A stretch of DNA of 64,000 nucleotides, taken from Phytohabitans suffuscus. Lineage in GTDB: Bacteria; Actinomycetota; Actinomycetes; Mycobacteriales; Micromonosporaceae. Made by a program: the position numbers and the translations under genes. The DNA is taken from NCBI RefSeq assembly GCF_011764565.1, contig NZ_AP022871.1, positions 8,804,320 to 8,868,319 of the forward strand. The letters are read 5' to 3'. The notes under the pieces were generated by a model. The model ran no database searches and had not been told where the DNA came from. It saw nothing but the letters and a program-made list of their open reading frames with translations. How positions within the stretch are numbered: position 1 is the first letter of the stretch; each line of letters starts with the position of its first letter. This document shows, piece by piece, positions 1 to 64,000 of the stretch.

Positions 1-931
1 GGTGCGGACCCATACCCTGTCCGGAGCCGTCACGCTGCCCACCTTCGGCGCCGCGGTGCTGGGCTCGGACGGTCCCGCCGTCGTCACGATCGCCCACAGT
101 GGATCGACGGTGACCGGCGGGTCGGCACGGGTCGCGGTCTCCGCCGACGACCCTGGCTGGCTGCCCCTGCGCCGGCTCGTCGCCGGCCACGGCGATCCGC
201 CCGGTGCGCTGACCGTCGAGGACGGCAACCCGTACCGCGACTCCTACCACGCGCCCGCCGCGGGCCGGCTGACCGCCGAGGAGATCCACGACTGGCAGGG
301 GCGCTTCGCCGAGGCGTGGTGGCTTCTCACCACGTACGTGCCCGAGCGCGCCGCCGAGCTCTCCGCCGGGCTGCGCTCGGTCGTCCCACTGGTCACAGAG
401 GACGATGGCGTGGCCCGCAGCGCGACGTCACGCGACACGTTCGGCACGCTCGGGCTCACCCGGCCCCGGTCCGCCGGCGAGCTGGTGGTCACTTTGGTGC
501 ACGAGTTCCAGCACTCCAAGCTGAGCGTGCTGCTCGACCTCGACCCGCTCTACCGGCCCGGCGGAGCCGAGCGGCACTTCGCGCCGTGGCGCGCGGACGC
601 ACGGCCGACGGGCGGGCTGTTCCAGGGCGTCTACGCCTTCCTGGGCGTCGCGGACACCTGGCGCGGACTGCGTTCGGCGCCCGGCCACGAGCAGGCGGCC
701 ACCGAGGAGTTCGCCTTCGCCCGGGACCAGGTGGCGGCCGGCCTGACCGCGCTCGAAGGTTCGAAAGAGCTCACCGCGAAAGGACGGGAGTTCGCCGCGG
801 GGCTGCGCCAAGCGGTGGATCGGCTGCGGGCGGAGCCGGTGCCGCGACCGGCGACGGACAGGGCGGCCGAGCTGATGCGCCGGCGGCGAGAAGCGTGGCG
901 CCGGCACAACCCCGACGCGCCGGACCGGTGA
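1..931 (+). CDS. HEXXH-domain peptide-modification protein, C-terminal part of an FxsB-like RiPP maturase (partial)
   Basis: The frame is open at the window edge, so this is probably the C-terminal half of a longer protein. About 309 residues are visible. Residues 167-171 read HEFQH, a zinc/iron-type HEXXH motif, followed about 40 residues later by a segment with 'APWRADARPTGG' and 'GVYAFLGVADTW'. This matches the HEXXH domain that is fused behind the radical SAM/SPASM maturase in FxSxx-COOH type RiPP systems, or occurs alone as an alpha-ketoglutarate HExxH peptide beta-hydroxylase. The radical SAM half is not in the window. Two small peptide genes follow on the same strand, and an NB-ARC/TPR protein typical of the same systems converges on them. 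The HEXXH motif is intact, so hydroxylase activity is possible. Alternative: a stand-alone HEXXH protein starting at the GTG at position 2. Confidence 0.7.
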   Translation, partial: VRTHTLSGAVTLPTFGAAVLGSDGPAVVTIAHSGSTVTGGSARVAVSADDPGWLPLRRLVAGHGDPPGALTVEDGNPYRDSYHAPAAGRLTAEEIHDWQGRFAEAWWLLTTYVPERAAELSAGLRSVVPLVTEDDGVARSATSRDTFGTLGLTRPRSAGELVVTLVHEFQHSKLSVLLDLDPLYRPGGAERHFAPWRADARPTGGLFQGVYAFLGVADTWRGLRSAPGHEQAATEEFAFARDQVAAGLTALEGSKELTAKGREFAAGLRQAVDRLRAEPVPRPATDRAAELMRRRREAWRRHNPDAPDR

Positions 932-950
932 TGGTGGGTGTCGCGCCCGC

Positions 951-965
951 GTGGCGCGTCGCCAC
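951..965 (+). terminator. small perfect hairpin after the HEXXH gene
   Basis: GTGGCG at 951-956 pairs perfectly with CGCCAC at 960-965 around a 3-base loop, 20 bases after the HEXXH gene stop. There is no T-run, as is common for actinobacterial terminators. The stem is short, so it may only attenuate. Confidence 0.35.
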
Positions 966-982
966 CAGAGGTTGGTTTGGCC

Positions 983-1021
983 TAGCATCGCTGAAGCGAC
1001 GCATAGCATCGTTGAAGCGAC
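983..1021 (+). repeat. two direct repeats, 21-bp period, upstream of the first precursor peptide
   Basis: The unit TAGCATCGYTGAAGCGAC occurs at 983-1000 and 1004-1021, differing at one base (C/T). The 21-bp period places both copies on the same face of the helix. They lie about 50-85 bases before the ATG at 1070 and are the only such repeat in this gap. This suggests a binding site for a regulator acting on the peptide genes. The regulator is not identified. Confidence 0.5.
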
Positions 1022-1069
1022 ACTCATCCTGATTCGAGACTCCGGCGAGAGCAGGGAGGCGCGGTAGGC

Positions 1070-1252
1070 ATGGACGAGGCGCAGTCTCGCGTGTGGCATG
1101 AGATGCAACCGCCGGCCATCGACGTCACACAGTCGTCGATCAGGTCCGTGCTTCTCGAAGAAGACACCACATTGGCGAACGCGGTGCGTCGCCTGCTCGA
1201 CGACATCGCCGTGCCCGGCGAAAGCTACGCGGCACACAGCAGCACCCCCTGA
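1070..1252 (+). CDS. RiPP precursor-like peptide 1, HxSxx C-terminus
   Basis: A 60-residue peptide; ATG start with GGGAGG about 10 bases upstream. The C-terminal half has the leader-like pattern of FxsA precursors: acidic residues, then a helix such as 'LANAVRRLLDD', then Pro-Gly-Glu and a short core. The last eight residues are YAAHSSTP. Counting from the C-terminus, HSSTP fits the FxSxx-COOH rule with His in place of Phe, and YAA just before it is a second aromatic-x-x triplet. It resembles its neighbour at 1415-1600 in the helix and in the shared PGE-x-YAAH block. By analogy with triceptide (three-residue cyclophane) RiPPs, the Tyr and His rings could be crosslinked; this is inference. Confidence 0.65.
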   Translation: MDEAQSRVWHEMQPPAIDVTQSSIRSVLLEEDTTLANAVRRLLDDIAVPGESYAAHSSTP

Positions 1253-1277
1253 GCGGGGCGGCGCCGCCGCCGCGCAG

Positions 1278-1330
1278 AAACCGCCCGAAGCTTGGGCGCG
1301 TCATCGAGACCGGACAAGTCCGGGCGGTTT
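1278..1330 (+). promoter_or_regulatory. competing hairpins between the two precursor genes
   Basis: A 10-bp perfect pair links 1278-1287 (AAACCGCCCG) with 1321-1330 (CGGGCGGTTT). Two shorter stems use the same bases and exclude it: 1282-1286 with 1294-1298 (CGCCC/GGGCG), and 1310-1315 with 1318-1323 (CCGGAC/GTCCGG). The element sits between the stop at 1252 and the second peptide start at 1415. It could set the ratio of the two peptides by partial termination or RNA processing. Confidence 0.4.
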
Positions 1331-1414
1331 AAGGTGTCCGCGAGTTGCTCGACCCATCGCCGACCGAGCCATCACGCGACCGACGTGATGCGCGCCTTGC
1401 TGCCAGGGGGACAC

Positions 1415-1600
1415 GTGCCGGACAACGCAGACTTCCAGCGGGACGACGAGCTGGCGGCGATCCCCGACCTCAGCACGCGCAGCCTCGACGGGGTCCTCAG
1501 CGACGGCGACTCGGTGCTGGACCGCGCCGTGCTGCGCCTGCTGCACAACCTGGACCAGCCCGGGGAGCACTACGCCGCGCACGGCAACACCCTGGAGTAG
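1415..1600 (+). CDS. RiPP precursor-like peptide 2, Tyr-Ala-Ala-His core
   Basis: I place the start at the GTG at 1415, because AGGGGG lies 4 bases upstream; in-frame starts further upstream (1292, 1388) lack a good ribosome site. The product is 61 residues. It shares with peptide 1 an acidic N-terminal region, the helix 'LDRAVLRLLHNL', Pro-Gly-Glu, and YAAH near the end; here the tail is HGNTLE. The third residue after His is Asn instead of Ser, and the tail is one residue longer than the FxSxx rule. Two non-identical cores on one scaffold suggest that one maturase serves both. No other function is evident. Confidence 0.6.
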   Translation: MPDNADFQRDDELAAIPDLSTRSLDGVLSDGDSVLDRAVLRLLHNLDQPGEHYAAHGNTLE

Positions 1601-1601
1601 C

Positions 1602-1618
1602 CCGCCGGCGTCCGGCGG
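1602..1618. terminator. hairpin between the convergent peptide and TPR genes
   Basis: CCGCCGG at 1602-1608 pairs perfectly with CCGGCGG at 1612-1618 around a 3-base loop, directly after the stop at 1600 and before the opposing stop at 1648. A symmetrical GC-rich stem here could end transcription from both sides. Confidence 0.5.
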
Positions 1619-1647
1619 CTGTGTGGGGACCCGGCTGTGAGGGCCGG

Positions 1648-4467
1648 CTATGTGGGGGCCGGCTCGATGTCGGACTCCAGGCGGTGGGCCGCCCGTGCGG
1701 AGACCGTCTCGGGGTGTCCGGCACCTATCAGGTCGCCCAGCCCCGCCACGGCTTCGTGCAGCAGTGTCCGGCCCTCCTCCCGCCGGCCGACCGCGATCGT
1801 GTCGAGCGCCGCGTTCACCGCGCAGGCTCTCGTGTACGGGTGTGGCAGGCCGCGGGCCCGGCGCGAGACCTCCAGGGTCCGCACCGACAGCCGCCACGCC
1901 GCCTCGTGCTCGCCGGCGAGGGCGAGGTCGTGGGCGAGGCCGCTCGCAGCGCAGAGGGTGAAGCCGTGGGCGTCGCCGAGCACGTCGCCCATCCGGGCGT
2001 GGGTGCGCTCGTCCAGCTCGCGGGCGGGCGCCAGCTCGCCCAGTGACCGCAGCACGATCGCCTGGTTGACGGCCGCCGCCAGCGTGAGCGGGTGGTCCTC
2101 GCCGAACACCTGCAGGTATCCGTCCATCGCCTTCGCCGCGCGGCGCTGCGCCTCCGCCAGGTTGCCCGTGACGCGCAGCGTGTTGGCGTGTGTCATCGTC
2201 GCGGCGAGCGAGTGCTCGTGCTGGGTCCCGTAGCGCCGCTCGCTGTCGCGGTCGTGCTCCGCCGCCGCGGCGAGCGCCTCGTGGTACCGCCCGACCTTTC
2301 GCAGCGCGATGGCGAGCGTGCGGCCGGCGAGCAGCACGCTCGGATGCTGGGCGCCCCGCTGGTGCCGGTACGCCGGCAGGATCCCGCGCAGGATCTCCAG
2401 CGCCTCCGCGTAGCGACCGAGGCCGTAGAGGTCGCGCGCGAGGTTCGCCTGGGCGAAGAGCAGGCGGTTGTCGTTCTCGCTGACGACCTGCTGCCAGGTG
2501 CGCACCGCCTCCGCGTCGATCCGGTAGGCGCCGGCGAAGTCGCTGAGCATCCGCAGGTTGACCGCGAGGTTGTTGCGCGCGGTGATGGTCTCCTCGTCCT
2601 CGTCGCCGAACACCCGGCGATAGCCGGCGACCGTCTGCCGGTCCAGGGCGAGCGCCTCCGCGAACCGCCCGGCGACCCGCAGGTGCGGCGCGAGCACGCC
2701 CGCGGCGTTGAGCGTGAACTCGTGGTCGGGGCCGAACTCCGGGCTGTCGCGGAACCGGTCGAGCACCTGCTCCGACATGCTCCGCGCCCGTTCGTTGAAA
2801 CCCAGATGCCGCAGGGTGACCGCGAGGTAGTTGGCCGCGCGCAGGGTCAGCTCGCCGTTCGGGCCCAGGCCGTCCGCGTCCTCCGCCTTCGACCACGCCT
2901 CGAAGGACTCGTCACCGAGCCGCCGGGAGCCCTCCAGGTCGCCGACCAGGTTGAGGTAGCGGATCTGGTCGAGCACGACCCGGCGGGCGTCCGGCACGCT
3001 GGAGTCGATCAGGCCGGCCGGGCGGATGTGCGGCCCGATCTCGGCGTGCACCGGCCAGGTCTCCTCGCTGCGGGGGTATCCCGGGTTCGCCGACGCCAGC
3101 AGCTGCTGCACGTTGCTGCGCCCGCGCCGGGCCGCCTCCTCCTTCAGCTCGTCGCGCAGCACGCCCTGGAAGAGGCGGTGCACCTGCATCCGCTGGTCGG
3201 GGTCGACCTTGGCCAGCCCGTAGCGGCGCAGGTCGCGGACCGCCCGGTCCCAGGCGACCTGGTCGCGCAGGGCGTGCCTCAGCGCCGCCGAGACCGGCGC
3301 CTCCCGGCCCCGGCGCAGCAGGCCGCCGGAGATCGGCTCCGGACCGAGGAAGGCGAACATCTCCAGCAGCTCGGCGACGGCCGGCGCGTGCGCGCGCAGC
3401 CGCCAGATGGCCAGGCGCACGAGGGCGACGAGCGTGGTCCGCAGCGCCTCGGGAGGCTTGGCCAGCTCACGCACGTGGCGGTCCAGCTCGCTGAGGTAGT
3501 CGCCGACGCTCATGCCGGTCGCGACCTGGCACGAGACCGCCTGGTCCAGCGCGAGCGGCAGGTCGCCGAGGCGGGCCGCCAGCCGGTCGGCGTCCACCTG
3601 CGAGACGCCCTCGCCGCGCTTGCGCACCAGCTCGATGCTCTCCCCGCGCTCGAAGATGTCGACCTGGATCGGGTCCCAGACCTCGGACCAGGTGTGGTCG
3701 CGGGAGGTGAGGATCACGTGGCCGCCGCGGGTGGGCATCAGCCGCGCGATGTCCTCCGGGTCGTTGGCGTTGTCGTAGATCAGCAACCAGCGCAGCGGGC
3801 TGTCGGCCAGGTCGGCCAGGACGAGGCTCGCGGTCTGCTGCAGATCCGCCGTCTCCGGGATGTCGAGGTGCCGGCCGAGGTGGTGCAGCGACTGCAGGAC
3901 GAGCGAACGCTGCTCGGCCGGGATCCACCAGACGACGTCGTAGCGCTCGGCGTAGCGGTAGGCGAACTCGACCGCCAGCTGGGTCTTTCCCACGCCGCCC
4001 AGGCCGTGCAGCGCGCGCGGCAGCACCGACGCCTTGGACCGGTCCTCCAGCGCCCGTTGCAGCCGCAGCAGCAGAAGCTCGCGGCCCGTGAAGACCGGGT
4101 TTCGCAATGGCACGTTGCCCCAGATCCGCAGCCGCCGGGCGGCTGTCGCGGGCGCCGCCGGATCGGTGCCGGTGGCGGCGGCGACCCACTCGTCGATCGC
4201 GGCGGCCAGGCGCCCGGTCAGCCCCGCCGCGACCCGGGCCGCGAACGCCGGCAACGGTGGCAGGCCCACGTCGCGGGCCGGCATCGCGGCGATGCGATCC
4301 ACCACGGCGGCGGTGTCCTGCCAGGAAAGGTCGGCGGGGAGCTGGTCGGGCTCGAACATCTCGCCGGCCACCGCGCTCAGCCACGCGGGCGAGACCCCGG
4401 CGAGGAGGCGAGCGAGGGCGGCGCGGTCACCGCCGCCAATGATCACGGATCGTCGCTCACCTGTCAC
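1648..4467 (-). CDS. NB-ARC/TPR protein, FxSxx-COOH system type
   Basis: About 939 residues from the GTG at 4467 (a second GTG at 4446 has the better AGGTGAG site). The first ~110 residues are a helical region I cannot name. An NB-ARC ATPase follows: Walker A GLGGVGKT near residue 155-162, Walker B 'WLLIYDNAND', and a 'GDLPLALDQA' motif like GLPLA of STAND proteins. From about residue 480 to the end are roughly ten tetratricopeptide-like repeats. This architecture is a standard member of FxSxx-COOH RiPP loci, where its role is unsettled; STAND proteins usually act as signal-sensing switches. It converges on the two precursor genes and has its own ~190-bp upstream region of lower GC. Alternative: an unrelated STAND regulator, less likely given the neighbours. 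Confidence 0.75.
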   Translation of the reverse strand: MTGERRSVIIGGGDRAALARLLAGVSPAWLSAVAGEMFEPDQLPADLSWQDTAAVVDRIAAMPARDVGLPPLPAFAARVAAGLTGRLAAAIDEWVAAATGTDPAAPATAARRLRIWGNVPLRNPVFTGRELLLLRLQRALEDRSKASVLPRALHGLGGVGKTQLAVEFAYRYAERYDVVWWIPAEQRSLVLQSLHHLGRHLDIPETADLQQTASLVLADLADSPLRWLLIYDNANDPEDIARLMPTRGGHVILTSRDHTWSEVWDPIQVDIFERGESIELVRKRGEGVSQVDADRLAARLGDLPLALDQAVSCQVATGMSVGDYLSELDRHVRELAKPPEALRTTLVALVRLAIWRLRAHAPAVAELLEMFAFLGPEPISGGLLRRGREAPVSAALRHALRDQVAWDRAVRDLRRYGLAKVDPDQRMQVHRLFQGVLRDELKEEAARRGRSNVQQLLASANPGYPRSEETWPVHAEIGPHIRPAGLIDSSVPDARRVVLDQIRYLNLVGDLEGSRRLGDESFEAWSKAEDADGLGPNGELTLRAANYLAVTLRHLGFNERARSMSEQVLDRFRDSPEFGPDHEFTLNAAGVLAPHLRVAGRFAEALALDRQTVAGYRRVFGDEDEETITARNNLAVNLRMLSDFAGAYRIDAEAVRTWQQVVSENDNRLLFAQANLARDLYGLGRYAEALEILRGILPAYRHQRGAQHPSVLLAGRTLAIALRKVGRYHEALAAAAEHDRDSERRYGTQHEHSLAATMTHANTLRVTGNLAEAQRRAAKAMDGYLQVFGEDHPLTLAAAVNQAIVLRSLGELAPARELDERTHARMGDVLGDAHGFTLCAASGLAHDLALAGEHEAAWRLSVRTLEVSRRARGLPHPYTRACAVNAALDTIAVGRREEGRTLLHEAVAGLGDLIGAGHPETVSARAAHRLESDIEPAPT

Positions 4468-4660
4468 GCCTCGAATTATCGCGGACCCGTCTTGAACAAC
4501 TCTATACCGCCAGCGAGTTGGAATAAAAACACCAACACTCCTGAGAGGGCTTGCCCAAATCGTATCGGTAGTAGAAACTCGGCACGCTGCCAAGAAGTGT
4601 CATTTAATGGCAAGCGCCTCGGCACCGAAAGCGGGTCCTGCGCAATTCCAGCGCCGCGGC
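4468..4660. other. lower-GC intergenic region upstream of the TPR gene
   Basis: This stretch between the start of the TPR gene and the end of the ACMSD gene is clearly richer in A/T than its surroundings, especially 4495-4620. It must hold the TPR gene promoter and the end of the kynurenine operon transcript. I see no coding frame with a credible start, and no strong terminator stem. Confidence 0.4.
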
Positions 4661-5665
4661 CTACGGGCGGCCGAGGAATCTCGCGGCATTGGCAATCATG
4701 ATTTTGGCCCGCTGCTCCTCGGTCAGGAAACCGGCCTCGCGCACCACCCGGCCCGCGGGGCGTTCGCCCAGCGGATACGGGTAGTCGCTGCCCACCACGA
4801 CGCGGTCCTCGCCCACCACGTCGACGAGCAGCCGCAGCGCGGGTTCCTCGAAGACGACGCTGTCCACGTAGAAGCGTCCGATGTAGTGGCTGGGCGGGTG
4901 CGCCGAGCGGCCGCGCACGAGGTCGCCGCGCCGGTGCCAGGCGTTGTCGGCGCGGCCCAGCCAGTACGGGAAGCTGCCGCCGCCGTGGGCGAAGCAGATC
5001 CGCAGGTCCCGCGGCACCGCGTCGAAGACGCCGCCGAGGATCATCGCCAGCAGCGACAGGTGGGTCTCGGCGGGCATGCCGGTCAGCCAGCGGGCCATCC
5101 AGCGGTCCAGCCGCGGGCCGTCCGGCATGTCCCAGGGGTGCACGAAGACCGGGGCGCCCACGTCGGCGCAGTGCCGCAGGAACTCGACCACGCCCGGGTC
5201 GTCCAGGTCGCGGTCGCCGACGTGGTTGCCGATCTCGACGCCGGCGTGACCGGCGGCCAGGCACCGGTCCAGCTCCGCGCAGGCGGCGTCCGGGTCCTGC
5301 AGCGGCACCTGGCAGAAGGGGACCAGCCGGTCGCCGCCGGCGGCCGCCCACTCCAGGACCAGGTCGTTGAAGACGCGGGCGACCTTCACCGCCTGGTCGG
5401 CGGGGCGGTCGTACGAGAAGAAGACCGGCGTGGGCGAGACCACCTGTACGCCGACGCCGTCGGCGTCCATGTCGGACAGCCGGGTGTGGACGTCCCAGGA
5501 GGCGGCGCCGAGCGGCCGCCACTCGTGGTCGCCGACCATCAGCATGGCCGCCCGCTCGGAGTCGACGCGCAGCCACGGCCAGCCGGTGCCGCCGCAGACG
5601 GCGGAGAGGTCCGGCCACCCCTTCGGCACGACGTGCGTGTGCACGTCGTGTACGGGACCGCTCAT
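4661..5665 (-). CDS. nbaD: 2-amino-3-carboxymuconate-6-semialdehyde decarboxylase (ACMSD)
   Basis: 334 residues, the usual ACMSD length. It belongs to the metal-dependent amidohydrolase_2 family and decarboxylates the ring-cleavage product of 3-hydroxyanthranilate to 2-aminomuconate semialdehyde, diverting it from quinolinate. Metal ligand motifs are visible: HTH at residues 9-11, 'FVHPWDMP', 'FAHGGGSFPYW' and 'VGSDYPYP'. The start is the ATG at 5665, which overlaps the dioxygenase stop as ATGA; the much longer open frame upstream of it is a shadow of that gene. It is the last gene of the kynurenine operon, which explains why its product is the substrate of the aldehyde dehydrogenase encoded upstream. 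Confidence 0.93.
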   Translation of the reverse strand: MSGPVHDVHTHVVPKGWPDLSAVCGGTGWPWLRVDSERAAMLMVGDHEWRPLGAASWDVHTRLSDMDADGVGVQVVSPTPVFFSYDRPADQAVKVARVFNDLVLEWAAAGGDRLVPFCQVPLQDPDAACAELDRCLAAGHAGVEIGNHVGDRDLDDPGVVEFLRHCADVGAPVFVHPWDMPDGPRLDRWMARWLTGMPAETHLSLLAMILGGVFDAVPRDLRICFAHGGGSFPYWLGRADNAWHRRGDLVRGRSAHPPSHYIGRFYVDSVVFEEPALRLLVDVVGEDRVVVGSDYPYPLGERPAGRVVREAGFLTEEQRAKIMIANAARFLGRP

Positions 5666-6186
5666 CCGCGGCCCGGGTGGAGCGTGCCGCACCTGCCGCA
5701 GGTGCGGGCCGCCTCGTCGCCGTAGAACGCCGCGAACACCGGCGGCAGGTCGACCACGATGTCGCGCACCTGCAGCTCGACCTCGTGCACCAGGTTGCCG
5801 CACGCGGGGCAGTACCACTGGAACCGCTCCAGCGTCCCCTCCGCGCGCACCCGCTCCACGACGAGGCCGATCGAACCCTCCTCCGGCCGCTGCGGCGAGT
5901 GCGGCATGTTGCCGGGCAGCACCCACATCTCGCCCTCCCTGATGTGGATCGTGTCCCGGCCCTCGGGTGTCATGACGTCGAGGTACATGTTGCCCTTGAC
6001 CTGGTAGAAGAACTCCTCGTACGGGTCGACGTGGAAGTCGGTGCGCTGGTTGGGCCCACCGACGACCATCACGATGAAGTCGGATCCGGTCGGAAACATC
6101 TGCTTGTTGCCCACCGGCGGCTTGAGCAGGTGCTGGTGCTCCGCCAACCAGCCCGGGAAGCTCACCGGGCGCGCGACCTCGGACAT
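5662..6186 (-). CDS. nbaC: 3-hydroxyanthranilate 3,4-dioxygenase
   Basis: 174 residues, the bacterial single-cupin form. It cleaves 3-hydroxyanthranilate to 2-amino-3-carboxymuconate semialdehyde. Fe(II) ligands fit His52, Glu58 and His96 ('FHVDPYEEFF', 'MPHSPQRP'). The C-terminus carries the second, rubredoxin-like iron site: CPAC at residues 125-128 and CGRC at 162-165. The ribosome site AGGAG at 6191-6195 lies just after, and partly shares bases with, the stop of the preceding RidA gene, indicating translational coupling. The stop overlaps the ACMSD start by 4 bases. Confidence 0.94.
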   Translation of the reverse strand: MSEVARPVSFPGWLAEHQHLLKPPVGNKQMFPTGSDFIVMVVGGPNQRTDFHVDPYEEFFYQVKGNMYLDVMTPEGRDTIHIREGEMWVLPGNMPHSPQRPEEGSIGLVVERVRAEGTLERFQWYCPACGNLVHEVELQVRDIVVDLPPVFAAFYGDEAARTCGRCGTLHPGRG

Positions 6187-6195
6187 GGCAAACTC

Positions 6196-6594
6196 CTAGG
6201 GTAGAAGTGCGATCGCCTGTATCTCGATCAGCAGGTGCGGGTGCGGCAGCTGGTGCACGGCGACGGTGGTGCGGGCCGGCCCGGTCTCGTCGAAGTAGCC
6301 GGCGTAGACCTCGTTGTAGCCGCCGAAGTCGTTCATGTTGACCAGGTACGCGGTGACCTGGGTGAGGTCCGGCAGGTCGGCGCCGATCGAGCGGAGGATC
6401 CCCCGCAGGTTCTCGATGACCGCGCGGGTCTGCGCGCGGATGTCCAATGTGGTCGTGCCCAGCTCGTCCACGGCGGCGCCGGCGATGCTGTTGTCCGGGC
6501 GGCGGCTGGACGTGCCGGAGACGAACGCGAAGCCGCCGGCGACCTTCACGTGCGGGAAGCGGCCGCGGGGGCGGGCCATGCCCTCGACGATCAC
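6196..6594 (-). CDS. nbaF: RidA-family 2-aminomuconate deaminase
   Basis: 132 residues of the RidA/YjgF family ('[18 protein letters not shown]' near the N-terminus, '[18 protein letters not shown]' mid-protein, '[15 protein letters not shown]' at the end). In kynurenine-type operons the RidA member is the 2-aminomuconate deaminase that yields 4-oxalocrotonate and ammonia. The start is uncertain: GTG at 6594 or ATG at 6579; I keep the GTG because a G-rich site lies upstream. Position between the aldehyde dehydrogenase and the dioxygenase supports the specific role. A general imine deaminase cannot be excluded from sequence alone. Confidence 0.8.
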
Positions 6595-6667
6595 GACGCC
6601 CGCACCCCCCGCAGCGGCGGGCGGGGAACGCCGGTCCGGTAGGCCCCGGTGGGGACGGCCGCCGCGT

Positions 6668-8175
6668 TCACGACAGGTCCACGCAGACGTTGGTGAGCTC
6701 GGAGTAGAAGGCGAGCGAGTGCACGCCGCCCTCGCGCCCCACGCCGGACGCCTTCACCCCGCCGAACGGGGTGCGCAGGTCGCGCAGGAACCACGTGTTG
6801 ACCCACACGATCCCGGCGTCCAGGGCCGCGCCGGCGCGGTGCGCCCGCCCGACGTCCCGGGTCCACACGGTGGCCGCCAGGCCGTAGTCGCTGTCGTTCG
6901 CCAGCGCGAACGCCTCCTCCTCGCTGTCGAACGGGGCCACGTGGCACACCGGTCCGAAGATCTCCTCGCGGTTGGTGCGGTCGGCGTTGGACAGTCCGGT
7001 GAGGACGGTCGGCTGGACGTACGCGCCGCCGTCCCGCGCGTCGCCGAGCGCCGGCACCCCGCCGCCGGCCACGAACGTGGCGCCCTCGGCGCGGGCCAGG
7101 TCGTAGTGGCCGACCACCTTCTCCCGGTGCTGGCGGGAGATGAGCGGCATCGTGCCGGTGTCCTCGTCTGACGGCCAGCCGAACGGCAGGGCGGCGGCGC
7201 GCTTGCCGAGCCGCTCCACGAACTCGTCGAAGACCGGCCGCTGCACGTACAGCCGCTCGGTGCACAGGCACACCTGGCCGCCGTTGGTGAAGCTGGACCG
7301 GACCGAGCCGTCCACGGCGGCGTCGAGGTCGGCGTCGGCGAAGACGAGCCCGGCGTTCTTGCCGCCCAGTTCGAACGAGACCGCCTTCACCCCGCCGGCG
7401 GCGGCCCGCATGATGGCGCTGCCGGTGGCCGACTCGCCGGTGAACGTGATCGCGTCCACGCCGCGGTGGCGGGTCAGGAACTCGCCGGCCGAGTCCGGGC
7501 CGAAGCCGTGTACCAGGTTGAAGACGCCGTCCGGGACGCCGGCCGCGGCCATCACCTCGGCCAGCAGCGTCGCGGAGGCCGGGTCTCCTCGGAGGGCTTG
7601 ACGACGACCGCGTTGCCGCAGGCGAGCGCCGGGGCCACCTTCCAGGTGAGCAGCAGCAGCGGCAGGTTCCACGGCACGATGACGGCGACGACGCCGGCCG
7701 GCTTGCGGACGGCGTAGTTGAGCGCGCGGCCGCCGGTGGGGGTGACGGTCGTGAACGACTCGGTGGGCGCGGCGCAGACGATGTCGGCGAAGGCCCGGAA
7801 GTTGGCCGCGCCGCGCGGCACGTCGAGCGTCCGGGCCTGGCTCATCGGCTTGCCGGTGTCGGCGACCTCGGCGGTCACCAGGTCGTCGAAGCGCCGGTCG
7901 AGCTCGTCGGCGACCCGGCGCAGCACGGCCGCGCGCTCCCGCTCGCCGAGCCGGCCCCACGGCCCGCGCAGCGCGGCGCGCGCGGCCGTGACCGCCGCGT
8001 CCACCGTGGACCCGTCGGCCTCGGCGACCTCGAAGACCCGCTCGCCGGTGACCGGTGAGATTTTCGCGAACGTGCGCGCGGATGGCTCGAACCGGCCGCC
8101 GACGAAGTTGCGCAGCAGCCCCGGCTCGCCGGCCGGGCGGCCGGTGGTGGCCAGGCGGGGGTCCCAGAGCGTCAC
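6668..8175 (-). CDS. nbaE: 2-aminomuconic 6-semialdehyde dehydrogenase (frameshifted as sequenced)
   Basis: An aldehyde dehydrogenase of about 502 residues once one base is restored. The GTG start at 8175 overlaps the kmo stop as GTGA. The N-terminal frame runs through '[32 protein letters not shown]' type Rossmann motifs and then collapses. The C-terminal frame resumes with '[11 protein letters not shown]', '[12 protein letters not shown]' (catalytic Glu) and 'NGGQVCLC' (catalytic Cys). The break is at 7581-7583, where one more C on the coding strand gives the expected KPSE-x-TPxSA motif. Both halves carry all catalytic residues, so the break is more likely a base-calling error than decay. 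Operon position assigns 2-aminomuconate semialdehyde as substrate. It oxidises the aldehyde with NAD to 2-aminomuconate. Confidence 0.85.
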
Positions 8176-9491
8176 GACGTCCACCGCCGCAGACCCACCG
8201 CCGCGAGCCCGGCGCCGGCGACCAGCGCGGCGGCCCCGACCGCCCGGTGCTGCCACGCCACCCGGCGGCGCACCCGCGCGTACGGGGTGTTGGAGAACGA
8301 GACCAGCTCGTACCGGGAGACGTAGCGGCCGGGCAGCGCGCGTTCGAGGGCGTGCTCGACCCGCTTGCCGAGGCGGAACACCGGCGAGGCCACCCTGTCG
8401 CGCATCTCCACGAAGTTGGCCAGGGCCATCTCCGCGATCGCCTCGGTGTCCTCGCGCCGCCGTTCGTGGAACAGCGGCAGCGCGCGGGCCCAGTCCTCGC
8501 CCGCGTCGTCCAGGCAGCGGTCCAGCTCCACCACGTCCTCCATCGCGCAGTTGGCGCCCTGGCCGTAGAACGGGACGATCGCGTGCGCCGCGTCGCCGAC
8601 CAGCCCGACCCGGCCGTGCGCGTGCCACGGGTCGCAGCGCACCGTGCCGAGCAGCCCCACCGGGTTGTGGTGGTAGTCGTCGACGAGGTTGGGCGCGAGC
8701 GGCACCAGGTCCGGGTAGTGGGTGGCGAAGTGCCGTTCGACCGCGGCCGGGCTGCTCAGCGACGCGAAGCTGCGGGTGCCGCCGTTGGGCCAGAAGAGCG
8801 TGCAGGTGAACGAGCGGTCGGGGTTGGGCAGCGCGATCATCATCGACGTGCCGCGCGGCCAGATGTGCAGCGCGCCGGGGTCGAGGGCGAAGTCGCCGCC
8901 GGCCGGCGGGATGCTCAGCTCCTTGTACCCGTAGTCGAGGAAGTCGAGCGACTCGGTGAGCCTGTCGTGGGCCAGCAGCTGGCCGCGCACCGCCGAGCCG
9001 GCCCCGTCGGCGCCGAGCACCACGTCCGCGGCCGCCTGGGCCTTGCCCTCGGCGGTCTCGAAGACCATCTCGCCGGTCCCGGGGTCCAGCCCGACCAGCT
9101 TGTGGCCGAAGGCGACCCGCACGCCGGGCGCCCGCTCGGCGGCGTCGAGCAGCGCGTTGTTGAGGGCGCCGCGGCTGATCGAGTTGATCGCCCGCTGACC
9201 GTCCACACTGTACGGCTGGAAGTCCAGCTCGCCCTCGGTCGGGTGGATCATGCGACCGCGCATCGGCAGCGCGTCGGCCATCACCTGCTCGGCGAGGCCG
9301 ATCCGGCGCAGCGCGTTGAGCCCGCGCTCGGAGAGGGCCAGGTTGATGGAGCGCCCCCGCTCCGGCCGGCTGGTGCGGGGGTCGGGGCGCCGCTCGTACA
9401 CGGTGACCCGGTGTCCGCGCCGGGCCAGGAAACACGCCAGCAGGCAGCCGCACAGGCCGGCGCCGACGACGGCCACGTTGGACTCGCTCAC
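8172..9491 (-). CDS. kmo: kynurenine 3-monooxygenase
   Basis: 439 residues, starting at the GTG at 9491 with AAGGAGGTG about 7 bases upstream, inside the end of kynU. It is an FAD-dependent aromatic hydroxylase: 'VAVVGAGLCGCLLACFLARRGH' nucleotide-binding motif at the N-terminus, 'VLGADGAGSAVR' mid-protein, and 'GRVGLVGDAAHAIVPFYGQG' for FAD ribityl binding. The KMO-specific 'SINLALSERGLNALR' is present. A C-terminal hydrophobic stretch ('AVGAAALVAGAGLAAVGL') resembles the membrane-anchoring tail seen in some KMO enzymes. It hydroxylates kynurenine to 3-hydroxykynurenine. Confidence 0.93.
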   Translation of the reverse strand: MSESNVAVVGAGLCGCLLACFLARRGHRVTVYERRPDPRTSRPERGRSINLALSERGLNALRRIGLAEQVMADALPMRGRMIHPTEGELDFQPYSVDGQRAINSISRGALNNALLDAAERAPGVRVAFGHKLVGLDPGTGEMVFETAEGKAQAAADVVLGADGAGSAVRGQLLAHDRLTESLDFLDYGYKELSIPPAGGDFALDPGALHIWPRGTSMMIALPNPDRSFTCTLFWPNGGTRSFASLSSPAAVERHFATHYPDLVPLAPNLVDDYHHNPVGLLGTVRCDPWHAHGRVGLVGDAAHAIVPFYGQGANCAMEDVVELDRCLDDAGEDWARALPLFHERRREDTEAIAEMALANFVEMRDRVASPVFRLGKRVEHALERALPGRYVSRYELVSFSNTPYARVRRRVAWQHRAVGAAALVAGAGLAAVGLRRWTS

Positions 9492-9492
9492 C

Positions 9493-10716
9493 TCACACCT
9501 CCTTGACCGTCGCGGCCAGCGCCCGGGCGGCACGCCAGCAGTCGTGGTACGTCGAGTAGAGCGGCACCGGCGCGAACCGCACGACGTCCGGCTCGCGCGC
9601 GTCCGCGACGACGCCGTGCTCGTGCCGCAGGCGGCCGGTGACCTCTCCCGCCGCGCCGTCGCCGATCCGCACGGAGAGCTGGCAGCCGTGGCGCTCCGGC
9701 TCGCGCGGCGTGACCACCGCGAGCGGCCGCCCGTCCACCACCTCGTCGAGCAGCCCGCGCAGGTACCCGGTGAGCCGCAGGCTGCGGGCGCGCAGCGCGT
9801 CCATGCCGACCCGGTCGAAGATCTCCAGCGAGGTGCGCACGGGGCCCATCGCGAAGATCGGCGGGTTCGAGATCTGCCAGGCGTCCACTGTGGCCGGTGG
9901 CCGGGCGACCGGGGTCATCTCGAAGCGGGTGGCCGGCTCGGTGCTCCACCAGCCCTCGAAGCGCGGCAGCGACCGGTCGGCCACGTGCCGCTCGTGCACG
10001 AACGCGCCGGCGAGCGCGCCGGGCCCGCCGTTGAGGTACTTGTAGGAGCACCAGGCGGCGAAGTCGACGCCCCAGTCGTGCAGGCGCAGCGGCACGTTGC
10101 CGGCGGCGTGCGCGAGGTCCCACCCGACCACCGCGCCGGCGGCCTGTCCGGCCCGGGTGACGCCGGGGACGTCCATCAGCTCGCCGGTGAGGTAGTTGAC
10201 GCCGCCGAGCAGCACCAGCGCGACCCGGTCGCCGTGCTCGCGCAGGTACGCCAGGACCTCGTCGCCGCCGGCCAGGCGTACCACGGTGGTGTCGGGGTCG
10301 AGGCCGTGGAAGCGGGCCTGGCTGCGGACCGCGTAGCTGTCGGACGGGAAGGCTGTGTCTTCGATCAGGATCCGGGTGCGCCGGCCGGCCGGGCGGTAGA
10401 AGGAGACCATCAGCAGGTGGAGGTTGACGGTCAGCGAGTTCATCACGACCGCCTCGCTGGGCAGCGCGCCGACGAGCCGGGCGGCCCGCTCGGTCAGCAG
10501 CTCGTGGTAGGGCAGCCACGGCCGGCCGGCCTCCAGGTGCCCCTCGACGCCGAGCCGGGCCCAGTCGTCCAGGTCGGCCATCAGCTCGGGCACCGTCGCC
10601 CTGGGCTGCAGGCCCAGCGAGTTGCCCGCCAGGTAGGCGACACCCGGCGGGATGTGGAACAGGTCGCGGTGTCCGGGGTCGGCCTCGTCGCGGCGGAGGG
10701 CGTCGTGTTCGCTCAT
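9493..10716 (-). CDS. kynU: kynureninase
   Basis: 407 residues. A PLP-dependent fold-type I enzyme that splits (3-hydroxy)kynurenine to (3-hydroxy)anthranilate and alanine. The PLP lysine is Lys226 in 'WCSYKYLNGGPG'; 'VVGWDLAHAAGNVPL' holds the PLP aspartate, and 'ISNPPIFAMGP' is also family-typical. ATG start; the stop of kynA lies 11 bases downstream of this start, so the two reading frames do not overlap but are tightly spaced. With kmo upstream of its substrate step, the operon makes 3-hydroxyanthranilate. Confidence 0.94.
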   Translation of the reverse strand: MSEHDALRRDEADPGHRDLFHIPPGVAYLAGNSLGLQPRATVPELMADLDDWARLGVEGHLEAGRPWLPYHELLTERAARLVGALPSEAVVMNSLTVNLHLLMVSFYRPAGRRTRILIEDTAFPSDSYAVRSQARFHGLDPDTTVVRLAGGDEVLAYLREHGDRVALVLLGGVNYLTGELMDVPGVTRAGQAAGAVVGWDLAHAAGNVPLRLHDWGVDFAAWCSYKYLNGGPGALAGAFVHERHVADRSLPRFEGWWSTEPATRFEMTPVARPPATVDAWQISNPPIFAMGPVRTSLEIFDRVGMDALRARSLRLTGYLRGLLDEVVDGRPLAVVTPREPERHGCQLSVRIGDGAAGEVTGRLRHEHGVVADAREPDVVRFAPVPLYSTYHDCWRAARALAATVKEV

Positions 10717-10726
10717 GCGGCCCGCC

Positions 10727-11563
10727 TCACATGTGGGTCCGGGCCGACCATAGCTCGGGGAAGACCGGCCGGGCCATGCTGCGGCGCAGCCAGCTGGCGC
10801 CCGACGAGCCGGCGGTGCCCGGCTTGTCGCCCAGCGTCCGCAGCACCGCCTTGAGGTGCAGGTACCGCCAGTCGCTGAACTGCTCGCCGACCTCGGTGAG
10901 CGCCTCGGCGAGCAGCCAGAGGTCGTTGCCGGGGTTGGGCTCGGCGTAGACGCGCACCCAGGCGTCCTCGACCGCCGGGTCGGGCTCGTGGTCGCGGGTG
11001 CGGTCGCGCTCGAGCACCTCGGCCGGGATGTCGTTGCCGCGCCGGGCCAGCAGCGCGACCACCTCGTCCCACAGGCTCGGCTCGCGGATGTCGCGGGTCA
11101 GCTGCGCGTAGACGGCGCGCTGCCGGCGGAACGGGCGGATCAGCGTCTCGCTCTTGAGGCCGAGCGCGAACTCCATGTGCCGGTACATCGCCGACTGGAA
11201 GCCGGACGCCTCGCCGAGCTGGCCCCGGAAGCGGTTGAAGTCGGCCGGTGACATCCACCGCAGGGTCCGCCAGGAGGCGTTGAGCCCTTCCAGGTGCAGG
11301 CCCGCCCGGCGCAGCGGCTCCAGCGCACCCCACACCTCGTCGTCGCGGACCAGCCGCTGCGCCTCGCGCAGCTCGAAGCGGATCAGGCCGAAGTACAGCT
11401 CCATGATCTGGCTGACCACGAGGAACGACATCTCGCCGGCGTCGTCGCTGATGGTCCGCTGGAGCGTGTGCAGGGTGCTGGCGTGCACGTACTCGTCGTA
11501 CGGCGCGCTCTGCGCGAACTGGATCTGGTCGTCCTCCTGGACGGCCACGGGTGCCGCTGCCAC
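10727..11563 (-). CDS. kynA: tryptophan 2,3-dioxygenase
   Basis: 278 residues, heme-dependent. It opens the indole ring of tryptophan to N-formylkynurenine and is the first operon gene. The GTG start at 11563 has GGAGG about 9 bases upstream. Family motifs visible: 'MELYFGLIRFELREAQ', 'FRGQLGEASGFQS', 'MEFALGLK' and the C-terminal 'GTAGSSGASWL' that closes the active site (commonly GTGGSSG). No formamidase gene is part of this transcript, so the formyl group must be removed by another gene product. Confidence 0.94.
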   Translation of the reverse strand: MAAAPVAVQEDDQIQFAQSAPYDEYVHASTLHTLQRTISDDAGEMSFLVVSQIMELYFGLIRFELREAQRLVRDDEVWGALEPLRRAGLHLEGLNASWRTLRWMSPADFNRFRGQLGEASGFQSAMYRHMEFALGLKSETLIRPFRRQRAVYAQLTRDIREPSLWDEVVALLARRGNDIPAEVLERDRTRDHEPDPAVEDAWVRVYAEPNPGNDLWLLAEALTEVGEQFSDWRYLHLKAVLRTLGDKPGTAGSSGASWLRRSMARPVFPELWSARTHM

Positions 11564-11731
11564 GCAAGATCACCTCCAACCACCAGGATCGCCGGTGGAA
11601 GGCCGGTGGTGAATGGCGGATCGACGGGTCCGCGGCGGCGGTACCGGCAGAGCCCGCGGTGGAACGGGCCGGTGACTTAACGAACGGAAAGTGCGCCGGT
11701 TCTGTCCATCGGTGTCTGATTCTGGCGGTGT

Positions 11732-11762
11732 CCTGATCAGGCCAAGTTCGATAGGATCGAAC
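11732..11762. promoter_or_regulatory. operator candidates between kynA and its divergent regulator
   Basis: A perfect inverted repeat GTTCGA-tagga-TCGAAC lies at 11746-11762, and the 10-bp palindrome CCTGATCAGG at 11732-11741 touches it closely. They are 50-80 bases before the TTG start of the XRE-cupin regulator and about 170-200 bases from kynA. A regulator dimer binding here could control itself and, with looping or a distal promoter, the kynurenine operon. Confidence 0.5.
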
Positions 11763-11811
11763 AGACTCGCGCGGGCCGGACCCTCCCCCGCGCAGCACCT
11801 CGGGAGGATCG

Positions 11812-12429
11812 TTGCGCACCTCGGCAGCCCGCGAGCAGAAGACAGATTCCCGCCAGGACCAGGTCGGCGCGCGGATGCGGCGGTTCCGCACGGAGCGCGG
11901 CCTGACCCTGCGCGGGCTGGCCGCCCGGGCCGGGCTCTCGATCGGCTTTCTGTCCCAGGTGGAGCGGGGCGTCTCCTCGATCGGGCTGACCGCGCTCAAC
12001 AGCGTCGCCGCGGCCCTCGACCGGCCGGTCGCCGAGTTCTTCGCCGAGGGCGACGAGGCCGCCTCCGACGGCGAGGCCGCCGCGCTGCCCAGCCACTTCA
12101 CGCTGACCCGGGCGCAGAGCGGCGCGACGCAGTACGTGTCCGGCCAGGTCACCTACCGGATGCTGTCCGACCGCGGGCCCAACCTGGTGCTCGAGCCGAT
12201 GGTGGTGCACATCGCGCCGGGCGGCCGCCGCGAGGAGGCGTACGCGCACGCCGGCGAGGAGTTCGCCTACGTGGTGACCGGCGAGCTGCTCTACGAGGTC
12301 GACGGCGTCGAGCACCGACTGCGGCCCGGCGACAGCGTGCACCTGCGCTCCAGCGTGCCGCACAACATGTACAACGACACCGACGAGGTGACCACGGTCG
12401 TCTCGGTGGTCACCCCACGGCTGTTCTAG
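11812..12429 (+). CDS. XRE-family transcriptional regulator with C-terminal cupin
   Basis: 205 residues from the TTG at 11812, preceded by GGGAGG at 4-base spacing; no better start exists downstream before the helix-turn-helix. Residues ~20-75 form an XRE HTH ('LTLRGLAARAGLSIGFLSQVERG'). Residues ~130-205 form a cupin_2 sensor domain with 'HAGEEFAYVVTGEL' and 'LRPGDSVHL'. Such proteins sense small ligands and regulate adjacent catabolic operons. It is divergent from kynA, which suggests control of the kynurenine operon by a pathway intermediate. It ends only 15 bases before the opposing operon's last stop. Confidence 0.85.
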   Translation: MRTSAAREQKTDSRQDQVGARMRRFRTERGLTLRGLAARAGLSIGFLSQVERGVSSIGLTALNSVAAALDRPVAEFFAEGDEAASDGEAAALPSHFTLTRAQSGATQYVSGQVTYRMLSDRGPNLVLEPMVVHIAPGGRREEAYAHAGEEFAYVVTGELLYEVDGVEHRLRPGDSVHLRSSVPHNMYNDTDEVTTVVSVVTPRLF

Positions 12430-12444
12430 CGGCCTTGTTCACTG

Positions 12445-13536
12445 TCACGTAACTTTTAGCGCGACCGCCAGCGCCTCGGCGGTGGTCTGCCACAGCGGTG
12501 CCGCCGGGTCGATGACCGCGAAGTGGTCGCCGGGCTCCTCGATGTAGCGCACGTCGTCGCCGGCGGCGCGGGCCGCGGCCACGTACCGCCGGTTGAAGTC
12601 GATCAGGTCGAGGTCGTCGCCGGCGCCCGTCACCACGAGCTGCGGCACCCCGACCGGCACCCGGGCCATCGGGTCGGAGGCCGCGTAGACCTCGGGTACC
12701 TCGTAGCGCGGCCCGCCCAGCGCGGCGGTGACCGCGCCGGTGCCGATCCCCCGCCCGTCGCCGCCGGCGAGGTCGAGCACCCCGGCCAGCGGCACCGCGA
12801 GCGCGACCCGCCCGTGGTCGGCGGCGACCCGCAGCGCGAGCTGCCCGCCGGCCGAGTGCCCGAGCACCGCGATCCGGTCCAGGTCCAGCGAGGAGGCGCC
12901 GGCCACATCGGACAGTGCGGCGAGGCCGGCCGCGACGTCGCTGACGGTGGCCGTCCAGCCGTGGCGGTCCGGCCGGCGGTACTCCAGGTTCCAGGCCGCG
13001 AAGCCGCGCGCGGCCAGGTCGGCGGCGAGCGCGTCCATCAGGTCGGCGGCCCAGACCGAGCGCCAGAAGCCGCCGTGCAGCAGGACCGCGACCGGCGCCG
13101 GCTGGTCGGCACCGGGCGGCAGGCGAAGCTCGCCGTACTGCTCGGGTCCCGGCCCGTACGCGATCCGGGTGGCCGGGTGGCGCAGCCGCAGCACCGCGTG
13201 CCGGATCGCCCAGACCAGGCCCCAGACGCCGCGGCCGTACAGGTGGGCGGCGCCGGGCGCGACCGCCGCCGGGCCGGTCACCTCGATGTCGTACCAGACG
13301 GTGGCCGCCGCGTGCGGGCCGGCGAGCGTCATCAGCGCCCGGACCTCCGCGCCTGGCCCGGGCAGCACGACGGTCGCGACGCCGGGGGCCAGCAGCTCCC
13401 GCACCGCCGCCGCGCTGTCCACGATGGACACCTCGCCCTCGGCGCCGAGCCGCGCCAGCTCGGCCCGCGCCACCGTCGTGAGCAGGTCGTGGTCGGCCCG
13501 GACACCGGCCGCCACGACCACCCGCGCGCCGTTCAT
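12445..13536 (-). CDS. alpha/beta hydrolase, candidate formylkynurenine formamidase, with an extra N-terminal domain
   Basis: 363 residues from the ATG at 13536, which overlaps the stop of the flavin oxidoreductase. The C-terminal ~230 residues are an alpha/beta hydrolase: oxyanion motif HGGFW, nucleophile elbow 'GHSAGGQLA', and a late His in 'EEPGDHFAV'. The HGGFW/GHSAGG pair and short lid are like the arylformamidase (AFMID/KynB-type) esterase family. The first ~125 residues ('VVVAAGVRADHDLL' to 'GRGVWGLVWAIRHAVLRLRHP') weakly resemble a type II 3-dehydroquinase fold but lack its catalytic Tyr/His; this is a tentative reading. The adjacent kynurenine operon has no formamidase, so this enzyme could fill that gap. 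Alternative: an esterase or amidase acting in the hydantoinase-type operon to which it belongs. Confidence 0.65.
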   Translation of the reverse strand: MNGARVVVAAGVRADHDLLTTVARAELARLGAEGEVSIVDSAAAVRELLAPGVATVVLPGPGAEVRALMTLAGPHAAATVWYDIEVTGPAAVAPGAAHLYGRGVWGLVWAIRHAVLRLRHPATRIAYGPGPEQYGELRLPPGADQPAPVAVLLHGGFWRSVWAADLMDALAADLAARGFAAWNLEYRRPDRHGWTATVSDVAAGLAALSDVAGASSLDLDRIAVLGHSAGGQLALRVAADHGRVALAVPLAGVLDLAGGDGRGIGTGAVTAALGGPRYEVPEVYAASDPMARVPVGVPQLVVTGAGDDLDLIDFNRRYVAAARAAGDDVRYIEEPGDHFAVIDPAAPLWQTTAEALAVALKVT

Positions 13537-14555
13537 GCCCTCACTCCCACCGGTTCGCGCCGCAGCAGCGGCAGGACGGCGGTGCCGAGCAGGTCGACGC
13601 CGCCCTCGTCGGTCAGGCCGTGCGGGGTGCCGAACTCGACCCGCCGCACGCCCGCGTCGATCAGTGCCTGCGCCCGCCGCGCCACCTGCTCCGGCGTGCC
13701 GGCGAACGCGAACATGTCGAGCACGTCGTCCGGGATCAGCCGCCCGGCCGCCGCGTGCTCGCCGGCGTCGACGAGCGCGGTGACCCGGGCGACGAGGTCG
13801 GCCGGTACGCCGGCGGTGGGGTCCAGGCCGGCGACGACGGCCAGGTACATCGCGACCTCGGTACGGGCGCGCGCCCGGGCGGCCGCCCCGTCCCGGTCGA
13901 CGACGGTGACCGCGCCGAGCACGATGCCGATCTCGTCGACCGGCCGGCCCGCGCGCTCGGCGCCGGCCCGCAGGCGTTCGCGGACCACCGGGACCATCGC
14001 CGGGTTGGCGCTGCCGCCCACCTTGATCTCGGCGGCGAGCTCGCCGGCCAGTGCGGCGCCCCGCGCTCCCCAGGCGCCGAGCAGCAGCGGCGGGTCGGGC
14101 CGGTGGACGCGGTAGCGCGGCGCCGTGCCGGGCGCGAGCGTGAAGACCTCGCCGGCGTACCCGCCTGAGTCGCCGCTCAGCAGCCGGTAGACCACCTCGG
14201 CGCACTCGCGCAGGGCGGTGAGCGGTCGCGGCTGGGCGATGCCGACCGCGCCGAGCCAGGTGCCGCGGGCGAGCCCGAGGTAGGCCCGGCCGCCGGAGGC
14301 GAGGTCGAGGGCGGCGACCTGGCCGGCGATCTCGTACGGCGCCATCGAGTACGGGTTGAGGCAGGCCGGGCCGAGCCGCACCCGCCCGGTCGCGGCGGCC
14401 ATCTCCAGCAGCGGGAAGATCGGCGGCTGGTACATCAGGTCGCCGAAGACCGTCAGCACGTCGAAGCCGCACTCCTCGGCGCGGCGGGCCAGCCGGGCGT
14501 ACGCGCCGGCCGGCTTGTCGCTCTGCAGCCCGAGGCCGATCTCCACCCGGCTCAT
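13533..14555 (-). CDS. LLM-class (luciferase-like) flavin-dependent oxidoreductase
   Basis: 340 residues, ATG at 14555 in an ATGA overlap with the gene before. Typical luciferase-like monooxygenase features: 'RAEECGFDVLTVFGDL' at the N-terminus, 'GRVRLGPACLNPYSM', 'YLGLARGTWLGAVGI', and the C-terminal 'FAFAGTPEQVARRAQALIDAGVRRVEFGTPHG'. Members are FMN or F420 dependent oxidoreductases; the 'LGLARGTW' region and ~340-residue length resemble F420-dependent methylenetetrahydromethanopterin-reductase-like forms. The substrate is unknown. It lies in the transporter-HyuAB operon, suggesting oxidation or reduction of an imported cyclic compound. Confidence 0.75.
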   Translation of the reverse strand: MSRVEIGLGLQSDKPAGAYARLARRAEECGFDVLTVFGDLMYQPPIFPLLEMAAATGRVRLGPACLNPYSMAPYEIAGQVAALDLASGGRAYLGLARGTWLGAVGIAQPRPLTALRECAEVVYRLLSGDSGGYAGEVFTLAPGTAPRYRVHRPDPPLLLGAWGARGAALAGELAAEIKVGGSANPAMVPVVRERLRAGAERAGRPVDEIGIVLGAVTVVDRDGAAARARARTEVAMYLAVVAGLDPTAGVPADLVARVTALVDAGEHAAAGRLIPDDVLDMFAFAGTPEQVARRAQALIDAGVRRVEFGTPHGLTDEGGVDLLGTAVLPLLRREPVGVRA

Positions 14556-14866
14556 GTCAGGTCCGACGAGTTCATCCGCCGCCTGCCGGTGCGCTCCACG
14601 CGCATCACGAGCCGCTCCTCCGGGTCGGGGCAGGCGAACAGCGAGTCCTGGGCGAGCCAGTCGCCGGGCGGCACGTCGCGCTGCTTGGCGGCCAGAAACG
14701 GCAGCACGGCGGCGAGCGCGTACACGCAGAAGTGCCTGCCCTCGGGGATCTTCAGGTGGGCGCTGTGGGTCAGGTCGAAGTGGTCGCCGACCTCCATGCC
14801 GCAGACCGACCGCCCCTCGATCCGGTCCACGCACACGCGCAGGTCGTAGATCTCCATGTCAGTCAC
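14552..14866 (-). CDS. TIGR04076-like small conserved protein
   Basis: 104 residues from the GTG at 14866 (GTGA overlap with the reductase stop; GGAAGGGGAG lies just upstream). An ATG at 14857 is an alternative. The sequence 'YDLRVCVDRIEG', 'CGMEVGDHFDL' and 'CVYALAAVLPFLAAKQRD' matches the pattern of TIGR04076, small proteins of unknown function that often lie with oxidoreductases in catabolic operons. It ends in ATGA overlap with the LLM oxidoreductase, so they are co-translated. No function is assigned. Confidence 0.65.
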   Translation of the reverse strand: MTDMEIYDLRVCVDRIEGRSVCGMEVGDHFDLTHSAHLKIPEGRHFCVYALAAVLPFLAAKQRDVPPGDWLAQDSLFACPDPEERLVMRVERTGRRRMNSSDLT

Positions 14867-15858
14867 GGCACTCCCCTTCCGACGCGGACAACGATCTTGC
14901 CGGTGGTACGCCGGGCAGCCAGGTCGGCGAGCGCGGCCGGTGCGTCGTCCAGAGTGGAGGTACGGCTCACCGGCGGGCGCACCGCGCCGGCGGCGCAGAG
15001 CGCGAACAGCTCCGCGTAGACCTCCCGCACCCGCTCCGGGCGGCGCCACGGATAGGCCGACCCCCACGACAGCCCGATCAGCGTGGCGTTGGCGGCGACC
15101 AGCGCCATCGGGTCGACCGGCGGTGGCGGGCCGCCGGCCGCGCCGATCGCCACGATCCGGCCCTCGAAGTCCAGACAGGACAGTGAGCGGGTGAACACGT
15201 CGCCGCCGACCGGGTCGAGCACCACGTCGACCGCGCCGGCGGCGTCCCGTACCGCTGTCACGAAGTCCTCCGCCCGGTAGTCGACGGCGAGGGCCGCGCC
15301 GTTGTCGCGGCAGACGGCCAGCTTCTCCGGGCCGCCCGCGGTGCAGATCACCCGGGCGCCGCGGGCCACCGCGAGCTGCGTGGCGGCGATGCCGACGCCG
15401 CCGGCTCCGGCGTGCACCAGCACCGTCTGGCCGGCGCCGGCACCGGCCCGCTCCAGGGCCCACCAGGCCGTCTGGTACGTGACCGGGAGCGCCGCCGCGA
15501 GCACCGGGTCGAACCCGTCCGGCAGCGGGGTGGCGAGCGCGGCGTCCAGCGTGACGGTCTGGCCGAGCGCGCCGTGCGGCAGCGCCGGGCAGGCGACCAC
15601 CTCCACATCGGACAGGTGCTCGGCGCCCGGCCCGGCCGCGACCACGCGGCCGGCGACCTCGACGCCCGGCGTCATCGGGGGTTCCGGGCGCACCGGGTAC
15701 GTGCCGCGGCAGAGCATCACGTCGAGGAAGTTGAGGCCGACCGCGTGCACGGCCACGGTGACCTGGCCGGGTCCGGGCGGCGGGTCGTCGGGCACCTCGG
15801 CGACGGCGAGCACGCCGGCGGGCTCGCCGTGCCGGTACGCGAGGAGGCGGCGGATCAC
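14863..15858 (-). CDS. zinc-type alcohol dehydrogenase / quinone oxidoreductase family protein
   Basis: 331 residues from the GTG at 15858, overlapping the previous stop as GTGA. A medium-chain dehydrogenase/reductase: GroES-like N-terminal half ('GLNFLDVMLCRGTYP', 'TPGVEVAGRVVAAG') and a Rossmann domain with 'VLVHAGAGGVGIAATQLA', typical of NADPH:quinone oxidoreductases. Structural zinc cysteines are not seen, which fits the QOR branch. It is probably cytosolic and reduces an alpha,beta-unsaturated carbonyl or quinone; the substrate is not deducible. It is part of the same coupled operon. Confidence 0.8.
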   Translation of the reverse strand: MIRRLLAYRHGEPAGVLAVAEVPDDPPPGPGQVTVAVHAVGLNFLDVMLCRGTYPVRPEPPMTPGVEVAGRVVAAGPGAEHLSDVEVVACPALPHGALGQTVTLDAALATPLPDGFDPVLAAALPVTYQTAWWALERAGAGAGQTVLVHAGAGGVGIAATQLAVARGARVICTAGGPEKLAVCRDNGAALAVDYRAEDFVTAVRDAAGAVDVVLDPVGGDVFTRSLSCLDFEGRIVAIGAAGGPPPPVDPMALVAANATLIGLSWGSAYPWRRPERVREVYAELFALCAAGAVRPPVSRTSTLDDAPAALADLAARRTTGKIVVRVGRGVP

Positions 15859-16265
15859 GAGCGCTCCCCGACCGACACCCGCTCGGAGTGGTGGTGCACG
15901 ATCAGCCACCGGCCGCCGTCGCGGCGCAGCACGTCGGTGACCCGGGACTCCTCGGCGTGCGCCGATCCCGCCGGCACGGCGACCAGCACGTAGCGGGCGG
16001 CCGCGGTGTCGTTCCAGACGTCGACGCGCAGGGCGGTGGCGTCGAGCCGGTCCAGCGCCGGCCGCTGCCCGGCGGCGTCCCGCCCGTCCCGGTACGCGTC
16101 CAGCTCGGCGCGGCTGCGCAGCGGCCCCGGCAGGTGGGTCTCCCAGGTGGTGACCTCCGGGTGCAGGTGGCTGTCGAAGCGGGCGCGGTCGCCGGCCAGG
16201 AACGCGTCGTACATGTCCGCGATGCCGGCCGCGATCCGGTCGGCGTCGGTGCTCCGCGCTGTCAC
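15855..16265 (-). CDS. SnoaL/NTF2-like protein
   Basis: 136 residues from the GTG at 16265 (GTGA overlap with the amidohydrolase stop). An ATG at 16277 is an alternative start. The pattern 'ADMYDAFLAGDRARFDSHLHPEVTTWETHLPGPLRSRAELDAYRD' followed by 'RYVLVAVPAGSAHAEESRVTDVLRRDGGRWLIVHHHSE' is a cone-shaped NTF2-like fold (DUF4440/SnoaL_3 type). Members act as small isomerases, cyclases or ligand-binding subunits. Within this operon it may act on the compound released by HyuAB or the amidohydrolase. Function is otherwise unknown. Confidence 0.7.
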   Translation of the reverse strand: MTARSTDADRIAAGIADMYDAFLAGDRARFDSHLHPEVTTWETHLPGPLRSRAELDAYRDGRDAAGQRPALDRLDATALRVDVWNDTAAARYVLVAVPAGSAHAEESRVTDVLRRDGGRWLIVHHHSERVSVGERS

Positions 16266-17523
16266 GGCACGCTCCATCCCGCCCGGTCGTCCCGGACCAC
16301 CCGGCCGCCTGCCATCACCCACCGCACCCCGCGGAACGCGGACGTGCGCTCGGCGGGGTCGTCGTCCATCGCGACCAGGTCGGCGTACCGTCCGGGTTGG
16401 ACGGTGCCGAGGTCGCCGTCCGCGCCGAGCCAGCGCACCGGGCCGAGCGTGCCGGCGTACAGGGCGCGCGCCGGTCCGATGCCCGCCTCGGACATGTACT
16501 CCAGCTCGCGCACCGAGGCGTTGGTGCCCTCGAAGTGCCAGAACGGCGGCATGTCGCTGCCCAGCAGCACCTCGACGCCGGCCGCCACCGCGGTCGCGAA
16601 GCTGTCCAGGTGGCACGGTCCGGCGCCCAGCGAGCGGGCCTGCATCCACTCCGGCACGCCCAGCTCGTCGAAGAACTCCTTGCAGCGGGTGACCAGCAGT
16701 GTCGGGACGAGGGCGGTGCCCCGCTCGGCCATCAGCGCGGCGACGTCGGCGGTCAGCTCGTACCCGTGCTCGACGCAGTCCAGCCCCAGCGCCACCGCCT
16801 CGGCGATCACCTCGGCCGGGCCGGCGTGCGCGGTGACCCGCCGCCCCCACGCGTGCGCGGTCTCGATGACCGCGGCCAGCTCGTCCGGGAAGAGCTGGCG
16901 GGTGGTGATCTGCTCGTGCTGGCCGGCGATGCCCCGGAGATCATCACCTTGATCAGGTCGGCGCCGGCCCTGACCTGGCTGCGCACCCCGCGGCGGAACC
17001 CGTCGGCGCCGTCGCACTCCAGGGTGTCCGGGCTCTCGTGGCCGTGGCCGCCGGTGCAGACCAGCGCCCGGCCGGCGGTGAAGATGCGCGGTCCGGGCAC
17101 CCGGCCGGCGGTGACGGCCCGGCGCAGCGCGAAGTCGGCGTGGTCCTTCTCGGCGACGCAGCGGACGGTGGTCACGCCGGCCAGCAGCGTGCGCCGGGCC
17201 CCGTCGGCCATGTAGAGCGCCAGCTCGTGCGGGTTCATCGTCTTGACGCCGTCGCCGCCGCTGCCGGGCAGCGACAGGGACAGGTGGGTGTGCATGTTGA
17301 CGAGGCCGGGCGTCAGGTGGGCGCCGTCGAGGTCCACGGTGGAGTGTTCGCCGGCCGCGCGGGCCTGGGCGAGCACCTCCTCGCGGGGCCCGACGGCGGC
17401 GACGCGCTCGCCGCGCACCCAGACGCCGGCGTCGGGCAGGGCGGGCACGCCCTCGACGATCCGGCCGTCCACGACGGTGCAGCCGACCACCACGGTGGAC
17501 CGGCCCGCGCTCTGCTCGCTCAT
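16262..17523 (-). CDS. amidohydrolase family protein (frameshifted as sequenced)
   Basis: About 420 residues after restoring one base. The N-terminal frame has 'HLTPGLVNMHTHLSLSLPG' (first metal site HTH) and runs to 'ADLIKVMISG'. The other frame resumes at 'GIAGQHEQITTRQLFPDELAAVIE' and holds 'VTAHAGPAEVI', 'CVEHGYEL' and 'VLLGSDMPPFWHFEG', completing the metal-binding set of imidazolonepropionase/prolidase-like amidohydrolases. The break is in a run of four C at 16932-16935; five would restore frame. ATG start at 17523 overlaps the HyuB stop. It probably hydrolyses a cyclic or linear amide downstream of HyuAB. Confidence 0.8.
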
Positions 17524-19178
17524 GCTGTCACTCCGTACACCTCGCGTGCGGCGGCGACGGAGACGTAGCCCTCGGCCACGTCCTCGCGCACCGCCTCGGG
17601 GTCGCGCCCGGCGGGGTCGCCGTGCCCGCCGCCACCGGCGGTCAGCAACGTCACCCGGTCACCCACCTGCACCCGCGTCCGCTTCGTACTCACCCGCGCC
17701 TCACGAGAGGTGCCCGGAAAGACGACGACCCGGTTGGGTTCCGGCTCCAACCCGCCGTCCAGAGCCCACGGCCGGCTGCGGGTCTTCTTGATCACCGACA
17801 GGAACTCACCCGGCGTCACGAACCGGATGTCCCGCCGCAACCCCACACCACCCCGGAACCGACCCGCACCACCGGAGTCGACACGCATCTCCACCCGCTC
17901 GAAGAACATGCCGGTCTTCGCCTCCAGGACCTCGACCGGGGTGTTGCGGGCCTGCGTCTGGCACAGGTGGTTGGCGGGGCCGATGCCGTCGTGGTCCGGT
18001 GCCGCGCCCCAGCCCACCGCGTCGTTGTTGCTGACCGCGAAGAGCTGCCCGGTGTCGGGATGGGTCCCCACCATCATGAAGCCCGGCACGTCGCCGCCGG
18101 ACGAGGCGGGCAACCGGTCCGGCATGCCCTGGGCGAGCGCCTTGTAGATCAGCTCCAGCGCGACGGTGCCGGTCCACTGGGTGAAGGTGGCGGCCGGGTA
18201 CACGGCGTGGAAGAGCGTGCCCGGCGCGGCGCGCACGTCGAGCGCGGCGAAGTGGCCGGCGTTGGTCTGCTCACCGGGGGTGGTGATCGCCTTGAACGCG
18301 ACCCGCGCGGTGGCGATCGTCGCGCCGAACGGCAGGTTGACCGGCCCGGGAACGGCCGGCGACGAGCCGGCGAAGTCCACGGTGAACCGTCCGTCCGCGA
18401 CGGTCACGGTGCACCGCATCAGGATCGGGTCGGCGGTGACGCCGTCGTCGTCGAGCCAGTCCTGCGCGGTCCACGAGCCCTGCGGCAGCGCCTCGACGGC
18501 GGCGCGGGCGCGCGCCTCGCCGTCCTCGATCATCCGCCGCACCGCCGCCGCGACGGTGTCCCGGCCGAACCTGCCGAAGATCTCCAGCAGCCGCCGCTCG
18601 CCGGTGCGGATCGCGGCCACCTGGGCGTGCAGGTCGCCGAGGACGAGGTCGGGCATGCGCGAGTTGAAGCGGATCAGCTCGACGATCTCGGGCGCCGGCT
18701 CGCCGGCCCGGAAGATCCGGGTGCCGGGGAAGATGACGCCCTCCTGGTGCATGTCGGTCGAGTCGAGCACGTAGCCGGGGTCCTTGGCGCCCAGGTCCAT
18801 CCAATGTGCCCGGATGCACAGGTAGCCGACCGCCGCGCCGTCGAGGAACACCGGCGCGAAGAGGGTCGCGTCGTACGCGTGGGCGGCGTTCCAGTACGGG
18901 TAGTTCATCAGCACGACGTCGCCGGCGCGCAGGGTGTCCGCGCCGACGTACTCGACGCCCTTGCGGATGGAGTAGTCGTTGGCGCCGAGGAAGCGGCTCA
19001 GCCCGGTGGACTCGGCGACCAGGCGCAGGTCGGCGTCGTAGATGGAGATGCCGAAGTCGTGCACCTCGTAGATGACCGGGTTGAACGCGGTGCGGATGAG
19101 CGCCGCCCGCATCTCCTCGGCCGCCGCCACGAGGTAGCTGCGCACCACCTCGACGGTCGCGCCGTCCACATCAGACAT
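17520..19178 (-). CDS. hyuB: hydantoinase B / oxoprolinase family protein, copy 1
   Basis: 552 residues, ATG at 19178, overlapping the stop of the second HyuB by 8 bases. The HyuB family is the hydrolytic subunit that works with ATPase HyuA in N-methylhydantoinase, 5-oxoprolinase and acetophenone-carboxylase-type complexes. Seen here: 'EVVRSYLVAAAEEMRAALIRTAFNPVIYEVHDFG', 'MDLGAKDPGYVLDSTDMHQEG', 'LPASSGGDVPGFMMVGTHPDTG', and the Gly-rich C-terminal 'LLTAGGGGHGDPAGRDPEAVREDV'. It is highly similar to the next upstream gene over its whole length and almost identical at DNA level over the last ~380 bases. A HyuA-HyuB-HyuB set suggests two substrate-specific or a heteromeric B layer. Confidence 0.88.
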   Translation of the reverse strand: MSDVDGATVEVVRSYLVAAAEEMRAALIRTAFNPVIYEVHDFGISIYDADLRLVAESTGLSRFLGANDYSIRKGVEYVGADTLRAGDVVLMNYPYWNAAHAYDATLFAPVFLDGAAVGYLCIRAHWMDLGAKDPGYVLDSTDMHQEGVIFPGTRIFRAGEPAPEIVELIRFNSRMPDLVLGDLHAQVAAIRTGERRLLEIFGRFGRDTVAAAVRRMIEDGEARARAAVEALPQGSWTAQDWLDDDGVTADPILMRCTVTVADGRFTVDFAGSSPAVPGPVNLPFGATIATARVAFKAITTPGEQTNAGHFAALDVRAAPGTLFHAVYPAATFTQWTGTVALELIYKALAQGMPDRLPASSGGDVPGFMMVGTHPDTGQLFAVSNNDAVGWGAAPDHDGIGPANHLCQTQARNTPVEVLEAKTGMFFERVEMRVDSGGAGRFRGGVGLRRDIRFVTPGEFLSVIKKTRSRPWALDGGLEPEPNRVVVFPGTSREARVSTKRTRVQVGDRVTLLTAGGGGHGDPAGRDPEAVREDVAEGYVSVAAAREVYGVTA

Positions 19179-20831
19179 CCCGCACCCCGTACACCTCGCG
19201 GGCCGCCTCGGGCGACACGTAGCCCTCGGCCACGTCCTCGCGCACCGCCTCCGGGTCGCGCCCACCCGGGTCGCCGTGCCCACCGCCACCGGCGGTCAGC
19301 AACGTCACCCGGTCACCCACCTGCACCCGCGTCCGCTTCGTACTCACCCGCGCCTCACGAGAGGTACCCGGGAAGACGACCACCTGGTTCGGATCCGGCT
19401 CCAACCCGCCGTCCAGAGCCCACGGCCGGCTGCGGGTCTTCTTGATCACCGACAGGAACTCACCCGGCGTCACGAACCGGATGTCCCGCCGCAACCCCAC
19501 ACCACCCCGGAACCGACCCGCACCACCGGAGTCGACACGCATCTCCACCCGCTCGAAGAACATGCCGGTCCTGGCTTCGAGCACCTCGATGGGGTCATCC
19601 GGCCGGTGCTGCCGGAGACGTGGGTGGCCGCGTTCATGCCGTCGTGCGCGACCGTGGCGCCCCAGCCGACCGGGTCGTTGTTGCTGACCGCGAAGAGCTG
19701 CCCGGTGTCGGGATGGGTCCCCACCATCATGAAGCCCGGCACATCACCGCCGGACGAGGCGGGCAACCGGTCCGGCATGCCCCGGGCGAGCGCCTTGAGG
19801 ATCAGCTCGACCGCCACGATGCCGGTCCAGAGGGTGTACGTCGGCTGCGGGTAGACCGCGTGGAAGAGCGTGCCCGGCTCGGCCTTCACCCGCAGCGGCG
19901 CCACCGTGCCCTCGTTGGAGGGCTGGTCCGGCGAGGTCAGCGACTTGAGCACCACCTTGCAGATCGCCTCGGTGGCGCCGAACGGCATGTTGATCGGCCC
20001 GGCCGTGGCCGGTGAGGATCCGGCGAAGTCGACGGTGAACTCGCCGTCCGCGATCGTCACGGTGGCCTGCATCCGGACCGGCTCGGTCCCGATCCCGTCG
20101 TCGTCCAGCCAGTCGACCGCGGTCCACGAGCCCTGCGGCAGCGCGTCGAGGGCGGCCCGGCTACGAGCGGCGCCGTCGTCGATCATCCGCTGCACGGCCG
20201 CCGCCACGGTGTCCCGGCCGAACTTCTCGAGGATCTCCAGCAGGCGCCGCTCGCCTGTCCGCAACGCCGCGATCTGCGCGTGCAGGTCACCGAGCACCTC
20301 GGCCGGCATCCGCGAGTTGAAGCGGATGAGCTCGTGGATCTCGTGCACCGGCTCGCCGCGCGAGACCACCTTGGTACCCGGGAAGATGAGCCCTTCCTGG
20401 TGCATGTCGGTGGAGTCGAGCACGTAGCCGGGGTCCTTGGCGCCCAGGTCCATCCAATGTGCCCGGACGCAGAGGAAGCCGACGAGCGTGCCGTCCGCGG
20501 GCCAGAAGACCGGCGCGAAGAGGGTGGCGTCGGAGGCGTGCGCGGCGTTCCAGTACGGGTAGTTGAGCAGGACCACGTCGCCGGGGTGCAGGTTGTCGCG
20601 GCCGACGTACTCGACGCCCTTGCGCAGCGAGAAGTCGTTGGCGCCGAGGAAGAACGTCAGGCCGGTGGCCTCGGCGACCAGGCGCAGGTCGGCGTCGTAC
20701 ATGGACATGCCGAAGTCGTGCACCTCGTAGATGACCGGGTTGAACGAGGTGCGGATCAGCGTGGCCCGCATCTCCTCGGCGGCCGAGACGAGGTAGCTGC
20801 GCACGACTTCGACGGTGGCGCCGTCCATCAT
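19171..20831 (-). CDS. hyuB: hydantoinase B / oxoprolinase family protein, copy 2 (frameshifted as sequenced)
   Basis: About 553 residues after restoring one base. It begins at the ATG at 20831, overlapping the HyuA stop as ATGA, with 'MMDGATVEVVRSYLVSAAEEMRATLIRT'. The frame breaks in a run of four G (plus strand 19591-19594); adding one base gives 'TPIEVLEARTGMFFERVE', matching 'TPVEVLEAKTGMFFERVE' in copy 1. All other family blocks are present. Paralogue of the downstream gene. The frame coincidence at its start fuses it to HyuA in a naive translation, but the ATGA overlap shows a separate gene. Confidence 0.85.
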
Positions 20832-22874
20832 GAGTCCCCCAACGTGACGAGCAGGTACCCGTGGGGATCGACCTCGACCCGCTGTCCACTGGGGACGACG
20901 GTGGTCGAGGTGCCCTCGTCCACGAGCGCCGGGCCGGTGAAGGTGTCGCCGGGGCGAGGCCGTCGCGGTCGTACACGGCGAACGGGACCATCTCGCGGGT
21001 CGCCACGTCGTAGGCGGTGCGGTGCCCGAGCAGCGCCCGGCCCGGGTCGCCGTCGCCGCGCGCAGGCTCGGTGAGCGGCGGGCGGTGGGTGCGGCCGATC
21101 CCCGCACCCGCAGGTTGAGGATCTGCAGGCGGTTGCCCATGGTGTGGCCGTACCGCGCGTGGTGCAGCTCCTCGAAGGCGGTGCGGATCGCGTCGGGCCG
21201 CAGGTCGCGCCCGACGGTGACCATCAGCGAGTGCTCCTGGCCGAGGTAGCGCAGCTCCAGCTGCCGCTCCAGCACCGTGTCGGCGGGGCTGACGCCCTGG
21301 TCGGTCAGGGAGGCGACGGCGTCCGCCTCGACCGCCTTGTAGAGCGTCTCCAGCTCGTCCAGGTCGGCGTCGTCCAGCGTGGCCATCACCGTGCGGGCGA
21401 AGTCGTCGACGATGTCGGCGCAGAGCATGCCCCAGGCGGAGAAGCCGGACGGCGCGAACGGCACGACCACCTCGCGGATGCCCATCTCGCGGGCCAGCAG
21501 CGGGGCCAGCAACGGGCCGGCGCCGCCGAAGGCGAGCAGCGAGAAGACCCGGGGGTCGTGTCCACGTTCGACGGTGATCTGCCGGACCGCGCCGACCGTG
21601 CGGGCCAGCAGCACGTCGACGACACCGGCGGCGGCCGCCTCGGCGGTCAGGCCGAGCGGCTCGGCGACCGCCCGGGTGAGCGCGGCCCGCGCGGCGCCGG
21701 CCTGCAGGCCCATGCCGCCGCCGAGGAACCGGTCCGGGTCGATGTAGCCGAGCACGACGGCGGCGTCGGTGACGGTCGGCTCGGTGCCGCCGCGGCCGTA
21801 GCAGACCGGGCCCGGGTCGGCGCCGGCGCTGCGCGGGCCGACCTTGAGCAGGCCCCGGTCGAGCCAGGCGATCGAGCCGCCGCCGGCGCCGATCGTGCGG
21901 ATGTCGTAGGCGGGGATCAGCAGCGGGAAGTGCTCCAGCTGCGCCTCGTACGCGGCGACCGCGCCGCCCCGCTCGATGACGCAGGCGTCCAGCGAGGTGC
22001 CGCCGATGTCGAAGGTGAGCATGTTGTCGCGGCCGAGCGACTCGGCGAGGTACGCGGCGCCGACGATGCCGCCGGCCGGGCCGGACAGCACGGTGTGGGT
22101 CGGCGACGTCTTGGCCACGGTGGAGGTCATCGAGCCGCCGCCGGAGCGCATGATGAGGAACCGCCCGGCGAACCCGCGCCCGGCCAGGCCCGACTCCAAC
22201 TCGTCGACGTACCGCTCGAAGATGGGGCGGATGTACGCCTCCAGCACGGTGGTGCTGGTGCGCTCGTACTCCCGGTACTCGCGGACGATGTCGGTGGACA
22301 GGGACAGGCTCACGTCCGGGTACGCCTCGTGGATGATCCGGGCCGCCTCGCGCTCGTGGGTCGGGTCCAGGAACGAGTGCAGGAAGCAGATCGCGATCGA
22401 CCGCACGCCCTGCTCCTCCACGAGCGTGCGGGCGGCGGCGCGGACGCTGTCCGGGTCCAGCTCCTCGACCACCCGGCCCTTGTGGTCCAGGCGCCCCACG
22501 ACGCCCGCGGTGTACCGGCGCTTCACCAGGCTCTCCGGCCGCTGGTACGTGAAGTCGTACATGTGGTCGGCGGGCACGTTGCCGCGGCCGAGCAGGAAGA
22601 TGTCCCGGAAGCCCTCGTTGGTGACGATGCCGGTCGCCCCGCCGCGCCGCTCCAGCACCGCGTTGAGGCCGAGCGTCGTGCCGTGGATGAACAGCTCCAC
22701 AGTGGACAGGTCGGTGCCCAGCTCGGCGATCGCGTTCAGCACCCCGTCGGCCGGGCGGGCCGGTGTGGTGGACGCCTTGCGGAAGCGGACCCGGTTGGTG
22801 CGGGTGTCCAGCTCCATCGCGTCGACGAACGTGCCGCCGATGTCGACGGCGAGCCGGATGTGCGGTTCAGGCAC
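20828..22874 (-). CDS. hyuA: hydantoinase/oxoprolinase ATPase subunit A (two frameshifts as sequenced)
   Basis: About 682 residues after restoring two bases, the normal HyuA length. GTG at 22874 overlaps the stop of the ABC ATPase by 8 bases; GGAG lies about 10 bases upstream. Actin-like ATPase motifs: 'AVDIGGTFVDAMELD' (phosphate 1), 'LSGPAGGIVGAAYLA', 'TFDIGGTSLDA' and 'GAGGGSIAWLD'. Frame is lost at 21100-21103 (CCCC on plus) and again at 20951-20954 (GGGG on plus); five bases in each restores 'NLRVRGIGRTHRPPL' and 'LAPGDTFTGPALVDEG'. It should activate a cyclic amide or ketone by ATP hydrolysis for the HyuB subunits. Confidence 0.87.
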
Positions 22875-24855
22875 GGGTCTGTGCTCCTTCCCGGATCAGT
22901 GCGGGGATCTGCGGGACGCGCCAGCAGGCCGCCTCGCTGGCCCCGTACGCGACCAGCGGCTGCGCCTGCGCGCGGCACTCGTCGGTGACGAACGGGCAGC
23001 GCGCGGCGAGCGGGCAGCCGGTGGCGGCGTCCGCCTCGTCCAGGTCCTTGGCCAGCTCCACCCGGGGCTCCGCCCGCTGTGGGCCCCCGGCTGTGCCGCC
23101 GTCGAGGCTCGGCGCGCTGGACAGCAGCGCCCGGGTGTACGGGTGGCGCGGGTTGCCGAAGACCTCCTCCACCGGGCCCTGCTCGACGATCCGGCCGAGG
23201 TAGAGCACCACGACCCGGTCGCAGAAGCCGCGCACCGTGGCCAGGTCGTGGGAGATGAAGACCGAGCCGCGGGACGCGTCCCCGGCCAGCTCCGCGATCA
23301 CGTCGAGGATCTGCGCCTGCACGGTGACGTCCAGCGCGGAGGTGGGCTCGTCGAAGACGATCAGGTCGGGGTCGCCGACCAGCGCGCGGGCGATGCCGAC
23401 CCGCTGTGCCTGGCCGCCGGAGAGCTCGTGCGGGCGGCGGCGGAGCATGGTGGGGTCGAGGTGCATCCGGGCGAGCACCTCGGCGACGCGTTCGGCCCGC
23501 TCGGCGGCCGGTACACCGAGGGCGCGCAGCGGCTCGCCGATGGCGTCGGCGACGGTGCGGCGCGGGCTCAGCGAGCCGACCGGGTCCTGGAAGACAAGGC
23601 GGGCCTTGGTACGCAGCCGGCGCAGCTTCCGGCCCCGCTGGGCGTGCGGGTCGGTGCCGGCGAGCCGCACGGTGCCGCTGCTCGGCGCGGCCAGGCCGAG
23701 CATGAGCCGGGCGAGGGTGCTCTTGCCGCAGCCGCTCTCGCCGACCACGCCGACGGTCTCGCCGGCGCGGACCTGGAGGCTGACGCCGCGCAGCGCGTGG
23801 TGGCCGCCGCTGCCGAAGCGGCTGCCGTACACGACGTGCGCGTCGTCGATCTCCATCACCACGCGGCCCGTCGCCGGCCTCTTCTCCGCAGCGGGAGGCG
23901 GCGCGGCGGCCGCCGGGCCGGACCGCGGGTGGAAGCAGGCGTACTGCCAGCCGTCACCGGCGAGCGCGGGCCGCGACGCCGTGCACTCGCCGGTCGCGTG
24001 CGCGCAGCGGGGGGCGAACGGGCACGCGGCGGGCGGCGACGACAGCAGCGGCATCGCGCCGCCGATCGCGCGGGCCGGCCGGCCGGACACGTCGGGCACG
24101 GAGGCCAGCAGTGCCCGGGTGTACGGGTGGGCCGGCTCGCGCAGCACCTTGGCCGCCGGGCCGCTCTCCACGACCGTGCCGGCGTACAGCACGGCGACCC
24201 GGTCGCAGACGGACGCGATCGAGGCGAGGTCGTGCGAGATGAGCAGCACGCCCCGGCCGTCGGTGTCGGCGGCGTGCCGGAACTGCCGCAGGATCTCCCG
24301 GGTCAGCGTGACGTCGAGCCCGGTGGTCGGCTCGTCGGCGACCAGCAGGCCGGGCGCGCAGCCGGTGGCCAGCGAGATCATCACCCGCTGGGCCATGCCG
24401 CCGGAGAGCTCGTGCGGGTACGCGTCGAGCCGCCGGGCGGGGTTGCGGATGCCGACCGCCTCGAAGAGCTGCCGCGCCGCCTCCCGGTCCAGCTTCTGGT
24501 GGGTGGTGAGGCGGTCGGTGAGCTGGCGGCCGACGGTGCGGGTGGGGCTGAGCGCGCCGCGCGGGTTCTGGAAGCAGAGCGCGGCGCCGTGCCCGCGGTG
24601 GGTGGCGAGCGCGGCCTCGTCCATCGCGAGCACGTCCGCGCCCTCGAACCGGACCGCGCCGCCCGTCTCGGCCCCGCCGGGCAGCAGCGCCACGATCGCG
24701 CGGGCGACCATGCTCTTGCCGCCGCCGCTCTCCCCGACCAGCCCGACCACCTCGCCGGCGTCGACGCGCAGGTCGACGCCGCTGAGCGCGGCGACGTCCC
24801 GCCCCGGCCGCCGGATCAGCACGGAAAGGTCCTCTATGGACAGAAGATCGCTCAT
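22867..24855 (-). CDS. peptide/nickel-type ABC transporter ATP-binding protein, DppD-DppF fusion
   Basis: 662 residues with two complete ABC domains. The first has Walker A 'GESGGGKSM', signature 'LSGGMAQRV' and 'VADEPTTGLDV'. The second has 'GESGCGKST', 'LSGGQAQRV' and 'FDEPTSALDV'. Each is followed by an oligopeptide-transporter C-terminal zone with Cys-rich 'CPFAPRCAHATGEC' and 'CPLAARCPFVTDEC' motifs, as in DppD and DppF. The first signature reads LSGGM where LSGGQ is usual. ATG at 24855 in ATGA overlap with the permease. It energises import of the substrate bound by the solute-binding protein of the operon. Confidence 0.92.
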   Translation of the reverse strand: MSDLLSIEDLSVLIRRPGRDVAALSGVDLRVDAGEVVGLVGESGGGKSMVARAIVALLPGGAETGGAVRFEGADVLAMDEAALATHRGHGAALCFQNPRGALSPTRTVGRQLTDRLTTHQKLDREAARQLFEAVGIRNPARRLDAYPHELSGGMAQRVMISLATGCAPGLLVADEPTTGLDVTLTREILRQFRHAADTDGRGVLLISHDLASIASVCDRVAVLYAGTVVESGPAAKVLREPAHPYTRALLASVPDVSGRPARAIGGAMPLLSSPPAACPFAPRCAHATGECTASRPALAGDGWQYACFHPRSGPAAAAPPPAAEKRPATGRVVMEIDDAHVVYGSRFGSGGHHALRGVSLQVRAGETVGVVGESGCGKSTLARLMLGLAAPSSGTVRLAGTDPHAQRGRKLRRLRTKARLVFQDPVGSLSPRRTVADAIGEPLRALGVPAAERAERVAEVLARMHLDPTMLRRRPHELSGGQAQRVGIARALVGDPDLIVFDEPTSALDVTVQAQILDVIAELAGDASRGSVFISHDLATVRGFCDRVVVLYLGRIVEQGPVEEVFGNPRHPYTRALLSSAPSLDGGTAGGPQRAEPRVELAKDLDEADAATGCPLAARCPFVTDECRAQAQPLVAYGASEAACWRVPQIPALIREGAQTRA

Positions 24856-25709
24856 GACGTACGCCTCCGGTCGGCCCGCTCCTGCAGGCCCTCGCCGAGC
24901 AGGCTGAAGCCGAGCACGCAGACCAGCAGCGCCAGGCCGGGCGGCACCGAGGTCCACCAGCGGCCGGCGACCACGTCCGGGCTGCCCAGGCTGATCATCG
25001 CGCCCCACTCCGCGCCGGGCACGGTCACGCCGAGGCCGAGGAACGACAGGCCGGCGAGGGTGAGCATCGCCCAGCCGCAGTTGAGCGGGGCGATGACGCG
25101 TACCGGCGTGAGGCTGTTGGGCAGCACGTGCCGCCACAGCACGCCGAGGGTGGAGGCGCCCGAGGTGATCGAGGCGTCCACGAACGGCAGCTCGCGGATC
25201 GACCGGACCTCGGCGCGGACCAGGCGCGCGTACGCCGGCGCGTTCACGGCGGCGATCGTGATGACGAGGTTGACGGTGCCGTTGCCGAGCAGGGCGGCGA
25301 CGGCGAGCGCGAGGATGAACGTGGGGAACGCCTGGAAGATGTCGACGATCCGCATCAGCACGTCGTCCACCCAGCCGCCGAGGTAGCCGGCGAGCAGGCC
25401 GAGCGCGGTGCCGGCGACGACGGCGAGCGCGACCGCGGCGACCGCGACGCCCAGGTCGAGTCGGGCGGCGTAGAGCAGCCGGCTCCAGATGTCCATGCCG
25501 TTGGTGTCGGTGCCGAGCGGGTGCGCGCCGCCCGGACCGGCGAGGGTCGCGTTGGCGTCGATCTCCTCCGGCCCCCAGCCGCTGATCAGCGGCGCGGCCA
25601 GCGCGGCGAGCGCGACCACCGCGAGGATCGCGGCGCCGGTGACGATCAGCGCGCGGGAGAAGCCGCCACCGGCCCGGCGGCTCACCGCCCGCGTCCGCCC
25701 GTTCGCCAT
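24852..25709 (-). CDS. ABC transporter permease, DppC type
   Basis: 285 residues from the ATG at 25709. Several membrane segments are evident (for example 'ALIVTGAAILAVVALAALAAPLI', 'LGVAVAAVALAVVAGTALGLLAGYL', 'ALLVCVLGFSLLGEGL'). The N-terminal OppC_N-like region ends in 'HPLGTDTNGMDIWSRLLYAARLDLGV', and the EAA-like loop is 'VRSIRELPFVDASITSGASTLGVLWRHVLPNSLTP'. Inner-membrane partner of the DppB-like gene. Confidence 0.92.
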   Translation of the reverse strand: MANGRTRAVSRRAGGGFSRALIVTGAAILAVVALAALAAPLISGWGPEEIDANATLAGPGGAHPLGTDTNGMDIWSRLLYAARLDLGVAVAAVALAVVAGTALGLLAGYLGGWVDDVLMRIVDIFQAFPTFILALAVAALLGNGTVNLVITIAAVNAPAYARLVRAEVRSIRELPFVDASITSGASTLGVLWRHVLPNSLTPVRVIAPLNCGWAMLTLAGLSFLGLGVTVPGAEWGAMISLGSPDVVAGRWWTSVPPGLALLVCVLGFSLLGEGLQERADRRRTS

Positions 25710-26719
25710 CAGATCCTCACTCTCGGGTCGAGGACCGCGTGTACCACGTCGGCGATCAGGAACACGAGCACGTAGCCGAGCGCGATCAGCAGCACCGACG
25801 CCTGCACGACGGGGTAGTCGCGGTAGAGCAGCCCGCGCAGCGCCCACTGGCCGAAGCCCTGCCACGAGTAGACGTACTCGATGAGCACGGTCGAGCCGAT
25901 CGCGGTGCCGAACACCAGCGCGGCCAGCGCCGGCAGGCGTACCAGGGCCGGGCGCAGCAGGTACCCGCGAAGGAGCGTGCGTGGCCGAAGACCGTGCGTG
26001 GTCGCGGCGAGGTAGGCCTCGGAGCGCAGCACCTCCAGGGCGGAGGCGCGCACGCTGCGCAGCAGCGGCGCGACGACCACGATCGCGAGCGTGGCGACCG
26101 GCAGCGCCAGGTGGCTCAGCGCCGAGGTGAACGCGGGCCCGTTGGCGGTCAGGATCGCGTCGACGAGGTCGGCGCCGGTCAGCGGCGTCAGGTCGGTGTC
26201 CGGGTCGACCCGGCCGCTGGGCGCGGGAAACCAGCCCAGGGCGCTGTAGCCGACCAGGATCAGCACCAGGCCGAGCCAGAACTCGGGCATCGAGTTGCCG
26301 ACCAGCGCGAGGATCCGCACGCTGTGGTCGCCGAACCGGTCCGCGCGCCGGGCCGACCAGACGCCGAGCACGACCGCGACCACCAGGGCGAGGCCGACCG
26401 CGAGGACGACCAGCTCCAGCGTCGGCCCGACCCGCAGGGCCAGCTCAGAGCCGACCGGCGCGCCGCTCTGGATGGAGGTGCCGAAGTCGCCGGTGACCAG
26501 CCCTTTCAGGTAGTCCAGGAACTGCTGCCACATCGGCTTGTCCAGCCCGAAGCGGGCGCGGGCGGCCGCCGCGTCCGCCTCGGTCGCGTTCGGGCCCAGG
26601 ATGGTCCGGATCGGGTCGCCGGGCAGCACGCGCACCAGCACGAACGTCAGCACGACGACACCGAGCAGGACCGGGACGACCTGGAGCAGCCGCCGGGCGA
26701 CGAAGCGAAGAAGCCGCAT
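25709..26719 (-). CDS. ABC transporter permease, DppB type
   Basis: 336 residues with about six membrane helices. N-terminal 'ARRLLQVVPVLLGVVVLTFVLVRVLPGDP' and the 'SMPEFWLGLVLILV' and 'EYVYSWQGFGQWALRGLLYRDYPVVQA' blocks are hallmarks of DppB/OppB. It shares one base with the start of the DppC gene and begins 7 bases after the solute-binding protein gene. Confidence 0.92.
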   Translation of the reverse strand: MRLLRFVARRLLQVVPVLLGVVVLTFVLVRVLPGDPIRTILGPNATEADAAAARARFGLDKPMWQQFLDYLKGLVTGDFGTSIQSGAPVGSELALRVGPTLELVVLAVGLALVVAVVLGVWSARRADRFGDHSVRILALVGNSMPEFWLGLVLILVGYSALGWFPAPSGRVDPDTDLTPLTGADLVDAILTANGPAFTSALSHLALPVATLAIVVVAPLLRSVRASALEVLRSEAYLAATTHGLRPRTLLRGYLLRPALVRLPALAALVFGTAIGSTVLIEYVYSWQGFGQWALRGLLYRDYPVVQASVLLIALGYVLVFLIADVVHAVLDPRVRI

Positions 26720-26726
26720 CCGCGGG

Positions 26727-28364
26727 TCAGGCCGACGTGCTCAGGTACCGCAGCCGGGCCAGCCCGTCCATCGGCTGCACCCAGCCGGCGACCGACGAGC
26801 GGACCGGCAGGTTGAAGTTGGGCTGGCAGATGATCACCCACGGCACCTCGGCGGCGAAGATCTCCTGCACCCGCTTCCAGAGGGCGAGCCGGGCCGCCTC
26901 GTCCACGGTGGTGTGCGACTGCTCGTAGATCTGCTCCACCTCGGCGTTGGTGAAGTTGGAGTAGTTGAGCGCCGCGCCCTTCACGAAGCTCGTCGCCAGC
27001 ATGTACTCGACGTCGTTGACCCACAGCTGGCCGGAGGTGAGCTGCAGCGGGATGTTCTTCTGCTGCCGCCGGCCGCCCAGCGTGGCGGGGTCGAGCGGGG
27101 TCAGCTTGAGCTCGATGCCGGCCTTGCGCGCCTCGCTCTGCACCAGCACCGCGATCCGCTGCTGGGTGTCGTTGTCGGTCTCGAAGACCAGCTCGGAGTT
27201 GACGGTCCGGCCGCCGAGCGCCGCCTTGGCCTTCTCCACGTCGTAGGTGTACGGGTAGCCGGCCTCGTCGTAGCCGGGCATGTCCAGCGGCACGAGGCTC
27301 CTGGTGGGGCGGGCGTCGCCGCCGTACACGTTGGCGATGATCTGCTCGTACGGCACGGCGTACGCGAGGGCCTTGCGGACGGCGACGTCGTCGAAGGGCG
27401 CCGTGGTCACGGACATCTGGATCGCGACCTGCTCGTTGCTGGCGGCCGAGACCACGGTGACGCCGTCGGTCTTCTTGAGGTCGGCGATGTCGCGCTGGCC
27501 GACGCCGAGCGCGACGTCGATGTCGCCGTTCTGCAGCTGGAGGCGCTGGTTGGAGCCGTCCGGCACCACGGTGACGCGGATCGTGGCGGCCTTGGCGGGG
27601 TCCGGCCCCGGGTAGCCCGTGTTGGCCTCCAGCACGATCTCCTGGCCCTGGGTGGCCCTGGTGACGTTGAAGTAGCCGCCGGTCGGCGCGTTCTTGGCCA
27701 GCCAGTCCTTCGCCCACGGGTCGTCGGTGGTGGCGTGCTTCCTGGCCTCGACGGAGTCGAAGACGTAGAGCGAGATGGCCTGGATCTGGCGGGTCAGCGC
27801 GCTGGGGAACGCCTGGGTGAACGTGACCGTGTAGTCGTCGACGACCTGGACCTGGCTGGCCTCGGTGAGGCCGATGGTGCGGTAGACGCCGGCGACGTTG
27901 GCCTGGGCGGCGAACGCGCGGTCCTTGGACCACTTGACGTCCGCGGCCTTCAGCTCGTTGCCGCTGGCGAACTTGACGCCCTGGCGCAGCTTGAGCGTCC
28001 AGACCTTCTGGTCCGCGCTCGGCTCGAACGACTCGGCGAACGTGGGCGTGATGTTCCCCGTGTCCAGGATCTTGGACCCGCCCGCGTCGGTCACCCCGTA
28101 GTCGATCATGTATGGGAACACGTTCTTGTACAGCATCAGGGCGGTCAGGTCGAAGCCGACGAAGTCCTGGTCCCAGCTGCTGAGGTAGCTGGAGACCGCG
28201 ATGCGCAGGGTGCCGGTGGCCGGCCCGGCCGACTTGCCGCCCGAGCCGCTGTCCTTGGAGCCGGCGGCGCACGCGCCGGTGGCGAACAGCAGCGCGACGC
28301 CGCCGCCGAGCTGGAGCACGGAGCGGCGGGAGACCCCTGAACGGGAAAGGCTCGAGTCAGCCAT
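26727..28364 (-). CDS. extracellular solute-binding lipoprotein, family 5 (peptide/nickel type)
   Basis: 545 residues. The N-terminus has twin arginines ('GVSRRSVLQLGGGVALLFATGAC') and a lipobox ending in Cys, so it is likely a Tat- or Sec-exported lipoprotein. The mature part has SBP_bac_5 signatures such as 'WTLKLRQGVKFASGNELKAADVKWS', 'VRKALAYAVPYEQIIANVYGG' and 'YDVEKAKAALGG'. First gene of the transporter-HyuAB operon, preceded by GGAAGGA. The ligand is unknown; downstream HyuAB and amidohydrolase argue for a cyclic amide, modified peptide or hydantoin-like compound instead of ordinary peptides. Confidence 0.9.
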   Translation of the reverse strand: MADSSLSRSGVSRRSVLQLGGGVALLFATGACAAGSKDSGSGGKSAGPATGTLRIAVSSYLSSWDQDFVGFDLTALMLYKNVFPYMIDYGVTDAGGSKILDTGNITPTFAESFEPSADQKVWTLKLRQGVKFASGNELKAADVKWSKDRAFAAQANVAGVYRTIGLTEASQVQVVDDYTVTFTQAFPSALTRQIQAISLYVFDSVEARKHATTDDPWAKDWLAKNAPTGGYFNVTRATQGQEIVLEANTGYPGPDPAKAATIRVTVVPDGSNQRLQLQNGDIDVALGVGQRDIADLKKTDGVTVVSAASNEQVAIQMSVTTAPFDDVAVRKALAYAVPYEQIIANVYGGDARPTRSLVPLDMPGYDEAGYPYTYDVEKAKAALGGRTVNSELVFETDNDTQQRIAVLVQSEARKAGIELKLTPLDPATLGGRRQQKNIPLQLTSGQLWVNDVEYMLATSFVKGAALNYSNFTNAEVEQIYEQSHTTVDEAARLALWKRVQEIFAAEVPWVIICQPNFNLPVRSSVAGWVQPMDGLARLRYLSTSA

Positions 28365-28430
28365 GAGATGTCCTTCCAGAACCGCGACCGGAGGTGGACC
28401 GCTCCGTGTGTTCTATCAGGCTTAAAGTTG

Positions 28431-28457
28431 GTGAACAAGATCCCGCGCGGTGTTCAC
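28431..28457. promoter_or_regulatory. inverted repeat upstream of the transporter operon
   Basis: GTGAACA at 28431-28437 and TGTTCAC at 28451-28457 are a perfect pair separated by 13 bases (20-bp centre-to-centre, two helical turns), about 67 bases before the solute-binding protein start. Spacing and position fit a repressor or activator dimer site. The regulator is not identified. Confidence 0.4.
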
Positions 28458-28602
28458 TACCAACCTGTGTCCTACCTGATGGACGGGGCCTCGGTGTCCC
28501 ACTGGCCAGGGCAGCACCGCTGTTCATCAGCGTTCACACAAGCGTTACAGGCCACTCCCCGACGTTGGCCCGAACGGCCGTGGCACACCCACCGAAAAGC
28601 GA

Positions 28603-28648
28603 ATCGTGGTACCTGACTGTCGCCATGGCGGCAGCCAGGTACCACGAT
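28603..28648 (-). terminator. long hairpin after the S15 peptidase gene
   Basis: ATCGTGGTACCTG at 28603-28615 pairs perfectly with CAGGTACCACGAT at 28636-28648; the inner bases CTG-CGCCATGGCG-CAG extend the stem with one mismatch and one G-U pair. It starts 15 bases downstream of the peptidase stop on the minus strand and shields the transporter operon from read-through. Confidence 0.6.
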
Positions 28649-28662
28649 CTCGGTCGGGTGGG

Positions 28663-30555
28663 TCAGAGGCCGGCGGCGTGGGCGGCGGCGGTGCCGCCGA
28701 CCACGGGGAGCACGATGTTGCTGGTCTTGAGGGCGACGTTCAGGTTGGCCCTGGTCTGGTCGGCCTGGCTGGAGTACTGCGGGTAGCTGCCCACGATGAT
28801 GACGCCGATCCGGTGACCGGGCGCGAAGACGTAGTCCTCGGGCAGCAGCGGGAAGCTGTAGTTGTACGCCTGCCCGGGGACCAGCGGCACCGCGACGCGG
28901 ATGGACTGGCGGTTCTGGGCGTCCATGATGCCCTTGGTCACCAGCTCCACGTCCGACGTGGCCACCCGCTTCTGGGTCTGCCGGTAGCACGGGTCGTCGG
29001 TCGGGCTCGTCTCGCCCCAGCAGTCCTGGGTGTCGAGCGTGATGATGCCCTCGCCCGAGGCGCGGTGGTTGACCCGCTCGGCGGCGCCGTAGTCGACCAG
29101 GATCGCACCGAGGTTGGTGTCGGTCTGGTCGGCCGTGACGCGCAGCCGCACCACCGGCGTACCCGAGATGTGCAGCGGGGCGGTCAGCGGCGCGGACAGG
29201 TAGGCGAGCCGGTTCGGCTGTACCACGTCGGGGTTGAGGATCATCGTGTTCTGGCTCTGGGTCGGACTGTCCACGAAGGACTGCGAGGAGGGCGAGGCGA
29301 CCGGCACGAGCTTGAGGCCGCCGGCGCCGCCGGCGCCGGGCCGCAGGAAGACCTCGGTGTCGGCCTTGCCCGGCACCGGCCAGTCGGCGTAGGTCTCCCA
29401 CACGTCGGCGGAGCGCTCGATGTCGACGCGCGGCTCGTCCATGATGCCGTTGGCCACGCCGTGCAGCCAGTAGTCGAACCAGCGGTGCAGTGTGGACACC
29501 CACACCGCGCGGCGCGAGTCGAACGGGTCGACGTGCCCCTCCTGGGAGAGCCACAGCTTGCGCGGGACGTCGTTCTCCGCGAGGGCGTACCAAAACTTGC
29601 TGAAGTGGTCCGGCCGCACGTTGTCGTCGTTGAGGCCGTGGTAGAGCAGCACGCTGGCGGTCATGTTCGGCACCTTCTTGACGTAGCTGCGCTCGTTCCA
29701 GAAGGCGGTGTAGTCGCCGTGCTCGTCGCCGTCCGCGGCGGCGATCCGGTCGCGCGTCGGCCGGCAGTAGTCGCGACGCGCGGGGTTGGTGACGGTGTTG
29801 GCCAGCGACGCCACGTAGCTGTTGCCGCGGGTGATGACGCCGTTGCTGCGCACGTAGTCGTAGTACTCGGTCGGTCCGCTGATCGGCACCACCGTGGTCA
29901 GGCCCTTGACGCCGGTCACCGCGGTCGCCATGGCCAGCGAGCCGTCGTACGACTTGCCGATCATCGCGCTCTTGCCGTTGTGCCAGTCGGCCTTGACCAC
30001 CTCGCCGGCGGCGTTGCGGGCGGTGGCCCGGCCGCCCAGCCAGTTGATGGCCTGCTTGGCGCTGAGGTTGTCCTCGTTGGCGTTGGTGGTGGGGCAGCCG
30101 GTGGAGTTGTTGGTGCCGACCATGTCGAGCAGGATCACCGCGTAGCCGCGCGGCACGAAGTAGTTGTCGTAGAACAGCGGCCACTTGTCGAGCAGGCCGT
30201 CGCCGTCGATGTCGACCTTGCACTCGGAGTCGTTGCCCCGGCACAGCGTCGAGTAGTACGGGCTGGCGTCCATGACGACCGGGACCTTGAGCCCGTCGAG
30301 CGTCGCCCTGGGCCGCATCACGTCGAACGCGATGATGTCGCGCAGCCCGTCCTGGTCACTGTCGAATGTGGAATCGATGAACAACCGCTCGCGGATCGCG
30401 TCCGCGTAGCCGAAGACCGGCTGGGTGACGCCGCCGGAGACGACGATCTCCGGAGCGGCCGCGGCGGCCGCCGGGCCCGTCCCACCCACGACGGCGACCG
30501 CCGCCACCGGTAGCAGCGCGGCGGCCATGCGGAACAGCCTGCCGATACGACTCAT
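28663..30555 (-). CDS. secreted Xaa-Pro dipeptidyl-peptidase (peptidase S15, CocE/NonD family)
   Basis: 630 residues with a signal peptide of about 32 residues ('MAAALLPVAAVAVVGGTGPAAAAA'). The catalytic Ser is Ser202 in 'GKSYDGSLAM'; acid and His fit 'YHGLNDDNV' and 'SQEGHVDPF'. The C-terminal third is the PepX_C jelly-roll ('LRVTADQTDTNLGAILVDYG'). It would release Xaa-Pro dipeptides outside the cell. ATG at 30555 follows GGGGAGGG. Divergent from the M6 peptidase gene, sharing a ~216-bp promoter region. Confidence 0.9.
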   Translation of the reverse strand: MSRIGRLFRMAAALLPVAAVAVVGGTGPAAAAAAPEIVVSGGVTQPVFGYADAIRERLFIDSTFDSDQDGLRDIIAFDVMRPRATLDGLKVPVVMDASPYYSTLCRGNDSECKVDIDGDGLLDKWPLFYDNYFVPRGYAVILLDMVGTNNSTGCPTTNANEDNLSAKQAINWLGGRATARNAAGEVVKADWHNGKSAMIGKSYDGSLAMATAVTGVKGLTTVVPISGPTEYYDYVRSNGVITRGNSYVASLANTVTNPARRDYCRPTRDRIAAADGDEHGDYTAFWNERSYVKKVPNMTASVLLYHGLNDDNVRPDHFSKFWYALAENDVPRKLWLSQEGHVDPFDSRRAVWVSTLHRWFDYWLHGVANGIMDEPRVDIERSADVWETYADWPVPGKADTEVFLRPGAGGAGGLKLVPVASPSSQSFVDSPTQSQNTMILNPDVVQPNRLAYLSAPLTAPLHISGTPVVRLRVTADQTDTNLGAILVDYGAAERVNHRASGEGIITLDTQDCWGETSPTDDPCYRQTQKRVATSDVELVTKGIMDAQNRQSIRVAVPLVPGQAYNYSFPLLPEDYVFAPGHRIGVIIVGSYPQYSSQADQTRANLNVALKTSNIVLPVVGGTAAAHAAGL

Positions 30556-30771
30556 GCACCCTCCCCAACAGAGCAGAGGGTGCCGACGTTATGACCCGCC
30601 CACCGGCTCGCGCCATACACTTCGGTGAAAATTTACGAGCCTCAGTCAAGTGTCGGAACCGGCAACGTGATCTACCGGCAGATGTACAGTGACGCGCTAC
30701 TATCCGTGCCCATACATTCACGATCACCTTCAGTGGCGGTTCGCGCCGATCCCTCGACTAAGGACGACGTG
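30556..30771. promoter_or_regulatory. divergent promoter region between S15 and M6 peptidase genes
   Basis: The central part (30615-30720) is A/T-richer than the flanks and holds several TANNNT-like -10 candidates on both strands, for example around 30698-30705 and 30710-30715. No clear palindrome was found. Shared control of the two secreted peptidases is plausible from the layout only. Confidence 0.35.
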
Positions 30772-32829
30772 ATGCACCTTCAGATATCCCGGCGGACGGG
30801 CTGGCGGGCCGCGCTGGCCGCCGCGTTCGCGACCGTGCTCGTGGCCTCCGGGACCGCCGGCCCGGCCATGGCGGCGCCCGGCAACCCCGCCGGCGGCACC
30901 GGGCCGTTCGACGTGCTCGACCCGCAGGCCTGGCAGAACCCCGACACCATGACCTGGAACGACTGGAAGGCGGTGCCGGGCAAGAACTGGGCGGACCCGA
31001 GCGTGTCCGGCTCGGTGCGCGACTTCAAGATCGCGCTGGTCACCCTCGACTACCCGGACCAGCCGTTCGTGGTCACCCAGCGGGCCCGCTCGACGGTCTT
31101 CGGCAACCCGCAGGCGACCGCGCAGAACATCCCCCGGGACCAGGTCGCGACGTTCTACCAGGACTTCCTCAACACGCCGAACACCCTGAACAAGGGGCAC
31201 ACGCTGCACGAGTACTGGATGCAGGACTCGAACGGCCGCTACGGCGTCGACCTGACCGGCTTCGGGCCGTACCAGATGCCGGCCAAGTCCTACCAGTACG
31301 GCATCGACAACGGCTTCAACCCCGGCGCGTGCCCCACCGGCGAGCAGTGCGCCCGCAACATCCGCACCGACGGGCTCGGCGCCTGGCGCGCGGCCGTCGG
31401 CGAGGAGGTCGCCAACTCGTTCGAGCTGGTCTTCATCCTCTCCTCCGGCCAGGACGAGTCGTCGACCTGGCAGGAGTTCGGCCAGATGATGTTCCAGACC
31501 AAGGAGGACGTGCCGGACGCGTGGGGCCCGCCGGACCCGGGCCTGCCCAACTACGCGCGCACCCGGTACGTCGAGTGGACCTCGTGGAAGGCGGCGGCGA
31601 CCATCTGGCCGAACGCCGGCGGCGGCTCCTCGACCCAGGCGGAGAGCTCCGGCATGGGCGTGTACGCGCACGAGCTGAGCCACCTGCTGAGCATCGGCGA
31701 CAACTACAACAACCCGTACGGCGTACCGCTGCGCCGCGCGTACACCGGCATCTGGAGCATGATGTCGCGCGGCTCGTTCAACGGGCCCGGCGGCCCGCAC
31801 ACCCGCTGGCAGATCCCGCCGGTCAACGGCGGCTCGATGGGCTCGCTGCACACCGTCCGCGACAAGGTGAAGATCGGCCTGCTCGGCGAGGAGCACCTGC
31901 TGCGCCTGTCCCGCGAGGCGCTGGCCTCCTCCGGCCTGGTCGTCGCCGAGGTCACCGCGCGCGCGGTCGACGCCGGGCCGAAGGGGCTGACCGGCATCAA
32001 CATCGCGATGAACCGCGACAACTCGCCGGCCTGCGTGGTCAGCGAGGACCCGCTCTGCGACGGCGGTGGCTACAACAACTACACCGTCGAGGTCGTCGAC
32101 CGGATGGGCGCCGACTCGTTCACCCCGGACAACGGCGTGCTGATCAGCAAGACGAAGAACGCGGACAACGCGCCGTTCGTGTGGGTGGTCGACGCCAACC
32201 CGCAGGACATCGACATGATCGACTTCTACCAGCCGAACGGGACGCCGCAGAAGATCACCATGGGCGACTACCGGCAGCTGTCGGACGCGCTCTTCCACGC
32301 CGGCACCCGGTCGGGCAGCGAGTACGAGTACGTCGACGAGGCCAACCGCCTGCACTTCTACGTCCTCGACCTCAAGCGGGACGCGAGCGGCGTCCTGTCG
32401 TACAAGGTGGCGATCCAGTCGCTGGACGGCACCGGCGGGCCGAGCACCCACGGCCTGGCCCTGAGCGACGGCTTCCCGACCCGGGCCACCCAGCCCACCA
32501 AGCGGGGCGTGCACTGCGAGTTCCAGCTAACCAACACCGGCACCTGGTCGGCCGGCGGCCAGCAGCACCCGGAGAACGTCAACCAGTACCTCAAGTCGGA
32601 CGTCTACCGCCTCAGCGCGGACGTCAACGGCGAGCTCCCCGGTACGGGCTGGCGGGTCGAGGTGCCGAACGCGCTGGTGGCGGTCCCGTTCGGCAAGGAG
32701 GCCACGGTGCGGGTCTCGGTCGGCGCCACCGCCGACGCCAACGAGACCGGCTACGTGAAGCTGACCGCCACCTCGGTCAGCGACCCGACCAAGACGATCA
32801 CCCGCCCCTGCCACGTCCGCAAGGGCTGA
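30772..32829 (+). CDS. secreted M6 family metalloprotease (immune inhibitor A-like)
   Basis: 685 residues from the ATG at 30772 with AGGA about 8 bases upstream; the longer open frame before it lacks a ribosome site. A signal peptide is seen ('AALAAAFATVLVASGTAGPAMAAP'). The zinc motif HELSH starts at residue 300 in 'YAHELSHLLSIGDNYNN', with the downstream 'WSMMSRGSFNGPGGPH' Met-turn-like block typical of M6. The C-terminal ~150 residues are a beta-rich domain. Upstream of two small lipoprotein genes and an M64 peptidase on the same strand. Confidence 0.88.
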   Translation: MHLQISRRTGWRAALAAAFATVLVASGTAGPAMAAPGNPAGGTGPFDVLDPQAWQNPDTMTWNDWKAVPGKNWADPSVSGSVRDFKIALVTLDYPDQPFVVTQRARSTVFGNPQATAQNIPRDQVATFYQDFLNTPNTLNKGHTLHEYWMQDSNGRYGVDLTGFGPYQMPAKSYQYGIDNGFNPGACPTGEQCARNIRTDGLGAWRAAVGEEVANSFELVFILSSGQDESSTWQEFGQMMFQTKEDVPDAWGPPDPGLPNYARTRYVEWTSWKAAATIWPNAGGGSSTQAESSGMGVYAHELSHLLSIGDNYNNPYGVPLRRAYTGIWSMMSRGSFNGPGGPHTRWQIPPVNGGSMGSLHTVRDKVKIGLLGEEHLLRLSREALASSGLVVAEVTARAVDAGPKGLTGINIAMNRDNSPACVVSEDPLCDGGGYNNYTVEVVDRMGADSFTPDNGVLISKTKNADNAPFVWVVDANPQDIDMIDFYQPNGTPQKITMGDYRQLSDALFHAGTRSGSEYEYVDEANRLHFYVLDLKRDASGVLSYKVAIQSLDGTGGPSTHGLALSDGFPTRATQPTKRGVHCEFQLTNTGTWSAGGQQHPENVNQYLKSDVYRLSADVNGELPGTGWRVEVPNALVAVPFGKEATVRVSVGATADANETGYVKLTATSVSDPTKTITRPCHVRKG

Positions 32830-32831
32830 CC

Positions 32832-33242
32832 TTGGCGCGGTCCCTCGCCGGGTTCGCCGCGACGGTGCTGCTCGCCGTCGCGGCGTCCGGCTGCGAGTCC
32901 TCGTCGCAGACCACCGTCCGCGTCCTCGTGCGCGACATCAACATCCGCGAGGAGGGCGTCGACTGCGCCGGCACCGGGGCGTACACGTTCTTCCACAACC
33001 GGGCGCCGTTCCGCGTCCTCGACGGCGAGGGCGCGACGGTGGCCGACGGCCGGCTGCCGCCCGGCAAGGCGGTCCGCACCTTCGAGGAGGACCTCGAGGT
33101 GGACCGCATCCCGACGTACTGCGAGTTCGCCGTGCCGGTCTCGGTGCCGTCCCGCGCCGGCTACCAGCTGGTGGTGGACGACCAGCCGGCGATCCCGCTC
33201 ACCTCCGACCAGGGCTTCCTCGTAGCGGTGGTGCCGTCGTGA
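32832..33242 (+). CDS. small lipoprotein of unknown function
   Basis: 136 residues from the TTG at 32832, two bases after the M6 stop; the ribosome site is weak, so coupling to M6 translation is likely. The N-terminus 'ARSLAGFAATVLLAVAASGC' is a lipoprotein signal with a lipobox Cys. The rest is a compact beta-rich domain with two Cys ('EEGVDCAGTGAYTFF', 'RIPTYCEFAV'), perhaps a disulphide. No family recognised. Its stop overlaps the next start (GTGA), so it pairs with the thioredoxin-like lipoprotein. Confidence 0.65.
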   Translation: MARSLAGFAATVLLAVAASGCESSSQTTVRVLVRDINIREEGVDCAGTGAYTFFHNRAPFRVLDGEGATVADGRLPPGKAVRTFEEDLEVDRIPTYCEFAVPVSVPSRAGYQLVVDDQPAIPLTSDQGFLVAVVPS

Positions 33243-33793
33243 GGGCCGTGGCGGCACTGCTCGCGGTCGTGCTCTGCCTCGCGGCGTGCGACGGCGCGGA
33301 GCCGGTGAGGGCCGGCGGGGCGGCGACGCTGCCCGGCCCGGTGCCGTCCGGTCTCGCCGCGCGCCCCGCCCCGCCGGGCACGCCGGGCGCGCCCGTCTTC
33401 ACCGGCACGCTCACCGACGGCACCGCGCTCGCCGCCGCCGACCTCTGGGCGGGGCGGCCGGTCGTACTGCTCTTCTTCAGCTCCTGGTGCACCACCTGCG
33501 CCGAGCGGCAGGACGCGCTCAGCGAGCTGGCCCGCGCCTACCGCGACCGGGTCGTCTTCGTCGGCGTGGTCACCGGGGACGAGCCGGCCGACCTGGACGC
33601 GTACCTGCGCGCGCACAAGGCCGAGTTTCCGGTCGTGGTCGACGCGGACGGGACCGTCTCCCGCGCGTACGCGGTCCGCGAGCCGGGCGCCGTGGCGGTG
33701 GTGGCCAAGGGCGGGGCGCTGCTGCGCGGCTGGCCCGGCGGCCTCGACGCTTCCACGTTGGACACACGTATCCGCGAGCTTCTCCTGGCATGA
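33239..33793 (+). CDS. TlpA/ResA-like thioredoxin-fold lipoprotein
   Basis: 184 residues from the GTG at 33239. Lipoprotein signal 'AALLAVVLCLAAC'. The thioredoxin fold carries 'VLLFFSSWCTTCAERQDALSELA' with the redox-active Cys-Thr-Thr-Cys, then 'FPVVVDADGTVSRAYAV' and 'AVAVVAKGGALLRGWPGGL', a ResA/TlpA pattern. It probably reduces or forms disulphides on the outer face of the membrane. Its location between two secreted peptidases with cysteines suggests a role in their folding. Confidence 0.85.
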   Translation: MRAVAALLAVVLCLAACDGAEPVRAGGAATLPGPVPSGLAARPAPPGTPGAPVFTGTLTDGTALAAADLWAGRPVVLLFFSSWCTTCAERQDALSELARAYRDRVVFVGVVTGDEPADLDAYLRAHKAEFPVVVDADGTVSRAYAVREPGAVAVVAKGGALLRGWPGGLDASTLDTRIRELLLA

Positions 33794-33802
33794 GGTGAGC
33801 CG

Positions 33803-36364
33803 ATGAAGAACCGAGCGTTCCTGATGCTGGCGGCCCTGGCGGCCGGCCTGGTGGTCGCCGGCCCCGCGCCCGCGCGGGCGGCCGAGCCGGCGCCGCCGCC
33901 GGAGCCGAAGGTGCACCCGATCCAGGTCACCGGACCGGCCGCCGAGCGGCTCAACCTGGTCATCCTCGGCGACGGCTACCAGGCCGACCAGCAGAGCCTG
34001 TTCTTCGCCGACGTCGACCGCAACCTCGCGGTCATGTGGGCCACCGAGCCGTTCCGCACCTACCGCGACTACGTCAACGTGTACGCGGTCGAGATCGCCT
34101 CCATCGACTACGGTGTCCGCTGCGACCCCGACGGCCGGGTGCGCCACCCGGACGGCACGGTCCGCGACACCGGCGAGCGCGAGGGGCCGATCGACGGCAA
34201 GCGCACCGCGCTGCGGATGATCTTCCAGAACGGCTGCGCCGACCCGCTGTCGCGCGGCACCGTCTACGGTGGAGCGCCGGTCGGCTGCGCGGGCGACGCC
34301 GCGTACTACCCGCCGGGCGTCAACCCGTGCGAGACCGGGTCGCAGGCGCACAACCGCATCCTCGACTCGTACGTGGTGCCGGCCCTCGGCATCCCGCGCA
34401 CCTCGCAGAACCTGCAGTCGCTCGCCATCTTCAACACGTTCACGTACGGCGGGATCGGCGGCACCAACGCCACCACCTCCGGCGGCTCGCCGCAGGGCCC
34501 GCTGATCTCGCTGCACGAGCTGGGACACTCGCTGGGCACGATGGCCGACGAGTACCCGTACTCCTCCCGCGACGTGGTGCGCCCCTGCTACACCGGCGGC
34601 GAGCCGGGCAGCTTCCACCACACCGCGTACTCCGATGTGGACCAGCTCGTCGCCGACCAGCACAAGTGGTGGCGGTGGGCCGGCGAGGAGAGCCTGTCCG
34701 GCGGCACGATCGGGCTGCACGAGGGCGGCGGCACGTTCCCCTGTGGACAGCGGCGGCCCAGCGAGCACTCCATCATGCGGTGGATCGGCTTCGACTGGGA
34801 CCAGGTCGGGCGCGAGCACATGGTCGCCCGGATCACCGGGCGCCGCAACGCCGGCCAGATGTCGATCCAGCACACTCCACCGGGGACGGTGCCGTCCGAC
34901 GGCGTGCTGTGGGTGGAGACCGGGCACCCGCGCTACCACGAGCTGCGGGTCACGTGGCGGGCCGGCGGCACCGTGCTCGACACGCACGGCAGCCGCAGCC
35001 TCGACCTCGCCGAGCTGGACCTGCCCGCCGGCACGGTGGTACAGGTGGAGGTGCGCGACCCGGTGGGCCCGGACGGCATCGACTGGGTGCGCAACCCCTC
35101 CACCGGCGACAGCGCCACCAACTCCGGGTACGACGGCCCGCGGTTCGCGCAGACCCGCGAGTGGACGGTCGGCGCCCCCGGCGTCACCGCGTCCCCGCCG
35201 GCCGCCGAGGTCACCGCCTCCACGCCGACCACGCGGCCGGTCGCCGGCGACGAGGTCGTCTTCGTGGAGACCAACCACCCGGCCGACCGGATCCTCGACG
35301 TGGCCTGGTCGCTGGACGGCGCGCCGGTGCCCAACCCGCGCAACAGCCGCCGCCTCGACCTCGGCGCCCTCGGCCTCACCCCCGGCACGCACACGCTCGT
35401 GGCCACCGTGACCGACCCGGCCGACCCGGCCGCCTCCGGCAGTGTCGAGTGGACGGTCGACAACACGGCGCCGACCGCCCCGCGCCGGCTCTCCACCCCG
35501 CTGACCACGCTGCCCGGCGCGCTGGAGCACCCGGTGTACTTCGACGGCTGGGACATGTGGCTCGACCCGCGCGACGACCAGACCGGGCGCCACGTCGTGG
35601 GGCAGCTGCGCCTCGACAAGGACGGCTGGTTCAACTACTTCGGCTTCCCGGAGCAGCCGATGCCGCAGTCGCCGTTCCAGTTCCGCCACTCCGGCACCAG
35701 CGTGAAGGCGCTGACGTACGGCAACCTCGGCACCGGCGGCCTGTCCCGCGCCACGTTCGAGCAGACGCTGCCGGACGACCACCCCAGCGGCGGCTTCGTA
35801 CCCGGCTTCGGCACCCACCTGGTCGAGCACCGCGCGATCGACCCCGCCGGCAACATCGGCCCGGCCGGCAGCTACAAGGCCACCGTCCTGCCCGGCTCCT
35901 CCCCCGCCTGCACGACCACGCTGGCCGGACGCCAGACCCGGGTCACCGTGACGCAGGGCGTCACCTGCCTGACGGACGCGCAGGTCACCGGCCAGGTGAC
36001 GGTCCGCGCCGGCGCCTCCCTCGTGGTCCGCCGGAGCACGATCAGCGGCACCCTGGCCGCGACCGGCGCCCAGGCCGTGCAGCTGTTCGGCACCACCGTC
36101 AACGGCGCCGTCCAGATCGCCGGCACCACGCGGGACGTGACGGTGGCCGGCAGCACCTTCAACGGCGCCGTCATGCTGGCCGGCAACACCCAGGCCAGCG
36201 CGAACGAGCGCTACAGCCGCCTGGCCGGCGCCTACGGCCCGGTCCTGGTCGGCAACCGCGTCAACGGCGCGCTGAGCTGCTCCGGCGGCAACGCCCCACC
36301 CCGCGACTTCGGCGCCCCCAACACCGTCCGCGGCGCGAAGGGCGGTGAATGCGCCACCCTCTGA
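33803..36364 (+). CDS. secreted M64 (IgA-type) metallopeptidase with C-terminal repeat domain
   Basis: 853 residues; ATG at 33803 preceded by GAGGTGA. A signal peptide ends near 'ARAAEP'. Peptidase M64 core: 'LNLVILGDGYQADQQSLFFADVDR' and zinc motif HELGH from residue 238 in 'LHELGHSLGTMADEYPY'. Two Ig-like beta modules follow. The last ~150 residues are a regular repeat rich in Val/Thr/Gly ('VTVRAGASLVVRRSTISGTLAATGAQAVQLFGTTVNG') that looks like a short right-handed beta-helix, probably for binding a surface or polymer. It is the last gene of the + strand peptidase set. Confidence 0.87.
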   Translation: MKNRAFLMLAALAAGLVVAGPAPARAAEPAPPPEPKVHPIQVTGPAAERLNLVILGDGYQADQQSLFFADVDRNLAVMWATEPFRTYRDYVNVYAVEIASIDYGVRCDPDGRVRHPDGTVRDTGEREGPIDGKRTALRMIFQNGCADPLSRGTVYGGAPVGCAGDAAYYPPGVNPCETGSQAHNRILDSYVVPALGIPRTSQNLQSLAIFNTFTYGGIGGTNATTSGGSPQGPLISLHELGHSLGTMADEYPYSSRDVVRPCYTGGEPGSFHHTAYSDVDQLVADQHKWWRWAGEESLSGGTIGLHEGGGTFPCGQRRPSEHSIMRWIGFDWDQVGREHMVARITGRRNAGQMSIQHTPPGTVPSDGVLWVETGHPRYHELRVTWRAGGTVLDTHGSRSLDLAELDLPAGTVVQVEVRDPVGPDGIDWVRNPSTGDSATNSGYDGPRFAQTREWTVGAPGVTASPPAAEVTASTPTTRPVAGDEVVFVETNHPADRILDVAWSLDGAPVPNPRNSRRLDLGALGLTPGTHTLVATVTDPADPAASGSVEWTVDNTAPTAPRRLSTPLTTLPGALEHPVYFDGWDMWLDPRDDQTGRHVVGQLRLDKDGWFNYFGFPEQPMPQSPFQFRHSGTSVKALTYGNLGTGGLSRATFEQTLPDDHPSGGFVPGFGTHLVEHRAIDPAGNIGPAGSYKATVLPGSSPACTTTLAGRQTRVTVTQGVTCLTDAQVTGQVTVRAGASLVVRRSTISGTLAATGAQAVQLFGTTVNGAVQIAGTTRDVTVAGSTFNGAVMLAGNTQASANERYSRLAGAYGPVLVGNRVNGALSCSGGNAPPRDFGAPNTVRGAKGGECATL

Positions 36365-36370
36365 CCGGCC

Positions 36371-36421
36371 CCTGACGCCGGCGGACGGGCGCCAGGCTGG
36401 GCGCGCGGCGCGGGCGTCAGG
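36371..36421. terminator. inverted repeat between M64 and PucR genes
   Basis: CCTGACGCC at 36371-36379 pairs perfectly with GGCGTCAGG at 36413-36421, spanning the whole gap between the convergent genes and overlapping the PucR stop at 36417-36419. The long GC-rich loop can fold further. A bidirectional terminator is the simplest reading. Confidence 0.4.
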
Positions 36422-37649
36422 TGCTCGGGCGGTAGTCGCCGCTGAGGCGGGCCAGCTTGAGGCCCAGGTGCAGGCAGAGGCGTTCGTTGCCGTCCTTGAG
36501 GTCGGTCTCGGCCAGCTGCTCGACCCGGTGCAGGCGGTAGTAGAGCGTGGTGCGGTGCAGCCGGAGCTGCTCGGCCGTGGCGTGCGCGTTGCCGGCCAGG
36601 TCGAGGTAGGCCTCCAGGGTCTCCAGCAGCGCCTGGTTGGCCTCGTCGCCGAGCAGGCGGTGCAGGCCGGGATGGACGGTGGCGACGTCGAGGTGGCGGC
36701 CGTCCATCTGCGACAGCATGCGGTAGATGCCGAGGTCGGCCCAGGTGATGAGCGGGCCCAGCGCGGGCAGCCGCACGCCCACGCGGGCCGCCTGGACGGC
36801 CTCGTCGTACGAGTGGATGGCCTCCGCGAGCCGGGGGCGTACCGCGCCGATGCCGACGACCACGCGGGCCGCCTCGCGCGCGGCGCCGACCGCGTTGCGC
36901 AGGGACTCCCGCAGGTATCCGGCGGCGGTCTCGGCCGACGGGCGGCCGCCGGCCTGGCCGCCCCGCACCAGCAGCACGCCCTGGTCGTGGCGGAGCAGGT
37001 GCAGCGCGTCCCGCACGCCGACCCACCGGCGGGTGGCGACCAGCGCCTGCTCCAGCGCCATGCCGGCGTCCCCGTCGAGCATCCGCCCGCGGGCCGGGAC
37101 CAGCTGGGCGACGATCGCGGTGGCCGGACCGTCGGCGGTGACCACGCCGTCGGCGAGCAGCGAGCGGACCATCTCCTCGCGGGTGACCGCGCTTTCGGAC
37201 AGCAGCGTGCGGGCCGCCTCGGCCTCGCGCTGGGAGGCCAGCTCGCCGAGGAGGCTCTCCCGGTAGAGGGCGAGCGACAGGTCGCCGGTGGCCCGCGTGA
37301 CCACGTCGATGTCGGCCTCGGTCATGCCGCTGTCGGCCTCGATGAACCAGACGTACCCGAGCAGCCGGTCCTGGTGGACGATCGGCACGCAGAGGCGGGG
37401 CAGCAGGTCGAGCTCGGGGCAGGCGGGGATGCGGACCGGCGAGCGGGCCTTCATGATGCCGAAGCCGCGAAACCACGAGATGACCTCGGGCGTGGTGTGC
37501 CGGCGCAGGATGGAGCTGCGCCGGACGTCGTCCATCGTGCCGGTGTGCTCGCTGTACACGACCACGCGGTGCCGCCCGTCCTCGATCAGCGCCGGCCTGC
37601 CGACCCGCGCCGCCATCGTGTCGACGATGCCTTGCAGCTCCAGGTTCAT
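36417..37649 (-). CDS. PucR/CdaR-family transcriptional regulator
   Basis: 410 residues from the ATG at 37649 with GGGAG about 6 bases upstream. The C-terminus is the PucR-type helix-turn-helix ('YLDLAGNAHATAEQLRLHRTTLYYRLHRVEQL'). A GGDEF-like middle and an N-terminal GAF-like region ('CVPIVHQDRLLGYVWFIEADSGMTEADIDVV') precede it. The family often controls purine or amino-acid catabolism and peptidase genes. It stands alone here, convergent with the M64 peptidase and upstream of nothing obvious, so its target is unclear. Confidence 0.88.
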   Translation of the reverse strand: MNLELQGIVDTMAARVGRPALIEDGRHRVVVYSEHTGTMDDVRRSSILRRHTTPEVISWFRGFGIMKARSPVRIPACPELDLLPRLCVPIVHQDRLLGYVWFIEADSGMTEADIDVVTRATGDLSLALYRESLLGELASQREAEAARTLLSESAVTREEMVRSLLADGVVTADGPATAIVAQLVPARGRMLDGDAGMALEQALVATRRWVGVRDALHLLRHDQGVLLVRGGQAGGRPSAETAAGYLRESLRNAVGAAREAARVVVGIGAVRPRLAEAIHSYDEAVQAARVGVRLPALGPLITWADLGIYRMLSQMDGRHLDVATVHPGLHRLLGDEANQALLETLEAYLDLAGNAHATAEQLRLHRTTLYYRLHRVEQLAETDLKDGNERLCLHLGLKLARLSGDYRPST

Positions 37650-37831
37650 GCGGCTCCCGACCCGTCCGTCGCCCCACGGCGGCGCCCAGGCCACCGGCGC
37701 ACCGCCGGTCCTTACCCTCCGACGCCATCCACCGCCCGCGCAAGGGTCACGACCGAATGATCATTAACACTGTCCCGGGTGAACGCCGCACGAACCTGGA
37801 CGTCACGGACGTGAGCTAGGCTCCGCGCCCG

Positions 37832-39931
37832 TTACTCGAAGCGGGTGTTCTCGTGGCGGGTGGCGACGTCCATCAGCGGCCAGGTGACCAGGCAGACCGC
37901 GATCGTGGCGGCGACCGCGGCGGCGGCGCCGGCGAAGAAGTCGGGGCCGGGCAGCGCCCACTGCGCGCGGGGCACGGCCAGGAGCATCACCACGAACGCG
38001 GTGGCCATCCCGCCGGCGGCGGTCAGCACCAGCGGCGCCGCTGTCTCCAGCAACGCGACCAGGCGCAGCTCGCCGAGGCGTACGCCGGCGGCGCGCAGCA
38101 GCGCGAACGGCCGCCGCCGCTCCATCAGCCCGGCGACCACGCCCACGGTCAGGCTGCACGCCGCGACGAGCAGCACGAACGCGGTGGCCAGCTGGAACCC
38201 GCCGGCGAACCCGTCGACGCCGAGCTCGTCGTTGTGCGACCAGTCGGCCTCGGTGCGGGCCAGGGCGTACGGCGCCGCCGCCGCGACGAGCGTGCGCACC
38301 CGTTCCCGCGCGGCGACCGTGCCGTCGGTGGGCACGTAGAGCGCGGCGAGCGGAAGCAGCTCGTCGCCCGGCCCGGGCTCGGCGAAGCCGGTCGTGGAGC
38401 TGAGGATCCCCGCCGGCGGCCGCCCGTCGCCGAAGCTGGCCGGCAGCGGGCAGCTCAGGTCGCTGACCCGGGCCAGGCCGGCGCAGGGCACGACGAGCCG
38501 GCCGCCGGCGCCCGCCCGCGCCACCACGGCGCCGGCGGACATCAGCGGCGCGAGGTCGGCGTCGGGCACGCCCCGCGCGTCGACCGCGACCACGCCGCCG
38601 TCGAGCGCGGACGGGCCGGCGTCCCCTTCGGACCCGACCGCCGACCCGATCGCGATGGCGGTGGCCACGAACGCCGCGATCGCCACGCCGCCCACCGCGC
38701 GGAAGGCCGTGTACGGGTCGGCGGCGATCCGCCGCGCCGCGATGAGCACGGGGGCGCGCCGGCTCAGCGCCGCCAGGGCGCGGCTCGCCCACATGCACGC
38801 CCAGGGGCCGGCGAGCACCAGACCGAGCAGTATGGACAGTGGTGTGGCCACGCCCATCATCGCGATCGTCGGGTCGCTGCCGTCGCCGCCGCCGCGCTCG
38901 CCGAGGTACGCCACGCCGGCCACCCCCGCGGCGAGCGGGACGAGCCGGCGGGCCGTCGGCGGGCGGCGTCGCGCGCGCCGGTGGGCGCCCAGCGGCGTGA
39001 TCTGCACCCGGTGCAGCGCCACGAGCGTGGCGACCACCGCCACGACCGGCATCCCGGCCAGCGCCACGACGAGCTGCCAGGACGGCGCCACCAGGTCGGC
39101 CGCGACGAGCGAGGTGCCGTCGACCCGCACCCGGTCGGCCACGAGCGGCCGCAGCAGCGTGTGCCCCGCCCAGCCGGCGGCCGTACCGGCGACCGCCGCG
39201 ACCGCGGTCTCCACGGCCGCGAGCACCCCGGTCTGCCAGCGGGTCGCGCCGGCCAGGCGGATCGCGGCGAACCGCCGCTCGCGCCGGGCCGCGCCCACCC
39301 GCGTCACCATCGACACGAAGATCACCACCGGGCCGATGAGCAGCACGGCCAGCACGACGACCGCGACCCGCAGCGGCCCGCGCAGGTCGATCGGGTCGCC
39401 GGGCCGCTCGATGCCGCTGATCTCGTACGCCCCGGCGGTGGCGCGCAGCTCGTCCGGCGCGCGGCCGACGACCGCCACCAGCTCGTCCGGCGAGATCAGC
39501 CCGTCCGGCCCGACGGTGCCGGCGACCCGGCCGGGAAACCTGTCGGCCAGCTGGTCGGCGGGCACCGACGCCATCAGCGTGGCCAGCTCCGGCGAGACGA
39601 ACACCTCGCCCGGTCCGGGCAGCCGCTCCATGCCGGGCGGCACCGGCGGCCGCGCGCCGAGGGCGGCGACGTGGACCCGGACGAGCTGGCGGCCGTCGTA
39701 CCAGTCGGTGGTGGGCAGCCACAGCGCCCGGTCGGGGGCGGTCGGCGGGCTGTCCGCGCTGGTGCGGTGCCAGGCCAGCCGGTCGATCCGGCCCTGCAGC
39801 GCCGGCATCGCGGCGAGGCTGAAGAGCAGCAGCACCACGCCGACCGCCACGCCGCCGGCCATCAGCGCCACGCGGGCCACGCTCTCGCGGCCGCCGGCGA
39901 ACGCGATCCGCGCTCCCAACAGGACGGTCAC
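37832..39931 (-). CDS. FtsX-family ABC transporter permease
   Basis: 699 residues from the GTG at 39931 (GTGA overlap with the ATPase stop). Two FtsX-like modules are visible: a first set of membrane helices with 'GPVVIFVSMVTRVGAARRERRFAAIRLAGATRWQ' and a second with 'AACSLTVGVVAGLMERRRPFALLRAAGVRLGELRLVALLET'. Large extracytoplasmic loops lie between. It is a MacB/Lol-like exporter or mechanotransmission permease paired with the ATPase and PadR gene upstream. Substrate unknown. Confidence 0.9.
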   Translation of the reverse strand: MTVLLGARIAFAGGRESVARVALMAGGVAVGVVLLLFSLAAMPALQGRIDRLAWHRTSADSPPTAPDRALWLPTTDWYDGRQLVRVHVAALGARPPVPPGMERLPGPGEVFVSPELATLMASVPADQLADRFPGRVAGTVGPDGLISPDELVAVVGRAPDELRATAGAYEISGIERPGDPIDLRGPLRVAVVVLAVLLIGPVVIFVSMVTRVGAARRERRFAAIRLAGATRWQTGVLAAVETAVAAVAGTAAGWAGHTLLRPLVADRVRVDGTSLVAADLVAPSWQLVVALAGMPVVAVVATLVALHRVQITPLGAHRRARRRPPTARRLVPLAAGVAGVAYLGERGGGDGSDPTIAMMGVATPLSILLGLVLAGPWACMWASRALAALSRRAPVLIAARRIAADPYTAFRAVGGVAIAAFVATAIAIGSAVGSEGDAGPSALDGGVVAVDARGVPDADLAPLMSAGAVVARAGAGGRLVVPCAGLARVSDLSCPLPASFGDGRPPAGILSSTTGFAEPGPGDELLPLAALYVPTDGTVAARERVRTLVAAAAPYALARTEADWSHNDELGVDGFAGGFQLATAFVLLVAACSLTVGVVAGLMERRRPFALLRAAGVRLGELRLVALLETAAPLVLTAAGGMATAFVVMLLAVPRAQWALPGPDFFAGAAAAVAATIAVCLVTWPLMDVATRHENTRFE

Positions 39932-40604
39932 GGCACGGCCACCGGGTGAGCGAGCACGCCGTCGCGCACCTTGATCCGGCGGTCCGCGTACGCGGCGACC
40001 CGCGCCTCGTGGGTGACCACCAGCACCGCGGTCCGCTCCGCCCTGGCGACCTCGACGAGCAGCTCCATGACCTGGTCGCCGGCGACCGAGTCGAGCGAGC
40101 CGGTGGGCTCGTCGGCGAAGACGATCCGGGGCCCGCCGACCAGCGCGCGGGCGATCGCCGCCCGCTGCCCCTGCCCGCCGGCGATCTCGCCGGGCAGCCG
40201 GTCGCCGAGGCCGTCGAGCCCCAGCCGCGGCAGCCAGGCCCGCGCCGCCGCCAGCGCCGCCCGCCGCCCCGGCCGGCCAGGAGCAGGGGCAGGGCGACGT
40301 TTTCGAGCACGGGCAGCTCGGGCACCAGCTGCCCGAACTGGAACACGAACCCGAACGTCCCGCGCCGCAGCTGGCTGCGCCGCCGGTCGGGCATCAGGTC
40401 GACCCGCCGCCCGTCGAAGCTCACCTGGCCCGCGTCCGGCGTGAGGATGCCGGCGAGGCAGTGCAGCAGCGTGGACTTGCCCGACCCGCTGGGCCCCGTC
40501 ACCGCCACCACCTCGCCCGCCTCGACGGCGACGTCCACACCGCGCAGCGCCGGCGTCGGGCCGAAGCTCTTGTGCAGCCCGCGGGCGCGCAGCAACGCGT
40601 TCAC
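39928..40604 (-). CDS. ABC transporter ATP-binding protein, MacB/LolD type (frameshifted as sequenced)
   Basis: About 225 residues after restoring one base. GTG at 40604 overlaps the PadR stop. The N-terminal frame has Walker A 'GPSGSGKSTLLHCLAG' and 'GFVFQFGQLVPELPVLENVALPLLLAG'. After a run of four C at 40267-40270 (five restores frame) the other frame gives 'GGQGQRAAIARAL', 'FADEPTGSLDS' and 'VVTHEARVAAYADR'. All motor motifs are intact across the break. Coupled to the FtsX permease. Confidence 0.85.
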
Positions 40605-41125
40605 AACCGGATCTCCCGCTCCAGCGCGCCCAGCCGGCCGGCGGCGTGGTCGATCCAGCGCAGGTCGGCCTCGATGTGGAAGAGCTGGTAGTCGGCGAGC
40701 AGGCTGTCCTGCGGCGACGCCTCGCGCCGCGCCGCGGTGATGTCGCGCATCGCCGCGAAGAGCCGGTCGCGCTGCGCGTCGAGGAACGCCTCCGCGGACC
40801 GCCCGGACAGCAGGGCCAGCACGACCTTCTGGAAGAGCACGGCCTGCAGGTGTGGTTGTGGATCCTCCGGTTCGGAAAGCCAGCGCTCCAAGTCGGTCAC
40901 GCCCTCCGCGGTAATCGAGTAACGCTTGCGCTCCGGCCCCGCCCCGGCCTCCACCCCGGCGACCTCGACGAGGCCGTCCCGGTGGAGCTGGGCCAACGTC
41001 CGGTAGACCTGCCCGAACCGCACCGGCCGGCTGGCGCCGAACCGCCGGTCGTAGGACTGCTTCAGGTCGTAGCCATGGCGGTCGCCCTCTTCGAGCAACC
41101 CGAGCAACGCGTAAAGGACCGTCAC
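40601..41125 (-). CDS. PadR-family transcriptional regulator
   Basis: 174 residues. The N-terminal winged helix ('YALLGLLEEGDRHGYDLKQSYDRRFG', 'FGQVYRTLAQLHRDGLVE') and C-terminal dimerisation helix mark a PadR (Vir_act_alpha_C) member. It starts at a GTG with no ribosome site; a -10-like TATAGT ends 7 bases before it, so the mRNA is probably leaderless. It heads the PadR-ATPase-permease operon and very likely represses it, as PadR proteins beside export pumps commonly do. Confidence 0.9.
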   Translation of the reverse strand: MTVLYALLGLLEEGDRHGYDLKQSYDRRFGASRPVRFGQVYRTLAQLHRDGLVEVAGVEAGAGPERKRYSITAEGVTDLERWLSEPEDPQPHLQAVLFQKVVLALLSGRSAEAFLDAQRDRLFAAMRDITAARREASPQDSLLADYQLFHIEADLRWIDHAAGRLGALEREIRL

Positions 41126-41132
41126 GCGAGGG

Positions 41133-41154
41133 ACTATACCCGCCGGGTATACCC
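41133..41154 (-). promoter_or_regulatory. PadR operator overlapping a leaderless promoter
   Basis: TATACCC-gcc-GGGTATA at 41135-41151 is a perfect inverted repeat, and GGGTATACCC at 41145-41154 is a second palindrome sharing the right arm. On the minus strand TATAGT (41138-41133) is a -10 element positioned so that transcription would begin at the GTG (41125). A bound repressor would cover the -10. Confidence 0.6.
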
Positions 41155-41344
41155 AGTGGGAAGAGTCGACCTGACACGACCCCCCATTCCCGAGAAGGCC
41201 AGGGATTTCACAGGACGTTCACGCCACTGTTTCGGTACAGGCGGGGTTCATGCTAATAAATCTGACATTGATCTATGTATCCACGTCGTGTCCCCAGCCG
41301 GAAACACCCCCATCCGGCCGCGGAGTGGATAGGCAGGAGTCCAC

Positions 41345-41977
41345 ATGGCTCGCGTGTTCAAGGCCGGCGTCGCCACCGTAGCCGCCGTCGTCGCCCTCCT
41401 CGCGCTCACCGCCGCGCCCGCGGCGGCGACGCCTCCCAACATCCCGTCGTACAGCACGGCGCTCAGCCGGCTCAACTCGCTCACCGTCGCGGCCGAGTCG
41501 CACCAGTCCAGCTACAACCGCGACCTCTTCCCGCACTGGATCACCATCACCGGTACGTGCAACACCCGCGAGCAGGTGCTCAAGCGGGACGGCACCGGGG
41601 TCACCGTCGACAGCAGCTGCTACCCGACGTCGGGCTCGTGGCGCAGCCCGTTCGACGGCGCGACCTGGACCAACCCGGCGGACGTCGACATCGACCACAT
41701 GGTCCCGCTCTCCGAGGCGTGGGCCTCCGGGGCGTGGGCGTGGACGACGGCACGGCGCCAGACGTACGCGAACGACCTCGGCGGGCCTGAGCTGTGGGCG
41801 GTCACCGACAACGTCAACCAGTCCAAGGGCGACCAGGACCCGGCCACCTGGCAGCCGCCGCTGGCCTCGTTCCGCTGCACCTACGCGCGGGCGTGGATCC
41901 AGGTGAAGTGGTACTACGGCCTGAGCGTCGACAGCGCGGAGAAGGCGGCGCTGAACGGCATGCTCGGCACCTGCTGA
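41345..41977 (+). CDS. secreted HNH endonuclease family protein
   Basis: 210 residues; ATG at 41345 with CAGGAG about 6 bases upstream. Signal peptide: 'GVATVAAVVALLALTAAPAAAT'. The nuclease core matches the GmrSD/DUF1524-type HNH domain: 'VDIDHMVPLSEAWASGAW' (metal His) and 'NVNQSKGDQDPATWQPP' (Asn and Lys). One Cys pair is likely. It should be an extracellular, nonspecific DNA/RNA nuclease, often linked to nutrient scavenging. Upstream A/T-rich stretch 41250-41290 probably holds the promoter. Confidence 0.88.
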   Translation: MARVFKAGVATVAAVVALLALTAAPAAATPPNIPSYSTALSRLNSLTVAAESHQSSYNRDLFPHWITITGTCNTREQVLKRDGTGVTVDSSCYPTSGSWRSPFDGATWTNPADVDIDHMVPLSEAWASGAWAWTTARRQTYANDLGGPELWAVTDNVNQSKGDQDPATWQPPLASFRCTYARAWIQVKWYYGLSVDSAEKAALNGMLGTC

Positions 41978-41982
41978 ACAGT

Positions 41983-42012
41983 GGCGGGGCCCGGCCAGGG
42001 CCGGGCCCCGCC
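41983..42012 (+). terminator. strong 14-bp hairpin after the nuclease gene
   Basis: GGCGGGGCCCGGCC at 41983-41996 and GGCCGGGCCCCGCC at 41999-42012 are perfectly complementary, with only two bases formally between them (the closing pairs must open). It starts 6 bases after the nuclease stop. Confidence 0.75.
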
Positions 42013-42128
42013 CACCCGGTCCCACGCGCCGGGGGTCTTGCCTTCGCCCGCCGGCACGCATAGTGTCCCGAAATGGACGATCTTGGGCGTCGCCGGGGCG
42101 CCCGGCACCTCGGGACAGGGGGACGCTG

Positions 42129-42953
42129 ATGCCGCTGGTGCCCACCGCCGACCTGGTGCGGGCGGCCCCGGTGTGCGCGTTCAACGTGATCACGCTGGAG
42201 CACGCCGAGGCCGTCGCGGCCGGCGCCGAGCTGGCCGGGCGGCCGGCGATCCTGCAGATCAGCGAGAACGCGGTCCGCTTCCACGGCGGCCGGCTCGCCC
42301 CGCTGGCCGCCGCGGCCCGCGCCGTCGCCGCCGAGGCGGGTGTCGACGTCTCCCTCCACCTCGACCACGTGGTGACTCAGCGGCTGTGGCGGGCGGCTGC
42401 GGAGCACGGGTTCGGCTCGTTCATGGTGGACGCCTCCCGGCTGTCCTATGCGGACAACGTGGCCGCCACCCGGGCCGCCGCCGGCTTCGGCCACGCGCAC
42501 GGGCTGTGGGTGGAGGCGGAGCTGGGCGCGATCGGCGGCAAGGCCGGCGACCCGCACGCGCCCGGCGCCCGCACCGACCCGGCGCAGGCCGAGGCGTACG
42601 TGGCGCGGACCGGCGTGGACGGGCTGGCCGTCGCGGTCGGCTCGCGGCACGCGATGACCACCCGCGAGGCCACGCTGGACCACGAGCTGATCGCCGCCCT
42701 GCGCGCGGCGGTGCCGGTGCCGCTGGTGCTGCACGGCTCGTCCGGCGTCGCCGAGGGGGAGCTGCGCCGCGCGGTCGCGGGCGGCATCCGCAAGGTGAAC
42801 GTGGGCACCGCCCTGAACGTCGCGTACACCGGCGCGGTCCGGGCCGGTGCCGCCGTCCACACCGACCCCCGCCGATACCTGGCCCCCGCCCGCGACGCCA
42901 TGGCCGAGGCCGTCGCCGCCTACCTCACCGCGGTCACACCGCCGCCCGCGTAG
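42129..42953 (+). CDS. class II fructose-bisphosphate/tagatose-bisphosphate-type aldolase
   Basis: 274 residues from the ATG at 42129, with AGGGGGACG upstream. Zinc ligand and phosphate motifs of the class II family are present: 'VSLHLDHVVTQ' (His), 'EAELGAIGGKAGD', 'LVLHGSSGVAEGELRRAV' (His) and 'VNVGTALNVAYTGAVR'. The protein is shorter than glycolytic Fba (~340) and nearer to GatY/KbaY/IolJ (~285). The substrate is not deducible; no sugar operon is adjacent. Confidence 0.85.
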   Translation: MPLVPTADLVRAAPVCAFNVITLEHAEAVAAGAELAGRPAILQISENAVRFHGGRLAPLAAAARAVAAEAGVDVSLHLDHVVTQRLWRAAAEHGFGSFMVDASRLSYADNVAATRAAAGFGHAHGLWVEAELGAIGGKAGDPHAPGARTDPAQAEAYVARTGVDGLAVAVGSRHAMTTREATLDHELIAALRAAVPVPLVLHGSSGVAEGELRRAVAGGIRKVNVGTALNVAYTGAVRAGAAVHTDPRRYLAPARDAMAEAVAAYLTAVTPPPA

Positions 42954-42997
42954 ACCGCGCCCACCCGGTGGACGGCGGCGGGGCCGCGGTCACGGGC

Positions 42998-44989
42998 TCA
43001 GAAGCGGCCGCCGCCGGTACGCCGGGAGCGGCTGCCGCTGCCGCCGAAGCCGCCGCCCCGGAAGCCGCCGCCGCCCCAGCCGCGCGAGCGGCCGCCACCG
43101 CCACCGCCGGACAGGATGCCGCCGAGCAGCACGCCCAGCAGCACGTCGGTACCGCCGCCACCGCCGCCGCCGCCGATGCCGGGCGGGGTCCACTGGTCCA
43201 CGTTGGACTGCGCCGCCCGGCCGGCCTCGGCGGCGAGCTGGCCGGCCCGCTGGGCCTCGCCCAGCGCGGTCACCGGGTCGGACGGGGCCAGGGCCTCGGC
43301 GCGGGCCAGGTGCTGCTGGGCCTGCGCGAGCCAGGCGCGCGGCTGGCTGGCGACCGCGCCCCGGCGGGTGGCGATGAAGTCGCCGGCGGCGGTCACCTCG
43401 GCGCGGGCGGCGACCAGCGCGTGGTCGAGCATCGCGCGGGCGCGGGCGGCGCGCTCGGCGGCGTCGCGCACCTCGGCGAGCGCCCGGTCGAGCGCCGCGT
43501 CGGCCTCCTCCAGCCGGGCGGCCGTGGCCAGCGGGTCCGCGGTGGCGGCGGCGACGGCCGCGCGGGCGGCACCCAGGGCCTGCTCGGCGCCGGAGACCGC
43601 GGCGGCGAGGGCGGCGGTGCCCGGCTGGGCGGCGCGGGCGGCGGCCAGGTCGGTCTCCACCTCGGCGACGAGGGTGTCGACGGCGGCCCGCGCGGCGTCC
43701 AGGTCGGCGTGGGCGCGCTCGACGGCGTCGAGCAGGGTCCCCGCCTGGCCGAGCGCCTCCTCGGCGGCCCGTACGGCCAGGGCGGCCCGCGGCCGGTCGC
43801 CGGCGGTGAGCGCCTCGGTGGCCTGCCGGGTGACGGACGTGACGAACTCCAGCCGCCGCCGGGCCTGGTCGACGTTGCCGGCGATCCCGGCCGCCACCGG
43901 TCCCACGTAGCGGGCGCGCACCGCGTCGAGGGCGGCGGTGGCGGCCGGGACCCGGGCCTCCAGCTCCTCCTGCCGCGTGGCCTGCTCGGCCAGCTCGGTC
44001 TCCACCCGGGCCTCCAGGTCGCGCAGCGCGTCGAACGCCTCGGACTCCGCGTCCAGCCGGCTGTCCGCCGCTGTGCACCGCCGGATGATCTCCTCGAGCG
44101 TGCCGCGCCGGGTCGCCTCGTCCGGGCCGGGCGTCTCGTCGAGCGTCATCCGCAGCCGGAACGCCTCGGCCACGTCCTGCCGGGCGCTGTCCAGCGCCGC
44201 CGCGTACGACGCGGTCGCCTCGGCGCCGTACCGCCCGGCGGTCAGGGCCAGTTCCTGCTCGCTGGCGCGCAGGTCGTTGTCGAGCTCGACCAGCAGGTCG
44301 TTGGCCTTCGTGGTCAGCTCGGCGGTGCTCGGGCCGGCCGGGACACCGGGGCGCGGACGCCGCCGGCGCAGCAGCCACAGCACCAGCACCACGCCGCCGG
44401 CGACCAGCAGCAGGCAGAGCGCGCCGGCCACCCAGGCGCCGGCGCCGCCTCCCCCGCCGCCAGGGTCGGCCTCGCCGGGCTGGATCCGCGGGCTGGGCAC
44501 CGGCTGGCCGGCCAGCACCGCCCGGTAGCCGTCGGCGGCGGCGACCGCGGCGCCGGCCCAGTCGTTGGCCGACAGCGCCGGCTCGATCGCGACGCTGGCG
44601 ACGGTGTCGAGCTGGGTGTCGGTCAGCGGGAACTCGGTGTCGAACGCGTACGCGTACGCGCGGTCGCGGGTCGCCACCGCGAGGACCGCGTCGCGCCGGC
44701 CGAAGTCGCTGCGGGTGGCGGTCTGGTCGGCCCACCGCTGCGCCGGCGTACCGTCGAACGAGCGCACGTAGACCACGAAGAGCCGCAGCCCGCCGTCCGC
44801 CCGCAGCCGGTCGAGCGCTGCCCTCACCTCGCCCTCGCGCCCGTCGAGGGCACCGACCTTGTCGGTCACCTGGCTGTCAAGGCGTTCCGGACCATCCGCC
44901 CGAGCCGGACCCGCGAGCGCGAGCCCGCCGGTCAGTACGGCCAGGACCACCGCGACGGCCACGCGGGCCGGGCGCAACATCAACGACAC
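42998..44989 (-). CDS. TPM-domain membrane protein with coiled coil and Gly-rich tail
   Basis: 663 residues. A signal peptide (about 31 residues) is followed by a TPM domain (~35-165: 'LFVVYVRSFDGTPAQRWADQTATRSDFGRRDAVLAVATRDRAYAYAFD'). A membrane helix lies at ~180-205 ('AWVAGALCLLLVAGGVVLVLWLLRRRR'), then ~400 residues of Ala/Glu/Arg-rich coiled coil inside the cell, then a low-complexity Gly/Ser/Arg tail. TPM (YgcG/MgtE-associated) domains have been linked to phosphatase or membrane-repair roles; none is shown here. A related theme is the tiny polyglycine membrane peptide encoded just upstream. Confidence 0.85.
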   Translation of the reverse strand: MSLMLRPARVAVAVVLAVLTGGLALAGPARADGPERLDSQVTDKVGALDGREGEVRAALDRLRADGGLRLFVVYVRSFDGTPAQRWADQTATRSDFGRRDAVLAVATRDRAYAYAFDTEFPLTDTQLDTVASVAIEPALSANDWAGAAVAAADGYRAVLAGQPVPSPRIQPGEADPGGGGGGAGAWVAGALCLLLVAGGVVLVLWLLRRRRPRPGVPAGPSTAELTTKANDLLVELDNDLRASEQELALTAGRYGAEATASYAAALDSARQDVAEAFRLRMTLDETPGPDEATRRGTLEEIIRRCTAADSRLDAESEAFDALRDLEARVETELAEQATRQEELEARVPAATAALDAVRARYVGPVAAGIAGNVDQARRRLEFVTSVTRQATEALTAGDRPRAALAVRAAEEALGQAGTLLDAVERAHADLDAARAAVDTLVAEVETDLAAARAAQPGTAALAAAVSGAEQALGAARAAVAAATADPLATAARLEEADAALDRALAEVRDAAERAARARAMLDHALVAARAEVTAAGDFIATRRGAVASQPRAWLAQAQQHLARAEALAPSDPVTALGEAQRAGQLAAEAGRAAQSNVDQWTPPGIGGGGGGGGTDVLLGVLLGGILSGGGGGGRSRGWGGGGFRGGGFGGSGSRSRRTGGGRF

Positions 44990-45048
44990 CGGAACAGGCT
45001 ATGCCCCGGCGCCACGGACCCCGCTCCCGACCGCCGGAATCCGCGGGC

Positions 45049-45165
45049 TCAGTACCCGCCGCCCCCGCCACCGCCGCCCCCGCCCGCGGTCAGCGCGATG
45101 ATGACGATCACGATCACGACCACCGCGACGGCGATCCCGATGGTCAGCTTGGCTCTACCGGTCAT
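45049..45165 (-). CDS. 38-residue single-pass membrane peptide with polyglycine tail
   Basis: A short gene: ATG at 45165 with an excellent GGGAGGTG site 8 bases upstream, TGA at 45049-45051. The product begins MTGRAKLTIG, has an uninterrupted hydrophobic helix ('IAVAVVVIVIVIIALTA', ~17 residues) and ends with ten Gly and one Tyr. Positive residues at the N-terminus predict N-in topology with the Gly tail outside. It lies 60 bases before the TPM protein gene on the same strand, and that protein also has a Gly-rich end, so they may be co-transcribed. No known family. Confidence 0.6.
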   Translation of the reverse strand: MTGRAKLTIGIAVAVVVIVIVIIALTAGGGGGGGGGGY

Positions 45166-45297
45166 GCCGTTTCACCTCCCAGACGACCTGGATACCCCCG
45201 AAGGCCGCCCAATCACGCCCGCGCCGGTCGCCGGGGCGGCGGCGAAGGCGGCCCGCCGGTACGCGCGTAGCTCGCGATCGATGCGCATACTGTTGCG

Positions 45298-46326
45298 ATG
45301 CGCGTTACCCGACTTTCCCGGCGCGTCGCCGCCGCCGCGGTCGCCTCCCTGACCGTGCTCGCACCGGGCGCCGCCGCCCCGGCCGGCGCCGGCCGCCCGG
45401 GCAACCCCTGGCTCGACAGGCCGTTCGTCCACATCGCACACCAGGGCGGCGAGAGCGAGGCGCCGTCCAACACGATGTACGCCTTCCGCCGCGCGGTGCG
45501 CATCGGCGCCGACGTGCTGGAGCTCGACGTCCACTCCACCGCCGACGGCGTGCTGGTCGCCAGCCACGACGCGTCCGTCGACCGCACCACCGACGGCACC
45601 GGGCTGATCCGCGACAAGACCTACCGCGAGCTGCGCCGGCTCGACGCGGCGTACAACTTCGTGCCCGGCCGCAACGCCGTCCCCGGCCTGCCGCCGGAGG
45701 CGTACCCGCTGCGCGGCGTGCGCACCCACGACAGGCCGCCGCCCCGCGGCTACCAGGCCGGCGACTTCGCGGTCCCGGCGCTGCACGACGTGCTCCGCGC
45801 GTTCCGGCACGTGCCGCTCAGCATCGAGATCAAGGGCACCGCCGACGCGGACACCGAGTCGTTCCTGCGCAACGCCCGGCTCCTGGCCGACCTGCTCACG
45901 AAGGCCCACCGCACCCGCGACGTCATCGTGACCTCGTTCAACGACGCCGCGGTCGCCGAGTTCCACCGGCTGGCGCCGAAGGTCGCGCTGGCCCCCGGGA
46001 TGCGGGGGCTGACCGACTACTTCTTCACCGGCGCGCGGCCGATCGAGGGCACGGTCGCGCTCCAGGTGCCCGTCACCTACCAGGGGGTTCCGGTGGCCAC
46101 GCCGGAGTTCGTCGCCCGCGCGCACGCCGACGGGTACGCGGTGCACGTGTGGTTCAGCGGCACCGCCCCGGAGGACGGGCCCACGTACAACACGCTGATC
46201 GACGCGTGCGCGGACGGCTTGATGTCGTCGTGGCCGACGCTGATGGAACGGGTGCTCGACGAGCGCGGCCTCAGCGCACGACGCGGCAGACCAGCGAGTC
46301 CGCGGTGCCCCGGAACGCGCTCATGA
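45298..46326 (+). CDS. secreted glycerophosphodiester phosphodiesterase
   Basis: 342 residues with a signal peptide ('VAAAAVASLTVLAPGAAAPAGAG'). GDPD TIM-barrel motifs: 'FVHIAHQGGESEAPSNTMYAFRRAV', 'ADVLELDVHSTADGVLVASHDASVDRTTDGTG' and 'PLSIEIKGTADAD'. The usual first motif is His-Arg-Gly; here it is His-Gln-Gly, a substitution also found in some Actinobacteria but worth noting. It would release glycerol phosphate from lipid head groups outside the cell. Its last 56 bases overlap the opposing small secreted protein gene. Confidence 0.87.
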   Translation: MRVTRLSRRVAAAAVASLTVLAPGAAAPAGAGRPGNPWLDRPFVHIAHQGGESEAPSNTMYAFRRAVRIGADVLELDVHSTADGVLVASHDASVDRTTDGTGLIRDKTYRELRRLDAAYNFVPGRNAVPGLPPEAYPLRGVRTHDRPPPRGYQAGDFAVPALHDVLRAFRHVPLSIEIKGTADADTESFLRNARLLADLLTKAHRTRDVIVTSFNDAAVAEFHRLAPKVALAPGMRGLTDYFFTGARPIEGTVALQVPVTYQGVPVATPEFVARAHADGYAVHVWFSGTAPEDGPTYNTLIDACADGLMSSWPTLMERVLDERGLSARRGRPASPRCPGTRS

Positions 46327-46597
46327 CCACGTCCGTGGTGAGGAACTTGCAGGCGAGGTACGGGTCGCCGGAGCCGACGTACTGCGGCGGCCCGCCCGAG
46401 CCGGTGTAGCAGCGCAGCCCGGAGCTCTCGTAGAAGCCGATCCAGGCACTCGGGTACCGGGAGTGGCAGTAGTCGCCGATCGACAGCGGGCCGAACGGGA
46501 TGTCGACGACGGCGGCCTGTGCGGGCGCGGCCACCGCGAGCGCGCCCGCACAGGCCAGCGTCGCGCCGATGGCGAGGGTCAGGAGACGTCGAAACAC
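46271..46597 (-). CDS. small secreted protein of unknown function
   Basis: About 108 residues from the GTG at 46597 (AGAGG just upstream; a GTG at 46603 would add two residues). Signal peptide: 'LLTLAIGATLACAGALAVAAPAQA'. The mature ~80 residues contain four Cys ('IGDYCHSRYP', 'SGLRCYTGSGG', 'YLACKFLTTD', 'DSLVCRVVR'), likely two disulphides, and aromatic residues. No family recognised. Its 3' end overlaps the GDPD gene tail-to-tail. Confidence 0.7.
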   Translation of the reverse strand: MFRRLLTLAIGATLACAGALAVAAPAQAAVVDIPFGPLSIGDYCHSRYPSAWIGFYESSGLRCYTGSGGPPQYVGSGDPYLACKFLTTDVVMSAFRGTADSLVCRVVR

Positions 46598-46669
46598 GGG
46601 CACCTCTTCACGAAGGAAAGGGAAACTCCGCCTGGGGACCGGTCCTGGCGCTGGCCCCCAGTATCAATT

Positions 46670-46682
46670 AGGAAGCTTTCCT
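46670..46682 (-). promoter_or_regulatory. palindromic element upstream of the small secreted protein
   Basis: AGGAA-gct-TTCCT at 46670-46682 (within TTAGGAAGCTTTCCTTA) lies about 75 bases before the GTG at 46597 in an A/T-richer patch. It may be an operator or promoter element of this gene. No factor is assigned. Confidence 0.3.
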
Positions 46683-46737
46683 TATCAACAGGTGCCGGTC
46701 GACTCCCGGTGGAAGGCGGATCGCGGCACCCGGCGGC

Positions 46738-47442
46738 TCAGCTGACCTGGCGGCGGGCCCGGCCGTGCGCGTCGTGCGGCAGGTCGGCGTAGTGCCACTG
46801 GTGGTCGCGGGCGTGCTTGCACGCGGTCTCCAGCTCACCGTCCTCGATGGACCTGAGCAGCTCGGCGTGGTCGCGGGCGATGTCCTTGAGCTTCACCTCG
46901 GCGGCCACCATCGTGACCGACGTGCGGGCCTCGATCTGCAGCGCCTCCCACGACAGCTTCAGCAGCTCGTTGTGCGCCGCGTCGACGATGTGCCGGTGGA
47001 ACGCGACACTGGCCCGGGCGGCGGCCGCCGCGTCACCGGCGCGGGCCGCCGCGCGCATCGCCTTGACCTCGGCGCGCAGGGCCGGAAGCGGCATCGTGCC
47101 GGCCAGCATCGCGAGGCGGGTCGCGGTCTCCTCCAGGGCGGCGCGCACGACGTAGCTCTCCCGCAGCGTCTGCTGCACGAAGTGCCGCACGAAGGTGCCC
47201 CGCCGCGGCCGGGTCTCGACCATCCGCATCGCCTCGAGCTCGCGCAGCGCCTCGCGGACCGGGGCCTGGCTCGTGCCGTACATGGCGGCGATCCTCGTCT
47301 CGACGAGCCGCTCCCCCGGCTGGATCTCGCCGGAGACGATCCGGACGACCAGCGACTCGCGGATCTGCCGCGCCAGCGTCAGGCGCGTCACCAGCGGGGT
47401 GACCGCCGGCGCCGGCGGCGCCGCGGGCTCGTCGGGCGTCAT
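46738..47442 (-). CDS. GntR-family (FadR-type) transcriptional regulator
   Basis: 234 residues from the ATG at 47442. N-terminal winged helix ('LARQIRESLVVRIVSGEIQPGERLVETRIAAMYGTSQAPVREALRELEAM') and an FCD ligand domain with metal-binding His ('FHRHIVDAAHN', 'ARDHQWHY'). FadR/FCD regulators sense carboxylic acids and repress the neighbouring catabolic operon. It is divergent from the molybdenum hydroxylase operon, with a near-perfect 20-bp palindrome in between. Confidence 0.9.
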   Translation of the reverse strand: MTPDEPAAPPAPAVTPLVTRLTLARQIRESLVVRIVSGEIQPGERLVETRIAAMYGTSQAPVREALRELEAMRMVETRPRRGTFVRHFVQQTLRESYVVRAALEETATRLAMLAGTMPLPALRAEVKAMRAAARAGDAAAAARASVAFHRHIVDAAHNELLKLSWEALQIEARTSVTMVAAEVKLKDIARDHAELLRSIEDGELETACKHARDHQWHYADLPHDAHGRARRQVS

Positions 47443-47505
47443 GGCGCCATCGTAGCCAGGCCGCCGACCTTGACGCGGCACGCCTGCGGTCTTAACGTCC
47501 GTGTA

Positions 47506-47525
47506 ACCGATTATCGATAGTCGGT
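47506..47525. promoter_or_regulatory. 20-bp palindromic operator before the molybdenum hydroxylase operon
   Basis: ACCGAtTATCGATAgTCGGT at 47506-47525 is symmetrical at 18 of 20 positions. It lies 15 bases before the FAD-subunit start and about 65 bases from the GntR start. Its location just upstream of the ribosome site GGAGGAGG suits repression by the divergent GntR protein. Confidence 0.6.
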
Positions 47526-47540
47526 GGAGGAGGCGGGCTG

Positions 47541-48347
47541 ATGATCACCGCGGTGCGCACTCCGGAGTCCCTGGCGGCCGCGGTCGGCCACGCCGCCGCC
47601 GGCGGGCGGCTGATGGCCGGCGGCACGGTCGTGATGGCCCAGGTCAACAGCGGGTCGCTCGGCTACACCGAGATCGTCAGCCTGCGCCGTGCCGGCCTCG
47701 GCGGGATCACCCTCGACGGCCCGCTGGCCCGGGTCGGCGCGACCACCACGCTCACCGAGGTGGAGCAGAGCCCCGACCTGGCGTTCCTGCGCGGCGCGAT
47801 GCGCGGCCTCGCCTCCCCCACGATCCGCAACCAGGCCACGGTCGGCGGCAACCTCTTCGTGCCGCAGCCCTACGGCGACCTCGCGGTGTGCCTGCTCGCG
47901 CTGGACGCCACGGTCGAGGTCACCGGCCCGGACGGGAGCCGCGAGGTGCCGGTCGGCGTGGTGCTCGCCAACGGGGTCGCGCCGGGCGAGGTGGTCACGG
48001 CCGTGCGGCTGGCCGTGCCCGCGCCCGGCACGTGGTTCCACCACAAGGCGATGCGGCGCAGGCTCAACTCGGCCGCCATCGTCGCGGTGGCGGCGGTGGT
48101 GGATACGGCCGGTGGCGTCGTGACGTCCGCGCGGATCGCGCTCGGCGGCGTGGCGCCCCGGCCGGTCCGCGCCGTGTCGGCCGAGAGCGTCCTCATCGGA
48201 CGTCCACTGGAGAGCGAGGTGCTGGAGCGGGCCGGGCGGGCGGCCCGCGCCGACATCTCGCCGTCCGACGACAGCTACGCCAGCGCCTGGTACCGCGCCC
48301 GCGTCCTGCCGGTCCACCTGCGCCGGGCGTTCCTGCGCCAGCCCTAA
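47541..48347 (+). CDS. molybdenum hydroxylase, FAD-binding subunit
   Basis: 268 residues, ATG at 47541 after GGAGGAGGCGGG. CoxM/XdhB-like FAD_binding_5 domain: 'AGGRLMAGGTVVMAQVNSG' and 'ASPTIRNQATVGGNLFVPQPYGDLAVCLLALDA', the two FAD loops, plus a CO_deh_flav_C-like C-terminal domain. It passes electrons from the [2Fe-2S] subunit to NAD or another acceptor. First gene of the operon. Confidence 0.9.
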   Translation: MITAVRTPESLAAAVGHAAAGGRLMAGGTVVMAQVNSGSLGYTEIVSLRRAGLGGITLDGPLARVGATTTLTEVEQSPDLAFLRGAMRGLASPTIRNQATVGGNLFVPQPYGDLAVCLLALDATVEVTGPDGSREVPVGVVLANGVAPGEVVTAVRLAVPAPGTWFHHKAMRRRLNSAAIVAVAAVVDTAGGVVTSARIALGGVAPRPVRAVSAESVLIGRPLESEVLERAGRAARADISPSDDSYASAWYRARVLPVHLRRAFLRQP

Positions 48348-48365
48348 CCCCAGAGAGGCCACGAC

Positions 48366-48842
48366 ATGGCGTCACAGGTCGTCAACCTCCGCGTCAACGA
48401 ACGGTCGCGGGAGTTCCTCGCCGCTCCGGGTACCTCCCTGCTGTCCAGCCTCCGCGACACGCTCGGCCTGACGGCCGCCAAGCGCGGCTGCGCGCAGGGC
48501 GGCTGCGGCACCTGCACGGTGCTGCTGGACGGCCGGGCGGTGATGTCGTGCCTCGTCGCGGTGCAGACCGTCGACGGCGCCTCGGTGCGCACGCTCGAAG
48601 GCGTGGCCCGCGACGGCGCCCTCGACGAGGTGCAGAGCGCGTTCCTGGAGGGCTTCGCCACCCAGTGCGGCTTCTGCACCCCCGGCATGATCATGGCGGC
48701 CGAGGCGCTGCTGGACCGGAACCCCGACCCCACCCGCGACGAGGTGGTCGAGGCGATCAGCGGCAACGTGTGCCGCTGCACCGGGTACGGTCCGATCGTC
48801 GACGCCATCCTCGACGCGGCGGCGAGGCGGGCGAAGGCATGA
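48366..48842 (+). CDS. molybdenum hydroxylase, [2Fe-2S] subunit
   Basis: 158 residues. N-terminal plant-ferredoxin cluster 'KRGCAQGGCGTCTVLLDG' and C-terminal four-helix cluster 'TQCGFCTPGMIMAAEALL' with 'GNVCRCTGYGPIVDAI'. Both iron-sulphur sites have all eight Cys. Cytosolic electron carrier between Mo centre and FAD. Its stop overlaps the next start (ATGA). Confidence 0.93.
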   Translation: MASQVVNLRVNERSREFLAAPGTSLLSSLRDTLGLTAAKRGCAQGGCGTCTVLLDGRAVMSCLVAVQTVDGASVRTLEGVARDGALDEVQSAFLEGFATQCGFCTPGMIMAAEALLDRNPDPTRDEVVEAISGNVCRCTGYGPIVDAILDAAARRAKA

Positions 48843-50224
48843 GCTACAAGACCAACCCGATCGACCGGACGTACTTCCCGGACGAGCCGGCCCAGGACTT
48901 CACGGTGATCGGCTCGGTGGTGCGGCGCTCGGACGCGCTCGGCCACGTCACCGGCCGCACCGCGTTCTTCGAGGACATCTCACCGCCCGACCTGCTCCAC
49001 CTCAAGACGCACCGCTCGGCCCGGCACCACGCCCGGATCCTCGACGTCGACCTCACCGCGGCGCTCGCCGTGCCCGGCGTGGTGCGCGTGCTCACCCACG
49101 CCGACATCCCCAACAACGTCTTCACCCCGCTCAAGCTGATCGGCGTCGAGCCGGACGACGAACCGGTGCTGGCCGAGGGGAAGGTGCGCTACCTCGGCGA
49201 GCCGATCTGCGCGGTCGTCGCCGAGACCGAGGCGGCCGCGCGGGAGGCGGCGGCCCGCGTCCGGGTCGAGTACGAGGACCTGCCGGCGGTCTTCGACGTC
49301 GAGGAGGCGCTCGCCGAGGGGGCGCCGATCGTCAACGAGTACCACGGCAACAACTACTTCACGTACGAGGGGCACCACTGCCGGCGGATCCGGTTCGGCG
49401 ACGTGGAGGCGGCGTTCGCGGCGGCGGACCACGTCTTCCAGTGGCGCTACCAGTCCGCGCCGATCGAGCACGCGCCCACCGAGACCACCGGCTGTATCGT
49501 CGTGCCGCAGCCCGACGGCCGGCTGCGCATCCACTCCGACACCCAGGCGTGCTTCTTCACGCTCGACAACACCGCGCTGATCCTGGGCACCCCGTTCAAC
49601 AAGCTGCGCATCGTCGGCGGCACGGTCGGCGGCGGCTTCGGCGGCAAGGTCGACATCGCGGTCGAGCCGGTCGCCTGCGTCGCCGCGACGCTGACCGGGC
49701 AGCCGGTCAAGTACGTGTACAGCCGGTACGAGGAGATGCAGGTCTCCTCCCCGCGCGCGGCCGAGCGCATCTACATCAAGGACGCGGTGATGGCCGACGG
49801 CCGGGTCACCGGCCGCAGGGTCACGCTCTACGTGGACGCCGGCGCGTACTCCCGCCACAGCCCGTACGGCACCACCAAGGCGGCGGCGCACCTGCCGGGG
49901 CCGTACAGCATCCCGAACGTGTGGGCCGACTGCCACTGCGTCTTCACCAACCGCACGCCGTCCAGCGCGATGCGCGGCTTCGGGGTGACGATCGCCGACT
50001 TCGCGCTGGAGTCGCAGATGGACCGGATCGCCCGCGCCCTCGGCATGGACCCGCTGCGGCTGCGGCTGCTCAACGCCTACCGGGACGGCGACCTGAAGGC
50101 CCACCGGAAGGTCGCCGAGGGAACCGCGCTGGTCGAGGTCATCCAGAAGGCGGCCCGGATGGTGGGGCACGAGCTGCCCGAGGAGTACCTGCGGATGTCC
50201 TCGATGGACAGAAGGGAGCGCTGA
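48839..50224 (+). CDS. molybdenum hydroxylase, large subunit part 1 (N-terminal half)
   Basis: 461 residues (~50 kDa). It holds the aldehyde oxidase/xanthine dehydrogenase a/b hammerhead ('VRRSDALGHVTGRTAFFEDI', 'AEGKVRYLGEPICAVVAETEAAAREAA') and the first MoCoBD domain ('GGTVGGGFGGKVDIAVEPVACVAA', 'AMRGFGVTIADFALESQMD'). It ends at residue 461, where a normal large subunit would continue for ~330 more. The rest is encoded by the next gene with its own ribosome site. The split resembles nicotinate dehydrogenase of Eubacterium barkeri (NdhL/NdhM). Substrate unknown, probably an N-heteroaromatic or aldehyde. Confidence 0.87.
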   Translation: MSYKTNPIDRTYFPDEPAQDFTVIGSVVRRSDALGHVTGRTAFFEDISPPDLLHLKTHRSARHHARILDVDLTAALAVPGVVRVLTHADIPNNVFTPLKLIGVEPDDEPVLAEGKVRYLGEPICAVVAETEAAAREAAARVRVEYEDLPAVFDVEEALAEGAPIVNEYHGNNYFTYEGHHCRRIRFGDVEAAFAAADHVFQWRYQSAPIEHAPTETTGCIVVPQPDGRLRIHSDTQACFFTLDNTALILGTPFNKLRIVGGTVGGGFGGKVDIAVEPVACVAATLTGQPVKYVYSRYEEMQVSSPRAAERIYIKDAVMADGRVTGRRVTLYVDAGAYSRHSPYGTTKAAAHLPGPYSIPNVWADCHCVFTNRTPSSAMRGFGVTIADFALESQMDRIARALGMDPLRLRLLNAYRDGDLKAHRKVAEGTALVEVIQKAARMVGHELPEEYLRMSSMDRRER

Positions 50225-50226
50225 CG

Positions 50227-51249
50227 ATGGCGAAGCTGCGCGGCCGCGGGTACGCGTCGGTCAACTACCCGACCGGCATGAACCTCGGCGGCGACCCGTC
50301 CCAGGCGCTGATCCACGCCACGACCACGGGCACGTTCGTGGTGTCGCTGTCCTCCGTGGACCTCGGGCAGGGGCTCAAGACGGTGGTGGCCCAGTGCGCG
50401 GCGGAGACGCTCGGCCTGCCGGTGGAGAACATCCTCGTCGACACCGCCGACACCGACACCGGGCCGCACTGCATGGGCACGTTCGCCAGCCGCGGCACCC
50501 ACCGCGTCGGCAACGCGGTCATCATGGCCGCCGCCGAGGCGCGCGAGGTGATGCTGGCGGTCGCCGCCGAGGAGCTGGAGGTGGACGCCGGCGACCTGGA
50601 GACCGACGGCACCGGCTTCGTCCAGGTCACGGGCGCGCGGGAGAAACGGATCCACATCACCGACCTGGCGCTGGCCGCCCACTTCACGCACGGGCGCACC
50701 ATCTCCGGGCGGGGCATCTTCCTGAAGGAGAAGAACGACCCGGTGCCGGAGACCGGCGAGATGGACCCCGACTCGTGCCAGGCGCACGCGTGCACGGTCG
50801 CGGTGGTCGAGGTCGACGACGAGACCGGCGTGGTCGAGGTGCTGCGGATGCACAACGCGTACGAGATCGGGCGGGCGCTCAACCCGGCGATGGTCGCCCA
50901 GCAGGTCGAGGGCGGCGCGTGGATGGGCATGTCGCACGCGCTCTTCGAGGCGACCGAGCCCTACTACCCCGCCCGCGACCACGGCCCGACCGACTTCAAC
51001 GAGTACCTGATGCCCGGCGCGGCGGACATCCCCGAGTACCACAACGCGATCCTCGAACGCCCCGCCGGCAACGGGCCGTTCGGCGCCAAGGGGATCGGCG
51101 AGATGACCGCCAACGCACCGATCCCGGCCATCGCCAACGCCATCTTCGACGCGTGCGGCGTACGGCTGGACACCATGCCCTTCACCCCCGAACGGGTGCT
51201 GCGCGGGCTCGACGAGCTTCGCGCGGACAGGTCACCGACGAAGGAGTAG
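50227..51249 (+). CDS. molybdenum hydroxylase, large subunit part 2 (C-terminal half)
   Basis: 340 residues (~36 kDa) from the ATG at 50227, with AGAAGGGAG about 9 bases upstream. It supplies the second MoCoBD part: 'VSLSSVDLGQGLKTVVAQCAAETLGLP', 'TFASRGTHRVGNAVIMAAAEARE', 'HNAYEIGRALNPAMVAQQVEGGAWMGMSHAL' and 'GPFGAKGIGEMTANAPIPAIANAI' containing the active-site Glu (GAKGIGE). It is a true separate gene and not a frameshift product, because stop, ribosome site and ATG are all clean. Confidence 0.87.
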   Translation: MAKLRGRGYASVNYPTGMNLGGDPSQALIHATTTGTFVVSLSSVDLGQGLKTVVAQCAAETLGLPVENILVDTADTDTGPHCMGTFASRGTHRVGNAVIMAAAEAREVMLAVAAEELEVDAGDLETDGTGFVQVTGAREKRIHITDLALAAHFTHGRTISGRGIFLKEKNDPVPETGEMDPDSCQAHACTVAVVEVDDETGVVEVLRMHNAYEIGRALNPAMVAQQVEGGAWMGMSHALFEATEPYYPARDHGPTDFNEYLMPGAADIPEYHNAILERPAGNGPFGAKGIGEMTANAPIPAIANAIFDACGVRLDTMPFTPERVLRGLDELRADRSPTKE

Positions 51250-51251
51250 GA

Positions 51252-51554
51252 ATGCTGAAGGTCGTCTCGTTGCTCAAGCGCGCCGACGGGCTGTCCAAGG
51301 AGGACTTCGCGAGGTGGGTCGTCGAGGACCACCTGGAGTTCGCGAAGAGGCTCCCGGGCCTGCGCCGGTACACGGTGAACGTGTCCGTGGCCGACGACGC
51401 GGCGTACGACGCGGTCAACGAGCTGTGGTTCGACGACGACGAGGCGCGGGTGGCCGCGTTCGCGTCGGAGCACGGCAGGGCCGCGGCGGGCGACGCGGGC
51501 GCGCACACCTCCAGCCGGGTGCACGTGCTCACCACCGAGCACGAGCTGTTCTGA
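51252..51554 (+). CDS. EthD-family small protein
   Basis: 100 residues, ATG at 51252. The dimeric alpha-beta-barrel pattern 'LKVVSLLKRADGLSKEDFARWVVEDHLEFAKRLPGLRRYTVNVSV' and 'AVNELWFDDDEARVAAFAS' fits EthD. Such proteins sit in ring- or ether-degrading operons, sometimes as essential accessory proteins. Its stop shares one base with the next start. Confidence 0.8.
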   Translation: MLKVVSLLKRADGLSKEDFARWVVEDHLEFAKRLPGLRRYTVNVSVADDAAYDAVNELWFDDDEARVAAFASEHGRAAAGDAGAHTSSRVHVLTTEHELF

Positions 51555-52426
51555 TGCCCGGGGCCCTCGACCTCGGCGAGCAGGCCCTGGCGGCGGCGCT
51601 GGCGCGCGAGGGCTACTTCGCCGACGAGGGCCTGCTCACGGCCGTACACCTGGCGCTGCGCCTCGGGCGGCCGCTGCTGCTGGAGGGCGAGCCGGGCGTG
51701 GGCAAGACGGAGGTCGCCGCGGTGCTCTCCCGGGTGCTCGGCCGCGAGCTGATCCGCCTGCAGTGCTTCGAGGGGCTCGACTCCGGGCAGGCGCTCTACG
51801 AGTGGGACCACCCCCGGCAGCTGCTGCGGGTGCGCACCGCCGAGTCCCGCGGGCAGGAGATCGGCGACCTGTACGCCGAGGAGTTCCTGCTGCAACGCCC
51901 GCTGCTGCGCGCGGTGCGCTCCGCGCGCGGCGCGGTCCTGCTCATCGACGAGATCGACCGGGCCGACAGCGAGTTCGAGGCGTTCCTGCTGGAGTTCCTG
52001 AGCGACTTCCAGATCACCGTCCCGGAGCTCGGCACGCTGCGCGCCGCGCACGTCCCGGTCGTCGTGCTCACCTCCAACCGCACCCGCGAGCTGCACGGCG
52101 CGCTGCGCCGCCGCTGCCTGTACCACTGGATCGCCTTCCCGGACGCGGAGCGCGAGCGGGCCATCCTGCACGCGCACGTGCCCGGCCTGACCGGCGAGGC
52201 GGCGACCGAGCTGGTGCGGGCGGTGCGGCGCATCCGCGAGCTGCCGCTGCTCAAGCCGCCCGGCGTCGCCGAGTCGGTCGACTGGGCGCGCGGGGCGGCC
52301 GCGCTGGTCGACGGCGGCAACGGCTGGCCGCACGCGCTGCGGCGCGCGCTCGGCCTGCTCATCAAGGACGAGGAGGACACCCGCGTCCTGGAACGCCACG
52401 CCCAGGAGGTGTTCGGCCATCGATGA
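51554..52426 (+). CDS. MoxR-family AAA ATPase (CoxD-like)
   Basis: 290 residues from the ATG at 51554. Walker A 'GEPGVGKTEVAAVLSRVLG', Walker B 'GAVLLIDEIDRADSEFEAFLLEFLSD' and 'VVVLTSNRTRELHGALRRRC'. The MoxR branch next to Mo hydroxylases (CoxD) helps mature the active site, for example by sulphur/copper insertion in CO dehydrogenase. It is followed directly by its usual VWA partner. Confidence 0.87.
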   Translation: MPGALDLGEQALAAALAREGYFADEGLLTAVHLALRLGRPLLLEGEPGVGKTEVAAVLSRVLGRELIRLQCFEGLDSGQALYEWDHPRQLLRVRTAESRGQEIGDLYAEEFLLQRPLLRAVRSARGAVLLIDEIDRADSEFEAFLLEFLSDFQITVPELGTLRAAHVPVVVLTSNRTRELHGALRRRCLYHWIAFPDAERERAILHAHVPGLTGEAATELVRAVRRIRELPLLKPPGVAESVDWARGAAALVDGGNGWPHALRRALGLLIKDEEDTRVLERHAQEVFGHR

Positions 52427-53587
52427 CGGCACCCGCCGGCTCGCCGCCGACCACCTGTGGGGCTTCCTCGGCGCGCTGCGCCGGGCGGGCGTCGGCGCCG
52501 CGCCGGGCAAGCAGGCGGACTTCCTGCGCGCGGTCGCCGGCGGCCCGCTCCGCGACGTCCGGGCCCTGTACTGGTACGCCCGCGTCACGCTGCTCGCCGA
52601 CGTCACCGGCCTCGCCGCCTTCGACCGCGTGTTCGACGCCTGGTTCGGGCACGGCGCGGCGACGGACGGCGCGGCGCCTCCGCCCTCCGACGTGGACGGC
52701 GACGCGCCGGCCCCGGGTACGGGCGGGCCCGGGTCCACGATGGAGGCCCGGCCCGGCGGCGGGGTCGAGGCGAGCGCGGCCGCGACCACCGGCGGGCGCA
52801 CCTTCGGCCGCTCGGACGCCCGGCAGCGCGACCTGATGCGGGCGCTGCGGGACGCCTGGCCGGCCAGCCTCCCGGTGATCCCGTCGCGCCGCCGGCACCC
52901 GGCCCGCCGCGGCCGCGTCCTGGACATGCGGCGCGTCTGGCGGCAGGCCCGCCGCGACGGCGGCGAGCTGACCCGGCTGCGCTGGACCACCCGCCCGCCC
53001 CGCGCCCGGCGGCTGCTGCTCCTGCTCGACGTCTCCGGCTCGCTCAGGCGGCACACCCCCGACCTGGTCCGCCTGGCGTACACCGCGCGGCGGTCCGGGC
53101 CGGCCCGGACCGAGGTCTTCACGTTCGGCACCCGGCTCACCCGCGTCACCGCCGCGCTCACCGCCGCCGGGGTGGAGCCGGCGCTGGCGGCCGTGTCCCG
53201 CGCGGTCACCGACGCCGACGGCGGCACCGCGATCGGCGCGGCCCTGCGGGGTTCCTGGCCAACCCCCGCTACCTCGCCCTCGCCCGCGGCGCGCTCGTCG
53301 TGGTGATCTCCGACGGCCTCGAACGCGGCGACTGCGCCGCCATGGTCCGCGCCACCGAACGCCTCTCCCGCCTCGGCCACCGCCTGGTGTGGTGGTCGCC
53401 GCTGGCCTGCTCCCCCACCTACCGCCCGGTGACCCGGGGCATGGCCGGCCTGCTCGGGTACCTCGACCACCTCGGCGGCGTACGCGACCTGGCGACCGCG
53501 CTGTCCGAAGTGGAGCGCCTGCCCGCCGTCACCGCCGGCCCGCGCCGCGCCGCCTGGCGCCTGTTCCCACCGGGAGTACCCGCATGA
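52423..53587 (+). CDS. VWA-domain protein, CoxE-like (frameshifted as sequenced)
   Basis: About 388 residues after correction. MIDAS motif 'LLDVSGSLRRHTPD' and 'VVISDGLERGDCAAMVRATERLSRLGHRLVWWSPLACSPTYRP' mark the CoxE family, partner of the MoxR ATPase. The frame breaks in GGGG at 53248-53251; five G restores 'AALRGFLANPRYLALARG'. At the 5' end, ATG at 52423 overlaps the MoxR stop but is out of frame with the body; one added C near 52432-52434 would join them as 'MTAPRRLAADHL', otherwise the start would need a rare ATC at 52419. Middle ~70 residues are low complexity. Confidence 0.8.
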
Positions 53588-54486
53588 GCGACCTCGTCGA
53601 CGCGCACCACCACCTGTGGCGGCGGGACGACCTGCCGTGGCTGAGCGGCGAGATGGTGCCGCGCATCTTCGGCCCGTACGAACCGATCCGCCGCGACTAC
53701 CCGGCCGCCGAGTACATCGCCGAGGCCACCGCGTGCGGCGTCACGTCCTCGGTGTACGTCCAGACGAACTGGCCGCTGGAGCGCGCGGTCGACGAGGTGC
53801 GGTGGCTGCGGGACGTACACGCGGAGACCGGGTGGCCCACGGCCGTGGTCGGCTCCGCGGACCTCTTCGCCGCGGACGCCGCCGACGTGATGCGCCGCCA
53901 GGCGGCCGTCACGCCCCTGGTCCGCGGCGTGCGGCTCCAGCTGCACTGGCACGAGCGCCCGGAGTTCCGCTTCGCCTCCGCGCCCGACCGGATGCACGAC
54001 CCGACCTTCCGCCGCAACATCGCCGCCCTCGCCGACCTGGGCTGGCTCTTCGAGCTACAGGTCTTCGCCGGCCAGATGGACGACGCCGCCGCGTTCGTGG
54101 CCGCCTTCCCGCGGACCACGTTCGTCCTCGTGCACGCCGGCATGCTGGACAGCCCGGAGCCGTCCAGGGTGGACGAGTGGGCGCGCGGGCTGCGCCGGCT
54201 GGCCGACCTGCCCAACGTCGTCGTCAAGCTGACCGGCCAGGGCACCTTCGTGCACCGCGTCGACCAGCCGCTGATCGACCAGGTGACGGCGGTCTGCCTG
54301 GAGCTGTTCGGCGCGGAACGCTGCATGTGGGGCAGCAACTTCCCGGTCGAGAAGATCTGGACCGAGCTGCCCCCGCTGGTATCGGCCTGGAAGCGCGCCC
54401 TGCGCCCCTACCCCGACCCGGTCCGCGAGGCCGTCCTCGCCGGGACCGCCCGGCGCGTCTACGGCCTGCCGCCCGCACAGCTGTAG
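53584..54486 (+). CDS. amidohydrolase_2 family metal-dependent hydrolase
   Basis: 300 residues, ATG at 53584 overlapping the VWA stop. TIM-barrel amidohydrolase_2: 'LVDAHHHLWRRDDLPW' at the N-terminus, 'GVRLQLHWHERPEFRF' and 'ERCMWGSNFPVEKIWTELP' near the C-terminus. Relatives hydrolyse lactones (for example fucono- or pyridoxo-lactonase, GLI/PDC-like). In this operon it probably opens a ring or lactone formed after Mo-dependent hydroxylation. The stop codon lies inside a 23-bp tandem repeat array. Confidence 0.82.
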   Translation: MSDLVDAHHHLWRRDDLPWLSGEMVPRIFGPYEPIRRDYPAAEYIAEATACGVTSSVYVQTNWPLERAVDEVRWLRDVHAETGWPTAVVGSADLFAADAADVMRRQAAVTPLVRGVRLQLHWHERPEFRFASAPDRMHDPTFRRNIAALADLGWLFELQVFAGQMDDAAAFVAAFPRTTFVLVHAGMLDSPEPSRVDEWARGLRRLADLPNVVVKLTGQGTFVHRVDQPLIDQVTAVCLELFGAERCMWGSNFPVEKIWTELPPLVSAWKRALRPYPDPVREAVLAGTARRVYGLPPAQL

Positions 54487-54556
54487 GTCTGCCGCCCGCA
54501 CAGCCGTAGGTCTGTCGCCCGCACAGCCGTAGGTCCGCCGCCCGCACAGCCGTAGG
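54465..54556 (+). repeat. four 23-bp tandem repeats spanning the amidohydrolase stop
   Basis: Copies at 54465-54487, 54488-54510, 54511-54533 and 54534-54556 follow TCTGCCGCCCGCACAGCCGTAGG with 1-3 substitutions. The first copy encodes the last codons (LPPAQL) and includes the TAG stop, so the array grew by duplication of the gene end into the intergenic space. No spacers, so not CRISPR. Confidence 0.75.
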
Positions 54557-54568
54557 TCTGGCCCGGAG

Positions 54569-54594
54569 CGGGTTTGTGCTCGGGCACAAACCCG
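54569..54594 (+). terminator. 11-bp perfect hairpin closing the molybdenum hydroxylase operon
   Basis: CGGGTTTGTGC at 54569-54579 pairs perfectly with GCACAAACCCG at 54584-54594 around the loop TCGG. It lies between the repeat array and the ribosome site of the next cassette. No T-run follows. Confidence 0.7.
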
Positions 54595-54691
54595 GCCGGT
54601 GGAAGCTTGCGGCGGCGCCCGAAGACACGCGCGGTCCTTCCCTGCGACCTTGAGACGGCCACCCGGTGTGGCGGCGAGGCGAGGAGGGGCC

Positions 54692-55240
54692 ATGGGTGCA
54701 GAGCAGGCCATGGGTGTCGAGCAGGGGATGGGCGTCGAGCGGGTACTGCCCTTCCGGCCGCGGATCCCGGCGGCGCTCGCCTACGCGCTGCACGCGCTCC
54801 TGGCCCGCAACCGGTTCTACCGGCGGCTCGCCGCGTCCGTCGAGCGGCGGCCCGTGCTCTACCGGGCGTTCACGGCCGGGGAGCGGGTGGCGAAGGAGCG
54901 CCTGTTCGGGTGCCGGATGTGCGGGCAGTGCGCGCTGCCGGCCACCGGCTACGCCTGCCCGATGACCTGCCCCAAGCAGCTGCGCAACGGGCCCTGCGGC
55001 GGCGTCCGTCCGGACGGCTCGTGCGAGGTCGACCGTACCCGGCGGTGTGTCTGGGTCGTGGCCTGGACCCGCGCGGAGGGCGCGGCCCGGGGCGCGGACC
55101 TCGACCTGCTCCAGCGGCCCGTCGACAACCGGCAGTGGACGCGGAGCTCGTGGATCAACTACTGGCAGGGGCGGGACGAGGGGCTGTCGGTCGCGCACGG
55201 CGACGCCGACCCCCGCCCGCGCCTGGTGGAACGGGCATGA
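54692..55240 (+). CDS. MetV-like methylenetetrahydrofolate reductase C-terminal (zinc/FeS) domain protein
   Basis: 182 residues from the ATG at 54692 with GAGGAGGGG just upstream. Cys-rich core: 'GCRMCGQCALPATGYACPMTCPKQLRNGPCGGVRPDGSCEVD', the MTHFR_C (MetV) pattern of cluster-binding Cys, followed by 'RPVDNRQWTRSSWINYWQGRDEG'. MetV is the partner of MetF in some bacteria. The N-terminus has three near-repeats of MG-x-EQ with three in-frame ATG codons, so the true start is uncertain. Its stop overlaps the MetF-like start. Confidence 0.8.
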   Translation: MGAEQAMGVEQGMGVERVLPFRPRIPAALAYALHALLARNRFYRRLAASVERRPVLYRAFTAGERVAKERLFGCRMCGQCALPATGYACPMTCPKQLRNGPCGGVRPDGSCEVDRTRRCVWVVAWTRAEGAARGADLDLLQRPVDNRQWTRSSWINYWQGRDEGLSVAHGDADPRPRLVERA

Positions 55241-56163
55241 GCGGGCTGCGCGCGGCGCTGGACGAGCGGCGGTTCGTCGTGACGGCGGAGGTGGCGCCGC
55301 CCCGGGACGCGGACCCGGAGGCGATCGGGCGCAAGGCGGCCGGGCTGCGCGGGTGGGTCGACGCGGCGAACGTGACCGACAACCAGGGCGCCAACGTCCG
55401 CATGTCGAGCCTGGCCGGCAGCGTCCTGCTGCGGCAGGCCGGCATCGACCCGGTGATGCAGCTGACCTGCCGGGACCGCAACCGCATCGCGCTGCAGTCC
55501 GACCTCGTCGGCGCCGCCGCGGTGGGCATCCGCAACGTGCTGCTGCTCACCGGCGACCACCCGACACTCGGCGACCACCCCGACGCGAAGCCGGTCTTCG
55601 ACCTCGACGGGGTGCAGCTCGTCTGGACCGCGCGGACCCTGCGCGACGACGGGACGCTGCTGTCCGGCAGGCCGCTCGCGACGAGGCCGTCGTGGCTGAT
55701 CGGCACCGTCGAGAACCCGTTCGCCCCACCGGCCGCGCTGCGGGCCCGCCGCCTGGCCAAGAAGGTGGCGGCCGGCGCGGAGTTCGTGCAGACGCAGTAC
55801 GTCTTCGACGTCGACGCGTTCGCCCGCTGGGTCGGGATGCTGCGCGACGGCGGGGTGACCGAGCGGTGCGCGGTCATCGCGGGCGTGGGGCCGATCCGGT
55901 CGCGGCGGATGCTGTCGTTCCTGACCGGGTCGGTGCCCGGCGTCCACGTGCCCGAGGGGCTGCGCCGGCGGCTGGCGGGCGTGCCGGAGCGGCGGGTCGA
56001 GGAGGAGGGCATGCGGGTGTGCGTGGAGACGATCCAGGCCCTGGCCGCGATCGACGGGGTACGCGGCGTGCACCTGATGGTCTTCGGCCACGAGGACGAG
56101 GTACCGGACATCGTGCGCCGCGCCGGCGTCCGGCCGTTCGCCGAACTGGAAGGACGACGGTGA
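55237..56163 (+). CDS. metF: methylenetetrahydrofolate reductase, MetF-like
   Basis: 308 residues, ATG at 55237. Flavin TIM barrel: 'VTAEVAPPRDADPEAIGRKAAGLRGWVDAANVTDN', 'MQLTCRDRNRIALQSDLVGAAAVGIRNVLLLTGDHP' and 'GAEFVQTQYVFDVDAFARW'. It reduces 5,10-methylene-THF to 5-methyl-THF. Coupled to MetV upstream and the methyltransferase-like gene downstream (TGATG). First step of the methyl cassette. Confidence 0.88.
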   Translation: MSGLRAALDERRFVVTAEVAPPRDADPEAIGRKAAGLRGWVDAANVTDNQGANVRMSSLAGSVLLRQAGIDPVMQLTCRDRNRIALQSDLVGAAAVGIRNVLLLTGDHPTLGDHPDAKPVFDLDGVQLVWTARTLRDDGTLLSGRPLATRPSWLIGTVENPFAPPAALRARRLAKKVAAGAEFVQTQYVFDVDAFARWVGMLRDGGVTERCAVIAGVGPIRSRRMLSFLTGSVPGVHVPEGLRRRLAGVPERRVEEEGMRVCVETIQALAAIDGVRGVHLMVFGHEDEVPDIVRRAGVRPFAELEGRR

Positions 56164-57542
56164 TGCTGATCGACTTTCGGCCGCACGCGCGGCTGCGCTC
56201 CGACCCGCCGGTCGACCTCGCGGCCGCGGTCGCGCCGGTCGTCTCCGCGCTGGCCGGCTCCACCTGGGACCTCGGCCGGGTGCGGGTGGTCTGCGACTGG
56301 GTGCAGTACAGGGAGAACTTCCGCGACGCCGTGGACGTCCGGCCGATACTGTCCACTCCGGAGGGTGTCGAGGTCGCGGTCGACGTGCGGCGCGGGGCCG
56401 GGTCCGCACCCCTGAGCGCCGACTCAGGCGACCGGGTCTACCTGGAAGGCTGGGGGCCCGGCTCGGCGAGCTGCGTGTGGGCCTTCAACTCCCTCTACTG
56501 GAACGCCCTCGAGCTGTGGGAGAAGGCGTCCGGGCGCGGGTACGAGCAGGCGCTGCCCGGCGGCGAGAGCGACGCCCGCAACCGGGACGCCGCCCGCGAG
56601 GTCGTCGAGGGCCTCTTCGACGTCTGGGAGGCGCTGGAGCTGCGCGCCGCGCTCCCCGAGGAGCTGGTCGTCGTCGAGCTCGGCGTCGGCAACGGCAACC
56701 AGGCCAAGGTCTTCCTCGACGAGCTCCGCCGCGCCGACCGCGCCCGCGGCACCGACCGCTACCGGCGGCTGCACTACCTGATGTGCGACTACTCCCAGCA
56801 CGTGCTCGACCTCGCCCGGGAGACGGTCGCCGAGCACGCCGGCCGGGTCAGCTCGGTGGCCCTCGACGCGACCCGGCCGCTGCGGTCGCTGGGCTTCCTG
56901 AAGTACAAGGCGTTCCTCGTCTACGTGTCCAACGTGTACGACAACCTGCCGACCGACGAGGTGGCCCAGATCGGCGGCCGCACGTACGCGGTGCAGACCC
57001 GCGCGTACCTGCCGGCCGGGAGCGCCGACCCGGACCTGGTGCACAGGCTGCTGCGCCTCGGCCCGCCGCTGCTGACCGAGGTGGCGCCCGGCGACTTCCC
57101 CGACGTGGACACGGCGGTGGCGTTCTGGCGGCGGGTGTGGTCGGCGCTGCGGCTGGAGGAGCGGTACGTGCCGCTGCCCGGCCTCGACGGGTACGCGGTC
57201 ACGCCGAGGTTCAACGGGGAGGCGCTGCGGCCGCTGCTGGAGTCCGGCGGCGACGTGCGCATGCACGTGAGCAACGGCGCGGTCGCCAGCTTCGCCGACA
57301 GCCTCCTGCTGCTGCACCCGTACGGGCGGCTGATCTGCCACGACATCTTCGTCACCGGGGTCGACGGCTACCGCGGCCCGTTCCGCGGCCCGGGCAAGTA
57401 CGACGGCTCGGTCGTCAACTGGGTCAACGGTCCGCTCCTGGCCCACATCGGACGGCGGTGCGGCTTCGACGTCCACTTCGAACAGTTCCGGCACCGCGCC
57501 GCCGGCAACATCGTCACCATGACCGCCCAGGTGAGGGAGTGA
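56163..57542 (+). CDS. SAM-dependent methyltransferase-like protein of unknown substrate
   Basis: 459 residues, ATG at 56163 sharing a base with the MetF stop. SAM motif I is '[12 protein letters not shown]' at residues 169-180, followed by '[33 protein letters not shown]' and '[13 protein letters not shown]'. This pattern resembles MidA/class I enzymes, but the ~165-residue N-terminal part and the ~200-residue C-terminal part ('[37 protein letters not shown]') are not recognised. It is the only methyltransferase in a cassette that otherwise regenerates SAM, so it is the likely consumer. Target unknown. Confidence 0.65.
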
Positions 57543-57544
57543 GC

Positions 57545-58582
57545 ATGGAGCTGCCCCCGCTGCCCACCACGGTCGTCGGCTCGTACCCCGTCCCGGAGTG
57601 GATGGAGCGCCTCAAGACCGACTACTGCCGGGGCCGGATGAGCTACGCCCAGCTCCAGGACGTGCACGACCTGGCCGTCAAGGCGGCGCTGCGCGACCAG
57701 GAGCTGGCCGGCATCGACATCGTCTCCGACGGCGAGCTGCGCCGCGACAACGACATCGACTACACGCTCGCCCGGATGCCCGGCATCGAGATCCCCGACC
57801 CGGTCAAGGACTTCTACTTCGACTACCACGAGGCGCGGCTGGCCGCGCTCCCCACGGTGACCGGGCCGTCGCCGCTGGGCCTGGCCGCCGACTACGCCTT
57901 CACCGCGGCCCACACGAAGGCGCCCGTCAAGTTCTCCTTCACCGGCCCGTTCTCGCTCTCCTGCCGGGTCCGCGAGCGCGGCCGCGCCAGCCGGCGCGAC
58001 CTGGTGATGGCGATGGCCGCCGTCCTCAACGCCGAGGCGCGCGCCCTGGCCGGCCTCGGCGCCACGCTGCTGCAGATCGACGAGCCGTTCCTGGCCGGGC
58101 ACACCGACAGCGTCGGCCTCGCGGTCGACGCCGTCAACGCGGTGACCGACGGCGTCGACGTCACCTGGGCGCTGCACGTCTGCTACGGCAACCGGTACGC
58201 CCGCCCCTCCTGGGAGGGGCACTACGACTTCCTCTTCCCCGACGTCCTCAAGGCCGGCGTGGACCAGCTGGTGCTGGAGTTCGCCCGCAAGGGCGACGAC
58301 GACCTGGCCATCATCGACAGGTTCGGCTGGCCGGGGGCCCTCGGGCTCGGCGTCATCGACGTCAAGACCGACGAGGTCGAGCCGCCCGAGCTGGTCGCCC
58401 ACCGCATCCGCCGCGCCCTGCGGCACATCGGGGCCGAACGGCTGTTCGTCAACCCGGACTGCGGGCTGCGCAACCTGAGCGCCGCGACCGCGCGGGCGAA
58501 GCTGGCCGCGATGGCCCGCGGCGCCCGGATGGTCCGCGACGAGCTGCCTTCGCCCTCCACTGTGGAAGGAGTTGCCACATGA
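57545..58582 (+). CDS. core MetE-type cobalamin-independent methionine synthase
   Basis: 345 residues, i.e. only the C-terminal catalytic barrel of MetE. '[15 protein letters not shown]' at the N-terminus, and zinc ligands fit His211 and Cys213 ('ALHVCYGN'), Glu245 ('LVLEFARKG') and Cys306 ('NPDCGLRNL'). Core-MetE proteins transfer methyl groups from methyl-THF-like donors or other carriers to homocysteine. Lying between MetF and MetK, it should make methionine from 5-methyl-THF. Its stop overlaps the MetK start. Confidence 0.82.
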
Positions 58583-59808
58583 GCAAAGTGGACTTTCTCT
58601 TCACCTCCGAGTCGGTCACCGAAGGGCATCCCGACAAGGTCGCCGACGCCGTCTCCGACGCGGTGCTCGACGCCGCGCTGGCCGCCGACCCCCAGTCGCG
58701 GGTCGCCTGCGAGACCCTGGTCACCACCGGCATGGTCGTGCTCGCCGGCGAGATCACCACGCCGGTCCAGCTCGACTACGCGCGCATCGTCCGCGACACG
58801 GTCAACCGCATCGGGTACGACGACGGCGCGTACGGCTTCGACGGCGGCCACTGCGCCGTGCTCGTCGCGCTGGACCGGCAGTCGCCGGACATCGCCCAGG
58901 GCGTCGACCGGGCGCACGAGCACCGCGAGGGGCTCTCGGACGACGCGTTCGACCGGGTGGGCGCCGGCGACCAGGGCATGATGTTCGGGTACGCCTGCGA
59001 CGAGACGCCCGAGCTGATGCCGGCCCCGATCACGCTCGCCCACCGCCTGGCCCGCCGCCTCGCGCAGGTGCGCCGCGCGGGGCTGGTCGACTACCTGCGC
59101 CCGGACGGCAAGACCCAGGTGACGGTCCGGTACCGCGACGGCGTGCCGGTCGGGATCGAGCGGGTGCTCGTCTCCACCCAGCACGCGCCGGAGGCGACCG
59201 CCGACCGGATCCGCGCCGACGTGTGGGAGCACGTGGTCGCCCCGGTCCTGCCGCCGGAGCTGTACGACGCGGCCGAGCTGCGCCGGGGGCTGCTGGTCAA
59301 CCCCACCGGGCGGTTCGTCGTGGGCGGGCCGGTCGGCGACGCCGGGCTCACCGGCCGCAAGATCATTATCGACACGTACGGCGGGTTCGCCCGGCACGGC
59401 GGCGGCGCGTTCTCCGGCAAGGACCCGTCCAAGGTGGACCGCTCGGCGGCGTACGCGGCCCGGTACGTGGCGAAGAACGTCGTCGCGGCGGGCCTGGCGA
59501 GCCGGGCCGAGGTGCAGGTGGCGTACGCGATCGGGGTGGCCCGGCCGGTCTCGCTGCTGGTCGACACGTTCGGCACCGAGCGCGTCGACCCCGCTCTCGT
59601 CGACAAGCTCGTCGCGGACCGCTTCGACCTGCGCCCGGCCGCCTTCCGCGCCTACCTCGACCTGCACCGCCCCATCTACTCGGCCACCTCCTCGTACGGC
59701 CACTTCGGACGCTCCGACGTGGACCTGCCGTGGGAGCGCACCGACCGGGCGGACGAGCTGCGGGCCGCCGCCGGCCTCGACGCGACCTCGGCGGTGCCGG
59801 CCGCATGA
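58579..59808 (+). CDS. metK: S-adenosylmethionine synthetase
   Basis: 409 residues, ATG at 58579. Signatures '[23 protein letters not shown]', '[21 protein letters not shown]' and '[27 protein letters not shown]' are complete. Makes SAM from methionine and ATP. The genome probably has another housekeeping MetK elsewhere, so this copy likely serves the cassette; that is inference. Confidence 0.93.
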
Positions 59809-60716
59809 CCGCCACCGTCTCGCGGCGCCCCGCCCCGCTGGCGCCGGCCGGGCCCGCCGGCACCGGCGACATCGGCCGCCTAGTCGTCTCCTGCCCGGAC
59901 GGGCCGGGCATCGTCGCGCTGATCAGCGCCTTCCTGCACCGGCACGGGGCGAACATCGTGCAGTCCGACCAGTTCTCCACCGGCGCGGCGGGCGGGCGGT
60001 TCATGCTGCGCACCGAGTTCCACCTCACCCGGCTGCGCGAGCGGCTGCACCTGCTGCGGCGGCAGTTCGACGTGGAGGTGGCGCGCCGGCTCGGCGCCGA
60101 GTTCCGGGTGCGGGCGGCGGCCACGCCCGCCCGCGTCGCCATCTTCGTGTCCCGGCACGACCACTGCCTGCTCGACCTGCTGTGGCGGGCCCGCCGCGGC
60201 GAGCTGCCGATCGAGGTCGTGGCGGTCGTCTCCAACCACCCCGACCTGGAGCCGGACGTGGCCGCGTTCGGCACGCCGTACATGCACGTGCCGGTCACCC
60301 GGGCCACCAAGCCGGCCGCCGAGCGGGTCCAGCTCGACCTGCTGCGCGGCGAGGTCGACCTGGTGGTGCTCGCCCGGTACATGCAGATCCTCTCCGGCGA
60401 CTTCCTCGACCGGGTGGGCGTACCGGTGATCAACATCCACCACTCGTTCCTGCCCGCGTTCGCCGGCGCCAGCCCGTACGAGCGGGCCAGGCAGCGCGGG
60501 GTCAAGCTCATCGGCGCCACCGCGCACTACGCCACCGAGGACCTGGACGAGGGGCCGATCATCGAGCAGGACGTGGTCCGCGTCTCGCACCGCGCCAGCG
60601 TCGCCGACCTGGCCCGCGGCGGCGCCGACATCGAGCGCACCGTGCTCGCCCGCGCGGTCGCCTGGCACTGCGCCGACCGGGTGTTCGTACACGGCGCCAC
60701 GACGGTCGTGTTCTGA
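59805..60716 (+). CDS. purU: formyltetrahydrofolate deformylase
   Basis: 303 residues, ATG at 59805 overlapping the metK stop. N-terminal ACT domain ('[36 protein letters not shown]') and a formyltransferase-type catalytic domain with Asn-His ('[21 protein letters not shown]') and Asp ('[13 protein letters not shown]'). Releases formate and free THF from 10-formyl-THF. Within the cassette it can keep THF available for methylation. Confidence 0.92.
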
Positions 60717-61711
60717 TGCCGGCCGGCCCGATCGCGGTCACCGGCTCGATCGCGACCGACCACCTCATGCACTTCCCCGGCCGCTTCCGCGACCAGCTGA
60801 TCGCCGAACGGCTGGACCGGCTGTCGCTGAGCTTCCTCGTCGACGACCTGGAGATACGGCGCGGCGGGGTGGCGGCGAACATCGCGTTCTCCCTCGGCGT
60901 CCTCGGCCGGCGCCCGGTGCTCGTCGGCGCGGTCGGCGCGGACTTCGCCGACTACCGCTCCTGGCTGGAACGGCACGGCGTCGACTGCGGCGGCGTGCTG
61001 ACCGTCGAGGGCGCGCACACCCCGCGGTTCACCTGCACCACCGACGACGACCAGTGCCAGATCGCGTCGTTCTACCCGGGCGCGATGGCCGCCTCGGCGG
61101 GCATCGACCTGGCGCCGGTCGTCGCCTCCCGCGGGGTGTCGCTGGTCCTGGTCGGGGCGAGCGCGCCGGACGCGATGCTCGCCCACACCGCGCAGGCCCA
61201 CCGGCTCGGCGTACCGGTCGCCGCCGACCCGTCGCAGCAGCTGCCCCGCCTCGACCGCGACGAGTGCCGCGCGCTGGTCGACGGCGCGGCGTACCTGTTC
61301 ACCAACGAGTACGAGTGGGAGCTGCTGCTGCGCCGCACCGGCTGGTCCGAGCGCGAGGTCACCGACCGGGTCGGCATGCGGATCACCACGCTCGGCGACA
61401 AGGGCGCGCGGATCGCCGCGCGCGCAGAGGCCGAGACCCAGGTGGACGCGGTGCCGGCCCGGCGGATCGTCGACCCGACCGGCGTGGGCGACGCCTTCCG
61501 CGCCGGCTTCCTCGCCGGCCTCGACAGCGGACTGCCCGTGACCGCCGCCGCCCAGCTGGCCTCGCTGGTCGCCACGGCGGTCCTGGAGAGCGTCGGCGGC
61601 CAGGAGTGGACCCTGACCGCCGCCGACGCCCGCGAGCGCCTCACCGACGCCTACGGCCCCGACGCCGCCGCCGCGATCACCCCGCACCTGCGCTCTCCGC
61701 GCGCCGTCTGA
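60716..61711 (+). CDS. PfkB-family sugar/nucleoside kinase, adenosine-kinase-like
   Basis: 331 residues, ATG at 60716 sharing a base with the purU stop. PfkB features: 'GGVAANIAFSLGVLGRRPVLVGAVGADFADYRSWL' and the anion hole 'VDPTGVGDAFRAGFLAGL'. The N-terminal 'VTGSIATDHLMHFPGRFRDQL' is typical of actinobacterial adenosine kinases. It would salvage adenosine from S-adenosylhomocysteine breakdown, completing the cycle apart from SahH, which is not in the window. Confidence 0.85.
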   Translation: MPAGPIAVTGSIATDHLMHFPGRFRDQLIAERLDRLSLSFLVDDLEIRRGGVAANIAFSLGVLGRRPVLVGAVGADFADYRSWLERHGVDCGGVLTVEGAHTPRFTCTTDDDQCQIASFYPGAMAASAGIDLAPVVASRGVSLVLVGASAPDAMLAHTAQAHRLGVPVAADPSQQLPRLDRDECRALVDGAAYLFTNEYEWELLLRRTGWSEREVTDRVGMRITTLGDKGARIAARAEAETQVDAVPARRIVDPTGVGDAFRAGFLAGLDSGLPVTAAAQLASLVATAVLESVGGQEWTLTAADARERLTDAYGPDAAAAITPHLRSPRAV

Positions 61712-61738
61712 ACGACCCCCCCGGGGCATCTGGGCTGG

Positions 61739-62605
61739 TCAGGGGTCCGGTGTGGACGCTCCCGCGAAGTACAGCGCCAGGGCGGTCCCGCGGAGGACGG
61801 CATGGGCGTCGGGCTCCGGGAGGGTGCGCACCGAGGCGCGGGCCAGCTCGGCCATCTCCGGGTACGGCAGGCGGGTCTGGGTGATGTCGGAGCCCCACAG
61901 CACGCGGCGCGCGCCGAAGCGGGAGACCAGCCACGCGACGAGGCTCGCCGGGTCGGCGGCCTGGCGGCGCAGCCGCACGCCGTTCAGGGTGGTCACCTTG
62001 ACGTGCAGGCGGGGCAGGTCGGCCAGGCGCAGCAGGTCCTCGGCGCCGGCGCCTGAGGGAAGGTCGACGCTCGCGGCGTGGTCGACCACCACGTCGACGT
62101 CGGGGAAGCGGCGCATCATCGGGCCGAGGGCGGCCAGGCTCTCCGTCCGGTTCCAGCGGTACAGGTGCAGGCACAGCGACAGCCCCAGGTCGGCGGCGCG
62201 CGCCCACACGCGGGCCGCGTGGTCGCCGGCGAACCAGCCGGTGCCGCTCTGGCCGCCGTCGGGGGTGCCGTTCGGGGTGGTGAAGCGCATCGCGACGGCG
62301 CCGGCGGCGGCCAGCTTGGTGGCGTGCTCGGCGGCCTCGGGGCGGTCGGCGTCGAGCACGCACACCGCGGCCAGGCGGGCGCGGTGCCGGCGGGCGGAGT
62401 CGAGGACGTAGCTGTTGTCGTAGCCGAAGACGTGCGCCCGCTGTACGGCCACCGCGTGGCTGACGCCCTGTTCGTCCATCATGGACAGCAGGCGCTCGGC
62501 GGTGACGGGGGCGTCGAGCACGCCCGGTTCGAGGGTGCCGCGCAGCGGGGCGGTGGGGTAGCGCGGGTCGTCGACGGTCAGGTGGGCGTGCGCGTCCACG
62601 GTCAT
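61739..62605 (-). CDS. amidohydrolase_2 family protein
   Basis: 288 residues from the ATG at 62605 (ATGA overlap with the acyl-CoA dehydrogenase stop). 'VDAHAHLTVDDPRYPTAP' at the N-terminus, 'LGLSLCLHLYRWN', 'VDVVVDHAAS' and 'ARRVLWGSDITQTRLPYPEMAEL' are the TIM-barrel metal-site blocks. Related proteins hydrolyse lactones or decarboxylate. It forms an operon with acyl-CoA dehydrogenase and a MaoC-like hydratase. Convergent with the methyl cassette, 27 bases apart. Confidence 0.8.
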   Translation of the reverse strand: MTVDAHAHLTVDDPRYPTAPLRGTLEPGVLDAPVTAERLLSMMDEQGVSHAVAVQRAHVFGYDNSYVLDSARRHRARLAAVCVLDADRPEAAEHATKLAAAGAVAMRFTTPNGTPDGGQSGTGWFAGDHAARVWARAADLGLSLCLHLYRWNRTESLAALGPMMRRFPDVDVVVDHAASVDLPSGAGAEDLLRLADLPRLHVKVTTLNGVRLRRQAADPASLVAWLVSRFGARRVLWGSDITQTRLPYPEMAELARASVRTLPEPDAHAVLRGTALALYFAGASTPDP

Positions 62606-63763
62606 GCGAGGTGTCCCCCGATCCTCTCGTACCCGCGCAGCAGGTCGCGCGAGATGATCATGCGCTGCATCTCGTCGGTGCCCTCCAGGACGCGCAGCAC
62701 GCGTACGGCGCGGTACCAGCCCTCGATCGGCAGCTCGCGGGTGTAGCCCATGCCGCCGAAGATCTGCAGGGTGCGGTCGACCACCCGGTTGACCATCCCG
62801 GCGCCGTACAGCTTGGCGACCGCGGCCGGGTGGCGGGCCGGGTGGCCCTGGTCGACCGCCCACGCGCAGCGCAGCGCCAGCCACCGGGCCGCCTCCAGCT
62901 CGACCTCGGAGTCGGCGATCATCCACTGGATGGCCTGCCGCTCGCCGATCGGCCGGCCGAACGTGACCCGCGTGTTGGCGTGCGCGATCGCCATCTCCAG
63001 GCACCGCTCGGCCGTGCCGACCGCCTGCGACGGGATCACGTACCGCCCGCGCAGGATCCACCGCATCGCCAGCGCGAAGCCCTCGCCCACCGCGCCGAGC
63101 ACGTTGCCGGCCGGCACCCGTACGTCGTCGAAGGTGAGCGAGGCCGGCGTGTGCCAGCTGCCCATCGTGTCGATCGGGCGGGACGTCCAGCCCATCGCGC
63201 GGTCGACGAGGAAGGCGGTCGCCTCCCGGGCCGAGGAGCCGGTCACGGCGATGACGATCGCGTAGTCGGCCTCGTCGCCGAACGTGATGAACGTCTTCTC
63301 CCCGCGCAGCACCCAGTCGCCGCCGTCGCGCCGGGCGCGCAGCCGGATGCCGGCCGCGTCGGAGCCGGCGTCCGGCTCGGTCAGCGCGAAGCAGCCCAGC
63401 CGCTCCCCTCGATGGTGGGCAGCAGGTACTGCGCCCGCTGGGCGTCGCTCGCCTCGTACAGGATGTTGTCGGCCTCGCCGCCGAAGCGGAACGGGACCGG
63501 CGTGCGCCCCAGCTCCGTCCAGAGTAGAGACTGGGTGACCGCGGGCAGCTGCATCCCGCCGTACGCCTCGGGTGTGCTCATCCCCAGAAGCCGAAGCCGC
63601 GGGCGCGCAGCTGGAGCGCGCGCAGCTCGTCGCGGCGCAGGCCGGGCTCGCCGGCCCGCTCCCGGCGCAGCATCTCGGCCTCCAGCGGCACCACCTCGCG
63701 GGTGACGAAGGCCCGCGCGGTGTCGCGGACGGCCCGCTGCTCGTCGGTCAGCCCGAAGTCCAC
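62602..63763 (-). CDS. acyl-CoA dehydrogenase (two frameshifts as sequenced)
   Basis: About 387 residues after restoring two bases. GTG at 63763 begins 'DFGLTDEQRAVRDTARAFVTREV'. The frame breaks in CCCC at 63582-63585 (five restores 'GFWGMSTPEAYGGMQLPAV') and again in CCCC at 63405-63408 (five restores 'IEGERLGCFALTEPDAGSDAAG'). The C-terminal frame has 'LRGEKTFITFGDEADYAIVIAV', 'QAIQWMIADSEVELEAARWLALRCAW' and 'LQIFGGMGYTRELPIEGWYRAVR' with FAD-binding Gly-rich end. All domains are complete, so a working enzyme is probable. Confidence 0.85.
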
Positions 63764-64000
63764 TATGGACCGGCCGGGCCGTACTGGCGGACCACGACCG
63801 TGGCGACGCAGCTCGGCTTCGCCTGGCCCCGCACCTCGAAGGTGAGCGTCAGCGTGGTCTGCACGCCGCCCGGCACGTCGGTGACCGCGTCGACCGCGGC
63901 GCCGCAGCGCAGCAGCCCGCCCACCGGCACCGGCGCGGGGAAGCGCACCTTCTCGCAGCCGTAGTTGACGCCCATCGTGAAGCCCTCGAAGCGGATCAGC
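63763..64000 (-). CDS. MaoC-like dehydratase (partial, cut by window end)
   Basis: The frame is open through 64000; about 79 C-terminal residues are visible: 'LIRFEGFTMGVNYGCEKVRFPAPVPVGGLLRCGAAV' matches the C-terminal hot-dog block of MaoC/NodN-like dehydratases ('NYG..KVRFPAPVPVG'). The catalytic Asp/His lie in the missing N-terminal part. Its TAG stop overlaps the acyl-CoA dehydrogenase GTG by one base. Likely an enoyl-CoA hydratase in the same acyl-CoA pathway. Confidence 0.8.
   Translation of the reverse strand, partial: LIRFEGFTMGVNYGCEKVRFPAPVPVGGLLRCGAAVDAVTDVPGGVQTTLTLTFEVRGQAKPSCVATVVVRQYGPAGP

Follow-up and report, generated by a model that had tools for sequence, protein, structure and literature searches.

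A conserved glycine-tailed membrane micropeptide gene behind a predicted SigB-type promoter in Phytohabitans suffuscus and related actinomycetes

The window analysed here is a stretch of 64,000 nucleotides from the genome of Phytohabitans suffuscus (genome size 10.15 Mb). Within it, a very short reading frame lies on the minus strand between the gene of a TPM-domain protein and a divergent gene on the plus strand, and the features of the locus are as follows.

42998..44989, minus strand: TPM-domain protein, downstream neighbour (Pfam PF04536, E=1.9e-15; Gly-rich tail)
44996..45001, minus strand: conserved TAGCCT box 6 nt before the GTG start of the TPM gene (genus comparison)
45049..45165, minus strand: coding sequence of the 38-aa membrane micropeptide, MTGRAKLTIGIAVAVVVIVIVIIALTA-G10-Y (conservation, coding pattern, architecture scan)
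45173..45180, minus strand: ribosome binding site of the micropeptide, GGGAGGTG, 7 nt before the ATG
45192..45197, minus strand: predicted -10 element GGGTAT of a SigB-type promoter (family alignment; consensus from the part of PMC8346170 drawn on here)
45211..45216, minus strand: predicted -35 element GTGATT, 13 nt before the -10 element
45298..46326, plus strand: glycerophosphodiester phosphodiesterase-like protein, divergent neighbour (PF03009)

The original prediction described a 38-residue frame at 45049-45165 and left its strand unstated; the frame exists and is read on the minus strand, the plus strand of the same interval giving an unrelated reading (SVPAAPATAAP...). At 46271-46603, also on the minus strand, lies a frame for a protein of 110 aa that has no Pfam match; its N-terminus looks signal-like by eye.

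The full 38-aa translation is MTGRAKLTIGIAVAVVVIVIVIIALTAGGGGGGGGGGY; the ATG lies at 45165, the TGA ends at 45049, and an in-frame stop stands three codons 5' of the ATG with no start codon in between. Its N-terminal part is basic and leads into a single, very hydrophobic helix, after which come ten glycines and a final Tyr. Mean hydropathy is 3.35 across 18 residues, and with 38 aa the product falls in the small single-pass size class. An AlphaFold2 prediction made with three sequences gave one helix at residues 3-27 (mean pLDDT 94 over residues 11-20) and a tail without structure. The clear start and stop, the strong ribosome site at 45180..45173, the membrane helix and the Gly10-Tyr tail that had been claimed from inspection are all found in the sequence. 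Of the 69 strong family members, 68 likewise have a GGAGG no more than 16 nt from the start.

A frame this short could arise by chance in GC-rich DNA, where Gly codons are common. Yet when 100 random sequences (Markov-1, 64 kb each) were put through an architecture scan, a single match came out, or 0.01 per window. Applied to real DNA from 106 sources, namely the window plus 105 TPM loci (1,070,862 bases in all), the same scan, which demands at least five Gly among the last nine residues and is escaped by copies with a poorer tail, returned solely the micropeptide and two Phytohabitans orthologues. The frame is also conserved across genera. When the single peptide was used as query against 121 relatives, 15 of these had matches at E<=0.01, including four of the six genomes of the genus. 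Profile A1, made of ten sequences, was searched against 354 Micromonosporaceae genomes with at most the best 20 candidates per genome, and at E<=5e-9 it matched at least 72 of them by hand count; 63 of the 72 belong to one genus, g4 (presumably Micromonospora), four to Phytohabitans and five to other genera. At a looser E<=0.01 at least 157 of the 354 genomes matched, a tally that was set aside because many of the weak matches sit in long frames. Judged from the sequence comparisons the micropeptide frame is a real conserved protein gene and not a chance frame, for which the probability is practically negligible.

The original prediction had been made dependent on conservation of the frame in orthologous loci, and the frame was recovered in four of the six Phytohabitans genomes, though not in the other two, and many genomes from other genera have it as well. 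Among the best candidates of profile A1 (20 per genome at most) the micropeptide was found neither in these two nor in many other genomes of the family. By these profile searches, the distribution of the gene is patchy.

In all, 78 members were extracted, some strong hits being left out (e.g. G331 and G344). Their common pattern is M-A-S-x-x-[SAT]-[RK]-x-G-[LVI]-W-I-[AG]-x-A-V-..., followed by a Gly-rich tail and Tyr. The net charge before the helix is at least +1 in 76 of the 78, and the tail contains 4 to 12 glycines, its other residues being chiefly Asp, Asn and Ser. Tyr is the final residue in all 78 members; the extraction filter did not require a terminal Tyr, although the profile seeds all carried one. 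The basic-hydrophobic-polar layout would also suit a signal-peptide-like precursor, in which cleavage removes the hydrophobic part and sets free a short peptide, rich in Gly and ending in Tyr, to serve as a signal or a component of the wall, and many genus g4 copies indeed carry AIA-S before the tail. Usual signal peptides, however, have a hydrophobic stretch shorter than about 20 residues, whereas that of the micropeptide is about 20 residues long, and the junction of helix and tail is not a conserved AxA, since LTA, SMS, AMR, LMS and ASR are also present. Release of a tail peptide from such a precursor is accordingly regarded as quite improbable.

For 48 members, all of them 39 residues long, mismatch was compared by codon position: at positions 1/2/3 it was 0.106/0.144/0.452 in the tail and 0.323/0.212/0.405 in the part before it. 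The pN/pS of the tail was 0.22 with all four Gly codons in use, while that of the part before the tail was merely 0.66, a weak value for which exchange among I, V and L could account. Folding of the window mRNA was no better than that of shuffled sequence (z=0.13) and the window copy matched no Rfam family. Taken together, the codon-position mismatches, the pN/pS values and the two negative RNA results lead to the conclusion that the conserved product is most likely a protein, and the Gly tail is most likely kept as amino acids and not as a DNA repeat.

The gene next door had seemed to offer a clue to function. The adjoining protein is, as predicted, a TPM-domain protein with a Gly-rich tail, and in the window it is separated from the micropeptide by 59 bp on one strand; in P. 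maris, too, the micropeptide directly precedes TPM. One may therefore imagine the micropeptide as a small subunit or regulator of its neighbour, both proteins having Gly-rich tails. Against this stands the arrangement in P. flavus and G002 (L030 and L031), where an NDH-2 gene sits between the two; the G002 NDH-2 protein carries Pfam PF07992 and NDH2_C. At E<=1e-60 a search for NDH-2 had no match in G000, G003 and G004. In G005, TPM is present, as is a separate NDH-2, and there is no micropeptide; in G004 none of micropeptide, TPM and NDH-2 was found at the thresholds used. Matches to NDH-2 in P. flavus and to TPM in G002 came in several pieces in different frames, so that these two genes are broken or contain sequencing errors.

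Outside the genus the scan gave no such association. A survey of 105 TPM loci (80 loci plus another 25 whose flanks measure about 1.5 kb; contig ends truncate several) found the micropeptide in two, both from Phytohabitans; by architecture scan there was none in a third locus of the same genus (L040) and none in the 102 TPM loci outside it. The search for helix and Gly tail beside TPM genes, which the original prediction had recommended, thus leads back to Phytohabitans, and both this survey and the NDH-2 gene that intervenes in two of four Phytohabitans genomes speak against the pairing it implied. Furthermore, TAGCCTGT stands before the TPM start in all five genus genomes that have TPM, and it is likely, from this conservation, that TPM has its own leaderless promoter at the conserved box. 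A TPM partnership was therefore rejected, the micropeptide having other neighbours elsewhere as well, and the Gly-rich tail of TPM is no evidence for it because synteny fails outside the genus. As far as gene order can tell, functional coupling is unlikely and the adjacency appears incidental; a micropeptide serving as subunit or regulator of TPM is given very little credence.

The neighbours in genus g4 are of another kind. In 14 g4 loci taken at about 10 kb (L171-L182, L189 and L190) the micropeptide is followed on the same strand by a gene of 232-313 aa. One of these followers was identified by Pfam as a uracil-DNA glycosylase (UDG, PF03167), and ten of 11 follower starts begin MA-[EQ]-[QT]...GAQ-x-FIP, the eleventh being incomplete. 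Upstream of the micropeptide in g4 lies a GntR/aminotransferase (MocR-type) regulator. Different neighbours surround it in other genera, and no neighbour conserved across genera was found. Thirty UDG-site loci were also inspected, two of them peptide-bearing controls and two (L268 and L281) uncounted; in the 26 counted loci, from profile-negative genomes, the micropeptide was missing from 25, of which L263 and L284 offer just 194 and 244 bases. At the same place before UDG, L258 (G251) holds a degenerate relative, VSPGLKRAIGVVIAVAAVVVIIVFISLMSGGSAGRS, without the Gly-Tyr end.

The UDG gene has a start-proximal box of its own: in those of the g4 loci L257-L286 that were inspected by eye, TATAAC, TAGAAC or TACAAC stands about 6-7 nt before the ATG. 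In 19 of the 26 peptide-less UDG loci GCGT-N15-GGGTA is also found upstream of UDG. The idea that a GNNT-N15-GGGTA before UDG in peptide-less genomes is an orphaned micropeptide promoter was dropped because UDG has its own box near the ATG with or without the micropeptide; given the GCGT-N15-GGGTA element, UDG itself may belong to a stress regulon.

These neighbours also bear on whether the frame could be a leader peptide, with translation of the Gly run controlling the gene downstream. A same-strand gene does lie downstream in genus g4 and in Phytohabitans. That gene varies, however (TPM, NDH-2 or UDG), and UDG and TPM have start-proximal boxes of their own. Moreover, the RNA shows no structure (z=0.13) and the helix sequence is conserved as well, and control of this type is considered highly improbable.

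The best clue to the family comes from the DNA upstream of the gene. The promoter analysis was based on 69 strong members, with L034-L037, L183, L184 and L186-L188 from other genera left out; by eye, GGGTA is found close 5' of the start in five of these nine. In 67 of the 69 a GGG[TA]A box is spaced 21-28 nt from the start, and when the regions were aligned on this box a G was present at -19 in 67/67 and a T at -16 in 96%, two positions that had played no part in the alignment. After thinning to below 75% identity, 34 upstream regions remained, which are related to one another, and 29 of them have GNNT-N15-GGG[TA]A at this spacing from the start. In comparison DNA from 20 surrounding loci GNNT-N15 preceded 35 of 359 GGG[TA]A boxes, the micropeptide's own sites being counted in. 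The L166 upstream region lacks any such promoter motif.

According to the part of PMC8346170 drawn on here, which describes promoters found with a two-plasmid E. coli system, GGG and an A at the fifth -10 position are nearly invariant in promoters of the SigB homologues of Streptomyces coelicolor, and the SigB/L/M promoters have GNNT at -35. The SigB/SigL-dependent SCO7446p of the same source reads GTGATG-N14-GGGTAG, and the window's GTGATT-N13-GGGTAT resembles it, the window copy being without the T of the strict register. More exactly, the -10 of the window copy fits, the G of its -35 fits, and the position of the T of strict GNNT is taken by an A. Of strict GNNT, the copies in P. flavus and G002 keep the G alone. 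The case for the promoter is carried by the genus g4 members because all four Phytohabitans copies fail when the strict pattern is applied. For the same reason, the A at the T position of its -35, the micropeptide gene was missed by a strict search of its own genome for GNNT-N15-GGGTAT with GGAGG, which returned two other sites. This genome encodes three SigB/F/G-type sigma factors above the curated cut-off. We read the upstream element, from its agreement with the published consensus, as a probable signature of Streptomyces SigB-type stress promoters.

In P. maris GTGATT-N13-GGGTAT is kept and the stretch with the ribosome site is gone, so that 9 nt separate the end of the box from the ATG. 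P. maris (L039:4740-4790) and L147 share this arrangement, in which the leader with its ribosome site is lost, the -35 and -10 are kept and GGGTAT stands 9 nt before the ATG. It is possible that the same gene has switched here from translation led by a ribosome site to leaderless translation.

A short, very hydrophobic product behind a stress-type promoter brings to mind the type I toxin-antitoxin systems TisB and Hok, whose toxins are short, have one hydrophobic helix and are stress-linked. The micropeptide might similarly be made under stress, insert into the membrane, lower the membrane potential and slow growth. Its size, single very hydrophobic helix, stress-type promoter and patchy distribution fit such a role, as does the DNA-repair gene adjoining the genus g4 copies. 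Type I toxins, however, have long inhibitory leaders, whereas the micropeptide has a short leader and an open ribosome site, with the -10 box only 21-28 nt from the start in 67/69 and GGAGG in 68/69. The window copy furthermore has no RNA structure beyond chance (z=0.13) and no Rfam match, and the conserved Gly-Tyr tail, which sets it apart from TisB and Hok, is to our knowledge no hallmark of a toxin. A toxin-like role is possible, though unlikely, and is less supported than that of a partner-binding micropeptide.

We therefore propose, with moderate confidence and from sequence comparison, that the locus holds a stand-alone gene for a stress-induced, SigB-class-controlled, single-pass membrane micropeptide (N-in, C-out) that would act on a membrane partner. 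RNA polymerase with a SigB-class sigma factor would transcribe the gene under osmotic, envelope or developmental stress. By the positive-inside rule the basic flank of a membrane helix stays cytosolic, and the N-in, C-out topology is predicted because basic residues precede the helix; the inserted micropeptide would thus have its N-terminus inside and its flexible Gly tail and terminal Tyr outside. More tentatively, the helix may bind and tune a larger membrane protein, such as a sensor, a transporter or an envelope enzyme, with the C-terminal Tyr as an exposed contact, a step modelled on other small membrane proteins of stress regulons.

One such protein is MgrB of Escherichia coli, which in the part of PMC8404706 drawn on here is described as a 47-aa inhibitor of the sensor kinase PhoQ with cytosolic N-terminal lysines, a periplasmic tail and a helix that contacts the partner. 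It is an analogue in the way it works, being a regulon-controlled, single-pass small membrane protein, and no homology is claimed. The S. coelicolor 'hydrophobic protein' SCO6509, monocistronic and with the SigB-type promoter GCCTGT-N12-GGGAAA (PMC8346170, same part), is alike by description, not by sequence, in being a monocistronic hydrophobic protein behind a SigB-type promoter, which differs from the window's GTGATT-N13-GGGTAT. MgrB differs in its known kinase partner, PhoQ.

One may also speculate that the C-terminal Tyr on its Gly tether is an external ligand, a SigB-class-driven stress signal for a C-terminus receptor or a PDZ-type protease, the class to which HtrA/DegS-like proteases belong. 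This is a long shot, but it would explain why Tyr ends 78/78 members though the tail glycines vary from 4 to 12, and it would account for three genomes from other families of the phylum in which a single helix is followed by a Gly-rich, Tyr-stop end.

These genomes emerged from profile searches of 396 genomes across the phylum, the own genome included in the counts. The first search matched 23 genomes at E<=1e-4 and the second 89 at E<=1e-3, and most of the listed matches fall in long frames and resemble ordinary membrane helices. Loci were taken for the best matches only, giving 51 (some places twice, own genome included), and among them a short Gly-rich Tyr-stop end is present at four places, which belong to three genomes from outside the family. 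The four (L232, L234, L236 and L254, from G460, G760 and G535) show the order basic-helix-Gly-rich-Tyr-stop in other families and with different neighbours. The profile A4 scores of three of them are circular because those three seeded A4, and no homology to the micropeptide is claimed for any.

The window copy gave no Pfam match at E<=0.001 and no NCBIfam match at E<=1, and the Pfam/NCBIfam hits of three relatives all lay below cut-off (e.g. SNARE, 16.6 bits vs 26.8). PDB sequences gave two hits at E=0.18, and tblastn of a plasmid collection with one relative gave no match. In GlyGly-CTERM, a sorting tail of large proteins, a Gly stretch precedes a C-terminal membrane helix; it resembles the micropeptide in having a Gly-rich segment beside a membrane helix, but the Gly run of the micropeptide follows the helix and ends the protein. 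Small stress-regulated membrane proteins are already known as a kind. A literature search at the level of titles and abstract openings found no description of such a micropeptide family, and as far as the searches made show, the Gly-run-Tyr end is new.

The TPM gene neighbour was a misleading clue, and small membrane proteins are easily overlooked in GC-rich actinomycetes. The architecture of this family, with basic N-terminus, helix, Gly run and Tyr-stop, is nonetheless recognisable even where Pfam and NCBIfam scans give no match. The promoter signature makes the regulation of the micropeptide family directly testable, and a Tyr at the end of a tether that varies in length raises the question of C-terminal recognition outside the membrane.
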